64,000 nt of DNA, taken from Glutinoglossum americanum (lineage: Eukaryota; Ascomycota; Geoglossomycetes; Geoglossales; Geoglossaceae). Numbering within the stretch: the first letter of the stretch is position 1; every line of letters begins with the position of its first letter. The stretch covers positions 1 to 64,000 of the forward strand of contig JAGHQL010000033.1 in the NCBI GenBank assembly GCA_020080175.1. The letters run 5' to 3'. The notes under the pieces are model-generated. The model made no database searches. It was given only the letters and a program-made list of their open reading frames with translations, and was not told the DNA's origin. Position numbers and translations under genes: made by a program. Below, piece by piece: positions 1 to 64,000 of the stretch.

Positions 1-742
1 AGTAAAGGCGAAGCAGAGCAAGAGATATATATGCTCTGCTGAGCGCTAAGGAAAGCGGGGTTCATAAGCACCTTCCTAATTAGGAAGTGATCAGTCATAG
101 TCTAGAAGGACTGGACGTCATGGAAGCCTCAATATGAGGTATCATGACTTTATGACTTCATAAAAGTCCGTGCGAGCAATGCTCAGGCCTCATGTTGTCA
201 GCCAGGCATTGCTCTGAGGTCGTAACCCCTGAGCGGAATGCTCCGAGGGCATGCCTTGCAACAGTACTCGCACTCGTACTGAGTACATTTCAACCCTTTT
301 GGGTTACTTTATCTCCCCATTGAGGATTCGAGGCTCTGTCGTAGGCTTAGAGGGTGACCTGACTGGACGGAGGCCCTACCCATTGTCTTCCTTTTTCTGG
401 GTTGGAAGGGTGCCGCAAGGTTGGAGGTATAAAGAGGTTGGGAGGACTCCCAGGTTTGTCGGCCCTCCCATGTCGCTGCTGCTTCTGACCGTATGGTATT
501 TTGGCCACCACCCTCGTTTTTTTTGACGGCCGGTATTCTAATTCTGGTTCACTCTTGCGATTAGTTGCACTGCCCCCCTTTCTAGATCGCATACTGTCTT
601 TCTTTTAAGTTCGTTCGAGCGTTCTTATGGCATCAGTGCTCCGCATTCAGTCCATTATTCCGACCAGGTATCTCATTTCTTCACGAGCTAGTGCCAATAT
701 CCTGTTCTCGCGCAAAAGCTTGTAGGCCGCACGTGGGCCGCG
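1..742. other. No gene recognised; anonymous DNA
   Basis: Open frames here are short and overlap on both strands without family-like sequence. The first 250 bases carry short repeated words around 'agcaatgctc' and 'gcattgctctga', which could be the edge of an old repeat, but no terminal repeats, protein homology or target duplication is visible. I see nothing else. Confidence 0.4.
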
Positions 743-2040
743 TTGTCGACTGTACCGATCATGGCCCTTATAGTATGGCAAATCGTCAGATTCATATTCC
801 GCCTAGCCCGCCTCAGTAAAGAAAGGGCCGAATCGCCTTGGAATCTGATCTGGGTGGTCTGTTCCGGTCTCGGTATATTAGTTCCTTCCTCCGCCCCCTG
901 TATTAAGAGGATGGCTCATCTAGTACGATACTGATTAGCCGGTATACTAGTGGCTTGGGGCTTCACGATGGCCATGTCATTCGGGCGTATATCGGCAGAT
1001 ATACAGTACCTCAACTGGTATAACCAGAAAGCGGTGAATAAAACGGGGGTCCGATTTATGATCAGTTCCAATTCAAGAGAGATCATACGGAAGTGCCAGA
1101 CGTGTATCAGTTTGGGTTGTTGGATAAGTCTACTCTTGTCAGCCCGGTCCCTTTCATCTCATCCTATCTATCCGAACGAACGTGTACTTATGTTGGGCAC
1201 GATCGATTCCACCCCGCTGAGTTGACCGACATTACTACTAGGTGTTTGTCGACAGGACGCCATCACCGGTGCTATCCGCTGCAGTAGGAATTACCCCTGC
1301 GTCCTAGATCTTCCTCGATATATCCGCGAAGACATCTCGAGGTCCAAAAGTCTCCAGCCAGGCGCCGCCGAGAACCTTACGAAGTTCTGGGATTCATATG
1401 CCCAAGGAATCGCCAAGACCTATACTCGGGCTCGCACGGGCATTTCCTCCGGCTTGCAGCTGCCGTGATTGTGCTTTCGATGTTCGTCGCGCCGGCTGGC
1501 GCTGTTGCCAGCCCCCATGTCTACTACCGCGTTGACTTGCCGGAGTACCGTAGGGATCTTGTGAATTACGACCAGCGACAGAGAATGAGACAAGAGCAGA
1601 ATTGCGAGGCATTTGTACAACTGGATACTCATGGCCAACCGATAGTAGCGGGTACCCCATAGGCGGCAGAGGAACCAAAGGAACGACCGCCGAAGTGCAG
1701 ACGCAGGTACACCTAGAGTGCTCTCATTACTGCAATTATTGACATTTTCTTGATCGGAGGTGCGGCATTTCTTCTGTACTTTGCCCTCGGCAATTACCAA
1801 TACTCTTGGGTTGCGGCTTCCAGGGTCAATAATCCGGCCCCTTGGCTAGCTGGGGGCAATTTCCCTTTCTCGCTCGGCATAGTCTTGCTGCTGCCATTGC
1901 TTCTGTCAAAGATCCTCGCGTTACCGTTCTTGGGTCCGTTATTATTCCTCCTCATGCTCTTCAAGCAATTTTTTCTGGCAATATGGTTGGAGGTGATAGG
2001 TTGGATGATGATGTGGCTAGTGTATCGCATTTTCCATTAG
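743..2040 (+). pseudogene. Decayed multi-pass membrane protein gene (unassigned)
   Basis: Three successive plus-strand frames carry strongly hydrophobic stretches: around 746-930 (TVPIMALIVWQIVRFIF), 953-1225 and 1750-2040 (GIVLLLPLLLSKILALPFLG followed by two more TM-like runs). Between them lies a soluble-looking segment at 1465-1660 (RVDLPEYRRDLVNYDQRQR). The first two frames open only at non-ATG codons and stops separate the pieces. No set of GT-AG introns that I could find joins them cleanly. I infer an old, broken gene for a protein with several TM segments, family unknown. It could instead be chance hydrophobic frames; the run of membrane-like segments on one strand is the only support. 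Confidence 0.3.
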
Positions 2041-4220
2041 AGGCCAATCGCCTGGCAGATAAGACGAAAAGAAGAGATGCCGGCCCAGCCATTTCCTACC
2101 AGGCAGAAAGGGGGGTTCAGGTCGCCGACTCGAAGATGACTAGACATGCAATTATTAATGACCCCTAACTTTGCATTACCCATGCTGGTATCAGCAAGTG
2201 TAGTTGAAACAGGAGAACGTTGCTCTCGGATACGGTTCATTGGTGCGCGAAAACCTGGCCATAAAACACTGGGATAGTGGGACGATGTGCGATTGGCTCA
2301 CGAGTCATCGAGATATCTAAGGGGGCTCTATAGGCATTCGTAAGGCGAAGAAGGATCCCAGGAGAGGATCGCTGTTGCTGCCAGATACAACCCAGGGAAG
2401 ACCACATGACTGTCAGGGGGTAGAGAGTCCTTATGTTGTGTAAAACGCAGAGTCACCAAATGGCAAACAACCAAGTAGCTAAACTAGTTAGACAACTTTA
2501 TTTGCTCGACATAACCACTTATATATTAAGATCACCACCCACCCCGACCCCGGCTCCTGCATAATGAGCCTATGGGTGGGTTTGCCGAGTTACTTTTACA
2601 AAGCTAGAAATGGCAGCTCAGCACAGGTCGCCGCCCATATCGGCCGCTCCGTACCACGCGCTTCTCACCACGGCATGCTGTTGTAGGTTATGGAACGAAG
2701 TGGGAAGGGGCAATGGTCCTGTAATTATGGTGTAAAGTGTATGCAGGCACCATTAATAGAATGAATTAATTGCTATCGAAAAGACCGCAAAAGAGCATTC
2801 CTTAGGCTATATTTATGCTCCAGGAGCATTCTATGAATTGCCTAGAGCACACTGGCATACGCAATTGTAGACGCGTAATCATCACCCTCGCGGCTGACGT
2901 CACGACATCCCTACCCCTTTTCACATGTTGACATAACGCCGCCAAGGTCGCCATTGCAACTAGGCCTGCACCGCACCATCGTCAACTCCTCTCACATGTT
3001 GAATGCGAAAGCGGCAGTTTAGCATATGACAACACATGCGACACACCCATACCCGATAGTTCCTCTCCGTCTCGCGTCACCCGACATCTCAAGAAGTATA
3101 ACCTCCCATCCCACCGCCCAGCCCGAAATCGCCCAAGCACTTCGGCAAGTCAACCCGCACCCAAAAATTACCCCTTAGCCGACTGATGGGAACGGCACCA
3201 AAACTCCCTCCTCGTTCCCCACGCATCCAATCAACCCCTCCAACCTATGGCCTCCGAAAAAAGGGCCTTTCCCCAAGAATATAAGCCAGCCCTACAAGTA
3301 CGCTTACTCACCCTCCGAACACGCCAGCATTCTTGCTGCGACGACGAAGCGCGGTTTTAAACGCCCGATTGGCACGCGGGATGTCACGTCAGCTTCGTAA
3401 CTAGTATTAGTTTGAGCGCGGTTGGCCATGCGCGGTCCTTAGCTAGAAGCGTCTAATACAGCTTTCTGCGAAATTTTGGGAAGAGCGTTTCGCGTGTCAG
3501 GATTATGAATCTTAGCTGCGGTGTTGCGAGCTAACCATACCGTATGTGGAGGAGGGTTGACAAGGCTTGAATATTTTAGCACTTGCTATATTTGCGATCC
3601 GGTGTATGTTCATTTACCCTTCGCTTCAAATACACTACAGATAAACTAAATTTTCCGCCGGTTGCGGTGCTTTAATAGTTTTTTTTTCCCTACACCGGTT
3701 TTCCTAGCTCCTGGTATTGTGAGGGTCGGTATCTCCTAACGGCCTGTGACATGGCTAGGTATAACTCTGCGTCGCTATCATATTCGTTCTTACTGTCGGC
3801 GTTGTCTTCGTGCTCGGCGCACAAACAGGCTTTCGGAGCTAGTTGCCCTGCTGGAGTCCCCCTGCCAAGTGGCTGTAACGCGCCGCGTGCCTGTTAGACG
3901 GAACGAGCGAATAGGGGGGCCAGCAAGCAATATAGTAAATAGAACCAGCTGTGCTGGTCGTTGGTTATAGAGGCACCAACTACCCAACTTCCCGTGTAAC
4001 TGTGTGGAGCTCGTCGTACTCGGGCGAACAGAAAACAACGCGGTTTAGACTCGAATTTTCATATCACCTTCCCAATCTCTGCAATCTTGTGGCGCGAGCG
4101 TCTAGCAGGCTGACGGCAAAGGAGCGAGGAAAACATGGGGATTCAAAATAAAGGAAATGTGGGGGCTGTGAGAGAGTTGTGACAAGAGGGGTGTGTGTGG
4201 GTGTGCCAAGACCGACCATG

Positions 4221-4240
4221 CAATGCAATGCAATGCAATG
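4221..4240. repeat. Pentanucleotide microsatellite (CAATG)4
   Basis: Four perfect caatg units in tandem, preceded by a partial unit. It lies in non-coding DNA. Confidence 0.9.
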
Positions 4241-5271
4241 TAGGTTGCCGTGTGACAGGGAAGAGGGCTAACCCTTAGCTATACCATTGCTTCCAACGGT
4301 GCCATCATCGCCGCATGCTGATGATGCGGCTGTGTCTGAAAATTGTTCCTTTAGCGCAGGTCCGGTTCAGGTCCCAGTAGCAGGGGGCTTGTACGCCGGG
4401 AAGGCGAGAAATAGAAACACCTCAGCTGGTGAAGGGATGGACAATTAACTCGGCCTTTCTGGTGCGGGGTATTCTTTTCACTTTCCACCTCTCTTTTCTG
4501 CTGTTGGGGTGGAGTTGAAGCAATTGGTACTTTACAACGGGCAGCAATGTGATGACCGAGACTAAAAAATGATCAGAGAGACAAAAACATATCCTAACCA
4601 GGTCAAATCGACTTGAGCACACAAAATCCAACCGAAAACGTGGCCAGGAGATTGTCAGATATCCTAGCGCAAAGCTCTCCCAATCCCAACATGGCGATCC
4701 ATTCCACCCTCGGGTCTATCCCCTAGCGCATCTACGTCCGCTGCACTCTGCAGAATCCGTGCTTGGCTGGTCATTCGGCGATGCGCTGCGGGGGCGCCGC
4801 ATGTGAAATAAGCCATGCAGCTGCAAACGGAAAGTTTCTGGACGACTCGGCTGCGCACCCGCTGCGAGGCACTACGTCACCAGGTCCCGAGATCGCTCAT
4901 CGCGAGCATCAATGGCTCCGAGATGCTCGTCGATTGAATGGTGCATCGACTCCTTCGGATGGCTTTTTGTTTTTGGTTGTCTGTGCGTGAGTAGGAGATT
5001 GGCAAGCGGGCATGGTCTATCTAGGCTATGTAGACTTGGTAAGGCAACGGTGTAAACCAGGTAAGCTGCGGTATGCGCGCAGTTGTGTGACGCGGAGGGG
5101 GACTACCCTGGCTGGGATATATGCGGTCGGACATCATGGGAATGCTCGCGCTGCACGCAGAATATTCTTTGGGTGATGAGTGAACGGCGGGTCGCAGGGT
5201 AGGCACGGCAGGGTATTATTTCGTTGTTTGTTGTTTGTTATGTCAATTCTCATTTCCTGAATATCGAAGCC

Positions 5272-5298
5272 AACGTGGGCAACGTGGGCAACGTGGGG
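5272..5298. repeat. 9-bp tandem repeat x3 (aacgtgggc)
   Basis: Three adjacent nonanucleotide units, the last with one change (final c to g). No gene overlaps it. Confidence 0.85.
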
Positions 5299-5882
5299 TC
5301 CTTCAGTGGTGTGAATTACATACATCGTCCCGCTTCGCCATCCGAGACAATTCACACTCATCTTCCAACGGCTTGCCGAGACTCCGGCTCTCCCCGCCCT
5401 CGCTGTCCTACCACAATATCCGATTCTACCTTGGCGACCGCTGCCCTCACGTTCGGCGCCGCGATCGTACCGTATATACATACATACATGTACGAATCAA
5501 CATCACGCACGGCCCTGCTACGCCTCTCGCAGATATTGAAGACGGTTGCTCGTGCTCTTTTTTCCGAGGGTGGCGGACAGGCTACTATTTGGGGTTGAGT
5601 TTGCATTAGACAACGCCACCCGGGGAAGCATCGACCGAGATCCGAATCGCTTGCTGTCCTCACCCTAGCCTACCCTAGCCTCCCGCTATCCTCTCCCTAG
5701 CTCCACCCTAGCCGCATACTAGTTACATCTAGTTGCCCTGGGCAAGGAGCCTTCCCTTACCCCACTTTCCGTATAACTAATACTCCTTCTCCACCATCAG
5801 GAAATTACAGTCACCTCTAGTTGCTCTGTACCGGCCAAAACTTTCTATAGAACTCACAAAGCTTGGCTAGCTGGATGATTCA

Positions 5883-7672
5883 ATGACTGATCAAACTCAA
5901 CCACTACCTGCCGGGCCGGCGAATCCTATTCCAGGAGGCCCTATTGAAATCGATTCGGCAGTAAGTGGATAAGGCGTCCGTGTCGAGGTCGAGGAAGCTG
6001 GATCTAATCCCCTATTAAAGCGAGAATCAGAAGATAACGACTCGGCCTACGGAGACGAACTGTAGGCGGAATCGAACCCTCTTATTACGGGGAATACCGA
6101 TCCACTAACCTTTCTATCAACTAGATCTTCCTATACTACATCTCTGACTTCTAGCATCACCGCTTATCAATGGGAACACGGTCGTCGTTACCATGCGTAT
6201 GGAGGTGATAGTAGGTTGAAGATGCTTGGCTTTTGAACGTGGGTTCTGCTAACCTTCCGATAAAAGCTTACGTTTTACCCAATGATGAAGTAACGCGCGA
6301 GTCCAAGTCCTAGTTCCGCCAACACGCTCGGCCAGCCGGCTAATCAGGTGCACTACCAGCCTGAAAATGATCGCCTCGATATGGCGCATCACCTGTTGAT
6401 CACGAGAATGCACGGGAAACTCCACCTCGCACCGATCGGGGATCATCCACAGAGGATACTGGACCTTGGTTGTGGTACGGGTCTCTGGGCTGTGGAGATG
6501 GGTATGTCCGATATACTTGAGACGCTTGTTTGGCAGATGGATGTGTCACTGACATGCGTGATGCCGACCTACAGGGGACAAGTACCCATCCGCGAGTGTA
6601 CTAATCTTCATTTCCCTCGACTCACGTCTTGTGGGAGCGAACGGTTGACAAGATGGCCTACTGATGCGCTTCACCAGGTTATCGGCAACGATCTTAGCCC
6701 AATCCAGCCGGGCCTGTACGTATTCATCCGCCGGTCTAAACACAAGGTGAACGGCAAGCTGACAAAAACACTCCCAAGAGTCCCTCCAAACGTCCGCTTC
6801 GAAATCGACGACATGGAGAAGACCTGGACCTACGCGGAAGATTTCGACTACATACACGGCAGATACCTGATGGCCGCAATAGCCGACTGGCCCAAACTAA
6901 TGGACCAAACCTTCAAGTTGCGTCCCTCCACCCACCGCACACCTCCTCCACAAACCCACCCCAACCCACTCTCCTAACCATACCAAACTTTACCGCAGAC
7001 ACACCAAACCCGGCGGCTGGGCCGAGTTCCAAGACTTCGACGTGCAGTACCACACCGACGACGGATCGCTCAAGCCCGAACACCACATCTCCAAATGGCT
7101 CGCCGGCCTCATCGAGGCCGCCAAGAAAGTCGGCCGCGAGCCCTCCCCCGGCCCCCTCCTGGGCGGCTGGCTGCGCGACGCCGGGTTCGCAAACGTCACG
7201 ACGGAGCGCTTCCCCTTGCCGATAGGCACCTGGCCCAAAGACCCGAGCCTCGTGGGTTGTCGTTTTCCTTCTGATTTATTTATTTTTTTGTGTCCGGTTG
7301 GCGCGGCGCTCGGAGAGAGAAGGGGAAAAGCTAACGTGCCGCGGGTGCAGAAGCGGATTGGCGCGTGGAACTACCTGCAGATTAGCGAGGGGGTGGAGGC
7401 GTTCACGCTGCGGCTCTTCACGAAGGTTCTGGATTGGAGTATTGAGGAGGTGCAGGTTCTGCTGGGGTTTGTGAGGAGCGAGTTGAAGGACTCGAAGATT
7501 CATGCGTATGTTAATTTGTGAGGGGTTCTCTTTCCCTTGGCTTGTTTTTTTTTTTTTTTTTTTTTCCTTGGCTTTAATGCGTTGCTTTATTGACGATGGA
7601 GCGGTTCTGTTTGCTGACTTGTGGGAATTGTGCAGTCATGCTGCTTATGGCCAGAAGCCTGAGGAGAAGTAA
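5883..7672 (+). CDS. SAM-dependent methyltransferase, LaeA-like/TAM-domain
   Basis: Class I methyltransferase of the large fungal LaeA-like (TAM domain) group, expected to move a methyl group from SAM to an unidentified substrate in cytosol or nucleus. Start ATG 5883. Supported introns: 5961-6065, 6211-6266, 6290-6359 (or ending 6347), 6716-6778, 6917-6998, 7252-7350 and 7518-7635. Motif I is ILDLGCGTGLWAVEMG; next come VIGNDLSPIQP, VPPNVRFEIDD, FDYIHGRYLMAAIADW and KPGGWAEFQDFD. The C-terminal helices lead to GQKPEEK and TAA at 7670-7672. The N-terminus is the usual low-complexity lead-in plus ITAYQWEHGRRYHAYGG. Two in-frame stops after codon 26 fall inside the canonical intron 5961-6065, so they do not break the gene. 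One place is unresolved: after WAVEMG a small exon GDKYPSA (about 6575-6595) should join VIGNDL at 6679, but no GT-AG pair keeps the frame, so a small indel or unusual splice is possible. A 21-base T run (7545-7565) sits in the last intron. Confidence 0.85.
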
Positions 7673-9214
7673 GGGGGTGGGGATTGTGTAATGGGGCCGG
7701 TGAGGCGGAATGGGGTGCTTAGTTAAAAGTTCGTGGCATGGGATAATATAATTTAACGCGATAGTTTAGTAAATGGGATCGGGTAGCAGGGATATTAGCA
7801 TAGCGTGGGAGATTCAGGAGGATAGCTGTACGCGTGCGCAAGGCATTCGATCCCTTTAAATGAGTGTGGGCATTTTATTCTTTTCCTATCCCCTCTTGGC
7901 TAGTTGCACTGTATTAACAATTTACAAACCACTAAACCACAGCTCGCCGAGATTCTCGTTCTCAGTGTCGATATTATGTAAAAATGTTAGTGCGCGTGCC
8001 TCAACCAACTGTGTAGTAAGCGGGTAAGGAATTGTTGAATCTTGGTAGTTATATGGAACTCGAATTTGGCGATTTCTGGCGTGGTTGCTGATATTGCGAT
8101 TTTTTAAATTCGTCCGTTGTTTTGCTTTCTCTTGCACGTTTGGCTGTGCCGTTGAATATTTATAGCAACATTTTCCTAATTTGGAGCTGTGCCGCCCTAA
8201 GGGAATTAAGTTATACGAGTATGCCTAATTCACCACCGTTAAGAAAACAGGGTGTTGCAGGCAGCTCGCTCCCTCGCGCGAGCTCACCTCCATGTCAAGC
8301 GCTGTCCACTAACTTTCCCTTCCCGCCCCCCTTCGTTTCCTTTACCCCGTTAGACTTCAGGCATCTCTGACACTAGGCCTTCTTGCTCCAAGTTTTTCCA
8401 GTGCCGCTTCACGCACTCTTTGCGTGCCATGTCTGTGTGCACAGATCCTATTCAAGTGGTCCATGTCGTCCCTTACAGTAATTCTCCTGCTAAGACTGCA
8501 TTTAAATTAGTGACAAACCATAAGAAGTTAGTCATGCGACTCCAATTTGGTACACAATTTGTACTCCTCGAACAGCATCACACGAAGCAATAGCGTCACC
8601 GGAGAATCTAGTTAGCTTAGGCAGAGAAATAGCTAAAGCTGGATAGGGACTAGAGCCCGAATAGGGCTTGCGCAGGTGGCTGGAGAATAATTGGGGGCAG
8701 AGCATGAAAGCGTCCAGAGTAAAAGATCGCAGAAGCGGGCTGACCTATGAGGATGTAGCCCCACGAATTTCGCACATCGATTGAACCCTGGCTTTCGTTG
8801 CGGTAAATATTCCATTCGCTGGAAAATCCTACGATAGTACTCTGTATGGCAAAATAATGCAGAAGATGCTCAATCCGGCGATTACCATAGCTTCGATCGC
8901 CCACTCACATGTTTAAGCATAGACACGTGGAGCGCTGACCAAATATGAACTTACACGAATATCAGGCAGCAGTCCTCGAAAGGCTGCAATATTTGTCTGG
9001 GGTAAAAGTACAGCTCTTCGATCAGAGGCCGCGGAGAGTCCATCCTAGCCGGGCTCGCATATGAGGGGTCTAGACAAAACTGTTGAATTGGTATATATTG
9101 GTTCATGAAAGGTTGTCGAAGCCTAGTACGGAGAATAGATCGTATATCAGTGCCCAGCTTAACGCAGACGTCTCAACTTCACTGTGCATATCTTGACCGA
9201 CGACAACTCCTGAC
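7673..9214. other. Gene-free stretch
   Basis: Only short, overlapping open frames without recognisable families, for example 8122-8370 plus and 8633-8904 minus. No repeat or RNA gene seen. Its right end is the presumed promoter of the secreted-protein gene at 9215. Confidence 0.5.
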
Positions 9215-11527
9215 ATGTTACATACTCCTCCGCGCTTTACCTCCCTGTTATGTCTTATGTTGGTAGTCCAAGGTTTGGCTTTGGCTCTTCTGGAAGTGCT
9301 AAAGCCTTTTCCGAATACAATTCGGAATGAAAAGCGCCGTGTCCTTGAAGGGACCGATTTCTCGTCCCTTGAGCTTCAGCAGCAGGAAAAATTTTTTTTC
9401 AGCTCGGTAGATCGTTAGACCCCCCAGTTATACCATCACAATGCTTCGAAGATCGGAGTTTTTGCTAATCTCTGTAATTGAGCCAGATGGACAACCTGTT
9501 GGGCTTGCTAAAATGACTGTATACACGGCCAAGGGCGAGTGGATCATTTCGATGGAGTCCTTCAGAGAGATGCTTGAAACTGTGCGCTGCGATGACCGGA
9601 CTGTGGTGCTATTCTTCAAGTCCAATGCCAGCTTCCAATACGCTGTTCATGCCTGGAAGTGGGTGAACGAGGATGCAGAGAACAGCTTCATCATGGTTGT
9701 GAATCATCATGGATGCGGGGACGGTACTTACGGCACACAGCCCTATAATATCTCTGGAATACGATATGATGAGCAGCACTTCGCTACATATCTGCTCGCG
9801 GAAAAGCTATCATGGAGAGAAGCCGTGCATACATTCGACCTCGACTTTACAAACAACTTTGGCTATGGTATTGGTGCTCGGCAGTTGGCAACTTACGATA
9901 AGTCTACGACATTAAGTCTCACCAACGACTTTAGCCAGGATCTGTTCAGTGAGGATATCGGTGAAGTTACAATTTCCGTGGCCTGCACGGACTGTACGAC
10001 TGAGGGGGGAATGGTCGTCTCAGTCCATGTGGGCGTCTCGATCGGCAACCTCGAGGAATTTACCATTTCCGCATCCCCAAAAGACTTCATCGCGACGATG
10101 GAGCTTCAGGCCAGCATCGAAGCTACCCTTGGTAGCCCATACAGCTGGCGGCAGAAAATAACCTCAGTTGAGCTTGGTGGGTTCACCATTGCGGACATAC
10201 TGACACTAGATTCAACACTCGATTATTATATCGGTTTCTCTGTTTCAGCTTGGCAGAGCTTCTCAGCTGTGACATTTGGGACTTCTGCTACCCTATCTGA
10301 CTCCGCCGTTGCTGAAATCGATCTACTTAACATAAAACACAGTAACTTTTCCGGTTGGGCACCTACATTCCAGCCACTCCCGATATCGGCTAGTACAAGG
10401 GTGTCTGGAGATATGGTTGCTTATTCTGAGCCAGCATTAACTCTCCATCTTACAGTCTTAGGTAGTGTCCACTTTCATGTCTGCGTTCTAACACTGTTTA
10501 GTGCTCAAATCTCATCGTACGGCAGGTATTGGATTCGAAGCGGGGTTAGACTTCAAGCTGCCCGAGGCAAGAATTCATCTCGAAGGGTTCGCCAGTAAGT
10601 TCGCCTGGTTTTAGCCACTGTAGTGACCGGTTTCTAAGCATTTACAGGTGATAAAGAGGTGGGGATAAATGTCGAAACTACACTTGATGTTACCTTGGTT
10701 GCTCAAGTGGGTTTTGCTGGAGTTGACCTCGTTGAAGACCCCATATATGTGAGTTCCACTCCCAACCACATGCTATTCACGTCCGGTAAAGCTAATTTTT
10801 TTTGAACAGAATAATAGCTGGCCACCAACAAAAGACACCATCGGGATCACCCCTGACTCCAACTCGGTGACCGATGTTTCAGGTTTTCCACGTAAAGGAG
10901 TAACTTGCCCAAACAGTGAGTGGCTATGCTAATCTTCACAACTTTATACTGGATCGTGCTGATATTCTGAATGGAAACTTAAAGAAGGACCCTCAGGTAG
11001 GAAATCTGTATTATGCATCATTCATGACCTTAAACCCTGACATTAGCCATGATTTGATGTAGCTGGCCATTCCTTTAGTGGAAGGTTTATGGAACTTAAC
11101 GTGATGGATTTTGTGGGTATTACTGCCAAGTAAGTCCATGCAATCGTGTTTCGCAAATCACTGCCAATTTCCTTATATTAACATATTCCATCTAGAAGGA
11201 GGAGAAAAGGTAATTATCCCAAGAAATGGACGAGGGGGATTGAGGGTTCCGGTACTCAATTCAATTGGAAGAATGGCTGTGACGCTCGAGAAAGAAACGG
11301 AGAGCAAATTCGGGAGCTCCCTATGGGAGCCGGAGAAATCAAATGGAATGACATGTCCAAGATTCCAGGACCGTATCGGGTAACCTATACATTTCTCTAA
11401 TACTTTTCGCTCCCGCTAATTGATTCAGATGTATTACATAGCTCTGAACAATGTGACGACCTACTGTGGAGCATACGCCCATACGGATAAAGACAAACAA
11501 TGGGTTCTCGAGGAGTGTATTGAGTAA
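9215..11527 (+). CDS. Large secreted fungal protein, DUF7029/DUF7223-like
   Basis: Unknown function; probably secreted or wall-associated. ATG 9215 opens a signal peptide (SLLCLMLVVQGLALALLE) and a short lead-in ending in LELQQQEKFFF. The main exon (from about 9441) has an N-terminal domain with TVVLFFKSNASFQYAVHAW and WVNEDAENSFIMVVNHHGCG, then HTFDLDF, which I recognise as the pattern of DUF7029. A long beta-rich region resembling DUF7223 follows. Supported introns: 10462-10524, 10595-10647 and 10749-10809, giving GIGFEAGLDFKLPEARIHLE and VGFAGVDLVEDPIY. Further introns lie between about 10915 and 11200. The end is conserved-looking: IKWNDMSKIPGPYR, YYIALNNVTTYCGAYAHTD and QWVLEECIE, then TAA 11525-11527. 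Odd point: the signal-peptide frame stops at 9418 and the main frame starts 20 bases on in another phase, with no usable intron between. Either an indel near the T run at 9390 breaks the gene or an exon is mis-seen. The family call is from memory of the motif pattern. Confidence 0.65.
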
Positions 11528-12812
11528 GGGTATTGCAATGGATATCGCTTTATAGGATGTTCTATTGAGCTAATGTGGAGATACTCTAGTTTCTTTCGCT
11601 GGCTTCTACAGGAAATTGTCTCTGCAATCGCAGTTAATAGGTTGACAAGATTGAAAGAGAGTAGAAACTATTGGAGGAGAAGGTTGGTTCTTAACTCTAG
11701 CTAATGGGCGATGCATGCAACAGGGGTCGAGGTTAGCCATCCAGATCGTGAGACTTATAGCGGTCTCAATAGTTTCGCACCCTTGCGCAGTCGATGCCGC
11801 ACCACAATCCAGCAAAAACTTATGCTATATGTGGACATTAGGAAGCGAATTAAGTTCCACTCTTAGTAACGTTAGTCTATTCATTCATTGAACTAGTACT
11901 AGTGTTCTGGTTTGCCATCCTATACTACAGCGAGATCTATCCTGCCTTGAGAAATTCTGAATTATCGTATCGACAGAAAAAGGATCTTACAAATAGGTGG
12001 TTTATAGGGTTGCAGCAAAACAACTCATGGCGCTTGTTTTGCACTACCAGTCAGCTCGTATTACAATGTATTGGCGTTGGACATGCTGCTCACATAGAGT
12101 GGTTTTACCAGAGCCAGCTGAATTATGTAGTCCCAGCTAAAACTCTATAGATACAAAGCCAAATACTCACGGATACCGTAACACAGGAACAAAGAGGATT
12201 GGGCTAACTAGTCCTTAAATCCATGCACTTGACAAAGCTATGAACTAGCCGTGCCATATCGCTTTCAACGTGCTTACTTAAATACCGTCTTGTAATCGTA
12301 GGATGAAAGAGTTTCGAGTAAACTTTTCCTTCTCTCCTTTGGTGGAAGATCACTAGCTACAGCTCTTCAGCTCTGTTGCCGAAGGTGCCTTTCTACCCAT
12401 GATAGTATAGGTTTGAGAGAGGTGTGAAGTCAGAGGGCGGTTAGTCGGATGAGAAGGGGATCGGACGTCTTTCATACAAGAGTTTGCGGGCATGTACATT
12501 TTCTGGCTCAAACTTGACGGGCTGTATTTAGAGCATCGATGTGGGACGGAATGCGAAGGACGAAGTGGTAGGATGTGCTCGCGCGAGCTTAGGGTGAGCG
12601 TCACCCAGCTCCCCGTCTAAAGCGGCGCTTACTGGGTGACCACAGGCGAAAAGCGGCTGCTGTCGCACCATATCGCCAAGATGTTCTTCTGTCCGACTGG
12701 TGGATTTCAAACCTCTTCACCGCAACTCGCTGAAAGACAGGGCTCGATCTTCCATTTCACAAACGACAAAATATACGTAGCCTGTATTGCTTGAAGAAAG
12801 TTCCTAGATCAC
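11528..12812. other. Gene-free stretch
   Basis: Open frames are short and unconvincing (11902-12150 plus; 12353-12710 minus). A 12-base palindrome, gctcgcgcgagc, lies near 12574-12585. Nothing else recognised. Confidence 0.5.
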
Positions 12813-13985
12813 ATGGCAATACAGGCTGTGTCCATCCCCCTTTCTAACATATCAAATTCTCCCTCCCTGCCGCAACACAACCAGGCTCTGACGTCATCTC
12901 GCCCTACCAGCCAGCGCACGCCATCTGCATCTACTGCAGCTCGGACTCCAGATATATCTACTACAACGCCAGCTCTAGATTCATCTACTACGGCGCAGGC
13001 CCTAAATATGCATCCAGACCAGCCCCAGACACCGACGTCGACATCCACCCCGGTTCCACCCCCAGAACTGTCTCGTCGAAATAGAGAACGATGGTTCACA
13101 ATCGCGGCCTGCAAAAGCGGGCACTTGAACAACTTAATTGCTCTTATGGCTCTCGCAGTAGGCGTCTACTACTTTTATGGACAATACACACTGTCTAGGA
13201 AGACTTTGGAGGCTAGTGTCTGGAAGGATTGTCGTGATAGAATGGTTTGTCATGACGCTTCCTTCGTGGTGGACTTGGAACCTGAGATTTCTTAGGATAT
13301 TGTCAATTTAAGCATTTGCCAGAAATACACCAGTATCAGCTATGATAAAATTGTGAGCCGGAAGGTACAACCTGCGGCGGAGGATCCTAGCAGCCAAACA
13401 AAGTTACCCTTGCAGCCTTTGTCATCTACCGATCCTGATCCCTCCATGAGACGGTGCACCCCCCTGTTAGTGGGTTGCCTGTTTCTATGTGGACGGCTTG
13501 CAGTCATTGGAGCACTGGTCTTTCTTGCCCTGGTGCTCGCCCGCGACGCGGTATCGGACCATAAGTCCTATAGCCAGTCCCATTTCGCTATCTTCGGCTT
13601 CGCTACTGCTGCTATATGCTCACAGCTCGAGGCCATAAGCACGACGAATATTTTGGTCTCTCTATGTGCTCATGCTGCGTCTGTCCGATTCACATTTAGT
13701 TGGCCGGGGGCATACTTGCTAGAGAATCCGGACCATAAGGGGGCAAGGGAGTGGAGCGAGAGGGCGATATATAGTCTCATTCGTGATCCTTTTACCTGCT
13801 CGCTGTTTCTTTGCGCTTTCTACCTCTCCACTAGCTATGAAACGTTACCCTGTCGGGTACCGGAAAATTTGAGATATCCTGTTCATTCTACTTTCAGCGC
13901 GAGCTTTACTTGTCTGTGGAGATTATTCGCCGTTTTGGGCGTATACCAATGTGCTCTACGCGCTATTATCAGAACTACAGACTAG
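12813..13985 (+). CDS. Hypothetical membrane protein
   Basis: Not recognised. ATG 12813 opens a Ser/Thr/Pro-rich, presumably disordered tail of about 95 residues. RRNRERWFTIAACKSG and a first membrane segment (NLIALMALAVGVYYFYGQY) follow, then LSRKTLEASVWKDCRDRM. The only stop before 13985 is TAG at 13293-13295. It is also the acceptor of a perfect phase-0 51-bp intron, 13245-13295 (donor gtttgt, acceptor ttcttag), and removing it leaves one open frame of 373 residues. The second half has a Pro-rich linker, TM segments at LLVGCLFLCGRLAVIGALVF and FAIFGFATAAICSQL, and a further hydrophobic run near the end. The layout (disordered N-tail, single TM, WKDCRDRM, then a TM bundle) resembles lineage-specific fungal membrane proteins. 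A second frame running to 14095 could be an alternative C-terminus through another splice. Confidence 0.55.
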
Positions 13986-15138
13986 AATTAGCCAAGAGGT
14001 TTAGGTCGAGTACATCACAGGAGCCTATTATAAAGCGATTTTTCTCGGGAGAATACATTCGGCTACTCGAAGATATACGGGAAGCAGATCTATAGCATTT
14101 CTAACGAAGAAGAACCAGTGATACTGTGGATGCGGGCGCAGTTATGTTGTGGAGAGACTGTTTGAAATTCTTGATAGTGGTTACGATCATCTTATCCTAG
14201 TCACTATAGAGGGCTATGTCGATACCCTAGATTCTGTGTCATGACTCGAAGGTCTGCGTATGCGAGAGAGGTCTTCAGGCTCACAGATACATGCTGTTGG
14301 TTATAGAGTATGCAGAGCATATATGTAGGGAGCATATAAGATGAAGCATTTTAACGCTAGTGATCCACATAAAGAAGTGGCAATCATAGAGTTTATGGGG
14401 TAGGAGAAGACGTAGGACAGCCATCATGGCTAACCCTCATGGCGCTCGAGTGGAGCACCGAGGCCGGCATTCAGCGGGAGAAGACTTCTATCGACAATAG
14501 GCCTTTCCCTGTAATGTAGTAGAGGCGGGTATGCAGCACGCTTAGCAGCAGTGTGCATCCCCCGGCGCACGCTTCCGGACGGCCACTTTAACCCATGCAT
14601 TCTACTGCAGTATCATATTTCTTTATAGACGCTCCCACTTAGTGATCACTTAGCCCTATTTGCCCATAGCAACAACAACCACAAACAACAGAAGCCGAGG
14701 GGTGCAAAAAAAAAATTGATTCAATCAGCTCCCAAGAAAAAGGCCGGGGACGATGAGATTTATTGTCCTTGTAGATAACAGAGCACTTTATACATTGATA
14801 CCAGCTTTTAGCCGAATCCCGCTATGAAGCACAGTTACGGTTAGGGACGCAGCCCCACCAAGTCGCAATACCCGCGAACGCGGTGGTTAGAGACCGGTTA
14901 CGTATAGCAACTCTGCACGCTAACATACAAGGCCCCCTCAACCACCCCCAGGCCGCCCAACCCAGCGTGAAAGAACCCAAACTTTTAAGTCCCCATCCAC
15001 CTCCCACCCCCCCTTTTGCGCCCAACAAAACCCCACCCGGAAAAGTGTACCCAGGGAGAACAGAGACCCCCCACCGCGAAACACCCACAACCGAACTCCG
15101 AGGGGGGCTTCCCCAGCCCCAGCGCCCGTCCGGCCAGG
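13986..15138. other. Gene-free stretch
   Basis: No supported gene. Open frames at 14822-15226 lie beyond the stop of the HET gene, in a C-rich stretch that forms frames on both strands by composition. Probably the 3' flanks of the two convergent neighbours. Confidence 0.5.
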
Positions 15139-17676
15139 CTACCTCAGCTCGAAAGTCTGCGCCTTGATGTCGTAGTCGTTCTGGAACTTGATGGCCTCGC
15201 CGTCCATCATGCCGTGCACGTAGCACTCGCCGATGAGCTCGTAGTAGAAGTGCTTCGGGTCGTCTTCGAGCGGGAAGGCGTCGTCGGATAGGTCGGTTCC
15301 CGTTCGGTCGGTTCCGGTTCGGTCGGTTCCGGTTCGGTCGGTTCCCGTTCGTCTTGGTTCGTCCGCTGGATGGCTTGGCTCGGCTTCCGGCTTTGGCGTG
15401 TTCCTCCGTTCCCGGGGGGCCTGCGGGTGGGCTGGCTCGTTTTTTGGCTTTAGTCTTGGCGATAGCATCGACGGTGGTTTCGGTCTGGGCTTTGGGGGCT
15501 TTGGCTTGGACTTGCCTGCTCCGTTCATCGATCTCAATGATTTCGCTTCTGGGACTGGCTGGGATTCTTCCTGGTTGGCTGGCAATGACCCCTCTGTATC
15601 CGCCAGTTGCTCCTCCTCTCTCTGGATTGCCTCTTGTCTTTCTCTAGCGAGCCGTATTTCCCTGAGCCTAGCTCGCCGTTCCACACTCTCCCGATAGCCC
15701 CTCTGGATCCTAATCGTCGCTACTTCTTTCATCTTCTCAAATTCTTCCTCGTCTTCCTTTTTCTCCTTCTCCAAGTCTGCGATCGTCTTGCGTTTTCTCC
15801 GTAGGATAACAGGGACGCTACATCCATACAAGATGCATATCAGATCGCCCTCCTGAACATCTTTACGGACGATACCGAGATGATCATTCTCTGTTCGCAT
15901 GAGGGATCTATTCCAAATGACGGCCTGTACTCTCCGGAAGAACTCTGCAACGACTGAGCACCTTCCATTATTGATCAACTCAGATGTGTTTAGAGACCCG
16001 CTTTGTAGGCCCTTTAGGATTGACTCTCGGCATGCTCGCGCGTAGTATGTGGGAGGGTTACGTCCGTGGCGGCCTCGATCAGCCACCAGAGTGCGCCAAA
16101 ACTCTTGTGGAGGGTCGTCGTCCTCATCCTCCCAACCGACCTCTACAACCCACTCCTCTGGTATGTTGCCCCCCTGCGATGCCACCTCTACTCTGGCCAC
16201 CCTGTCGAGGATAAACCCTGACACATACATGCTATAGTATGTGCTACGCGTCTTGAACCTTAGCGTTGACAAGTCTACCTTCCTAGTTCCGGCCGCGCTG
16301 TAATTCCTTTGGCTTAGACTCGGGAGCCCAACGAGTGGATCGGCGTTCTGTCGGCCCACTCTCATCTCGCCGTTCGGATGGGGAAACATTGCGTATGCAG
16401 CGCCGGAGAGTCGGGGGATCCACGATGGCATTTTCCGCGTTTCCTCTGCCTCTTTGATGATTTTCGGCTCCGCGCGCACCTTCCTTTTCCCCTTCTTGGA
16501 TCCCTTTTTTTCTGGGGCCGGGGCCCATGGCCTACAGATAATGTCTAGTGCTCGTGTCTCGTCAGATTGCCGAATAGAAAACAAAATAAACTCTTTATAG
16601 ATATCAAAGAGCCGTTGCTTGTAATCCACTTTGTACGGCTTTCTCATTCTATAGCGGTAGGCCCAGGCATTCAACTGCGCCCTTGCCGGGGTGACAGACG
16701 ACTGCGTTGCTCCACGGATTACGGCTTCTGGTGCAGTGTCCTTGGCAATTGCGAGTAATGCGTATATTGTGTCTTGTGGCTGAACTGCCTCGAATACCGA
16801 CAGGCTAGACACAAGGTATTCGAGACTAAGGAGTGGCTCTCGCGCCTTGTCTTTCGAAACTCGAAATAGGGTACCGGTCGCATCGACGAGAAGACTTGCG
16901 CCCAGGGCAGACACATATTCAAACCACCCAGGTACGTGGTAGAATTTCGGATCCTTCTTCATAACTTCTGAGAGCCTATGAGTGGCTGTTTCGACTTCCA
17001 CGAAGAGCTGCACTGCATCCGCGAAATCTTTCCAGGGAATCGTCTCTTTACCGCAGTATATCATAGCATCGTTAGCCAACGCGATTTCCTGAACTACCCA
17101 TCGACGTGAGAACCACGGTCGCTCCATAAGGTTCAACATCGCTCTCCACTTAGGGCTGGCAGCCTCATTGTCGCATAGCTCATCAAATCCTTGAAGTTTT
17201 AGGACTTCGTGTTTGATGAAATTCAACGCCATCTTGCTGTCATCGTCTCCCTCGCCAAGCCATATGCAAACACTCGTAGCGCTTTCGTAAATTTTGTTCA
17301 TCATTGGGACTTGCTTGTTTTTCTCGTCCGAGTGCTGTTGATTGATGCAAATAGCGTCGATCCATAGTGTTCGAATGGCACTGCGGCTCCGAAGAGCCCT
17401 AAGAGCGGAGACAAGACTTAGCGGAGCCTTGACAAAGTAGTCTACACCCTTGTGGTGGATCCGGATCGTCTCGTCCCATGGATCCGTTCCCCAGGACCAA
17501 GATAACGCCTCGTACTCAACCTTGGTCGTATCGAGGTTCTCTTCTATTAGTTCGCAAACGATTTCGGATGCAGTTTCGCCCCCTGGTCGGAGGTTGAGGA
17601 GGCGCACAGAATGTGGCGCCGCAAGATCGCCATAGGGATACTCGGACAAGCCCTGATAATCTTCGGATTCGTGCAT
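15139..17676 (-). CDS. HET-domain (heterokaryon incompatibility) protein
   Basis: Intronless, 845 residues. HET proteins act in fungal allorecognition and cell death; the domain is TIR-like. The HET core runs from about 25 to 200: YEALSWSWG (55-63), LWIDAICINQ (104-113), MMNKIYESATSVCIWLGEG (125-143), then RPWFSRRWVVQEIALA. The conserved C-terminus is also present: GCSVPVILRR (618-627) and YYELIGECYVHGMMDGEAI (from about 811), ending in FELR, so the gene looks complete. Between these two normally close blocks sits an insertion of about 180 residues. It holds an acidic/basic coiled coil, an exact IQ motif IQxxxRxxxxR (657-667), a Lys/Pro-rich linker with PxxP strings (about 719-775), and four TGTDR pentapeptides (777-796) from a 15-bp repeat. 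The IQ motif suggests calmodulin binding (inference). The neighbour at 20121 points away, so the promoter is in 17677-20120. Confidence 0.93.
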   Translation of the reverse strand: MHESEDYQGLSEYPYGDLAAPHSVRLLNLRPGGETASEIVCELIEENLDTTKVEYEALSWSWGTDPWDETIRIHHKGVDYFVKAPLSLVSALRALRSRSAIRTLWIDAICINQQHSDEKNKQVPMMNKIYESATSVCIWLGEGDDDSKMALNFIKHEVLKLQGFDELCDNEAASPKWRAMLNLMERPWFSRRWVVQEIALANDAMIYCGKETIPWKDFADAVQLFVEVETATHRLSEVMKKDPKFYHVPGWFEYVSALGASLLVDATGTLFRVSKDKAREPLLSLEYLVSSLSVFEAVQPQDTIYALLAIAKDTAPEAVIRGATQSSVTPARAQLNAWAYRYRMRKPYKVDYKQRLFDIYKEFILFSIRQSDETRALDIICRPWAPAPEKKGSKKGKRKVRAEPKIIKEAEETRKMPSWIPRLSGAAYAMFPHPNGEMRVGRQNADPLVGLPSLSQRNYSAAGTRKVDLSTLRFKTRSTYYSMYVSGFILDRVARVEVASQGGNIPEEWVVEVGWEDEDDDPPQEFWRTLVADRGRHGRNPPTYYARACRESILKGLQSGSLNTSELINNGRCSVVAEFFRRVQAVIWNRSLMRTENDHLGIVRKDVQEGDLICILYGCSVPVILRRKRKTIADLEKEKKEDEEEFEKMKEVATIRIQRGYRESVERRARLREIRLARERQEAIQREEEQLADTEGSLPANQEESQPVPEAKSLRSMNGAGKSKPKPPKPRPKPPSMLSPRLKPKNEPAHPQAPRERRNTPKPEAEPSHPADEPRRTGTDRTGTDRTGTDRTGTDLSDDAFPLEDDPKHFYYELIGECYVHGMMDGEAIKFQNDYDIKAQTFELR
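15295..15354. repeat. 15-bp in-frame minisatellite, 4 units
   Basis: Four 15-bp units near ggttccggttcggtc, the outer two each with one or two changes. On the minus strand they encode the pentapeptide TGTDR four times inside the HET protein. Unit length is a multiple of three, so copy number can change without shifting the frame. Confidence 0.92.
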
Positions 17677-18290
17677 GTTGTGCCTTGCACAGCCGGAGGT
17701 ATCGTTGGGAAGTGGTTACGCCAGAAGACGCGAGGAAGAAAGCCTAGAAAGGAGCCACCAGCGAGCTGCGCGAGCCGCTATTATGTAGTTGCTCAGGTGC
17801 GGCTCAAGAGTTAGCACATTGAAATTGCCGGCTTCTACAGCGGTTAGTGGGCAGCCAATGACGCCAGTTCCCATACCTCCACCACAGCCCCGCAGTTTGT
17901 AATCGCAGTAGCTCCACTCCGTTTGCAGCCGAAAGCTGAGGCCGGATGAAAAAGAAAATATGGCCGTGGCGTGGGTCTGGACTGCACCAGACTTGGCGAT
18001 AGACGAGGTTGGTGGGGCTGATGTCCCGCGATTCGCTGGATGTTCGAAAGAATCCATTGTCGCCTAGTCGGCGCTGTTCCCCTGGCTCGACGTGTCAGCT
18101 TCTGGCCATATTTCAGCATCTCAATTAGAATAGAAGTAAATAAAAATAAAATGCCTGTAACCTACTTCTAGACCAGCAGCCTCCCTTTCGAAAAAACCAC
18201 ATCAGCCGTCTATTTCAATCTTGGGTGTTTCCACCTGGCGTCTAAGTCTCTAAGAACGCCATTACAGATGATGACCGGTGGCGGGTGGGG

Positions 18291-18323
18291 GAAGGCGACG
18301 CGAAGGCGACGCGAAGGCGACGA
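18291..18323. repeat. 11-bp tandem repeat x3 (gaaggcgacgc)
   Basis: Three adjacent undecamers, the last differing at its final base. Followed within 90 bases by three agcaat hexamers at 18391-18408. Confidence 0.85.
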
Positions 18324-19176
18324 GAGAGAGGGAAGCGGAGGAAGCTAGATTCCGACAACATCGACTCTCGGGGCAACTACCAACTGCAGTAGCAATAGCA
18401 ATAGCAATAGCAGCCACAGCCCGAAGAAAGAAAGAGACAGCAGGCATGTAGAGGACCTTTTGCCCAGGTAGATGCCAGCAGAGCAAAGAGCGAGGCTTTC
18501 CGGTATGTTTGGTTTCGCCTGGGATAGGGTCGCTTGCTAATAATCTTCCGGGTACCTTTCTTGCGACCTACCACACGGTCCGGAAACAGGTTCACAGGCA
18601 TCTTCTTCCCGCACTTGTGGCGCAATAGCCTGTGGTGCGCTTCAATCCGGCCGAGCAGCGGAGACGTTGATAGGTTTTGGCAATTATTAGAATGAAAGAA
18701 TATATAACATGATATCTATATATATATATATACATGATGATGATAATATGCAAGTATAATTTGTGACAAGTCAACTTGTCAGTTTAGGCACCAGGACTTT
18801 AAAACAGCAACCCGTCACGGCTCCTGGTGGAGTCCATTATGGGCATAGCGGCGCAAATAGTTGTTTCCGAAGGATTGCGACATGACTTGCCGTTTTAAAG
18901 CCTGGTTAGGCGAATGTCTTGGGCCAGAACAAGCAATCGCTGCCGCCAACCACCCCAACTAGTTCAGCCGTTCCCTTATTCCCAAGGAATTTGTGCATTC
19001 ACGAGCATGCAGCCTGCCCTGCCATGGGCGTTCGCCCTTTCTGAGCTTGCTACCCCGCTCCACGGGCACACATGAATGGGCGGTGGCAGCAGTGAGTGCC
19101 CCGCTCACGATAACCCGTGCCGCCCATCGCACTTGTCAATCTGTAATGCGCGCTCCACGACTCTAGGACCGTTTGG

Positions 19177-19200
19177 ACGGTGCAACGGTGCAACGGTGCA
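19177..19200. repeat. 8-bp tandem repeat x3 (acggtgca)
   Basis: Three perfect octamers in tandem, non-coding. Confidence 0.85.
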
Positions 19201-19444
19201 TAGGGCGAAGAGGAAAGTTCTCCCACCCACCAGCGTCCCTCGCACAGGCGCTGCAGGGGTATTTTTGCACGAGAGAAGATAAGTATCTGTTCCCTCGGCG
19301 CGCGACCACAATTAGTGAGCAGAAGCAATATATGGAGGACAGCCAATCCCAGGCCAAACTAAGCTTTTTGTGGCCCGGACTTGGACACAAACGATAATGA
19401 TGCGCTGCCGAAAAGAGTGAGCTATTCTGTTTACGGCTAGCTCC

Positions 19445-19507
19445 CTTTCGCTTCGGACGGGCCCACTCCCGCTTCGAGCGAATCCCCTTCCACTTCGGAC
19501 GAGCCGC
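19445..19507. repeat. Degenerate 21-bp tandem repeat x3
   Basis: Three 21-bp units (starting ctttcgcttcgg, ctcccgcttcga, cttccacttcgg) share a cttcg(g/a) core at the same offset. The minus strand reads as repeated Arg/Ser-rich heptapeptides, but no gene context supports coding. Confidence 0.6.
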
Positions 19508-19646
19508 GTCCCTCCAGCCAGGCCCTGGGTTCGCTCCTCCGGCAGAGTACATTTTCTTTCCACCGGCGGGCTTTTACACTTGTAAAGGCCTGAAATTATT
19601 TATCTTACTTTGATAAAGTATGAACCGAAAGCCGTCAGGTCGGTGG

Positions 19647-19690
19647 CGTATTGACAATAGTGTCGCGTCCGTGCGAATATTGTCAATACG
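19647..19690. repeat. Perfect 13-bp inverted repeat with 18-nt spacer
   Basis: Left arm cgtattgacaata at 19647-19659, right arm tattgtcaatacg at 19678-19690, exact reverse complements. It sits about 430 bp upstream of the start at 20121. It could be a hairpin, a dyad binding site or the relic of a small inverted-repeat element. Confidence 0.8.
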
Positions 19691-20120
19691 TGGTGGGCGT
19701 GCCCAGGGCTCAACGGACACGGCTCGGTTGGCCGATGTTTCAGGGATAAATTTGTTTTTGTTCTTGGCGGGGGGGTCGTTGCCCTATAGCGATGGAGCTT
19801 TCCCAATGCAGCGCTAACTCCAATCGTGTGGCGGCCGATCTAAAAGCGACAGTTTGGCTTGGCTCGGCCACCGGCCCCGCTGTAGCGAGTATTGCTTGGT
19901 TTCTCAAATGGGAAATGCGTTGGAGAATACGAAGTATGATAGATAGAAATTAAAAAACAAAAAAAGCCTAACTGTCGCCTTGCCGTTCTGCTTCCAGGGC
20001 TGACCGTCACTCTTTCAAAAACGATTCACCCTCCAGCAGGTTATTAATTAGTCGGCCAACTCTCGTTCGGCGTTTTCTCTCCAATCAACAAAGTGTCCTC
20101 AAGGACGTCAGTCGTTACTT

Positions 20121-21188
20121 ATGGAGGAGTACGAAACGGGGGAAGAGGAGCGGAGGAGGCAGCGAGAGAGGGAAGAGGAGGAGGAGGAGAGAAGGCGAAG
20201 GGAGCAAGATCCAGACCAGGGCGATTTGTCCTCCGCTTATCCAGGACAACACCAACAACAACAACAATCCGAAGAACAACGCTCCTCCACCCGAGCTTAC
20301 CGCATCCTCTGGGCCATGACATCCCTCATAAGTAACTACCGCACCTCTCCCCCATCACCGCGCACCCCGCTAACATACCCGTCATCAGCCTGCTTCGCGC
20401 TCGCATTAGTAGCCGGCATCGGCTGCACGTCAACACCGACAAACATGCTGCACCTCTACTCCGTACGACCCGCGGACCTCGCCCAGCGACTCGGGAACCT
20501 AACGGGCGGCAGGCCAGAGGACTTTCTAGCCGCGTGGATGCCGGACGAGTGGAGAGTGGGATTTTCCGGTGTGTTTTTTCCTTTCATCTTCCCTGGGTCT
20601 GGGATCGCGCGCGGCGGTTGCGAGTAGGCGGGCTAACGCTCGCGTCCAGGCGTCTGCGCCGTCTCGTCGTCGCTGCCGCACTGCGAGTATAAGTTCTGCC
20701 CGACCCTGGATTTCGGGCATCTCGTCTCTGCCGCGTCACAGGGGAGGGATCCGGGTGTGCTGGATCGCTGGGAGAGCGCGATGGCGGCGCTGAGGAGTCG
20801 TCACGATGTCGTGGCTGGGAAACAAATGTCTAGCGGTGCTGGCGCGCTCTTGGTACTGGCGTTGGCCATATGGTTTCTGTTGCTCCCGGCTCCAGTCTTC
20901 GATAATGGCTCGTTCGGGTACAATGCGGTGGCAACGGTGGTCTTTGTGCTCCACGGGGGTCTGCTGCTCGGTGCGGGCCTGCTGCAGAGATGTGCGGGGA
21001 GGACGGCAATACGGTGGCTGTATCCGGAGGGAGGGAATTACCCAATTTCGTATGGGCAGGGGATTGTTTTTGTGTGGGTTTCTGCGGCGTTGAGTTGGAT
21101 AAGCGTTCCGTGGGTGATAGCGTCGGTTTTGGTTGGGGCGGCGTTATTGCGAACTTGCTTTTTGGGGGTCTTGCGCGTGCGCACTTGA
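20121..21188 (+). CDS. Four-TM membrane protein, SUR7/PalI-like
   Basis: ATG 20121, one intron 20569-20649 (81 bp), TGA 21186-21188; 328 residues. It starts with a very charged Glu/Arg tail (RRRQREREEEEEERRRREQ) and a Gln run. A first hydrophobic segment follows (SACFALALVAGIGCTS), then an extracellular-type loop of about 80 residues with LHLYSV, FSGVCAVSSSLPHCEYKFCP. Three more TM segments come next: ALLVLALAIWFLLLPAPVF, NAVATVVFVLHGGLLLGAGL and a last long one from about GIVFVWVSAALSWISV. The order TM1, long Cys-containing loop with a GxC-like motif, then three TMs is that of the SUR7/PalI (eisosome/pH-sensing) superfamily. Similarity is topological plus weak motif, so another four-TM fungal family is possible. 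The Glu/Arg tail is low-complexity and its exact start is uncertain. Confidence 0.6.
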
Positions 21189-24100
21189 GGCGGGAAATTC
21201 CGCCGAACGGACAGGTACCGAAAGGATTGTTTGAATAGACTGTATATACAACAAACCCGAGCATAAAGCTACTGCTGTGAGCCAATGAGAAATCATCAGA
21301 AGCTGGTGAAGTAGGTGTAGCCATCTCTGTAATGATCGATTTCTTGGAGCCACTTCCGTTCGGCTTCCATGACATCCCATGAAACCGCCATGCCCACCCT
21401 TCCGCGTTCTACACTCCTGATTCGACAGAACTCCACTGACCCGCTGCTTCCTCATTTGAACTAGAAGTTGTTGGTGGCACAAAGGTTGACAGACGAAAGA
21501 GTAGAGGGATCGGCACTAAAGTATTGGCGATCGGCGTAGCCAATAGATCGGCAGCTTAGCATACCACAACAAGCTAGACTGGGATTTAGATTCAATCCCG
21601 GGACACAAACGGGCCATCGGAGAAGACGTAAATTTACCGTCGTGGGCGTAAATTAACTGGCCATTTAGGCCTTTAGGAAGATTGCTTTTCTCGGAGACCG
21701 TTGGTCTTTCAACGGTCAAGCCTGCTTCCACTATCGGCCGGCTATCTGGCGTGAGGATCTCAAGGCCTGACCCTGGACTATGCACTGTCATACCAAGGGA
21801 TTCGACATGGATTGACCGTTGGTGACGACGTTATAGATTGACACCGGAGGCTTATCCTGGAGTTGTTGCATCAAATGAAATTTAATTGAATTAATTCTGT
21901 TGAATAGGGAAAACCCGGTGAGGCATTCCTATGCCAGTGAGCTGAAGGAGTCGCAACTGCGGGTGCCAAAATAAGCCGAAGGGGTGAACAATAGAAAGGG
22001 TAATGATCGGCGGTTAGGTCATGCTGGGAAGACCCAGCCTACTTCCTACTTCGTTGTCACCGTTGCCGAAAACGCGGTAGCATTTCATTCGTGGCAACTT
22101 CTGCAGCGGTCCGGGTTGTTTTTGGGCCTAGACTGAGCTGCTCTCGGCCGCCTCCGCTTGGGCCTTGGGATGCAGCCTTATACGACGTTAGTGATGCGCT
22201 TGAATTGCTGTGTATTAACGAGGCTCTCGGGGCCTTAGTTGTCTCTAATGCGGGGGGAGTCTAAAATAAAAATTGCCTTTGGCTTAACTACATCGGGAAA
22301 ACCCTATTGTCGAGGACGTGATTGGCTTTGTTTGGCGTAGTAGACGAGGTGTGACGTATGCCGTGGGTGGCTCAGCTCACTGGCAAGCCCCCTCATTATT
22401 CATTATTCCCTCTAGGAAACGTGGCTTTGTGGGCCCTCAATGCTTCAGGTCGCAACGCTGTATTTATAACATGGGGAGGGTTTCTCGGCCCCTAGAACAG
22501 GCCCGCCTTCTAGAAAATACCACAAATAACGGCTTGGTCCAAAATCGGCACTAAAAGTGTTAGGACGCGCCTTTTAAGACTCGCTTAAATTTTTGGTGGG
22601 TAAGGGTTTACCGAGGCCTGGGTGAGAGTCTAAAGACCTTTGGTAGAGATCTCCATGCATAATGAGGAGAAAGATATAATGAGCGAGAGGGGAGAGGTAA
22701 TCCCAAGAAACGAGGCCGAGATTGGTTTTGTGAGTAGAAGTGAACCCTTCATCTTTCAAAAATTGACTGTTGAATGTTAATATTGGGAGCTTGCTGCAAT
22801 CCAGCCTCTAGTCTCATCTATGATGACTTGCTTCGGGAGATGGCACTTTAGATACCGAGCTCCGCCTAAAGCGGCCCGCACCAGGGTGGCACCTTGGCTG
22901 GACCTGATTTCTGGGAGTCCGGTAACAGGATCTGAAGAACACCATAGACTCAGCCACGAGGCATTCCTAACTTGCACTTCTATCTTTTGCTGTGCCCTGC
23001 TCGGAGTTAGGTCGGGGCCTAATCCAGAACTTGCTCGGTAAACCACTCGCCAAGCTAGAGCGCCAATGGAAGCAACAACTGGTTGACATTGTGAACGTCC
23101 GAAACCCGAAATGTTAGAGCGAGGCGTCCACAGACGGTGTATGGCGCCCACTGCCTCTGTGGGGGCTTCATTGTAATGATATTCCGCTCCGCGAGGCCAA
23201 GGCCTGCTTTGAGGTCTTCCATAGTTCTAGCATAGTGGCTCTTGACAAACACCCGCCCGTTATCGGGAATCATGATTGGCTCTAGGATAGCCGCTTCACA
23301 AGTGTGTGTGAGGCATGCTGCACCTGCTCCGGTATCCCTACTGAACTTCTCATAGCTGTGGGAAGAAGTCAGGGGGTATCTTCGTGACATTTCCTCACCC
23401 ATAGGCTCGGCTAGATGGAAGTATTACTAGTATAAGAACTACGATGGAAGAAGATAAAGCTATATTAAACTGTAAAATAGTTGCCAGTGGTATAGCAATG
23501 AATATAGGCAATACTATGCGGCTGATCTGGGAAGTGAGGATCTTGCTAAAATATGAGAGATCAAGGGGCACGCTGGTGTTAAGCCACTAGTGTGAGCGGA
23601 TGAATCGAGAAGGAAAGGCAGCCACGAAGAAAGGCGAAAATCCAAGAGGAAACGTTGGCTAGTAGTGAAAAAATTAGTGGGTGAATGGTGAAGGAGAGTA
23701 GATCGGCGGTGAGATTGTGGGATAGGCATGGTGCATCCGCGACTTACGTGATGGATTATATGAGGGCTAATGAGCTCTCGACAGGAAGATATAGTGTTAG
23801 TGTTAAACCAGCCCCGTTAACGCCAAGTAGGTTAACACCATGTCGAAGTGTCCACCCCTAAGCCTACATGTCACGTCAGATCAACATTTCTTAGCGCGGG
23901 GGAGATTAGCTAGGGCCGCCGGCGCAGACATGAGTACCTTTCACTCTTAGTACTCTCAAGAGAGGGTCAGCTGGCTGCAGGGTTAACACGCTGGCCAAGA
24001 GTAGGTGTCGGTGAGAGCTGAACGTCTTATCGAGAGCTAGGAGATTACTTTTTCACTGGCTAATCTTGTCAGCCCTATAAAACTTTAGGTAACTAACGTA

Positions 24101-25171
24101 GAGGTGCGGCGAGAGGCCGAAGCTGCTAGAGTCCAATTGTGTGTAGGGACGCGGTCGCATCGAGATAGGATGTTTTTAGCGAAAATCTAGATCCCGCATG
24201 CAACAAGTGCCAGCCCGTTGGCTCGGGTGGCAACCCTCCTCATGAACGAAGTGGTCACAAGATAAGCGAGGCCGACTGTAACCATCGATGCTAGAGAGAG
24301 TATGTCCAGGGTTTGGATGGTCGAGACCAATGATACTGTTGAGTTGGCACAGAAGCACTGCCTCGTTGGCAACAATTTAGCTTTCGGAATGCCCAAGTCT
24401 CGCTTGTTGTAAACCCTATTAGGAGTTCACCATAACGGACGATGCAAAGACCCGCTCCCTGTTAGCGGAACATGCCAGGAACGACTCAAGGCCGCGGGCA
24501 TTACCCCGAGATAAGCCCGGGCGTCCGCACTGGCGGGCCGCTGGCGAGGGTAAGCATTGCCCCGGCGGCATTCCACCCTCTTCTCGACGGGAATATTGCT
24601 ACATCGGTATTGGAGGCCATGAGGCCGATGCGGCACTTTCCGTCGCTTTCCATCGGACGCCAAGTTCGGCTCGAGTTTACTGCGCAGAAAACAAGGCCTA
24701 CTAGCCATATGCGGCGAACGCCTCAGTAGAATGACTTGGCCGGTATGGGCGAACACGGCAATAATCTACCCGACCATATCGATCCCGCGCCCACATGCGG
24801 TAAGAATCACCGTGTGGCGAGCCTAAAAGCTAAACTCTGAGCTGCCTTGGAAGTCTCCAGCGCCACTTACTGGATGCTATCAACCACTAGCCTGCCTCCC
24901 GCGGTTCTGTCTTACTGCAGCCTGGGGATGGTCGAGTCTGTAGCGGGGTCGTCCCGCTGCGCCGATCCTGACGTGACCTCATGATCTGGTTACGCAATCC
25001 CCAGTTTGTCAGGCAGATATGAACTGGGGGTATAAATATGGCTCGTAAAACTGCGATAACCAGCTAGTTAGTCTCTGTGCAAAAACCCTGTAATACCTAT
25101 ACTTACTACTCCGATCAAAGACACCAGTCAATTATCAGCGCATACCTAAAAGGAGCCCACGTCATCTCAGA
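21189..25171. other. Longest gene-poor stretch (4 kb), anonymous
   Basis: No supported gene. Minus-strand open frames at 22777-23402 form two neighbouring pieces that could be an eroded coding region (SHYARTMEDLKAGLGLAERN), and 24176-24396 minus has a hydrophobic run (MVTVGLAYLVTTSF). I recognise neither, and both have stops and frame changes. No terminal repeats found. The right end is the promoter of the protease gene. Confidence 0.4.
25031..25038 (+). promoter_or_regulatory. TATA box (tataaata) of protease gene
   Basis: A textbook tataaata lies 134 bases before the ATG at 25172, with no other gene between. Position and orientation fit the aspartic protease. Confidence 0.6.
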
Positions 25172-26617
25172 ATGGAAAGCAATCTTCACAAGATCAAGGT
25201 CGTGCGAAACCCGAATTACCAGAGGTCGGGCACCAAATCATATGTCCACTTGATGAGGAAATGTGAGTGGCATGTACTGACGCTCGTGAAATATCAGCAG
25301 CTAATCCGCTTAATAGGGGGTTTCGAGCCTACCAAAGAAGGCCCATTCTTGATAGTGAATCGCGCCGTCGTGAAGCGTGGCCCCTCGGCAGAGGACACTG
25401 CCAGGATTGAAACTCAGGACGCTCAGAATGATGCTCTGTACCTAACTCCAGTCCAAATCGGCACTCCTCCTCAAACGCTCAACTTGGACTTCGATACAGG
25501 GTCTTCTGATCTCTGGGTATGGGCATGATGTGTAACCTGCAAATCTGTTTTGAAGAGCAACGTGCTGACAGGTAGCCACTAATAACCACAGGTCTGGTCC
25601 ACCAAGCTAGACAGGGACATCCTATCCGCCAACAGAGACCACAGCGTCTTCGATCCCTCCAAATCCGCCACCTTCACTGACGACCCAAATCCCAACTCAA
25701 CCTGGGATATCACCTTCGGTGACGGCTCCTCCGCCGGCGGCCCCGTCGGCACCGACACCCTCGTCCTCGGTGGCCTCTCAGTAGAAAACCAAGTTGTCGA
25801 ACTCGCCTCAAGGTTGTCCCCGGAATTTATCTCCGGCACAGGCGACGGACTCCTCGGCCTCGCGTGGGGGCAGATCAACACCGTATGGCCCATTAAGGCT
25901 AAGACACCCGTCGAAAATATGATCGACCAAGCCGACATCCCGCAGAACAAGGAGCTCTTCACCGTATATCTGGCCTCATGGAGGGACGTGGGTACCGAAC
26001 CCGATAACGGAGAGTCGTTCTACACGTTCGGCTTTATCGACCAGCCCACCGTAGATGCGACCGGCGGTTCCATCTACTACACCCCCGTCGACAACTCCAG
26101 GGGCTTCTGGAAATTCGCCTCCGCCTCCGCAACGGTAAACGGCCACACCGTCAACCGCGCTGGGAACACCGCCATCGCCGACACCGGAACCACGCTCGCG
26201 CTTATCGACGACCGGACATGCAAGGCCATCTACGACGCCATCCCGCAAGCCCGCTACGACACCAGATATCAAGGCTACGTATTCCCTGACGACACCGCGG
26301 AGAGCGACCTGCCGGTCGTGACGTTTGCGGTGGGCGGCAGGCAGTTCCCGGTGCAGAAGCAGAATCTTGCGTTTGCGAGGGCGGGCCCCGGATGGGTGTA
26401 TGGAGGGATCCAGTCGAGGGGTAATATGAGTTTTGACATTTTGGGGGATACGTGGCTTAAGGGGATCTATGCCGTGAGTTGAACCCCTATCACGCAGAAT
26501 GCTATTGGGCGGGCTGACTTTGGCTGTTTCGGGTAGATCTTCGATCAGGGGAGGAAACAGTTTGGCGCTGTGACTAGGAAGTTTGCGGTGCAGAATTTGT
26601 CGCTGCCACCGGCGTGA
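25172..26617 (+). CDS. Pepsin-like aspartic endopeptidase (family A1)
   Basis: 417 residues from four exons (introns 25263-25316, 25517-25591, 26474-26536), TGA 26615-26617. Fungal pepsin/aspergillopepsin family, cleaving peptide bonds with two catalytic Asp. The pro-segment RNPNYQRSGTKSYVHLMRKW is the usual fungal one. Mature-like sequence follows: VQIGTPPQTLNLDFDTGSSDLW with catalytic D90; FGDGSSAGGPVGTDTLVLGG; the second lobe with IADTGTTLALID (D294); then SFDILGDTWLKGIYAIFDQG and FAVQNL near the end. All hallmarks are intact. Odd: there is no hydrophobic signal peptide; the protein starts five residues before the pro-segment. A TATA box 134 bp upstream makes a missing 5' exon less likely. 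It may be intracellular, or an unseen upstream ATG supplies a signal. The second exon also carries a dibasic site (VKRGPS) before the mature domain. Confidence 0.93.
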
Positions 26618-28367
26618 GCTGGGACTTGATTTTGGCGATGTAGGAGGAAAGGAGGGTTAATTGGGTGAAAAAAAATCCGGATCGAGCTGGTTTAGTATCG
26701 GTAGTTCTCTGCGAATTCGAGGTGGACTTTGACTAAGATTCGGAAAATGCTCTGCTTTTTGCTTAAGGGGAGGATTTAATTGGTTACTCTGGCCCTTAGG
26801 GAAAAATCGCAGCACGAATTGTTTTGGATTCTTTGCTGGGAGTCGCTATCGCTTCACCAGGGGATTCTTACCAGTGATATATGCCTGTAAAATTGGTTGC
26901 CCAATCACATTGCCAATTTTAACCAAATGAAATTGCAAAGTCTCTAATTCTAAGCCTACCACCAATCGCCCCTGTATAGAGCCTGCTCTCGGTTAGATTT
27001 AGGAGACTGAGTCCCTTTGTTCACCTTGTGTCAGAAGTAGTCCCGGTTTGTATGTAGAGCGGCTTTCTGTATATGCTCAGGACGTTCATTTACTTGTACT
27101 ACCGTAAGGTATCCGTCTTCATACCCCAGTTCCCTTGCTGCACCATCCGGGGTGGTTTGTAAGGTCCTGCAGATAGGCCTCAGTAGGTTATTAACTTACC
27201 CTGCCCTAAGCGCTTTGGTTTTCTTCTGAGCCCGTAAGTTCAAAGTGGGTCTGTACGGCCTTATTTGGCTGTTTGTGCCATCGAGGGTGAGGAGGATGTA
27301 GTCGCATATTACTAGTGCCCCTGGGATTCCCTGGCGCATCCACCTCCCGAAACAGACTCTGGTGTGGGTTGCGATAGTCGAAAATAGCATCTGAGGAGCG
27401 TCTTTCAATGGCAATCCTCTGCTCGGGGGAGGCCGCTTTAAGCAAACTACTCCCGCCCCGTGACCCATTTGCGGAATTTGCCGGGCTCTCAGGGCATTTT
27501 AGGAGATACGAGAGTAGCATTTCATTATTTGGTCGGTAGTGGCTCGACATGACCAAGCCAGCTCTGTTGAGAGGACATGGATGTCTTCCCTCTAAACCGT
27601 CTGCTAGAATAGGCATTGCTGAATAGTCTCTTAGAACATATCCCATTCGACTGAACGATGCCTAGTCTTAGCCACCGGGCGTACACCATCCAATACCGCA
27701 ACCCAAATGTTAGCTTCATGGAGCATAATTTCGCTTCATACTATTATATATCCTCTGGGGCATCGCAAAATCGGTGCGAGAGTGTCTTCATATCAAACAA
27801 CACACGCTTTACCCTAGAGAGTAGACGGCCCTGAGAAAGGACATTGCCGCGAGGCTAAAGCTGGTCTGCAGGTTTCCCCGGAAGGTCAGCACCTCCGGCG
27901 GTTCCAGCTCTGCTAGGGCGTTTGTCTTGTCATTATGGGTTGGCTGCAGGTGTGTAGAATAGGCTTAGTTAATGAAACGAACTACGTAGGAACTGTTGTC
28001 TGTAGAGTAAGGGCGGCAGGCATCAATCCCGAGACCCGAAGGGAGCCTATACAATACAAGAATCACGCCCACATGAATATGCAGGATGTCGAGCAGATGC
28101 CCGCACCTCCATTACAAGGGTTCTAAAATGTCTCTTGATCCGGCGGTTCTAGTTTTAGCGAACGAATTGGCATGTTGAGTAGATTGAATTGAATTGATTG
28201 GAGAAAAAGAGGAAAAGGCACAGCCGTAAGTCGTGAGCAGGGATATCATGGCAAACTCTAAAAAATGGGATTATACACGCTTCCGGACTGCAACCCGCGG
28301 CATAGAGTCAACAAACCTCCTATCCTATTCTCCCCTAGACTCCCCCTTTATAACCAACAAATAATAC
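26618..28367. other. Gene-free stretch
   Basis: Minus-strand frames at 27196-27719 (up to 146 codons) are the longest here but show no family and overlap in different phases. They may be an eroded gene or chance. No repeats or RNA genes seen. Confidence 0.45.
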
Positions 28368-29951
28368 CTACCCTTTCTCCCTTCCGCTCTCCCCATAATA
28401 AGCCCTTGCTGCCTCCCCCACTCTCTCCGCGTTCGGTGCCGCGTCCTTCATCAACGGGCTCTCTAGCACCTTGTCCCATTGATGCAACATCAACGCATTA
28501 TCCCTTGATGTCGTCACTTCATCCGCGCCTCTCTTCACCACCTCATCACAATACTCTGATATTGCCCCAGCGAGGGCTTGCTCCCTAGTATGGACTTTAG
28601 TGATCGCGGCGACAAGGTTGGAGGCATCTCAGATGCATTGGTTTAGACCCTGGCCGCGGTCTGAAGGTTTGAGGGTTAGGCTGAGAGCCAGTGGGAGATA
28701 TAAGGGAGGGAATTACATACGAGGAGGCAAGGGATGTGCAGCATCTCCTGCTAATACCACTCTTCCTTCATGGTTATCCCATGGTTTCGCGATCCAGTAG
28801 TGGATGGTATTATTTGACATGGGCGTTCCTTCCGGGATCCACAGATTGGCTGATCTAAAAGGCTCAGCGAAATTCTCATGTATTTTCTTCAACTCTGAGA
28901 GACAGCCCGCATCGTCGAGATCGCGGTCGTGATCTCCGAGCCAGCTACATATGAATTGGAAGGTCCATGTCTCTGGTCTGTCTGGGTCAGGGACGTCCTG
29001 AACTGAGTATTATTATTCTGTTAGCATGAAATATGTTCCATATGAGGAAACGCGACACTCACTGGAAATCCAACTAAACACTCCATCCGGGTGCAGGGCC
29101 ATGTAGTAAATAGGGTGGTATTTTCTAGTGAACAGCGATTTCTCCGCGTCGTTATACTTAACTTCGATGTTTGACAAGACGATCCCAACAGGTTTGACCA
29201 TCGCCTCCTCGGACCCAAGGAGAAAGCCCCGAACCATGGAACGAGACCCATCTGTCCCAACCAAGATGTCTCCGGAGGCGGTTGTTTTATCATGGAAGGT
29301 GGCCGTCTCGCCTTTGCCGTCTGAATCGTAAGTGATATCCGCAAAAGCTTTCCCATACTATCCAAAATCCCCTTAGAGCCACTCATGAAATTCGAGTAGG
29401 GATATCACCCACCCGCACATCTATCCCCTGGGCACAAAACTCCCGCATCTTCCTCCTCGACACCCTAACAACCTTCGGAAGCGGCATATCCTTGATATGT
29501 TCCCCGGTTTTGCCATTATAAATTTGAAGGACGTCTTTCGCTGGAGGAATGAAGAACGGGTCATTCTGCGCTTCGTTGATGCATTTGAAGAGGTCTTCAG
29601 GCAAGAGACGTTCGAGGTAAGAGAGGGACCAATGGATGGAGAGTCCTCATTCGCGGGGGCGGGCATGCAAGGCCGAGGGTTGGCACTCAAAAATCGAGTA
29701 GGCAACTCCAGCCTTTGCGCGGCATCATCAATCCACAAAACTTTGATATAGGCGGGTAACAGGGACTTGACGCAACCTTTTTAAGGCCTTGAGCAACAAG
29801 CAAACCCGTTATTCCCGTTGGTACGATAGTTAGAGCCCTATCCTTTAAACCGTCCGGCCCGGCTCATGCTTTTAAAGCTAGAGCTCCTACCTGATCCGAT
29901 AATAAGCACGTGAAGTCCACCGCCGTCGGCACTTGTCTTCGAGCCTGACAT
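28368..29951 (-). pseudogene. FAD-dependent monooxygenase (PHBH-fold), decayed
   Basis: Flavin aromatic-type hydroxylase of the fungal salicylate-hydroxylase-like group, once complete. From ATG 29951 it reads HVLIIGSG (dinucleotide motif start), GITGLLVAQGLKKAGV, IFE, a PRE-x-GLSIHWS block, RVSRRKMREFCAQGIDV, DILVGTDGSRSMVRGFLLG, YYMALHPDGVFSW, then the FAD-binding signature VVLAGDAAHPLPPR with GQGLNQCI and DASNLVAAI, ending ARAYYGESGREKG and TAG at 28368. Introns can be placed after LKK, after GIDV and in the GD-motif region. Three lesions are visible. A codon expected to be Trp in PRE(W)GLSIHW is TGA (about 29640), and another TGA interrupts QCI-DASN (about 28633). The acceptor before GITGLL reads cgg rather than cag. 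The rest is well kept, so loss looks recent. It is divergent from the PPOX gene at 30292, with 340 bp between starts. Confidence 0.82.
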
Positions 29952-30291
29952 GGTATCGCCTCGACAAAAGTTCGGGTTCAATTCAGAGCTTGGAATTGTC
30001 TAGAGAAGAACCCCGCTGGGTGGGATATGCCTATCTTATCTCCATTCCCAGGTAAGGTTTTCTTTTTCTAGATACGATACTATGTGGGACGGCTTGCATA
30101 TAGAACAAAAGCATTAAGGTCCCCTAAAGCAGCAATGCGTGCTAATTTCCTAATTCAGTTAAATCATCACCTAAAGTACAGCGCCAAGTCCACGCACCAA
30201 ATTAATCACAATAACCACTGACCTCAAAGCGGCGATTAGGACCCCGCTCCAACTTCGCGGCCTCGACCTAAATCCGAAAACACGACCAGCG
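29952..30291. promoter_or_regulatory. Shared divergent promoter region
   Basis: 340 bp separate the starts of the minus-strand monooxygenase and the plus-strand PPOX gene. No other gene fits. No TATA box or clear motif recognised; the call rests on the head-to-head arrangement. Confidence 0.45.
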
Positions 30292-31175
30292 ATGCCTAGA
30301 TTCTACCCCTCCATCACGCCCAGCCTCGCGGAATGGGCCCTTTCTCAACCCGTCTTCTTCACCGCCTCCGCCCCGCTCGCTGGTCGGCACGTCAACCTCT
30401 CACCCAAAGGCTTGCCCGGTAGCACCTTCACAATCTTCGACGCTAACCACGCTGCATATATTGATGCAACAGGGTCCGGATGCGAGACGATCAGCCATAT
30501 TTATGAGAACGGTCGTGTCACCGTCATGTTTTGTAGCTTCGACGTGACACCGCGGATCCTGAGGCTGTTTTGTAGAGGCAGAGTTGTTGAGTATGACGAG
30601 CCGGGGTTTGAACCCACGATAAAGAGGATGGGAAAGGAGAGAATTGATGGGGCGAGGGCGGTGGTGCTATTGGATGTTTGGATGGTAAGTTTAAAAGATC
30701 TAGTTATCTCCGACTAGGCATTGTTCGAGGCACAATTGCTTGATCTTTCTCGGATTGCGGGAGTTGCAAGAGTAATGGTTTCGCCCAAGAAAACAACAAC
30801 TAATCGCATCTTTCTATAACCAACCAGGTCCAAACTTCCTGCGGTTTTGGTGTGCCTATCGTCTCCTACAACCCTAGGCTCACTCCCGAGCTCTTCCAAG
30901 ACCGCGGAACGCTCGGCCACAAATCGACCATCATGTGTGAGAAGGGCGAGATAATTTCATATCAAGCCGAATGGAATGCAGATAGTTTGGACGGACTGAC
31001 AGGACTGCGATCCGCTATGAGGAGTCGAGGGCAGCGGATCTGGTGGGAGGGCTTCAAGGCGTGGTTGAGGAGGATGGTAGGGCAGCGGGAGGCTGTATTC
31101 GTAGGGATTGTGATTGGACTTCTGCTCGGAGGGCCGACGGTGATTGTTTTGCTTGGACCTTGGCGTCCCCAGTAA
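30292..31175 (+). CDS. Pyridoxamine 5'-phosphate oxidase-family (FMN-binding split barrel) protein
   Basis: 246 residues, one intron 30685-30827 (gtaagt...caaccag), stop TAA 31173-31175. Fungal PPOX-domain protein: MPRFYPSITPSLAEWALSQPVFFTASAP, then HVNLSPKGLPGSTF, TGSGCETISHIYENGRVTVMFCSFD and LFCRGRVVEYDEPGFE form the flavin-binding barrel. The second exon gives VQTSCGFGVPIV, the usual tail of this family, and then IISYQAEWNADSLDGLTGLR. A C-terminal membrane segment follows (AVFVGIVIGLLLGGPTVIVLLG), suggesting anchoring. These proteins are often annotated as putative FMN-linked oxidoreductases; the true substrate is not known. The monooxygenase next door is decayed, so any joint pathway may be lost. 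Confidence 0.88.
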
Positions 31176-32355
31176 TTTTAGCAAGTACCGCTGATCGAGA
31201 TGGATAAGCTGTCACATCACGGGATATGTCCGTACCCTGCAAAAGCCGTTGGTTTTGATAGGCCGCATGGCGGAGAGGAATCGAGGACTGGGTTAAAGGC
31301 ATTTGCTTCTCTGCAAATATGCTACATGCGGAGCGCGAACTCTAAAGCAGCCATAGCCGAAGTGAGAGACCGGCTATAATGGTTAGCCAGCTTGGAAGAC
31401 TTGCAGTGTGAAAGGAGGGAAATGAACACACGTTATTAAAAATCGAAGGTTTTCATATTATCTTGGAATTTTCAAGTCACTATCGCTGTAGGGTCCCATG
31501 AGAAGAGATTGATCCCCGTCCACGGAAATAGAGGATATCTAAAGTTACTGTGCCCAGAAAACCTCGGGCCGAGAGCCTGTGCTAGCGCTGATTTGGCCGG
31601 ATACTATGCACACTACGGGCTATCGTAAGCGGTACAACCTGATGATAATCAGGCCACACTTTGACTGGAGAGCTATGGGGAGGGAGTTAGATTTGCATGT
31701 CGCATGCGACCTGCAAGCCTGCGACGAGGATCCGGGAGCTCCGGATCAAAAACAGTGGGATTGTGCGGTGGCCGAGGTTAATCACCTGATGAGATGGAAG
31801 TTGATTCTGAGTTTGGGCTTGGATGGCGTGATGGGCCGCACACTTTAACCTCAGCTATACCCGCTCAACTCCCCGCCTTGCAGGGATGGGTGTTCTGTTT
31901 TATCTTGGCTTTGCGAGGGAGGTTGGATCGGAAGACGATCCGGTTTGATGGCGAAAGCGACGACCTACACGCAGAAGGCAAATTCAGGTGGTTTAGTATT
32001 GTGTTTTATGCAAGGGTGTTTATTCAGCTGTAGAGCTGAATATGCATGCCCAGATGGTGGTGAACGCTTGGCGCCGGGTATGGCGTGAGGGGGATGAGTG
32101 AAATGGCTTGGCGTCCTGGACACGAAAGAAAGCGGGATTCAGCCCTAAGGCTAAGGCGGGGTATAAAGCCAAAATCTCCCCACCTCTCGGGAAGATGGTA
32201 TCGGACTCCTACAATTACTTTCTTGCTCTCCATATTCATTCACAATACGCCAAATTCCTTTCGGGTAAGTCCATAGGTACGAGGTAGAGGTAGAGGTGGA
32301 GGGCTTCCGGTTTTGATTTTATTTAATAGGACGATAAATAATCGCTGCACTCAAA
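31176..32355. other. Gene-free stretch
   Basis: Small plus frames at 31579-31848 and 31794-32033 have no ATG-to-stop gene character or family. The right end is promoter of the DUF6623-like gene. Confidence 0.5.
32162..32167 (+). promoter_or_regulatory. TATA box (tataaa) of DUF6623-like gene
   Basis: tataaa within ggggtataaagcc, 189 bases before the ATG at 32356. Position and orientation are right, and the surrounding sequence has no competing gene. Confidence 0.5.
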
Positions 32356-33037
32356 ATGAAGCTCTATGCATCCTGGACCCATGGCAACGCGCTTGCGATC
32401 GAGAATCCGGAGAACATATCCCGCACTACTCGTTTTGGTTGGGGGCCAGATATCTCTGTGCTTCCTGGCCGATCCAGCTGGTTCCACATTGCGGTCCCCA
32501 CTCCTGTGATTGTTGGGGATGTTCGCGCTCAGCTCCAGAAGGTATGCTGCTGATTAGCAATTTTTTTCCTTTTTCTTTTTGGCTTGTGCGCATGCCGCAG
32601 TACGCATGTTGCTTCCAGGGAATCCTGGGCTTCTTTGCTGACGTCCATCCGACGAACTCATTACCCCCGAGCCCTTCTCAAATAAGCCTAACAAACAGCC
32701 AACCCCGCTTTTCCTCCACTTCATGCTCACTACTCTTATTTTCTCCAAGCTAACCATCAAGCAGGTATTTGTCATGTTCGAGGCACAGGGCGGGCGTATC
32801 CACGATGTGCACGTGTATGATGGACCAAACCGTATCCAGGTATTCAGCGGGCTGAGTTCGGATGGCGTACACACGACATCGTTGGATGGGATCAATACTT
32901 TTGTCTTGCCTACTCCGCATACGGTCCTTTGGGGCATCGGGATTAGCTTTAGGTTTACGGCATTTGTAGGAATTGATAGTCCAATTCCACCGTCGAAATT
33001 GGTGGTTGTTTCCGCGGGAGGGGATTTCTTTGTGTGA
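32356..33037 (+). CDS. DUF6623-like protein
   Basis: 152 residues in two exons. Exon 1 (32356-32541) gives KLYASWTHGNALAIENPENI, FGWGPDISVLPGRSSWFHI and AVPTPVIVGDVRAQLQK. Exon 2 (from 32765) gives VFVMFEAQGGRIHDVHVYDG, IQVFSGL, LDGINTFVLPTPHTVLWGIG and ends GGDFFV with TGA 33035-33037. I recognise this pattern as DUF6623, a small beta-rich family of unknown function found in bacteria and fungi (from memory). The join is phase-correct if the whole 32542-32764 stretch (223 bp) is removed. That is long for this window, so one intron with a missed mini-exon, or two introns, is possible. No signal peptide or TM. Confidence 0.75.
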
Positions 33038-34552
33038 GGGTGGGTAGAGGGCGAGGAATTGGGGGCCTCGGATGGGTGGTTGGGGGGTAATAGGCTTTCG
33101 ATTGCTATTTTTAAAAGAGGGCGAGCTCGCCCACCCCCCAGGCTTAGTTAGGAGAGAGAGTCTAAATCTATACGAAGTACCACATACTCCACCATCCATT
33201 TAGTTTTGCCATGTGACGCCCAAGCTCAGATATGTGAGGTGGCTTGTTTTGAAAGAAAGAGTTTAAACGAGGGGGATGGAATGACCGGGACATAGTAAGA
33301 AGCCGGTATTGGCTACGCATGGGATAGATCAAAGATAAAAAGGAAAGAGAAACGATTACCAACATCGAGGCCGCTATGTAGGGCCATCCAATGAGTGTTG
33401 TAGGTTATTCTCGAATTAGTAGAATGGTCGCCGACGTCAGCAATGGCACACTATATATAAGAACTTAGTTAGCCAAGGACAATTGAATTCTCATTGCTAT
33501 ATAACATGGGGTCGACCCATGGAGTCCTTATATCTATGGTATTACGGGTAGGTTGCTAATGGCTTACGCAGGGACGAAAAAGGGGGCGTAACATGGTGCC
33601 ATTTCCAAGGCCTTGGCTGAGAGCTTCTCGGCCGCTCGGCCGCGAAAAGACGATGGCACGGTCCCCGTCTTCCGGATTAGGGGGTTGAATCTGGTACGGC
33701 TGAGAGAATGCTCCAGAACAGGCGCCATAGGGCCGAGCGCCCTGCCAAGGCCAAAGTGCCTCCGGTAAAACCTATTAGAATAGTGTAGTATAACCTCGTG
33801 TAGATAGAATTGAGTCTATAATGAATCGCCTTAACTAACTACATGATGTGGGCGTACGCCCTATATGTGTTGGGGTCGCTTAGCCCAGCCACCCAAATAG
33901 GGGCCACCAGAATTCCGCTGCCCCTATGCCTTGGCACGGGCCGCGTTCCGTGTCGCACCATGAGTGCTACTTCCAACAAAACCAACACCGAAACGGCAAT
34001 GAGGACCATGGCATCATATGCCATTGAAGTGCAAGCCCTGGTCACCTTAATAGCCACTAGCAGCTTTTACTAGGATATTTTCTCCGATAGGATCGATTTC
34101 GATGCCAGCTGGATGTATTTAATCAAAAGTAAGTCTCCCCAACCATGGTAAAAGGACGGAAAACAGATAAAGCACAGGGAGTTATCCTATCTGCCTACTA
34201 ATATCACAAATGATAATGTCAAGATTGGCTTGGGCCCTCGCCACCGCAGTGACACTTGCCGCAATGCTCCAATCTCGGTCAACCACCTAGAGACATACTA
34301 TATCTTCTGCTTTAGGCCCGAGGCACTAACAGAGTGAGTCCGTTACAGTAAACTGAGAATGTAAGAGTGGAGTTGAGTGGGGAGGGGGATTTAAAGCGGC
34401 GAGGAAGCAGGGTTATGGCAAGCGATCATGGCTGTGGCACGACTCCATGGTAATAACACTTCGACATATTTTCAGCAGTCCACGAGGGGTTTAGAGCACC
34501 GAAGCTAAAAAAGGTTACATATGTCGATAGAGACTATTGACTGCAATCGAAG
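33038..34552. other. Gene-free stretch
   Basis: One ATG-initiated minus frame at 33839-34057 has a TM-like run (MVLIAVSVLVLLEVALMV) but no family; it may be a relic. The segment at 33590-33790 is GC-rich with direct words (ggccgctcggccg). Nothing else recognised. Confidence 0.45.
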
Positions 34553-36118
34553 ATGCCCCCCTCCAACTTTAGCGACAGCATTTACACCTCTTCTGTGGTT
34601 GGAACATGGCTTGGATCGCTCTTCACAGGCATTGGATTACTCGCCGTCATAACTCAGCTCCGCGGTCTTATTAAGGACTTTTCCGATGGTCACAGGAAGC
34701 GGCTGATGCAGGCTGCCGGGCCATGGTCAGCCTGCTTCCCAGATCTTCGCCACTCAGATAGCGGGGTGGTGGAGGGAAAAGCACCGGCGTTGACTGGCTG
34801 GATCCGGCGCTATTACTTGGATGACCAAGACATTCTCTTTTCCCCATTTGAGAGACGGTCGGCGGGTGCCCAGGCATCTTGGAGCAGGCTGTTTTCTCGA
34901 TGTGACATCCAACCCTCAGACCTCCGGCTCTTCGGTGGACCGGATGCGGCATATGCAATGGATAGGACGGACGCATGGCAACGGAAGCTAGTTCAAACGG
35001 ACCTCCTGATCGAGGGTGGCAAGTTTTCTTACGGCTTTACCGGGGATGAGTTTGCGGTTCTTCTGATAATCAGTGGGTTTTCACCGTCGGGGTTCAGCGC
35101 GAATGGGACGTCGAGTTCGTGGGGACCTCTAGGGTTGATGCACCTCGGAGACCATGGGCCGTTCTCCCAGGTTGCGCAGTTTGATGGGCCTTTTGGGGAC
35201 CTTGAGTCCCTTCAGGGATCTAACGGCCCTGGGCGCTATGCACATGCCATCAGCGTTCGCAAATGTATTGACCTATCCCTTGGGGTCCTGCGATTTAAGG
35301 TTGGAGGAACGCAGAAAACCCTCATTCCCTCGGAGCGGTTTCCACGCCCTCCACCCGAAGAATGGGCCCGCCAGCGGCGCCAGTATGTTCGCAATAATCT
35401 CGCATATCTCACCCGCATCGATTCTGATGATAGCCTTATACAGGGTATTGAAGTTACCTCGTCTAGCAATCTTGTGGACCTTTTACCTTGGTCAAGAGTC
35501 ATATCAGAGAACACCTACAGGTCTATTGATCGAGCCAGCCTTACGGCTACTATGGACATCGCTTTTGCTATCAAGACCTTACAACCGTGGGGAGTGCCAC
35601 CTGTACTGCCTCACCGCCTTGTAGCAGCTATTCGCCCTTTTCTTATCCGATTGCTCGACTCTCCTTTGCAGTTGCACAACAAGGTTTTGGAGTGTCCAAC
35701 AAGTTGTGATGTTGGGATAGATGGCTGGACGAGCCCATTGCTAGGCGAGGCTCTCGCCTCTATCGACTGTAGTAAGGCAAAGCCCTTTGATGGGCTAAGT
35801 CATAAGTGTGCTCTATACTACGACGCAATGCTTTTCATATTCCGTCGACATGGGATGGCTTTAGAATCCGTTCAGATAGGTCTAGCCGCTTGGTGCGCTT
35901 GTCAATACCTAAACAACCAATTATCCCTCGAGAGTGACTGGTTAGGAAATGCTCAAAGCGCTATTAGGAGGTGTCTTGGCGATGACCGTGAGGTCCCGGA
36001 GATGGAGAAGTGGGCATATGAGATATTGGCTACATATCTCAATGCATGGCTCCAAGAGTCTAACGAAATTGAAGATCATTTCCGGGGTAACTTTCGAAGA
36101 AGAGTATTCCTGGGGTAA
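34553..36118 (+). CDS. Unknown fungal protein with N-terminal TM
   Basis: Intronless, 521 residues; not recognised with certainty. ATG 34553 is followed by a single N-terminal membrane segment (TWLGSLFTGIGLLAVITQL, about 18-36), then a long soluble region: LMQAAGPWSACFPDL, YYLDDQDILFSPFERR, YGFTGDEFAVLLIISGFSP, FPRPPPEEWARQRR, DIAFAIKTLQPWGVPPVLPH and a helical C-terminus (CALYYDAMLFIFRRHGM, EKWAYEILATYLNAWLQ). The general plan (one N-terminal TM, WxxCF-like motif, helical tail) is seen in lineage-specific Pezizomycotina proteins sometimes labelled modin-like; I would not insist on that. The frame is open and complete with normal codon use, so it is a credible intact gene. Confidence 0.65.
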   Translation: MPPSNFSDSIYTSSVVGTWLGSLFTGIGLLAVITQLRGLIKDFSDGHRKRLMQAAGPWSACFPDLRHSDSGVVEGKAPALTGWIRRYYLDDQDILFSPFERRSAGAQASWSRLFSRCDIQPSDLRLFGGPDAAYAMDRTDAWQRKLVQTDLLIEGGKFSYGFTGDEFAVLLIISGFSPSGFSANGTSSSWGPLGLMHLGDHGPFSQVAQFDGPFGDLESLQGSNGPGRYAHAISVRKCIDLSLGVLRFKVGGTQKTLIPSERFPRPPPEEWARQRRQYVRNNLAYLTRIDSDDSLIQGIEVTSSSNLVDLLPWSRVISENTYRSIDRASLTATMDIAFAIKTLQPWGVPPVLPHRLVAAIRPFLIRLLDSPLQLHNKVLECPTSCDVGIDGWTSPLLGEALASIDCSKAKPFDGLSHKCALYYDAMLFIFRRHGMALESVQIGLAAWCACQYLNNQLSLESDWLGNAQSAIRRCLGDDREVPEMEKWAYEILATYLNAWLQESNEIEDHFRGNFRRRVFLG

Positions 36119-39100
36119 GAGGTGGCCATAATAAGGGGTATGTGAGACGGGTATGTTGGCTGGCGTTGGCAATGGTGAAGGCCGACTAACGAACGGGCTA
36201 GAAGTAGACCCATATTGGGACTGACTGCGCTAAAACCGTACATGTGCCGCCGCACCGGGTAGTCCATTTCCTACAAGATACTCATTCTGAAATTTTTACA
36301 CCTTGAGGGGCGAGCTAGGACCCCTAGCACGAGATTGGTCCCTGTTTCATTAACAAATCTTGATGGGTGGACCCTAAAATCGCATTGCTTTCATCTTCCA
36401 CGTTTCCTATAGAATTTGCTTCACTAGTAGATAGCAAGCAAGCAGTTCGTGATACGGAGGGTGAGCGAGGAGGTACAACAAGACTACCGCATTGATCCAA
36501 TGATCCCGTGCCTATCAAAGCAGAGGGGGAGTGGCGGCAGGACACGCTCATTTTTCTTCACGTTTCTATCACGTATTTGTGTAAACACATGGTGCATTTA
36601 ACAAACTGTAGATAAGCTATCTTCACCTGATATTTGAAGCAACAGTTTCACATCTAGAACTCCAATACATACTCCAAGTCATTCAATTGGAGTGCTGGTC
36701 GTTTATGTGTTCGAATTGGGGCCAAGTCTCGGTGGCTAACTAGTAGCCTCAATAGGTTTCCAAGTTTGTCCCTGTGCTCCACTGCAGGCGGCCGGCATGA
36801 CCCAAACCTACTGGCAATGCGGCGCATGGGGATGCTCTGTTCTCTCTAATATACTGCAACCCCAACAGCCACGGGAGCAACCGGTAAAACTCTTACGTCT
36901 TTCGGGCAACACTAAAGGGAGTATTGGTAGATGTTGGAGGCTTGTTTTTCAATCCTACTTCAACGCGCTCTTCAACCTAGAGAGTGCTAAACCCATTATC
37001 CAGAGCACCAAGCCGGGTTAAGCCCAACTCTTCAGTCTTGCCTTCTAAGCCGCTTGGAGGCTTATATTATTCCCTTGAGAAGGGGAATAGTGAGGTTTCA
37101 GGACCTCAAAAACCTCCTAACTTTGAATGGAAAGCAATTGCTTGGGGTTACGTTTTTCGGGAAGGCTGTTAGTGCTGGTAGCTTGCATCTCATAATACTT
37201 TACTAACCGAACGACTGCATTTAACACCGTGACCTTGTCTCTCTTTCAATGATAACACGAGCTAACTGAGGAAACTAAGGGAGGTGGATACGGGAGGGGG
37301 ACGAATTAGCTGTAGCGGGAAAGGTCTGAGATGATCCCGCATTAAGCCGGTTATGGATTTCTTTCCCGGCTCCGGATTTAGGGCGACCGGAGCTTGGGAA
37401 CTTGTCGCGACGAATATGGAATTCTTGGTATTGGAGGTTATGCTCGATACGCGGAAATGGTAGCTAGACTATGTAAACAATGGATAGGGGTAAAACAATT
37501 AAATTGCTCGCAACTACCAGAATGCTAGCTACGTGACATGAAGCTATATAAATGCTCGGCTGCTCTGCAGCCCCTTTTTGCCGTCCTGCGGCAGCTCCGG
37601 CCATCCTTCGGCCAGCCCGGAAACATACCGGTTTCACCGGTATTAGCTATTCCATAGTAGCTGAGGTGGCGCCGCCACTCAGCTACTAAGGAGCACCCTC
37701 TCAGCTCAACAGGGGTGCCACGGGGTGGTGCCTGAGCATTCCGTAACACTTGGCCTTGGCCTCGTTCTCGAAGCTTGGATTTTGGATCGGTAACTACACT
37801 CTCCCCAATGTTGTGGAGGGTAATTCTGAGCCCGCTTGTCAGTGATAGTCTTGGCAGGGGCAGACTCACTCGCGGCTTCGCCGCTCGTTAGAATCAACCA
37901 TCCTTCTACCCACCGGGTGAATTTATGCCCCCATAGTGATAAGGAAGCTATTGAGTGAATTGGTCTTTATGATTCTCGGGCATGAGAGCCATTGATTCAA
38001 GTAGGGCACACGAAGAGTATTGCGGTAGTAGGGTAGAGGGCAAACCGTCGCCTCATTCTGTTTTCTGTTAGCACACGAACCCTGTACACAATACACATCA
38101 CTTAGAACACACAGCGCATCCAACAGAATTGAATCAATGCTAGCGGACCTCGGGAGAGGTGGGCATCGCTTTAACTATGTATCTAATTAAGCGGGTCTAA
38201 TGTGTTGATGCCAAGCAAATGCCCCTGGCTCCTTGCAGCTATGACGTATGAAGCACTCTGACATTGGGGAGCTGTATGCTTGGATGAAGAAACTGACCGG
38301 CACCGGGCTTGGTTTGTTCGGTAAAGAAGACCGCTTCGACCTGGATCTCAATGCCCATTCCTTTAGGGCCAGTGACGTGTGGCGTTGAACGGGGGCAAAG
38401 ATTGCGTCGGAGCCGATGTGACTATTGAGGGCAAGCCCTCATGTAGATTAGCCGAGTGGTTGCCACTCTAAAAGCATTTGTTTTCTTAGCCGGAATAAAC
38501 AACACGACTCTAAAGAATACACACGACTCTACCGACCCAACAGATTGAGCTGAGGTTACGTACGAGTATGTACTTGGGGGTGGACGAAAGCCTCTGCCAT
38601 CTGTATCCCAGCGCTGGTCCGTACGGATGCCACAAGGGTACTTTGTAGGGCAGAGGAAGATGTCTCTGTTTCCCTCCAGACGCAGCTTTGCTAGTAAGCC
38701 GTCTGCAGGACGAAACTCCCACACCAAATGCATCGCACGTGATGTCTGCGCTATCTCGTTTACTTACGTAAGGGCGGCCAAATCGCAAGAGACTTCCCCG
38801 CATCTTCGCCAACCCCCGCCGAAGTCTATCGACTTCAACCCTAACAACGCCATATCGTTAGAATAGTGTTTCAATGATACGGTTCATGTGTATATGTGGT
38901 TTCACTCAAGCCTAGCGTTATCTTATTGCAATCGCACCTAAGTCCGCTTTCCTTTGGTCGCGCAAAAAACCTCACCAACTTGCCAATTGCTTAACCACCA
39001 TTACCGGCTCTATCTGTGCTGCGAGCTCCATCTTCATTATTTGGCTTTTCGGAGATAATATCCGGTTGGCTTTACACTGCCAAAGGTTCCCAACCTGTTT

Positions 39101-39178
39101 AGATCATCCCGTGTTATCTTGCCGTGCTGACTCAGATGTCCGGCACAAGATAATCGCGAGCTAGCACCCTACGATTCG
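36119..39178. other. Gene-free stretch with hairpin-rich block
   Basis: No supported gene. Frames at 36797-37172 plus and 38422-38812 minus have no family. A run of consecutive short hairpins at 37558-37687 is annotated separately, with another (gcggc-ttc-gccgc) at 37872-37884. At about 38576 the string gggtggacgaaagcctctgcc resembles the putative transposon end at 42968 with a few changes. Confidence 0.45.
37558..37687. repeat. Run of five adjacent hairpins
   Basis: Consecutive inverted repeats: ggctgc/gcagcc (37558-37572), tgccg/cggca (37579-37593), ggcc/ggcc (37599-37613), taccggt/accggta (37626-37642) and agtagctgag/ctcagctact (37656-37687). A sixth lies at 37872-37884. Such packing is unusual for random DNA and looks like a structured RNA, a folded element end or an insertion of GC-cluster type. 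No known family matched. Confidence 0.6.
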
Positions 39179-42100
39179 ATGAACGCGATTCCAAGCAAAG
39201 GAGAATCTAGTAACGCTATGCCGGCGGAAAAACTCTTTGCTAGGCTCTCTGTCGGCTCCTATTCTCGTGGCCGCGGACGTTCAAGAAGCCCCAGCAATTG
39301 CAGTGCATACAGTGAGGGCGAATCTGCATTTGAAGAGGATGAAGAAGACCCCGCCGAGCCATTCTTTGACAAGGAGTTCCAGTTAGCGCTGGAAGGTGGA
39401 GTTGGTATTGCTAGGGAAATTGCCAACACACTCCAGGGCTATCAGCTAGAGAAAGACCCTCCTTCGGATCTGTATCGGCTATGGAAAGAAGCAGCAGCAC
39501 TCCGCGGCTACGGGAACCCCGAAACTCGCGTTATTGGTGTAGTTGGAGATTCTGGCGGAGGTACGGTACATACATGACATACCAAGCTCACCAGAAGCAA
39601 ACCACACTAACTCGTATCACAAGGCAAAAGTAGTCTTATTAACTCATTACTGGATCAACCCGGACTTGCAAAAACGGTGAGCAGCTCAAGTTGCCTCCGT
39701 TAATCCTGGGGAAGCTAACATACCCATTACGAAGAGTGGTGGAGGGTCTGCATGCACATCCATCGTCACAGAGTACAGATGCAAAACCGACCGACACACA
39801 GAGCCCTACACAATTGAGGTTAGGTACATGGATAGCGCCAAGATTCAAAACCAGATTGAAGAGCTTATTTGGAGCTACCGTCAATTATACATCGAAGGCA
39901 CGGAGCAACAGGCTTCTGACTTCGAATACAAGAGATATCAAAGTGAATCAGAGCTAGCTTGGCATACTCTCGAAGCTGCATTTGGACATCGAAAGGAGTT
40001 GACCCCGGAATATCTCCAGGATAGTTCTAAGGGCGCAGTCGATAGAATCTCCAAACAACTCACGACATGGGCCCATGAACTCGACTGGCCTGGAGACGGC
40101 AAGGGGGTATGGATCTCGACAGCAGCCACTGTTAAAGAATGCGGTGAAAAGACGTCGATCTTCGCGAAAAGTTATCTCTGGCCTTTCACTGAGGTTATCC
40201 GGTGAGCAATCCGGTCTTCAACCATATATGCTGAACTTGCTCTCGTTGACACACTGTGTGATCAAAGTATATTCTTAAACGCTAAAGTGCTGGATACTGG
40301 TGTAGTGCTTGCCGATCTGCCAGGTGAAACCATTTAAGGTATTGCGCATAATGAAGGGTAGCTTACGGAAAACTAGGTTTCCACGATACAAACTTAGCCC
40401 GGGTCACGGCTGCTCGAAAATATCTAGACAACTGCGATGAAATCTTCATCGTCGCAGGGATAGCTCGTGCGATTACCGACTCGAAAGTAAAGTCTTGCCT
40501 TCAGGCTCTCCTCAAGGATCAGATTGGGATTGGATGGGAAAGCCATGCGAAGCAAGTATCTAACATAGCTATAATCTGTACTCACGCAGAGGTATAGTCC
40601 ACAAGAGAGCCATCAAGTCTCTGTCCTTTCCTAATGCGTCCCAGGATATCGAATTAGATACAGCCAGGGATGATGACTTCTGCAAAGGGAATATTGATCT
40701 TGCCAAGATCCAAGATCTTGACGAAGAGATCCAAGACGCAGACGAGAAAGAAGATAAACTACGAGGCAAGTTGGCGAGGCAAAAGTGAGTATTGCCAAAC
40801 CCTCGGTTCAGAGCCCTACTCCTAATATGTATAGGCAAAAATACATGCTGATCGGCGCCCGAAACGCTCATGTCACCAAACGGCTCAAGCAAGCGTACTC
40901 CGATCTTATCTCTGGCAGTGATCTGCGCGTATTCTGCATCGGCAACAGAGACTACAAGAAATTCACATCGCCCCGAGGGCGGAGAAACTTCGTGTTCATC
41001 GACGCCACCGGGGTTCCTGGTCTACGTCGGTTTTGTCGCTCGGTCCCCGCGAAAGCGCAGTTCGAAGCTGGGCTGCAGTTCCTGGAGACTCAAATCCCAG
41101 CGCTGCTGCATTCAGTCGATCTCTGGGTTAGTATGGAGCCGGAGGCAGACGCAAAGGTTAAACCGGGAGATGTGGATGACGACCTGGAGTATCTGGAGGA
41201 GGTAATAAACACCCTCAACTACCACCTGTCCTTTTTGCTGATGGTGACCGAGGTTGTGGCATCTACGAAAGAAGACATCAGAGCACGGCTCCTGGAGGTG
41301 GTAGGCGGGACAATTGGTACATACCCTAAGGCCGTTCTTCGCATCCCTATATGTTAAGCTATAATGTCCCTAGAACAGCGGAACATCGATTGGAACCAGG
41401 GAGCCTTAGAAGCTTCTTATTCATGGGATGGCGTATGAGTCATGAATTTAATGTATACTCGCCAACAAATAGTTATGCTGATAAGTCATATAGTGGCACT
41501 GGAGTATACACTACCCCCACCAACCGTAGCGATACCTACCATGTCATATATTATACGTTACTAACTGATCGGGTTCTCCAGCGCAGTATAGTGCCTGGTG
41601 TAGACACAACGGCACGTACGCCACCCCGAGGCAGTCCCACCGTCGCTGGAATATGGAGATCACGGAAATGGCAACGGGCGAGATGGAAGCCAAGTGGCGG
41701 ACTCTAAGGCAGATGTTCTGTGACTTATTCACGGCGCTTCGGAGAGATGTTAACCAAGGATCCAGGAATTCATATCCAGCATTCCGGGTAAGCCACCTTT
41801 CCGCCAAACCACCCAGTACAACCTAGCCAAACCCCAGCCCGTTGATATATTCAATACCACAGAAACCCGCAGATCTTCCCAGTCCACCATGGTGTTCCTA
41901 GAGAATGGCAAGTTGAGGCAGGATAGGATCAAATATCTTCTGAATCAAAGCCTAGTGGAGTTTCTCCGCGGGTTCAAGTATGCCCCCTTCCTAGAGAAAA
42001 ATCCTTGTCAACCTGCCTTAACTTGGTACCTCCCTCAGAGCTATCCAACGAAACAGCACCGAAGACCACCCCGGCTCCTACATCCTCAATGGAATGCTAG

Positions 42101-42646
42101 CCACCTATCGATGGTGCTCCACGCAATCCGGTAATCAAAATCCAACCAACCCACCTTCCGATCTTGACTTTCCCAGACTAACTCTTACTTTCCCACATAA
42201 CTTAGACAGAGGAATGCTTGATAGACAGAGGAACATGATGCATGACCATCTGCACAGTGGAAATCTCTTCCGTAGCGTTAACAACAGCATCGAGAGGGAT
42301 TTTGACGACCTCCTGGAAAAAACCTTCGATCATATTGACAAAAATATCTGTGATATCCTCGAGCAACTCGGGGAAGACGTTGCCTTACTAAAGAAGGTGC
42401 CGGAGGGCAGGAGTGACCGCTCCCCAGAGTTAGAGAGGGAGGTCAAGAACATGCTGAGCAGGATGAAGATCAGGCTGGCTGGCGTTCAGAAGGGTGTTCG
42501 CGAGACGAAGATGAAATTTCAGGAACGTGAGTAGGGGGCTTTGGGGACAGAGTCTTTCCATCTTAACAAATATTTCTATGACCCTTTTCACCATTATGAT
42601 ACTCCCAGGAAACTCGAAGATGGACTTGCACACACGGATAACTTAA
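39179..42646 (+). CDS. Large GTPase-like P-loop protein, SLIP-GC/DUF7605-like
   Basis: Many-exon P-loop NTPase related to the nuclear GTPase SLIP-GC family. ATG 39179; an acidic/Ser-rich N-terminus, then VIGVVGDSGGGKSSLINSLL, with the P-loop split by intron 39561-39623. Then SGGGSACTSIVTEYRCK after intron 39677-39734. VLADLPGFHDTNLARVTAARKYL (G3-like) follows introns 40202-40267 and 40324-40376; then EIFIVAGIARAITD. After further introns come YMLIGARNAHVTKRL, FCIGNRDYKKF, FIDATGVPGLRRFC, QRNIDWNQGALEASYSWDG, WNMEITEMATGEMEAKW, SYILNGMLATYRWC and RSVNNSIERDFDDLLEKTF. It ends FQERNSKMDLHTRIT, TAA 42644-42646, after a last intron. The order matches full-length family members. One apparent frame problem: after IAIICTHAE (about 40593) the next block (IVHKRAIKSLSFP) is in another phase with no usable intron, so a one-base indel or mis-splice is possible. 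It may be intact otherwise. Confidence 0.82.
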
Positions 42647-42963
42647 CCTAGAGAGAAGACTAGGTGAGGATATTTGACTGTTGTATTCGATTTCTCATCT
42701 TCGCTAGCTTGGCCGGTTCAGCTGGCTTGCTATGCTTTCTTACCACTATGCGGCGAAGCGGCGATACCTTACGTCGCATTCAGCTCGAATGGTTACTCGA
42801 GGCCGGAGGCCTCCCATCGTTGATTTACTATTTAGCTAGCTAGCTATTCTTCCTAAAGAAGAAGTCCGCAATACAATCTTTTATTCTAGCTCCAATCTGC
42901 TACGTACATGCTTAGCCGGTGCTAACCTTTAATATGTTGAATGATATTCTATGTTCGAACTTA

Positions 42964-43319
42964 CAGTGGGTGGACAAAAGTCTCCGCCAATTTCCAGAGC
43001 AAATACGCGAAAACGCGTCTTGCTTTTCAACACACAGCCTGCGACCATGCCTCCGCGCACACCCTTAGGCCCTAAAAGTGCAAATGCACGCGTCCAGAAG
43101 AAGGACAAGACCACTGGAATCGAATTAAGTCCTCGCAAACGTTCTGTGATCGAAGGGTTGCATAAGGCCGGCTGTTCTATTAAGAGCATTTCAGAAATTG
43201 AACATACACCACGTTCTACAGTACGCGACACCATTAAATTCCTCGACGTTAGACCAAAGGGGCAGTCTCTACCTCGTTCTAGACGTCCTCCTATCCTTAC
43301 TAATAGCAAGCCATTGTGA
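42964..43319 (+). mobile_element. Tc1/mariner-type DNA transposon, 5' fragment
   Basis: Left-end-like sequence cagtgggtggacaaaag follows a TA dinucleotide at 42962-42963, as expected for a Tc1/mariner end with TA target. ATG 43047 opens a frame of about 90 residues (MPPRTPLGPKSANARVQKKD, then ELSPRKRSVIEGLHKAGCSI and TPRSTVRDTIKFLD) that is the paired-like helix-turn-helix DNA-binding start of such transposases. It ends at TGA 43317-43319. No DDE/D catalytic region follows and I saw no right end, so this is a truncated, non-autonomous relic. A diverged string like its left end occurs near 38576. Confidence 0.75.
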
Positions 43320-44083
43320 ATGAAATAAGTATCCACCCGAATCCGTTTGGCGTTTGCTTCATGTCTAGTCCAGCCCGGTCGGAGAGCGCGTCGGCCCCAA
43401 ATCTACTATCTCAGTGAGTATTTGTTGCCGCTACTGTGAATTCGGATTCGATCTCCACTCTCTCGCCCATGGCTCTCCAGAATCTTGAAGGAATCTTCTC
43501 GGTTAACGAAAACAAGCGCGCGTCCGCTCATCAACCGCGCGGTTCAGCCGGTCAGAACTACAATTTCGAACACAGCACTCAAAACGCCAGTGGTTTTCCT
43601 TATAAATATATCCAATATGTGCTTCCTGAGCTTTGGCGAGGCTATTCAAAGATAGCGCACGAGTTGGGGTTCTGCTAATCCCATAATCATTCTTTGCTTT
43701 GATCTAGTGCTAATATAGCATGCTAGTAAAGCGAGCTACTTTGCACCCGGGCCGGAACACGATTGGACGAAAGACAGTCCGCAGTTGGTTGGAGTAATTA
43801 ATGGCCGAGCCAATGAAACTCTAGAGGAAGGCGAATAATCGGGATTTCCGCCCGGTGAAATGGCCGAATACGACTCCATCGGAAATGATGCACCACAAAC
43901 CGACCGACCGACCCCTTAACTCTAGGATAAAAAGCATTTAAAGCTGCCAAGCTGCCGTGGAGGCGTAGAATCCACTCTCGCTTTGCAATAGGGAAAGAGA
44001 GGAAAAAAACCCCGGTCTTATTGAGACTACCCACTTCCAAACGGGACTTAATTTCCCGATCCGGCCGTCATATACCTCCAGCC
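43320..44083. other. Flank of transposon fragment; no gene
   Basis: The frame at 43436-43678 has no family and is not ATG-initiated. Nothing else seen; the right end is the promoter of the small secreted protein gene. Confidence 0.45.
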
Positions 44084-44456
44084 ATGAAAATCACCATCCT
44101 CTCCGCCGCCGCTTATTTGCTCCTCGCAGCCCGCGCCGCTCTGGCCGCTCCCGCAGCCACCAAAGAAAACGTACGTGCATGTATTGCGCAACGCGCGTAC
44201 AACGCCCTCTCTTCCGAGCCCGTCGCTGACCCGCGCTGACTAGGCCGCCTCGCTTGACTCCCGCGACCCCACGCCACTGCCGCCGCCTTGGTGCGACTGG
44301 GAGACTGACGAAAATGGCAAGCACCGACACCTGGTGTGTCTCGATCCGCCCGAGAGTCCCAATCCGGGGGCGGATGATGGGCAGACTATTGGGTTTGGAG
44401 GGGAGGATCCGGGCGGATGGTGCGATGCGGGTGAATGTGAGGCGGGAGGCGATTGA
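44084..44456 (+). CDS. Small secreted protein, four cysteines (effector candidate)
   Basis: Two exons (44084-44170 and 44244-44456), phase-0 intron 44171-44243 (gtacgt...gactag), 99 residues. A signal peptide MKITILSAAAYLLLAARAAL-A/AP is followed by a mature part of about 77 residues: ATKENAASLDSRDPTPLPPP, WCDWETDENGKHRHLVCLDP, then a Gly/Asp-rich tail with GGWCDAGECEAGGD. Four Cys could form two disulfides. No known domain. Size, Cys content and secretion fit the loose class of fungal effector-like or wall-associated peptides; that role is inference only. Removing the intron is required, because the unspliced frame stops at 44239. Confidence 0.7.
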
Positions 44457-45898
44457 TATCTGATCTGATGGGGTGAACGGGTGGATTCAGGTTGAGGGTT
44501 TTGTTGTTAGTGGACAGTGATTGATAGCGTAGCTGAATGTATTGTATATTGTGGCTACGTACCTAAGGAGACGGAGTTTGTGCAACAATCCTCTGGTGTT
44601 TCCCGTCGCACATTATCCTCTACCGCTAGGGACTATTTTCTGATCGTCTCTTCTTGCCCTAGAGAATACTTTCGTTAACTAATTAGTTGGTGTTGAGAAT
44701 AGCTGTGTTGTGTAGGGCTTAGCCCTCTGGACAGTCCCACGACGACTTGCATGTCCGCACAAACCAATTTCTGTATCCTTAAATGCTTGTAACATAAACC
44801 GGTATATCGCAATCAATTCAACGTGGCCAATGCTGTTGCTCGACAATTAAGCCTTAACGAACAGTATCCCTGGGTTTGGGCTGTGGCTGCTTTAATGGAA
44901 GTTAAAGGGCTGATCCTCTGTTTAGTAAAGCAGCACCGGTCTCACTCTAGATTGTTAGCGTTGATGACTGTTGATTTCATCCTCCTCTCTACATCCAGGA
45001 CGGCAGGTTGAAGAATGGTGGGGAGGAAGGGGTCGTCTATTTATTGGTGGGTGGGTGTAATGCTGGAGGTCTACTGCGATAACGGCAAGAGTGACACTGG
45101 GGGGGCGTGACGTCACACATCACCAACTACTGGACCTTAGGTGTGTACTAGCTTGATTTCCGCGGTTATCCGGGTATCAATGCCACTCCTTCATCCCATT
45201 CTATCTTCACATTACTTCGGCCTGCCTTTGGGCTCAATTCGTATATACAATAGTCAATTCATATGTAAGTATGTACAGTACTCAGCTAGATATGCATGGT
45301 TAACCCCGTATTGGGCATCCATAGAATTTACATGAGATGCAGTGTGTTATACTGATGGTAGTGACAGCTGTTCCTCCTCAGATGTATATACCATTTCTAT
45401 CTATATAGAAGAGCATCTTTATCATTCACCCCCGAGGCGGCCGAAGGCCCGCCACGATCACATTAGAAAACCCCTGTATTTTGCAAGTCCTCCTGGTTTC
45501 CCGAGCGGCGATCTCAGACTATAGATCCGGGATCGCGGCCGCTGGGTGAGTGGTGGTAGTTGGTGAGCTTTGACGCCACATATGCCCACACAGAGACGGA
45601 AAAGCCCACGGATGGGAGGAGGAGCTGGGTCAGTCTGTCCTTGGATCCCATGCCCTCCTGGTTCGGGAGGGCTACAGCCATCAGATTCAATAGTCCGATC
45701 GTGGAGATCGTGGCTAAGGCATACCTAACGGGAAATTATCAGCGCTGAAATTTATGTCTGAAGGAGCAAGACATACCCATGGCCCATACGGTGTGCCTTA
45801 AATGACTTGATCCCGTATACAAGGGTATAGAAGGCTCCTAGTAGGAGTGTTCTAACTAGGAATTAGCCTGGTGAGAGTACAACTAGTAAAGATGAAAC
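44457..45898. other. Gene-free stretch
   Basis: Short frames only (44823-45011, 45141-45748 plus), none with family features. Probably 3' flanks of two convergent genes. Confidence 0.5.
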
Positions 45899-47773
45899 TT
45901 ACGTCCACTTGGCGCTCGATGACAACGTCCCATCAAGGACGACCATCATCCATGCTAGGTCTACAATCGCTGTCATCACACCCCAGTTGATTCGAAAGTA
46001 AACGCGATCAGAATAGAAGTTTCCGATGCATGAATAAATTACCAAAAAAAGACAAGTCAGGGAGTACAACCAATCGGGGAACGATGAGCCGATTAGCTGC
46101 CCGCGGCCCGCATTTCCCGGTGAGTGACTTTTAAGCTCAGAGGAGAGGACACGCCCGGGCATTAGAAACAGGGCAACCTTCATAGCTACAACGCTTCTGA
46201 GGGGGTCTGCTATCTTTCTGATAGCCCATCGTATAGGGCGACAAGGCATCGCCTTTGTAATGCCGGCCATCACTTTACCCAAAATGCACTTCTTGGCCGG
46301 GGGGATGACACTTCCGACCATCGGAGCAGTGACAGCCGCTGCTCCATATGCACTTGCTTCCAATGCGGTTGCAGCATCTCGACCCACAGAGTTCAGGATC
46401 CATGAAAGTCCACTTTGCTCGGTAATCACCGAGTTAGGAGCCACCACATGCCATGCTGGGGTATTTACCATCAACCAAAACACATCGAGCTGGCTTAGGG
46501 ACAGATTGGTGTCACCCAAGAAGGGTTGGACGCAGCTTAGGGACCGTGTGTAGTAGTAAAGCTGTTGCAGTGCGTTAGGCCGTGCTAGGATTGCTAGGTG
46601 ATGATATAGTCTACCCACGGTCGGGCTCTTGTCTGCTGCCTTGCTGCACCAAAAACGCGCTACCCTTGTCCAAACCTCTCGATCCTCAATGCAGTCGTCC
46701 TCGATAGCCATACGGTATCTTCCGAGGTCTCCGAGACATTCAATCCACGTATCCTCGAACGTAGGGACAGTTTCGTAGAGAAGAGCCATCATGGAGTATG
46801 CCGAGTAAATAAACGCCAGCATGTGCTCCAGGGAATCGGGCAATCGGTGACGGTGGAGTTCCAAGAAGGAGTGTATTCCATGTCTCCACATGCGGGCTGG
46901 CATTGCATACTTTGAGGCGAGTCGGCGAAGGGCAGGGCTGGCAGAGCGGTGTTGAGATGCAAGAAAGAAATCATGGTGTTCATGCAGGAGCGTCCGGTGG
47001 AGAGCAATCAGCGCCTGCCATTGTTCGTTGTTGAGTTTTGGTTGTTTACCGGGCCCAGCTTCCTGTGCGTCTCTTGCTTGCTTGTTGTCAACGTCGACGC
47101 ACTTTGCTTCGACCATAACTAGGCCCGCATAGATACCCTTGACCTCTGCGACGAGTTGTTCTTGGCTTATGGGCCGGGTCTCGGGTTGAAGCACCAGGCC
47201 AAGGTTTTTCTCAGAGTACACCTGTTCGCCATGAGGCTGAGTGGGGCTACCTACAAGAACAGAGCGACCCCCACCCTCCCGGGATTGTGGTGCGTGGACC
47301 TGGGCCGCTTGCTTTGGTGGGATGGCTGGGAACATATCCCTCGGCCGAATATCTTTCCGCCTCTGCGGCTCCTTCTTCGACCTAAAGACATGAGCTTGCT
47401 TATCATAGACGCGGGGTGCCATAGCTGCGGCTGCAGGTGCAAGGTTTGCGGGGTCTAGCCCCTTCACCACATCTGACCGGAGATTGGGATTGTCCGTGGT
47501 GGGGTTGAACAGGCGTTTGGAGCCTGAGGCTGGACGGGTCAGCTCCCCACCTCCCTCTCCCGGAATCGTTCGTATACTGTCGTCATCGTCTCTTGAACCC
47601 TCAGCAAATTCGGGATGATGTTGAGCAACATGAGTGAATAATTCATTCTCTCGATGAAATGCACGACGATCGAGACATTTCGGGCAGGACCATACTCTCG
47701 ATGAGGATCGTTTATAACTAATGAACCTATCATCAAGATTTGACGATGGTGGCTGCGTGTCTTTCACATCCAT
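45899..47773 (-). CDS. C2H2-finger / Est1-like / TM protein
   Basis: Intronless, 624 residues. N-terminus: a single C2H2-type finger C30-x2-C33-x14-H48-x4-H53 (WSCPKCLDRRAFH...HVAQHH). A disordered basic region follows, then from about 215 a helical domain. Its signature PARMWRHGIHSFLELHRHRL, MALLYETVPTFEDTWIECLG, YRMAIEDDCIEDREVWTRVA and SPTVGRLYHHLAILARPNAL is that of the Est1/SMG5-7 TPR-like DNA/RNA-binding domain (PF10373-type) found in many Pezizomycotina. After QQLYYYTRSLSCVQPFLG there is a Gly/Ala/Pro stretch and a C-terminus with TM-like segments (LYSLTCLFLVIYSCIGNFYS, WGVMTAIVDLAWMMVVLDG). A membrane-tethered Est1-like protein differs from the nuclear telomere/NMD roles of the family; in filamentous ascomycetes this architecture is lineage-specific and of unknown function. 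A decayed copy of its 5' end lies just upstream at 48.2 kb. Confidence 0.75.
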   Translation of the reverse strand: MDVKDTQPPSSNLDDRFISYKRSSSRVWSCPKCLDRRAFHRENELFTHVAQHHPEFAEGSRDDDDSIRTIPGEGGGELTRPASGSKRLFNPTTDNPNLRSDVVKGLDPANLAPAAAAMAPRVYDKQAHVFRSKKEPQRRKDIRPRDMFPAIPPKQAAQVHAPQSREGGGRSVLVGSPTQPHGEQVYSEKNLGLVLQPETRPISQEQLVAEVKGIYAGLVMVEAKCVDVDNKQARDAQEAGPGKQPKLNNEQWQALIALHRTLLHEHHDFFLASQHRSASPALRRLASKYAMPARMWRHGIHSFLELHRHRLPDSLEHMLAFIYSAYSMMALLYETVPTFEDTWIECLGDLGRYRMAIEDDCIEDREVWTRVARFWCSKAADKSPTVGRLYHHLAILARPNALQQLYYYTRSLSCVQPFLGDTNLSLSQLDVFWLMVNTPAWHVVAPNSVITEQSGLSWILNSVGRDAATALEASAYGAAAVTAPMVGSVIPPAKKCILGKVMAGITKAMPCRPIRWAIRKIADPLRSVVAMKVALFLMPGRVLSSELKSHSPGNAGRGQLIGSSFPDWLYSLTCLFLVIYSCIGNFYSDRVYFRINWGVMTAIVDLAWMMVVLDGTLSSSAKWT

Positions 47774-49086
47774 CTGCTAGGATCATCCGTCAGCTCGCGA
47801 CCGGTAACAAATTTTCTAATCTGCTCATATGTTAGGGGGAAAACTATACTGCGAGGCTCAAGAGAGCACTGTTGTGATTGGTTGAAATATAAGTGAATTT
47901 GTTGTTATATATTTGCGGTAACAAAGATGAAGTCTAGCAGGACACCTTTTTGTAGCGCAGCAGCCTAGAGCCTCCTCCAAACACGGTAAAGGCAAGGCGA
48001 ACCGCCAAGAGTTTGTGATGCGGCTGCTTTTAAGTTGGGGTCATGCTGCCTGAAACCCGCAATCACCGGCTGAGCGTCACCTCCCTATCAGGAGAGCGAA
48101 GCTTATTGGATGGATCAGAGGGCGAGTCCTGGTCCTGACTGAGAGAAAGCTTTTCCATACCGCTGATTTCTTTGTGCTGTTGGCGTGGCCGAGGAGCGGC
48201 GGGGATTTTTCCAGCGAACCTAACGTCGAGATTTGACAACGTTGGCTGCGTGTCTTTCACGTCAATCTGCTATGATTATCCGTTAGCTCGCGATCGACGG
48301 TCATTCTTCTAATCGCGGTATATCACTGGGAAAAACAACTATATCCGCCCGGCTCAAATCGGTACGGCGATGCTGCGATTTACTGAGTTGGTTTCCGTGT
48401 GTGTTGGGTATAAATTCCCCTCAGGATCGAGAGGGGGCTGGCAACTTATCTGCCAGGCTGAGTGCAGTGACACTCCGGGTTTAGTGCGAATAAGCTAAGA
48501 GACCTAACAAGCCAACGCTACTTTTAATACCTCACGGACTGGCACCCCTCTCAGGATTCAGGAAGAAGGTCCTTCCATACGTTTGTTGGTTCTTCCGAGT
48601 GTCCGGAGCATAGGCGAACAGCGCCAAGAAAACCTAACGAGGACACTCGCAGCCGCTTTTATGGTCTTAAAGTCCAATTCGACTTGCGTCTGCGCCGAGG
48701 GCAGCCGTTGTTAACTTTCGCCCGAGTAAAAGCGCCAACATCCCTGGAGTTAGGCGTCCAGTGATTACGCGTCAAGCAAATTTTCATCCACTCAGATGCA
48801 GTAGAGACCCCAGTAGTCACACCAATGAATTCTCATACTGGCCCACTTTTCGCCCACTTTCTAGCGGTGAAGTGTAGTGGGCAGCCTCACAAAGTTAGAG
48901 CCACAGGACGCCTTAGAGAAATCGCATTTAATCTCCCAACCACCTAGGCAAATACCAAACCCCATCACCACGGAAAAGCCGACCCTCGAAAGCTTCCAAA
49001 GAGGCATTCGACTAATCTCGACGCCGCCGCTTGCCAAGCACTCAACATTCCTCACACTAAACTTCACATATTTTTCGCCTCTCCAG
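47774..49086. other. Upstream region of Est1-like gene with a partial duplicate
   Basis: Contains the duplicated 5' fragment annotated below and otherwise anonymous DNA. The segment 48400-48870 holds no supported gene. The right end is promoter of the small membrane-protein gene. Confidence 0.5.
48063..48350 (-). pseudogene. Decayed tandem copy of the Est1-like gene 5' end
   Basis: Minus-strand sequence at about 48214-48350 is clearly homologous to 47724-47850 (start codon region and leader of the intact gene). Both share ggctgcgtgtctttcac, a tctgcta block and agctcgcga. The copy encodes DVKDTQPTLSNLDVRF against DVKDTQPPSSNLDDRF in the intact gene, but the ATG has become ATT. After about 18 codons it runs into unrelated sequence that remains open to 48063. 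Many differences are transitions. It is a broken tandem paralogue or a partial duplication including the promoter. Confidence 0.7.
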
Positions 49087-49801
49087 ATGGCAGAAGTCTT
49101 TGGTTTAGCTGCCGTTATAATAGCAATTTCTCCCATCATCAGCAACTACGACTACGATTCACCACATAATTTAACTGAAGCTCCGAGCTTGCACAGGTTC
49201 ACCGCTTCCTTCCTAGGAGAGATGTGTGGTGAAGATCAGAGGACAGGGTCCCTTTGTCACTCGATAAGAATCGCACGATCGTGGGAACAACCGGATTGGA
49301 TGAAAACAACATTACCGAGTATCATGAGATCACAGGTATACTGCCGAGTACTCCCTGCTATTCAGTTTTATGCTGACTTGTCTCAAGAAATGGTATTGCC
49401 GGGACTTCCAACCGCCAGACTTCCTGCGAGACCCTCCCGCTACAGTATTCGTAACTGCCAGTCTAGCTTTCGGCGTAGCGACAACGACCTTCCACTATCT
49501 CCACAGAGACGATGAGTTCCAAAATCGTTACCTGTTGGCGGGCCTAACCTGTGGCCTCCTGTTGGCAACGGTCTTGCCCGCACATCAACGTTCACTCATA
49601 CAGAATCTTCAAATATGTTTGCCGTGGTGCACCAGCCTGGCGTTAATATTAAGCGCACTGGCGCATAGGGTGCTCAGGCGACCCTGGAAGGGAAGGCAGA
49701 GCCCTAATAGGGTGGGGGTTGTGGATGATAAGAGGGAAATAGCTGCTGTAACTATGGGTGATAAGCGAGCAATATCTACTGTACAAGAAGCGATAAAGTG
49801 A
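49087..49801 (+). CDS. Small multi-TM protein (unknown)
   Basis: 220 residues, one phase-0 intron 49336-49387 (gtatac...tctcaag). ATG 49087 opens MAEVFGLAAVIIAISPIISN, a hydrophobic start resembling the helical N-terminal lead seen in many fungal accessory proteins. A soluble part follows (HRFTASFLGEMCGEDQR, IARSWEQPDW), then after the intron KWYCRDFQPPDFLRDPP and three TM-like segments (TVFVTASLAFGVATTTF, YLLAGLTCGLLLATVL, WCTSLALILSALAHRVL) and a charged tail. Family not recognised. A frame upstream of 49087 lacks an ATG. Confidence 0.55.
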
Positions 49802-52712
49802 AGAGGAGGGATGGAAGATTAGTGTTCAGCTTTTGTATCAGCACTCAAAACTATTGTCTTAGTGCCTTGGTGGCGTTGTTGGGAACCTACCATACGGCGA
49901 CAGCGCGAGTCGCACACGGTTTAACGCTAGCATGACCAGCCAGTCGACTGAACAAATGGAATTGGCGGTAAAGCTTGATGGTTGAGCAAGAGGATTCGGC
50001 TAATATACTATCACGCTGTACATACTGTAGTAAATCGATATTACTATATCTAACGAACTAGGCTGTCTAGGAGGATATGTGTGGAGTAGGGTAGAATACA
50101 ACTTGACTGATTAGAAATATGATGATCAAGAGAGTTAGAACACAAGGGATGGCAACACCAGCAGATGTTAACACGGAGAACAAGAACAGCGTTAGCACTG
50201 GCTCCCACAGGCTGATCAGCGGCCTTGTTATTCTATATTATTCATGGCGAAACGGACCCGCGACTCGATCCACGACTAGGGGTCTATCTATCGGCTGCGT
50301 ATATCAATGCTGCCGCCACTGCAGCTCCAGAAAGCCAAGACGGCTGCATCACGACAGCCAAGCCATCTCTACACGCCAAGTTTCCAAGGGTGAATATCTA
50401 AGCTAGTTGAACGGATTGAGGAGCGCTAAACTCATGGCACTCTTAGGGTTGAACTCGGGCACCATTCCCTTGGAAGCTGCCAGAGATGCAACATATTAAA
50501 TTTGCCTTAAGGTGCGCCTAGAAAGGCATTCGCAGCTAGATCTCGCCGAAGTCAACCGGGAGAAGAGTTGGTCGGAAGCCTTCCAGGCCTGGCCAAACCC
50601 TTACTTCAAGACTGACTCATAAAGAAACCGGACGGTGGTACAATTGCTGCTGGAAGATGAAGACGCTTATTACCCCCTCCTTTCACCTCGAACCCTCAAT
50701 GCCCCCCAAACCAATGCGCCTTACTAGCTACTCACCAATACTGCCATTACACTCTTCTCTAAGACCAAGCCCAAACTATTTTCCAGTGAAATCATCTTAT
50801 CAAACAGATGTACTTTCTCCTCGACTACGAGGTTACTCTATCTAACTAACGCGCCAATATCAACTCTTGGCCAACCACTGCAACATCCACTCTATGCATC
50901 CCTTGAGGGACTGTCATTTGGTGAGCCAGTAGGGTGCGCCAGACACCCATCTACTACGAGCAGTCCATGTACATACGTTAGAGCAGTAGTCATAGAATTG
51001 AATTGGCTAATTACTTAGCTATTAAAACGAGCGGACCTGAGTGACCATACGCATGTATAATGTCAGTGAGGCGGTAGGTAAACAATCGGAAAAGAGGTAA
51101 GGATCAGCACCAATATATATTAGTAATCGGCAGTCTCATGCATCGGCGGCTAGGCATACTCTAATAATTCCCGTCGTTCATATTTATGTCGTGAGCTCGG
51201 TCAGAGCATCGGTCATTACATGCCCTCCGTTGACCGCAGGTGGATTACGTATCTCGTCTGGTTCGGGCCGGACGAGACGCGCAATCTACTCGCAATTGAC
51301 GAAAGGCTTTCTGAAATAGGCGCCGGCGACGACGTTTTGTGCATATTGGGAGCCCCCATTTCGCTTTAGGGTTGGCTTGAATCCGGCTTCGATGAGTATA
51401 ATAAGGTCCAAAGGGATCGCACGGCGCGAGTTCATCCAGACGCGTTCGGGTCAGTATGTTTTAGATTCATCTTTTCACCCAGAACTAGGCTATGATTTAG
51501 CGCGCCTGAGGTGGGGGTGGCTAGCGCCTGTCATGCCTTTGCCGCTTTTGTGGGCGTTCCATCGCTAATAGCCGCGCCACCCGCCGAGGCTTGCATTCTG
51601 CATTGAGACATCGGTTTCTTCTTTTCTAGAATGGTCATTCCTACTTAAGTCGATAACAATTGAAATCCATTAGCCTCTTGGGGCGGTGGGCCTAGCTGCC
51701 CTCCAACAGGAGATGCGCATGAACGCAAATTCCCCTACTCATCAGGTTAAGCCGCCGAGCTTAGAAAATAACAGCTTGTTTGGGAATCGATCTTCTCGAA
51801 CATTGTAGGGACTGACTAGTGTACTTACCCCATAGGAGGGTCGTGGTTGTCACAGTGTGTAAACATCTGGACGCCAGGGGGTCCATCTCCCCACCATAGC
51901 GTGTCAGATAACCCAGTCTTATGAGCAAAATCAGGGATAAATCAACAATCCAGAAAATGATGTTTTAGAAACACTACACCCAACCCCATCTCAGCCTCAT
52001 TACATACCCAAATGCACACCTTCTATGTCCTTATAAACTGTACCAAATTTCCTTGTATCCGAAGGACGGAATCGTCCTGAAGCTCTACGCCATTGTAAAA
52101 AGGACGCGAATGAAAAACTAGATTCACCAAGCGCAAATACGGATGGTAATGCCCTAGGAGCTAGGACGGGAAACCTATTCATATGGCGACGATAGGCTGC
52201 CAACTGAGAGCACAAACTCCCCGTATAAGAATACAAGTGTGGTGCAGGAATGAAAAAGAGCAGTTGGTATAATAAAAAAATACCCCTATGCGCTAGAAGC
52301 ATATGCACTTAAAGGAATTATACCTGCAGAAAGGGCTTTGGAAGGAAAGTAACCTACAACGCCATAAATTCTTAGCCTCTGTCTATAGTCTGCCCGATTT
52401 CTAGCCTTGCAGACTCCCGTCCGAGATGCCCATTCATTAGTGGTCATTTAGGTATCCCCTCAGCCTAACGCGCCCTTTGAAATTAGCCAACCATCAGGCT
52501 GGGAATAGAGTCTCACTACAGAGTCCTAGGGCCTGTCTCCACCTCTAATACACGAGATTGTCGTTTGGCAGACTTGATTCGGAAGCTAACTCAGCCACCC
52601 AAGGTCTCCCCTTTCTATCTCATTATAAGACATGTTTGAACCTTAGGCTGTGGATAGCCCTGAGTGACATACACTGAAAGGCTCTGACTCACAATACTAA
52701 TCCATTTACTGC
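49802..52712. other. Gene-free stretch (2.9 kb)
   Basis: No supported gene, repeat or RNA. Frames up to about 100 codons (50119-50406 plus, 52000-52308 minus) lack family features. Confidence 0.5.
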
Positions 52713-53727
52713 TTACCCCATCCCCGTGCCGAACATGATTCCGAGGAATGAACAACCAACCCAGATGATCGCATGCAGTAGCAGCTTAGGCGGGCAGTAT
52801 CTGCAGTTGGTGTTAGTGTTGTTGGATCGACAGTGTGTGGGTGTAGCCTTACAGTCCTCCGGCGAGCTGTACATAGCCAACCCAAAACAACCAAGTAGCC
52901 ATCCAGGATAGAGGAACCATGGCGACGCCCATAACAGACATAGTAAAATGCATTTTGTAGGCGACATGCCAGCTCGATGCCAAAACAGCAACCGTAACTA
53001 TTAAACCTAGCCCTAGGAGAGCACTCTGGCCGCATAGCCAGTACAAGGCGGCCGAATACATCATGTGTGCTCTACGGCCGGTAGGTCCTGGAAGGTTCCC
53101 GAGAATGTAGTATCCACGGGGCGCTGCGAAAGCGACGGTAGTACCCATGGTATATGCAGTGATGAGTTGGAGGACTATCTCGGCAATAAACTGGGAGAAA
53201 GCAAAAGTGCGCCATGCCCAATCCTTCTCGAACTTTTGTCCTGGAGATATCTGTGACTGAGAGCTGGTATTGTGCCCCTGATACATCTGATACGCGGCAT
53301 CCTTTCGTGCCCGGCGGTCGCGTGCCCCCGAGCAACAGTTGGGCATCCACGAGAAGGGAATGCCGAAGATCCAAGAAACCCGCGGACGAGCGGTAAAGAA
53401 CAGCGTGAGCTGCCAAATCGAGAACCCCTGTTCATAACCTGGAGTTCTCTTGATGACTAATGCGATGCAGGCGTTGGCAAGAAGCTGCAGACCAACCACG
53501 ACAATCCAGACCCATTTCCAGGAATTACTGTTCTTATGCCCGAAGAGCTTGCATGTAAGACATTTTGTCACCCTTCGGTGACCAACTGTGATGCTAAGGA
53601 ACCCGACGATGAGATTGACGATAGCGAAGGTGCCAAGGATGGCCGAAGGTGGCGGACAGGTAACCGCATTAGGATCAGTAGATCCCACGGACCAAGCCCA
53701 CGGAATATAGGCGGTTGGATCGTCCAT
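52713..53727 (-). CDS. Multi-pass membrane protein (about 7 TM, unknown)
   Basis: 320 residues, one intron 52801-52852 (52 bp, gtaagg...ctgcag on the minus strand) near the 3' end. Splicing it replaces the stop of the unspliced frame and adds LYCPPKLLLHAIIWVGCSFL and a final membrane segment ending at TAA 52713. TM-like segments in order: AILGTFAIVNLIVGFLSITVG, WVWIVVVGLQLLANACIALV, one near FSIWQLTLFFTARP, FIAEIVLQLITAYTMGTTVAF, YWLCGQSALLGLGLIVTVAV, VMGVAMVPLSWMATWLFWVG and the last. A charged loop with a Cys pair (KCLTCKLFGHKN) follows TM1, and WIFGIPFSWMPNCCSG lies midway. It resembles fungal polytopic proteins of unknown role. An additional 5' exon upstream of 53727 cannot be excluded. 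Confidence 0.65.
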
Positions 53728-56700
53728 TCTAGGGAGGGAAAACCACGGTTGGCGGGAAGCGACACGGTGTATGATCCCGGGTTGGCTCTCGTTGGTATGA
53801 CACCACGAATAGCTCTTGAGCTCCGAGCGCTTGATTGTGGTTGTATCTGCACAGAGTTAGTCGGAATCGCTCGACGATCGGAGAATGACTGTAGACTACC
53901 TCAGCAAGAAAGAGGATAAAGAGTCTAAGTCTTGAGTCTAAGGAACCCCGAGAAATAAGGAATGACGCGTTCGCGCCTTTATGAAAGAGCCATGCCTACG
54001 CTTCCTCATTCTATGCACAACCCTTTCCAGAACGGAAAGGCTGAAGAGAAGGCTCGCTGGTGCACCCAGCGGTGGCGACAAGAGCCGGCCAGAGCCGTCC
54101 TTCTCCATCCTGTGGTGGCGGGGTTGGTACTGCGACTGGAAAGGTGGCCTGATGCTCTATGCATACTGTATCGTTAAGAGTTACTCACATTGTAATACTA
54201 CGCCGCTTGCGGTCCAGGCAAAGTCTCGAGGCGCAGTGTGGTTGGATGACCTGACGATGTCTTGCTGCTCTAAACTTTCGACGAAACGCGGGGTCTAGAT
54301 GAGGGCCTTGGCGGGATTTTTCGACCTTCAGCCGCCGCCACAGAGCCAGCGAATTTTCCCATTCGACCTAGCTCTGCTTCTTTTAGTAAAGTGTCTTGCT
54401 TAGCCCCACCGCCGCTTTTCGAGATTCAGCCTCATCACAGGTTCTGGCCCAGTTAGAAAGAAACCCGAGAATAGACCGGCCCAGTCGCTAGATAGGCAGC
54501 TTGAACGCCTTTGACCATACTGGCTCGATGGTAAAGACCCCACCGAGGGTTTCGACATTCCCCCGCACCAAAAATAACATCTATCTTAATATGGGATATT
54601 AGTCAGAAACGTACAAAAACGGAGAAAATTTTACCATACCCCGTCACGGCCCTACATCTAGAGAAACACACCTGCACGAATTGCAAATTGTGGCTGTAGG
54701 ATTTGGAAGAGTGTGCTAGCGTGAGCCGTGAAATACACCATACTCTTGCTGCAAACGGCTCGTTATGTAGTGTCCCAGTGGCTGCTGATCTGCGTTTTCC
54801 CAGCATAGAAGGTATGAGCGTCATAGGCCCCATCAACTCGAGGGCCTATGGCCCCCACCATCCTCAGCTCCCAGTATTTCACGATATATGGAGCTACTGA
54901 AGCTGAGCGCCTGGTTTTTGGCTGCACGTCACAAGCCAGCTCTTGGAACACTACCGTGTAGCCGAAGTTTTTATACGCCATGCCTATCGACACGAGTTAC
55001 TCGAAACTCCGTGGACACAAGGTGTGAGTATTGAAATATTACCTGAAAATGCACCAAAACTGACTAACTTCGCAGCATCTCACGCACATGAACCCCACCC
55101 CACATCCCTATCACTTGGTGCTTGAACAAAGCCATACAAGGCTTTCAGCACATCGCACTAAATGAACTTTGAGCGATAACCGAGGCAGCGGCGACTTTTG
55201 GGGAGTGGGAAATGCCCTGGTTTTCACGTGGTTGTTATCTTCGACCCACAATCACTCCACCAAACCTGACGGAAATATTGTCTTACCAAACCTGATGGCA
55301 TGCGAAACCTAAAGTGATTTGTGAGGTCATTTGGAGCAAGCAGGAGGGAAACAGGATGAGTCAATTATCTTTATCACTAATAACCCGATGGTTGAGGTAT
55401 GTGCTCGCGTATGCCATCCGCCTTGGAGGTGTAGCACTATACCATAAGCTTCCACTCATTTTCGTGAAATTTTAGTGTGGTCGCTTTGCAAGTGCATCGA
55501 AACTCACGAGGTCCGACCCTACTACAGCCAGCATCACCCCTCCCAGTCAAAACTGAAACCCACTTCCGAGCTCAACCCTCCCCTCGAACGAAAACCACCG
55601 TTTCACATCTCTGGTGAAACAAAGATACCCAGTCTCCTTCCTTGCGAAACAGGATCCACCACCCCGCCAAACAGCGGAACAAACGGCATGGGAAACCTTA
55701 GTATCCAGAGACGGAGGGGGAAGGGTGCCGATAAAGCCATTGACGATCGAGTTGCTAGTTGAAACTGTTTCGGTACCCTTGCCTAAACAGAGCTATTCAC
55801 AAGAGGGATGGTATGTACGGAGAACCTATTGTAGGTTATGGCGATTCTCGCGGTATGGTGGAGGAGTTCGAGATGTATGACGTCACCAGACGTCGTTGCG
55901 AGGGCACGAATACGTGGGCACAGGTGTACGTAGAATCAATTCTATTGACTATGTAATGACTGCTGTAACGACTGGCTATTCTACATGGTGCATCCAGGCA
56001 CCTTATGTGTGTCTTCGGGGTCACGCCCCTCGGGCGCAAATAGGGGCAACCTAAAACACGTTGCTCCTATTCCGTGTTCCGGGTGCCGTGGCCCGCCTTC
56101 CTGCGACAACGCCACATTAATGCCGTTCCAGCGGCCGCGCAGCATACCCACAACAGAACCTTCGAGTTCCTACCCTCGCTCCAAGAATCTCCGGTGTCTT
56201 GCCTCCCAGAATCGTCAACTAGATCGGATTACTAACACGCTTCTACCAATTGCGAAATGCGGGTTTATGGACGTTACGGCGCCAACACCGGTCGTTCACT
56301 GTGGCGCGATATGCGCATAGACCTTGGCGCGATTTGGGGTAGATTTAGTGTTTCCCTCTTGCAAACCAGACAGGGCCGCAGACGTCATCCCCAGGGCTGA
56401 CTGCCCGTGGCAAGAATATTCTACGTGCTCTATAGGTGCCAGCCCCCCGCATGCTAGCGATGCTGCTCGACGATTCCAATGCTCTCGGATTCGGCGCGAG
56501 GGAGGAGTGTGGGATATAAAGAGTGGATGTCCATCTTCAATATTACCTCTCGCGCCTCGCAAATAAAACAAAAATAATTATCTAGTTACACCTTCGGCTG
56601 CTGTGCAGTCCATTATTTTCATATTCATTCCCTCTATCCCTTCTAGAAGAAGCGAGTTCATTTGCGCCATTTCAATAATAATCCTTTTGGTCTATAACGT

Positions 56701-56749
56701 TTCCAAGACACTGCAAAAACGCCTGTCGCAGTAGTATCTGTCTAGTATT
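53728..56749. other. Gene-free stretch (3 kb)
   Basis: Frames of 60-110 codons occur on both strands (for example 53981-54298, 55614-55880 plus; 56296-56571 minus) without family features. No repeats recognised. The right end holds the presumed promoter of the repeat-polyprotein gene. Confidence 0.5.
56515..56520 (+). promoter_or_regulatory. TATA box candidate (tataaa) of polyprotein gene
   Basis: tataaa within gggatataaagag, 230 bases before the ATG at 56750. Distance is on the long side for a fungal leader, but there is no competing gene on this strand. Confidence 0.4.
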
Positions 56750-57657
56750 ATGCATACTTATACCAAGATTGCTTTCGCGCTAGCCGCTCTTTGCCCAGTC
56801 TCCCTTTCTGCCCCATTGGGAGCGAGAACGGACTTTGGTGAGCTTAGTGGCAGGTACGTGTCTCGGACTTGCCAAAACATAGAATCTAGCTCTAAATTGG
56901 TAATGCTAATCTCGGTAGGGCCACCATCACGACAGATGCTTCGGCAGTCCACGAGGGAAAACGAGACCCGTTTGGCAGTCTGGGGAGAACTGTGACGAAC
57001 GATATTTTTTCTCGAACGGCGGTGCAGACATCTGGAATAGAAGGCGACCACGAGAAAAGAGGTGACCATTTTTTGAACTTTGAAGGCATCGTACGAAGTT
57101 CCGGAGACGAGATTGAGAGTATTGGAGAAGCTGTAGATGATATTTTGCCTCGAGCGGCATCTGGAAACCGGCGCGACTTTTTTTCGAAACTCAAAGACTC
57201 TGTTGACAAGTTCGGGAAAGCTGTAACGGATAAGCTTTTCCCTCGAGCGGCGGCACCGGCATCCGGAATAGAAAGTGGCGTCCAAGAAGAAAAACGTGAC
57301 GTTTCTTCAAAGTTCAAAGCTTCTATTGGCAAGATTGGAAAAGACTTGATAGATGTTCTTTTCGCTCGAGCACCGGCACCAGCATCTGGGGCAGAAATCG
57401 GCGATGAAATAGAAATTTCCTCTTTCGCTGGAACCGCCAACGCAAATGTCGGAAGATCTGTTGGATCTCGCCGGTTAGATTCTCGGGCAAGCGGGGCGAT
57501 GTCCGTTGGCCACAGCGGAGGCAAAGCTCAAGGTATTAGCGCGGGGAATTCTGGGGCCAGCGGAGCGGCGTCCGCTGGCCATAGCAAGGTCAATACTCGA
57601 GACATTAGCGCAGGGGGTTTTGAAGATAGCAGCGCGGGGGACGACGGCGACTCTTGA
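56750..57657 (+). CDS. Secreted Kex2-type repeat polyprotein (novel)
   Basis: 280 residues, one intron 56854-56918 (65 bp). Signal peptide TKIAFALAALCPVSLSAP (about 1-21). The body is built of related units that begin at dibasic sites: KR49-50, KR81-82, RR119-120 and KR160-161. Each unit has a charged amphipathic-helix-like segment (for example DFFSKLKDSVDKFGKAVTD at 121-139 and DVSSKFKASIGKIGKDLID at 162-180). A recurring tail follows: DIFSRTAVQTSGIE, DILPRAASGN, KLFPRAAAPASGIE, VLFARAPAPASGAE. A fifth dibasic site (RR219-220) precedes a Gly/Ser/Ala tail of two 23-residue repeats (SGAMSVGHSG..., SGAASAGHSK...). This is the layout of Kex2-processed repeat proteins, a class that includes RiPP precursors, repellents and Ece1-like polyproteins. 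No UstYa-type or other tailoring gene is adjacent. Function unknown. It looks intact, and the signal peptide and single clean intron support a real gene. Confidence 0.75.
57490..57627. repeat. 69-bp in-frame tandem repeat, 2 units
   Basis: Units 57490-57558 and 57559-57627 encode 23 residues each, sharing SGAxSxGHS and ISAG. They form the C-terminal tail of the polyprotein. Confidence 0.8.
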
Positions 57658-58636
57658 GGAGGCTCCTGGTGGCCGTGCCAGCGGCTGTTCATCGGATCCA
57701 GGAGGTGTTTTGGGATTAGCGAAGTGTAGCATGAGAAAAAGAAGTAGTGGAGTTGGAGTTTCTGTTTGCGGTAGATCTTGGGGGAAGCCCTTTTTGTATA
57801 TAGTATTGGCTCGCTACCAGCACCGCGGCGGGCCTGTGGATGGATAGCCCAATATATAGATGCGAGGATTCGACTTTAGGTTACGATAGAATGACCATAG
57901 GGGCTCTATGACGACAGATGCTCTTGATTGTTTGAATGATTCATGATTTTGTCTCACTAGGTTCTAACTTAATTGGCTGTCTGGTTTTGCTGTAAGGAGG
58001 GGCCACGGCGGAATTCCGTCTTAGTGTTACTTCTTTACCTGTTCTTGGTACTTGGGCATCGCCCACTTGATTAATCTAACGTTTGTCTAATCCTGCTTCT
58101 AGCAGACTGCAAGAGAGAAGCGGGGGATTCTTAGTCGCGAACACTAGGGCAACTAGCTAGTAGATTGTAAATTAGGAACCTATCAGTTGTGCTAGGCGAT
58201 ATTTAGCCGTAATAAAAATGAACCTGATCAACAGGAATGGCTCCATTTAGCGAGTGTCTACGAAGACAACCGAAATGTCTTCGCAGACATCGCCTAATTC
58301 GGTTAGTTCAGTCGCGAAGGGCACAAGCGATTTAGAGCGTTTGCTGCTTTAAGGATTTCAAACCCTATGGGGTTCTCCACTGCTGCTCATCGAGGCGATA
58401 CTCAGCGAACACAGTGCAACCACGCCCAAGAAGCCGGGGCGAAAGACTTCCGAAAGTGGAGATACTTTTGTCTAATATAGGCTACGGGTCATTCTTCACG
58501 CAACAGAATAGGAAGCATCGTAAGCGAGTGTATGACTGGATGAAATCTGAGAAGAGTTCGTTATGAAAGAGTACTGGTGGGCGGAGGGCATGCGAAAGGA
58601 GGCAGCCACGAAAAAAAAAACCCTCTAGCGTTCCGC
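57658..58636. other. Gene-free stretch with one inverted repeat
   Basis: Intergenic region between two convergent genes. Contains a 13-bp inverted repeat with one mismatch, gtctacgaagaca (58256-58268) and tgtcttcgcagac (58276-58288), loop 7 bases; as a convergent 3' flank it may be a structured 3' UTR or terminator-like hairpin. No gene seen. Confidence 0.5.
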
Positions 58637-61600
58637 TCATCGAGTTTTCCCAACTTCATTAACCGCCTTCCACTCCTGCGTGATGGACTGAAGCTGTTCC
58701 TGAAAGTCCCTAGTGATATTGATAACCTGTTTAAGATGCGAGACGGTCAACCTGTCGTCGCCCCCAGCATCCTTCGCCGAGCTCCTAGCCAGCGCCAACG
58801 CCGAAGCGACCACGTTGCGAATCTGCCGGCCGTTGAGCTTATAGTCGCAGCCGTAATCGTCGACGAATTCCGTGATGGCCGCGTGGTCCTTGATGCAGTT
58901 GGGCTCGAGCTGGTCGAGGAAGATCTTGAATATCTTCTGCCTGTATTCGCGGCTTAGGTCGTCGTAGCGGATGGCGAGGTGGATGCGCGATTGGACGGCT
59001 ACGTCGAGGGATGTGATGCGGTTTGTGGTTAGGATCATGATTCCCTGGTAGTACTCGAGAACGCGGAGGAGGACTGTTTTTTTTCGGCGTTAGTTGGGGT
59101 ACCGTCGCGAGGTTGTAATGTCAGATTTGAGAGCTGGATTGTCGGAGTTACAAACCTGAAACTAGAGCATTCCTATTCGCATCTTCGCCGGATGTACGTC
59201 GTTCGAGAAAAACGTCTGCTTCGTCCCTGGGTGGCGGCGGTTCAGAATAGGGCACGGTAAGCAATTTGAGCCAACTTACACTAGAAGAACAGCTTCCCAT
59301 GATCCGGCAAGGGCAAAAATCTGCTCGAGGTTCTTTTCCGCCTTTGAAGCATCAAGACCGATCTCGGCAACGCTCACAACGAACAGCGGTTTTCCAGTCG
59401 CTTCAGCGACTGTTTCAGCTGTAAGCTACGGTGCACAATGTTAGCTCAGTGTTTTTGGAGCGCGCCCAGGAGCCTAGGGTGGGGTGGGGTGGTCATACCG
59501 TCTTCCCTACACCGGGGGGGCCTGGTTTTTGAGGGTCAGCACGAGGCATCCCGGTAAGGCTGATGGTAGAAAATTACCGTGTAAAAGAATGACAAGCCCT
59601 TTGCCCTTTTCTTCCACAACATCTCTGACTTCAACCCTGTCCTCTCTTAGGCGGTTTTTGCTTTGGTGGCTGACAATCAGTGCTTGAATCATTTTTTTGT
59701 ACTTTGGCTCCAGTTGTAGTTGATCCTCGAATACACTTTTGCGGGCTTTTGAGACAGGCCTTGTCGCTTCAACCTTGAACTGACCCCAGTACTTTTCTTG
59801 GGTGGAATAGCCTAGGAATCTAGGTGGTAACAAGAGGAAGTAATCTTTGCTATCTACGTCGGCTTTTGTCACGCCACCGTCCTGGTATTCTCCCTCTTCG
59901 AAGAATTCGCCGTCCAGATCCACAACGTCATATTGTGGTACCAGATCGAGTGGGCCCAATGGGTGCGAATCAGAGGCTGCAATAATGGGTCATTTCAGTA
60001 CTTATACATTAGGGAAGTCATATCAGCCTACCATAAGTCAAGAAAGCTTCATGATCCACAATAAAATTTCCTCTGAACTAAACCCATTTCAGCGAATGAT
60101 CGCATTAGACAAAACCCGGAACACACGGACTGACCTTGAGTGATTTGCGTTCGCTCGACCCTATAGGCCGTCCCCCACCATCACCAAGAAACGTCCGGCT
60201 GCCTGCGCCCTCAATTTACCAGAGACTGTCAGCTTAGGAATCCCACGTCTTGACTTCATCCATACCTGGTAGGCTCCCCTCCACATGATGGCACGCTGAT
60301 CTACGAGCGCTTCACCAGCATAGGAATGCATCTGGCCGGCTCCCTTTGGTCCTCTGACAATCCGGTCAAATCCCCTCCCCCTTTTGGTGAGGCTCTCGCA
60401 GAGGTCTTCCTCATTCTTGATGGTACCATTGTCATCCTTGTAATACTTTATCGGGTAGCATTCTAGCTCGTTAATACGTTTAGTGCCTTTGAACTTCTCT
60501 ATTTTGAGACTGAAGTAGACCTTCACCATCTCCCTGCCGTTCCAGTCGTAGCACCAACAATCGATACTAGCCTGTTTTCCTGACTCCGACCAATTATCTA
60601 GAGGCGCGCTCACAACAAAAATCTGCCGTGTATTCAAGAATGGCTTTGCGATTACCTTCTCCCCAGGGACAAATAGGGACCACATGGTTTCATATGTGGT
60701 GATGTGCGCTTTAAGGTTGGATTCCCGTGCTTTGAAGTACGTTTCAAGTTCCTCTGCCCCTTTTTTCACACTTTCCAAGAGGAGACCGAGATCCTGTCGA
60801 GCCTCATTTCTCTTCTCGTCATCCGAAGGGTTTTCTTTGGCCGCGCTTAGGAGGGCATCCCAGTAATGTACCTGCGCAAGTGAATTCAGTCAGCACTTCA
60901 GATAGGCCATACAGTGGCACGACATCATTCGAAGGATAGATGGTTACTCACTAACGGTGTAAATGGTGATGGAATATTCACAATTTCCCCGGACCAGCTC
61001 TGACCTGGGTAATCATCGCCAACTATCTCCTGAAGTCAAGCTAGTTATTAGAAACGAGTGAAAAACTGGGTTTAACTGGAAAGAGTACCATTAGGAGCTT
61101 CTGTAGCTCTATCGACTGAACAATGACCTGAGAGAAGTCTTGTTGACCGGGACCTGGGAATATCACCCTGCGGAATGTGCATGCGATATCCTCTTTATCT
61201 TCGATCGCACTAACGGGAGTGTTTCCGACGAAGTCCGCGCGAATACCAGTTTGGGGGTCATATTTACTAACAACAATTCTGATTCTAGAATTGTTGTCCG
61301 TGGGCTATCATGCTGTAAGTAGTTGTCCCAAATGGAGAGAAGAAGTTGCATACCTTAGATGTTTTAGGGTCCCCTTCCTTTTTGCTAACGTCCTCCCTAT
61401 CTCTAAAACGAGGATCATGGTGGGGAGGGGGAGGGAGAAGCGGAGGAGGGCCCCTCCAGGTATCGCCGGGCCACATCTTGGAGGTACACTTAGTGACGAA
61501 TCATAGACGCAGGATTAACCAACAACGGGACAAGCTCACAGGTGTTGGACAATTTGCGGGAGAGCCCACAAGCCATTCGAGCTGGGCAATACGTCGCTCG

Positions 61601-61804
61601 AGCAGCTGGATATATCGCTGTTCGTGCCTTGAGATCTCGTTCATTTGCCCACTGCCTTCCCCTTCCTCGATCCCTTGCACCCGCTCGCTCTTCCCCGCTC
61701 CCTCAGCCCCTTCTATCTACACATTGTCAGGGCTTGTAAAGAGTTCGGATCACACAGGTATGGCTGCTTACTGGAGCAGGCGGGCTGACAACTTCAGACG
61801 CCAT
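58637..61804 (-). CDS. DUF7025-AAA ATPase
   Basis: AAA-family ATPase of the Pezizomycotina group with an N-terminal DUF7025 domain. ATG 61804 with an 11-codon first exon (MASEVVSPPAP), intron 61717-61771. Exons then encode a Glu-rich coiled segment (RHEQRYIQLLERRIAQLEWL), a Pro/Asp-rich stretch and EDIACTFRRVIFPGPGQQDF. Next are VHYWDALLSAAKENPSDDEK and the DUF7025 block: TTYETMWSLFVPGEKVIAKPF, IFVVSAPLDNW, CWCYDWNGREMVKVYFSLKI, LECYPIKYYKD. After NFIVDHEAFLTYASDSHPLG and QYDVVDLDGEFFEEG comes the AAA core: GLVILLHGPPGVGKT (Walker A, across an intron), AETVAEATGKPLFVVSVAEI, WEAVLLVDEADVFLERR (Walker B), MILTTNRITSLDVAVQSR (sensor/arginine finger), then the lid and C-terminal helices (NGRQIRNVVASALALARSSA) to TGA 58637. 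One unresolved point: around 61285-61345 the frames of DPKTSK and RIVVSKYDPQTGIRADF do not join by a standard intron, so either a small indel or an unseen splice lies there. Catalytic residues are all present. Confidence 0.85.
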
Positions 61805-62881
61805 AGCGCTGGAGAGTTCTTAGGAAGTGTGTTGCACTCCTGTCAAGTAATTAGTAGTACGGAAGGGGAGTGTTGAGGCGAAAGTTCAACAGGTGGGTAG
61901 AAGGATGTTGAATTGAAATGGGGCGGGCCTCATTAATAAAGCTGCCCCTGCCGAGCTTATAACTAATAGCTATCTAGTATTAATACCAGATAAGGGTATA
62001 ACACAAGCATAGAAATGCCCTTCACAGAATCTACTAAAGAAGTGGGGGTTGCTAAGGTGCCAGGGGTTTTGGTAGAGCACAACAAAGGACGGCCCAAGAA
62101 GCAGCGACCTGGGTGGCTAAGGACACATCTAAATATTTGTCTTGATGCTTTGGAATCCTTCCAACATGTCGCGTAAAAGGGGCTTATGGAGCTGGTCGCT
62201 TAGGCCGCAGGCGCTTTGATCCCAGTGCTTGAACGTTTCAGTTCACACCCTTCACTTGCATATCGTTAAAATTTCCATCGGAGTAAGATCGCTTGTGAAG
62301 GATTCCCTGTGTGGGTGCGGGGCTATAAAGCGTATCCCCACTGAAAGGCACGGCACATATGTAGAAGGGGGGACATCAAACGCTTCCAATATGCAGAGGC
62401 GGTGTCTTGGCAAATTTTGGCCCCCAATTTTCCCGCCCTTAAACACAGGGTAATTTCACGAAGTCCATTGGTGGATTGGCTTGCAAACCAGCCCCCACAC
62501 ATGCATGTGGGCGAGCGGCGTATGTTGAGACATGACTCAAAGGATAGAAGCAAATAGTGTTGCGGTCTTGAGTTGATTCGTCGCGCTGGGGTACGGTAAA
62601 TGAGCTGCATGCGGCCCTGCGTAGGCTGTGCGTAGGCTGTGCGCAGTTTCAATTAGTTTGCAAGCCTTCGTGAAAGTTTGGTGGCCGTTTAGGAAATGAA
62701 GGGGCGGGAACAGGCGGATACACAGACTTATTTTAGTATTCGTCTGCATCACGGCGACTTATTATTTAGACTGCCAGTCACCACCACCATTGTTGCGCTA
62801 GCCCCTTTGCCGTGTTGATATCTGGAAGCTCTTGGAAAACGAAGTAGGAGACAACAACGAAGAAATTGCGTCGCGATACCG
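61805..62881. other. Gene-free stretch between divergent genes
   Basis: Promoter space for the minus-strand AAA gene and the plus-strand DUF7708 gene. Frames at 62229-62752 on both strands are small and overlap; no family. No repeat recognised. Confidence 0.5.
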
Positions 62882-64000
62882 ATGGCCGCTCCAAAGGTGC
62901 AGGCGCAAGCGGAAAGCGATGTGGAAGGCGGTTGGTTCAGAGTGGATAGCTCAGGCTGTCCCACTGAGTATGTGGTCCCCTTGATAGATATAGATTTAAT
63001 CCTACGGATCGCTAACTGGAAATCTAAGGAAGGCGCTCGAGCCCGCGAAGCAATTACTTGTAGAACGCGAAGCATTCAAGCGAAGAATACAACGGCTTTT
63101 GAAGGGGGTGAGGGGAAACCATCAGATTTGCACAACGGAAGCAGACCTCCACCAGCAACTAAATGAGCTCGGCGTGTCTTTGCTTGGAGAAATGGCTGCT
63201 CGGGGACTTCAAGATGCTGGGTGGACTCATAGCACCTATCGGAAAGAGCGGATGGCTGGAGCTAAGAAGATGGGACGGATTGCGCAGAGCCTTACAGAGT
63301 CCTTTGCGAACTTCTTGAAAGCCTACTCTGGGATTATCGAGTTGGTTAGACGAGGAGGACATGTATACGGAGAGCTCGCTTACGAGACCATTTCGATACT
63401 ACTTATTGTATGCTGCAGAAGCCACCTTTGACTTAAGTTCTAGGTCAGTGCTTGCTGACTGTCAGGAGGTGGTCGTTAACAAGAGCGGCAACGACATGAA
63501 GATTGCCGGTCTCCTTGAGGATTTGCACAACTCGTTCCCGAGACTCGAAACCCTAGTTGGAGTGTACCCAACGGCTAGGCTCAAAGAATGCGTCGTCTTG
63601 GCGTATAAAGAGATCATTTTGTTTGCAAGAGGGGCTTCAGAATATTTTGCCCGTTTTTCCGGTAAGCCGCATCTAGCCCATATTTGCATATACTAAGACG
63701 GAATATTGATGAGGCCGCGACTTTAGTAAGGCTCAGGATGGCTCTCGGAAAGCCACCGTCTATGGGGATTGATGTAACCGCGGCTGCGATACATAGCAGA
63801 TTAGCCGAAGTCAATTCAGAAGCTATGGTGCTGCTTCATCACCGCAGCAAAGAGACCCATGAAAACACCGAAAAGATCAAGACCCAGAACAAAAAGCTGC
63901 AAGACATAGCGGAAAGCTCAAAGACAGAAATTGAAGGGCTTCGACGGCTTAACGAGATATTGCAAGCAGAGCTCGCAGACATAAAGGCACAGTCTAAGCG
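62882..64000 (+). CDS. DUF7708 (fungal NLR-type N-terminal) protein, 5' part
   Basis: Runs off the window end. ATG 62882, introns 62968-63028 and 63408-63465. It starts MAAPKVQAQAESDVEGGWFR, then KALEPAKQLLVEREAFKRRI, QKMGRIAQSLTESFANFLKA-type helix (AKKMGRIAQSLTESFANFLK), YSGIIELVRRGGHVYGELAY, ETISILLI, EVVVNKSGNDMKIAGLLEDL, NSFPRLETLVGVYPTARLKE and CVVLAYKEIILFARGASEYF. This helical pattern is the DUF7708 domain, which usually sits in front of a STAND NTPase or ankyrin repeats in filamentous fungi. The rest is helical and coiled-coil-like (SKETHENTEKIKTQNKKLQD) and still open at 64000. One join is unresolved: after SEYFARFSG (about 63660) the frame changes across a short 36-base stretch that is short for an intron. 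The missing 3' part should show what effector or NTPase module it carries. Confidence 0.78.

Follow-up and report, generated by a model that had tools for sequence, protein, structure and literature searches.

A putative orphan KEP of Glutinoglossum americanum with dibasic and possible LxxR-type cut sites in its repeat units

The gene described here lies in a window of 64,000 nucleotides, the whole stretch of DNA that was analysed, on contig C245 of the assembly of the earth-tongue fungus Glutinoglossum americanum (Ascomycota, Geoglossomycetes). It begins with an ATG at 56750 and ends with a stop codon at 57655-57657 on the forward strand, and its product of 280 aa matches the translation of the spliced DNA exactly (Table 1). 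Gene models were enumerated in the frame of exon 2 if their product reached 230 aa and their intron, 45-450 bp in length, had a consensus donor and a branch-like motif. Eleven models were obtained, three of which begin at 56750 and have an N-terminal hydropathy of 2.47; the remaining eight, among them the deposited exon, have values of at most 0.85. The splice sites vary between the three models, and the signal peptide and every repeat unit are retained in all of them. An equally good model arose in 1 of 300 upstream sequences resampled with a first-order chain. Judged by the hydropathy of the models and by these resampled controls, the product appears to have the N-terminal signal peptide that is expected of a Kex2-processed repeat protein (KEP), and we would place its cleavage point at about residue 20. 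An earlier note on this DNA had proposed a secreted protein of 280 residues with the intron listed in Table 1, a reading that both the exact translation and the signal-peptide-like start bear out.

Table 1. Coordinates of the gene and of its predicted products in the window; residue numbers refer to the 280-aa protein.
Feature	Position	Strand	Basis
TATAAA, possible promoter element	56515..56520	+	Exact script match (putative function)
Exon 1: signal peptide (~residues 1-20) and start of pro-region	56750..56853	+	Gene-model listing
Intron, 65 bp, GTACGT...CTAAT...TAG	56854..56918	+	Sequence-predicted
Exon 2: every repeat unit, the tail and the stop codon	56919..57657	+	Frame common to deposited protein
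U1 predicted peptide, residues 51-67, end IFSR	56965..57015	+	Motifs
U1 linker, residues 68-82, end KR	57016..57060	+	Motifs
U2 predicted peptide, residues 83-113, acidic (-6), end ILPR	57061..57153	+	Motifs
U2 linker, residues 114-120, end RR	57154..57174	+	Motifs
U3 predicted peptide, residues 121-144, cationic amphipathic helix, end LFPR	57175..57246	+	Motifs, model
U3 linker, residues 145-161, end KR	57247..57297	+	Motifs, model
U4 predicted peptide, residues 162-185, cationic amphipathic helix, end LFAR	57298..57369	+	Motifs
U4 linker, residues 186-220, end RR	57370..57474	+	Motifs
Gly/Ser/Ala-rich tail, residues 221-280	57475..57654	+	Sequence

The deposited model of the locus (FGG08_002261) is a hypothetical protein of 259 aa that is identical to our product over residues 44-200 and has the N-terminus MLAMLLDD, without a signal-peptide-like start. 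This N-terminus fits a start at 56451 and a splice at 56509-56935, and the deposited model appears to use an upstream exon (window 56451-56935) that encodes no signal peptide; in this form the protein would escape secretome-based surveys of KEPs. The TATAAA sequence is located downstream of the deposited start and upstream of the ATG at 56750. Differences at codon positions 1, 2 and 3 number 9, 8 and 14 between U3 and U4 (third position favoured), 7, 3 and 6 between U1 and U3, and 5, 7 and 7 in the tail repeat, a pattern that lends weak support to the frame. Two open frames, of 211 aa (56892-57527) and 182 aa (56758-57306), overlap the gene on the reverse strand.

Ten frames of the window were scanned with Pfam, namely nine of the 23 frames of at least 180 aa and one of 150 aa. 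The nearest scanned neighbours of the gene are an uncharacterised frame (52852-53856) and a region on the reverse strand with AAA_lid_13 and DUF7025 matches (58640-60889). Elsewhere in the window, frames match HET (15142-17715, reverse strand), DUF7029/DUF7223 (9411-10595, forward strand) and EST1_DNA_bind (45902-47776, reverse strand). Nothing suggestive of a biosynthetic cluster around the gene was seen among the ten scanned frames, from which a small neighbour could have escaped.

The product contains five dibasic sites (KR49-50, KR81-82, RR119-120, KR160-161 and RR219-220), exactly where the earlier note had placed them. Five or more KR or RR pairs were reached by 538 of 20000 shuffles of the protein, and the dibasic-site count taken alone is only mildly unusual. 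The units between these sites (U1 to U4) were aligned in pairs with exact bounds, excluding the dibasic residues, against 2000 shuffles per pair. Four of the six pairs beat every shuffle (U3/U4, score 90; U1/U3, 54; U2/U3, 43; U1/U4, 40); neither U1/U2 (76/2000 shuffles as high) nor U2/U4 (241/2000) is convincing alone. The same picture was obtained with the bounds shifted by one residue. At least three related units of at least 8 aa between dibasic sites are expected of a KEP, and four are found here.

Alignment of all four units leaves one Gly, the tail Arg and a Ser-Gly pair as invariant positions. By eye, the units share a core of approximately 17 residues, and the segment that precedes it is missing from U1. 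Since only 4 to 8 of the 17 core residues are identical between units, the repeats are either old or fast-diverging. The SG(I/A)E tail that had been claimed for each unit is present in three of the four, U2 having SGN instead. No dibasic site follows U4 closely; RR219-220 ends 35 residues after the LxxR of this unit. The Gly/Ser/Ala-rich tail contains a two-copy repeat of 69 bp (57479-57616).

The conserved tail of the units, (I/L)(F/L)xR followed by A or T, matches the extended Kex2 site LxxR, and with both types of site marked the unit reads KR / helix-LxxR / linker, where slashes denote the candidate cut points. After residue 20 the P4 position is I, L or V at 8 of the 11 single arginines. 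Four of these are the unit sites (IFSR, ILPR, LFPR and LFAR) and the others lie outside the units (LGAR, LSGR, LDSR and VNTR); the single arginines without an aliphatic P4 are SLGR, GIVR and NVGR. The corresponding frequency is 29 of 167 arginines in seven control frames of the window, five of them with a Pfam match, one with homologues and one (34541-36115) without such support, and it is 0 of 5 at the dibasic sites. Eight arginines with an aliphatic P4 were reached by 16 of 20000 shuffles of the protein. Because the four unit sites share ancestry, the enrichment was recounted with these as a single site, giving 5 of 8 (p ~0.006).

Kex2 is reported to prefer Leu or another aliphatic residue at P4 and to accept variable residues at P2, with Pro, and not Ser or Ala, among the five best alternatives at the latter position, and Asp at P3 is described as unfavourable (PMC8528282). 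At P2 the unit sites have Pro in two cases (ILPR and LFPR), Ser in IFSR and Ala in LFAR; LDSR carries Asp at P3. In a peptide library Kex2 preferred LXXR, with K or R at P2 in the preferred sites. The Ser and Ala at P2, the Asp at P3 and this preference for a basic P2 speak against a cut at the sites concerned. Three Coprinopsis KEPs expressed in Pichia gave products apparently cut after a single Arg (PMC9769878), and the term LxxR has no occurrence in three KEP papers searched for it. A Kex2-type cut at the unit LxxR sites is plausible from the motifs, and would explain the conserved tail better than the earlier view of it as part of the peptide.

Products were predicted by cutting at both the dibasic and the LxxR sites. 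The peptides from U1 to U4 would comprise 17, 31, 24 and 24 aa, with net charges of 0, -6, +2 and +2, followed by linkers of 15, 7, 17 and 35 aa, respectively. U1 is short, and Lys is absent from U1 and from the predicted U2 peptide. The amphipathic moment of the whole units was reached by 2638, 289, 11 and 377 of 5000 shuffles for U1 to U4, and that of the predicted shorter peptides by 403, 49, 27 and 208 of 5000; by this measure amphipathicity is clear in U3, moderate in U2 and U4 and weak in U1. A single-sequence model of unit 3 has a helix at residues 2-21 (pLDDT block means of 93 and 90), which stops short of the tail Arg, and is otherwise unstructured. The fold model of the whole of exon 2 has a mean pLDDT of 42, and we conclude nothing from it; low confidence is common when a single sequence is modelled. 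The helix with alternating Lys and hydrophobic residues that had been assigned to each unit is present in U3 and U4, but U1 has no Lys and U2 is acidic and likewise without Lys. Taken together, the helix checks reveal a clear cationic amphipathic helix in U3 and U4 and not in U1 or U2. Residues 21 onwards contain no Cys, Trp or Tyr.

Domain searches of the genome ignored introns, and the counts that follow are accordingly lower bounds. A single proprotein-convertase P-domain match was found, at a locus that also encodes the subtilase motif GTSAA and, by eye in the open frames, a hydrophobic stretch further on, as expected for kexin; the computation thus supports the presence of a kexin-like gene. 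There is one match of the dipeptidyl-peptidase IV type. At least five UstYa (DUF3328) matches, possibly representing ustiloxin-type clusters, are located on two other contigs (C289:79207-90378 and C287:11315-11479; L003-L007), and the genome profile search gave no UstYa match on the gene's own contig.

Homologues were sought among 5.8 billion sequences with E values up to 10, candidates being those that share 5-residue words with the query. The best 7994 candidates by shared words were scored for the whole protein and 1015 for residues 44-200, and among these FGG08_002261 itself was the only match to either query. The protein has no Pfam match, nothing was found in a sequence search of solved structures with residues 36-204, and only one copy of the gene was found in the assembly (25.8 Mb, 317 contigs). 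As a control, the neighbouring frame 52852-53856 (reverse strand) returned 10 proteins from the same kind of search, including relatives in the Geoglossaceae Trichoglossum hirsutum (65% identity), Geoglossum simile (59%) and G. umbratile (60%); this frame has no Pfam match and has further, distant relatives in other fungi. Annotation often overlooks short genes with introns, and candidates had to share words with the query, so that absence from the sister species is not proven; the precursor is an orphan in these searches and possibly restricted to its lineage. Literature listings for the genus Glutinoglossum and its genome, for Geoglossomycetes and for the locus tag held nothing that we recognised as concerning this gene.

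The frame, the relation of the repeats, the cut motifs and the kexin-like gene are supported by computation, and the core of the earlier reading, a secreted polyprotein of related units between Kex2-type sites, is well supported by the sequence and is the best reading available. We propose, with a probability of about 0.6, that the gene encodes a KEP from which linear helical peptides are released by cutting at dibasic and LxxR-type sites. The signal peptide would direct the precursor into the secretory pathway, where a Kex2-type protease of the Golgi would cut after the KR or RR ahead of each unit and probably a second time where each helix ends, at its LxxR-type site; a carboxypeptidase may then trim the final Arg. 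The output would be up to four linear peptides of the predicted lengths, together with short linkers. KEP-type cleavage as such is probable, and the odds that LxxR cleavage takes place in addition are about even. An unmodified linear product is in line with the lack of a UstYa match on the contig and of Cys, Trp and Tyr after residue 20. U3 and U4 would form short cationic amphipathic helices whose most likely place of action is a membrane or surface, which is our best, if tentative, guess on function, and the acidic U2 and the linkers may offset their charge during transit. A more speculative extension, which we consider doubtful, is that the alternation of dibasic and LxxR sites constitutes a two-code system, in which one protease frees helix and linker in two steps and the acidic U2 and acidic linkers mask U3 and U4 until the second cut.

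The leading rival to this proposal is a KEP cut at the dibasic sites only, in which the active peptides would be whole units of 32-59 aa, helix and linker together, and the FxRA...SG motif would work within the peptide. Dibasic sites are indeed the cut sites used by both KEP surveys (PMC7329392, PMC6339444), and conservation extends beyond the Arg into Ser-Gly, which a mere cut site does not need. However, this reading leaves aside the enrichment of aliphatic P4 residues at single arginines, also outside the units, and the end of the modelled unit 3 helix before the Arg, and we regard it as rather unlikely. It is less probable still that the product stays in one piece as a secreted or cell-wall protein, in which the repeats are structural, and undergoes no cutting or at most the removal of an N-terminal pro-domain. 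The tail carries a repeat of its own, and a pro-domain could be removed at the first LxxR and KR sites, as happens in the K2PP effectors (PMC8528282), but cut-type motifs recur in register in every unit and the fold model of the whole exon is not confident, as is often the case with a single sequence.

The possibility that there is no real gene in this frame, which would be open by chance or face coding sequence on the other strand, appears very improbable. The antisense open frames, the weak codon-position signal and the lack of a homologue in searches that do reach sister species for the neighbouring frame are compatible with it; against these stand the intron that joins a signal-peptide-like start in frame, the conserved units of the forward strand with their cut motifs in register, and the annotation of the same frame by the depositors. 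Least probable of all, and an outside chance, is that the gene encodes the precursor of an alpha-type pheromone or of a RiPP cyclised in the manner of the dikaritins (ustiloxins). Such precursors share this layout, XA or XP pairs open the linkers that follow LxxR in U3 and U4, and the dipeptidyl-peptidase IV-type match could be accommodated here. Cyclisation of dikaritin-type RiPPs requires a Tyr within the core, and alpha pheromones usually contain Trp or Cys. Dikaritin membership was rejected because no Tyr occurs after residue 20 and the UstYa matches found lie on other contigs only; where present, UstYa genes are on average 3.09 genes from the KEP (PMC7329392). Membership of the ascomycete alpha-type pheromones was likewise rejected, as the XA/XP (STE13) signature follows the dibasic site in only one of the four units (U1, DP).

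The gene looks like a known kind of fungal precursor with a unit sequence not seen elsewhere and apparently two kinds of cut site per repeat. As an orphan KEP it is credible, and the unusual feature of its processing sites is plausible. It adds a precursor from Geoglossomycetes, a class not named in the searched text of the KEP surveys (PMC7329392, PMC6339444), and reveals a deposited gene model that lacks a signal peptide. It also suggests a testable rule, namely that other fungal precursors be examined for LxxR sites that keep register with the dibasic ones. Should this rule prove right, KEP peptides would be predicted to end at other residues, and these ends decide synthesis and assay; and if the two-code system is true, dibasic-only surveys would misplace such ends and may overlook a class of these peptides.

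In common with the KEPs described in the surveys (PMC6339444, PMC7329392), the protein is short and has a signal peptide, with three or more related units set between dibasic sites. Orphans are frequent among these, 2560 of 7878 KEPs being stand-alone (PMC7329392). In contrast to KEPs, the units here have diverged to the extent noted above and carry in-register LxxR-type sites, a type of site that the methods of the surveys do not use (PMC6339444, PMC7329392). The published pipelines rely on FIMO or on a repeat score of 0.6, with SignalP for signal peptides (PMC7329392, PMC6339444), and with units as divergent as these the protein could fail them. The Ece1 precursor of Candida albicans, at 271 aa close to ours in size, likewise has a signal peptide; it carries seven KR sites, and an amphipathic peptide of 31 aa is freed from it by Kex2 and then Kex1 (PMC5784256). 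The pattern of sites differs, and candidalysin is not itself a repeated unit, although three other parts of Ece1 are (PMC7329392). No Ece1 protein appeared among the database matches, which drew on shared-word candidates and comprised the protein itself only; membership of the Ece1 family was considered and not adopted on this basis, and the likeness drawn earlier is retained for architecture alone. Rep1 and Hum3 of Ustilago maydis also give rise to repeated peptides released by Kex2, as we propose here, and those of Rep1 function on the surface of the hyphae (PMC8528282, PMC7329392). The Rep1 peptides form amyloid-like fibrils (PMC8528282), whereas the model of unit 3 here is helical. In K2PP effectors such as SnTox3, LxxR beside KR or RR is a proposed Kex2 site, as here; in these proteins, however, one N-terminal pro-domain is removed from the mature protein (PMC8528282), whereas in the Glutinoglossum americanum precursor the sites recur in every repeat.
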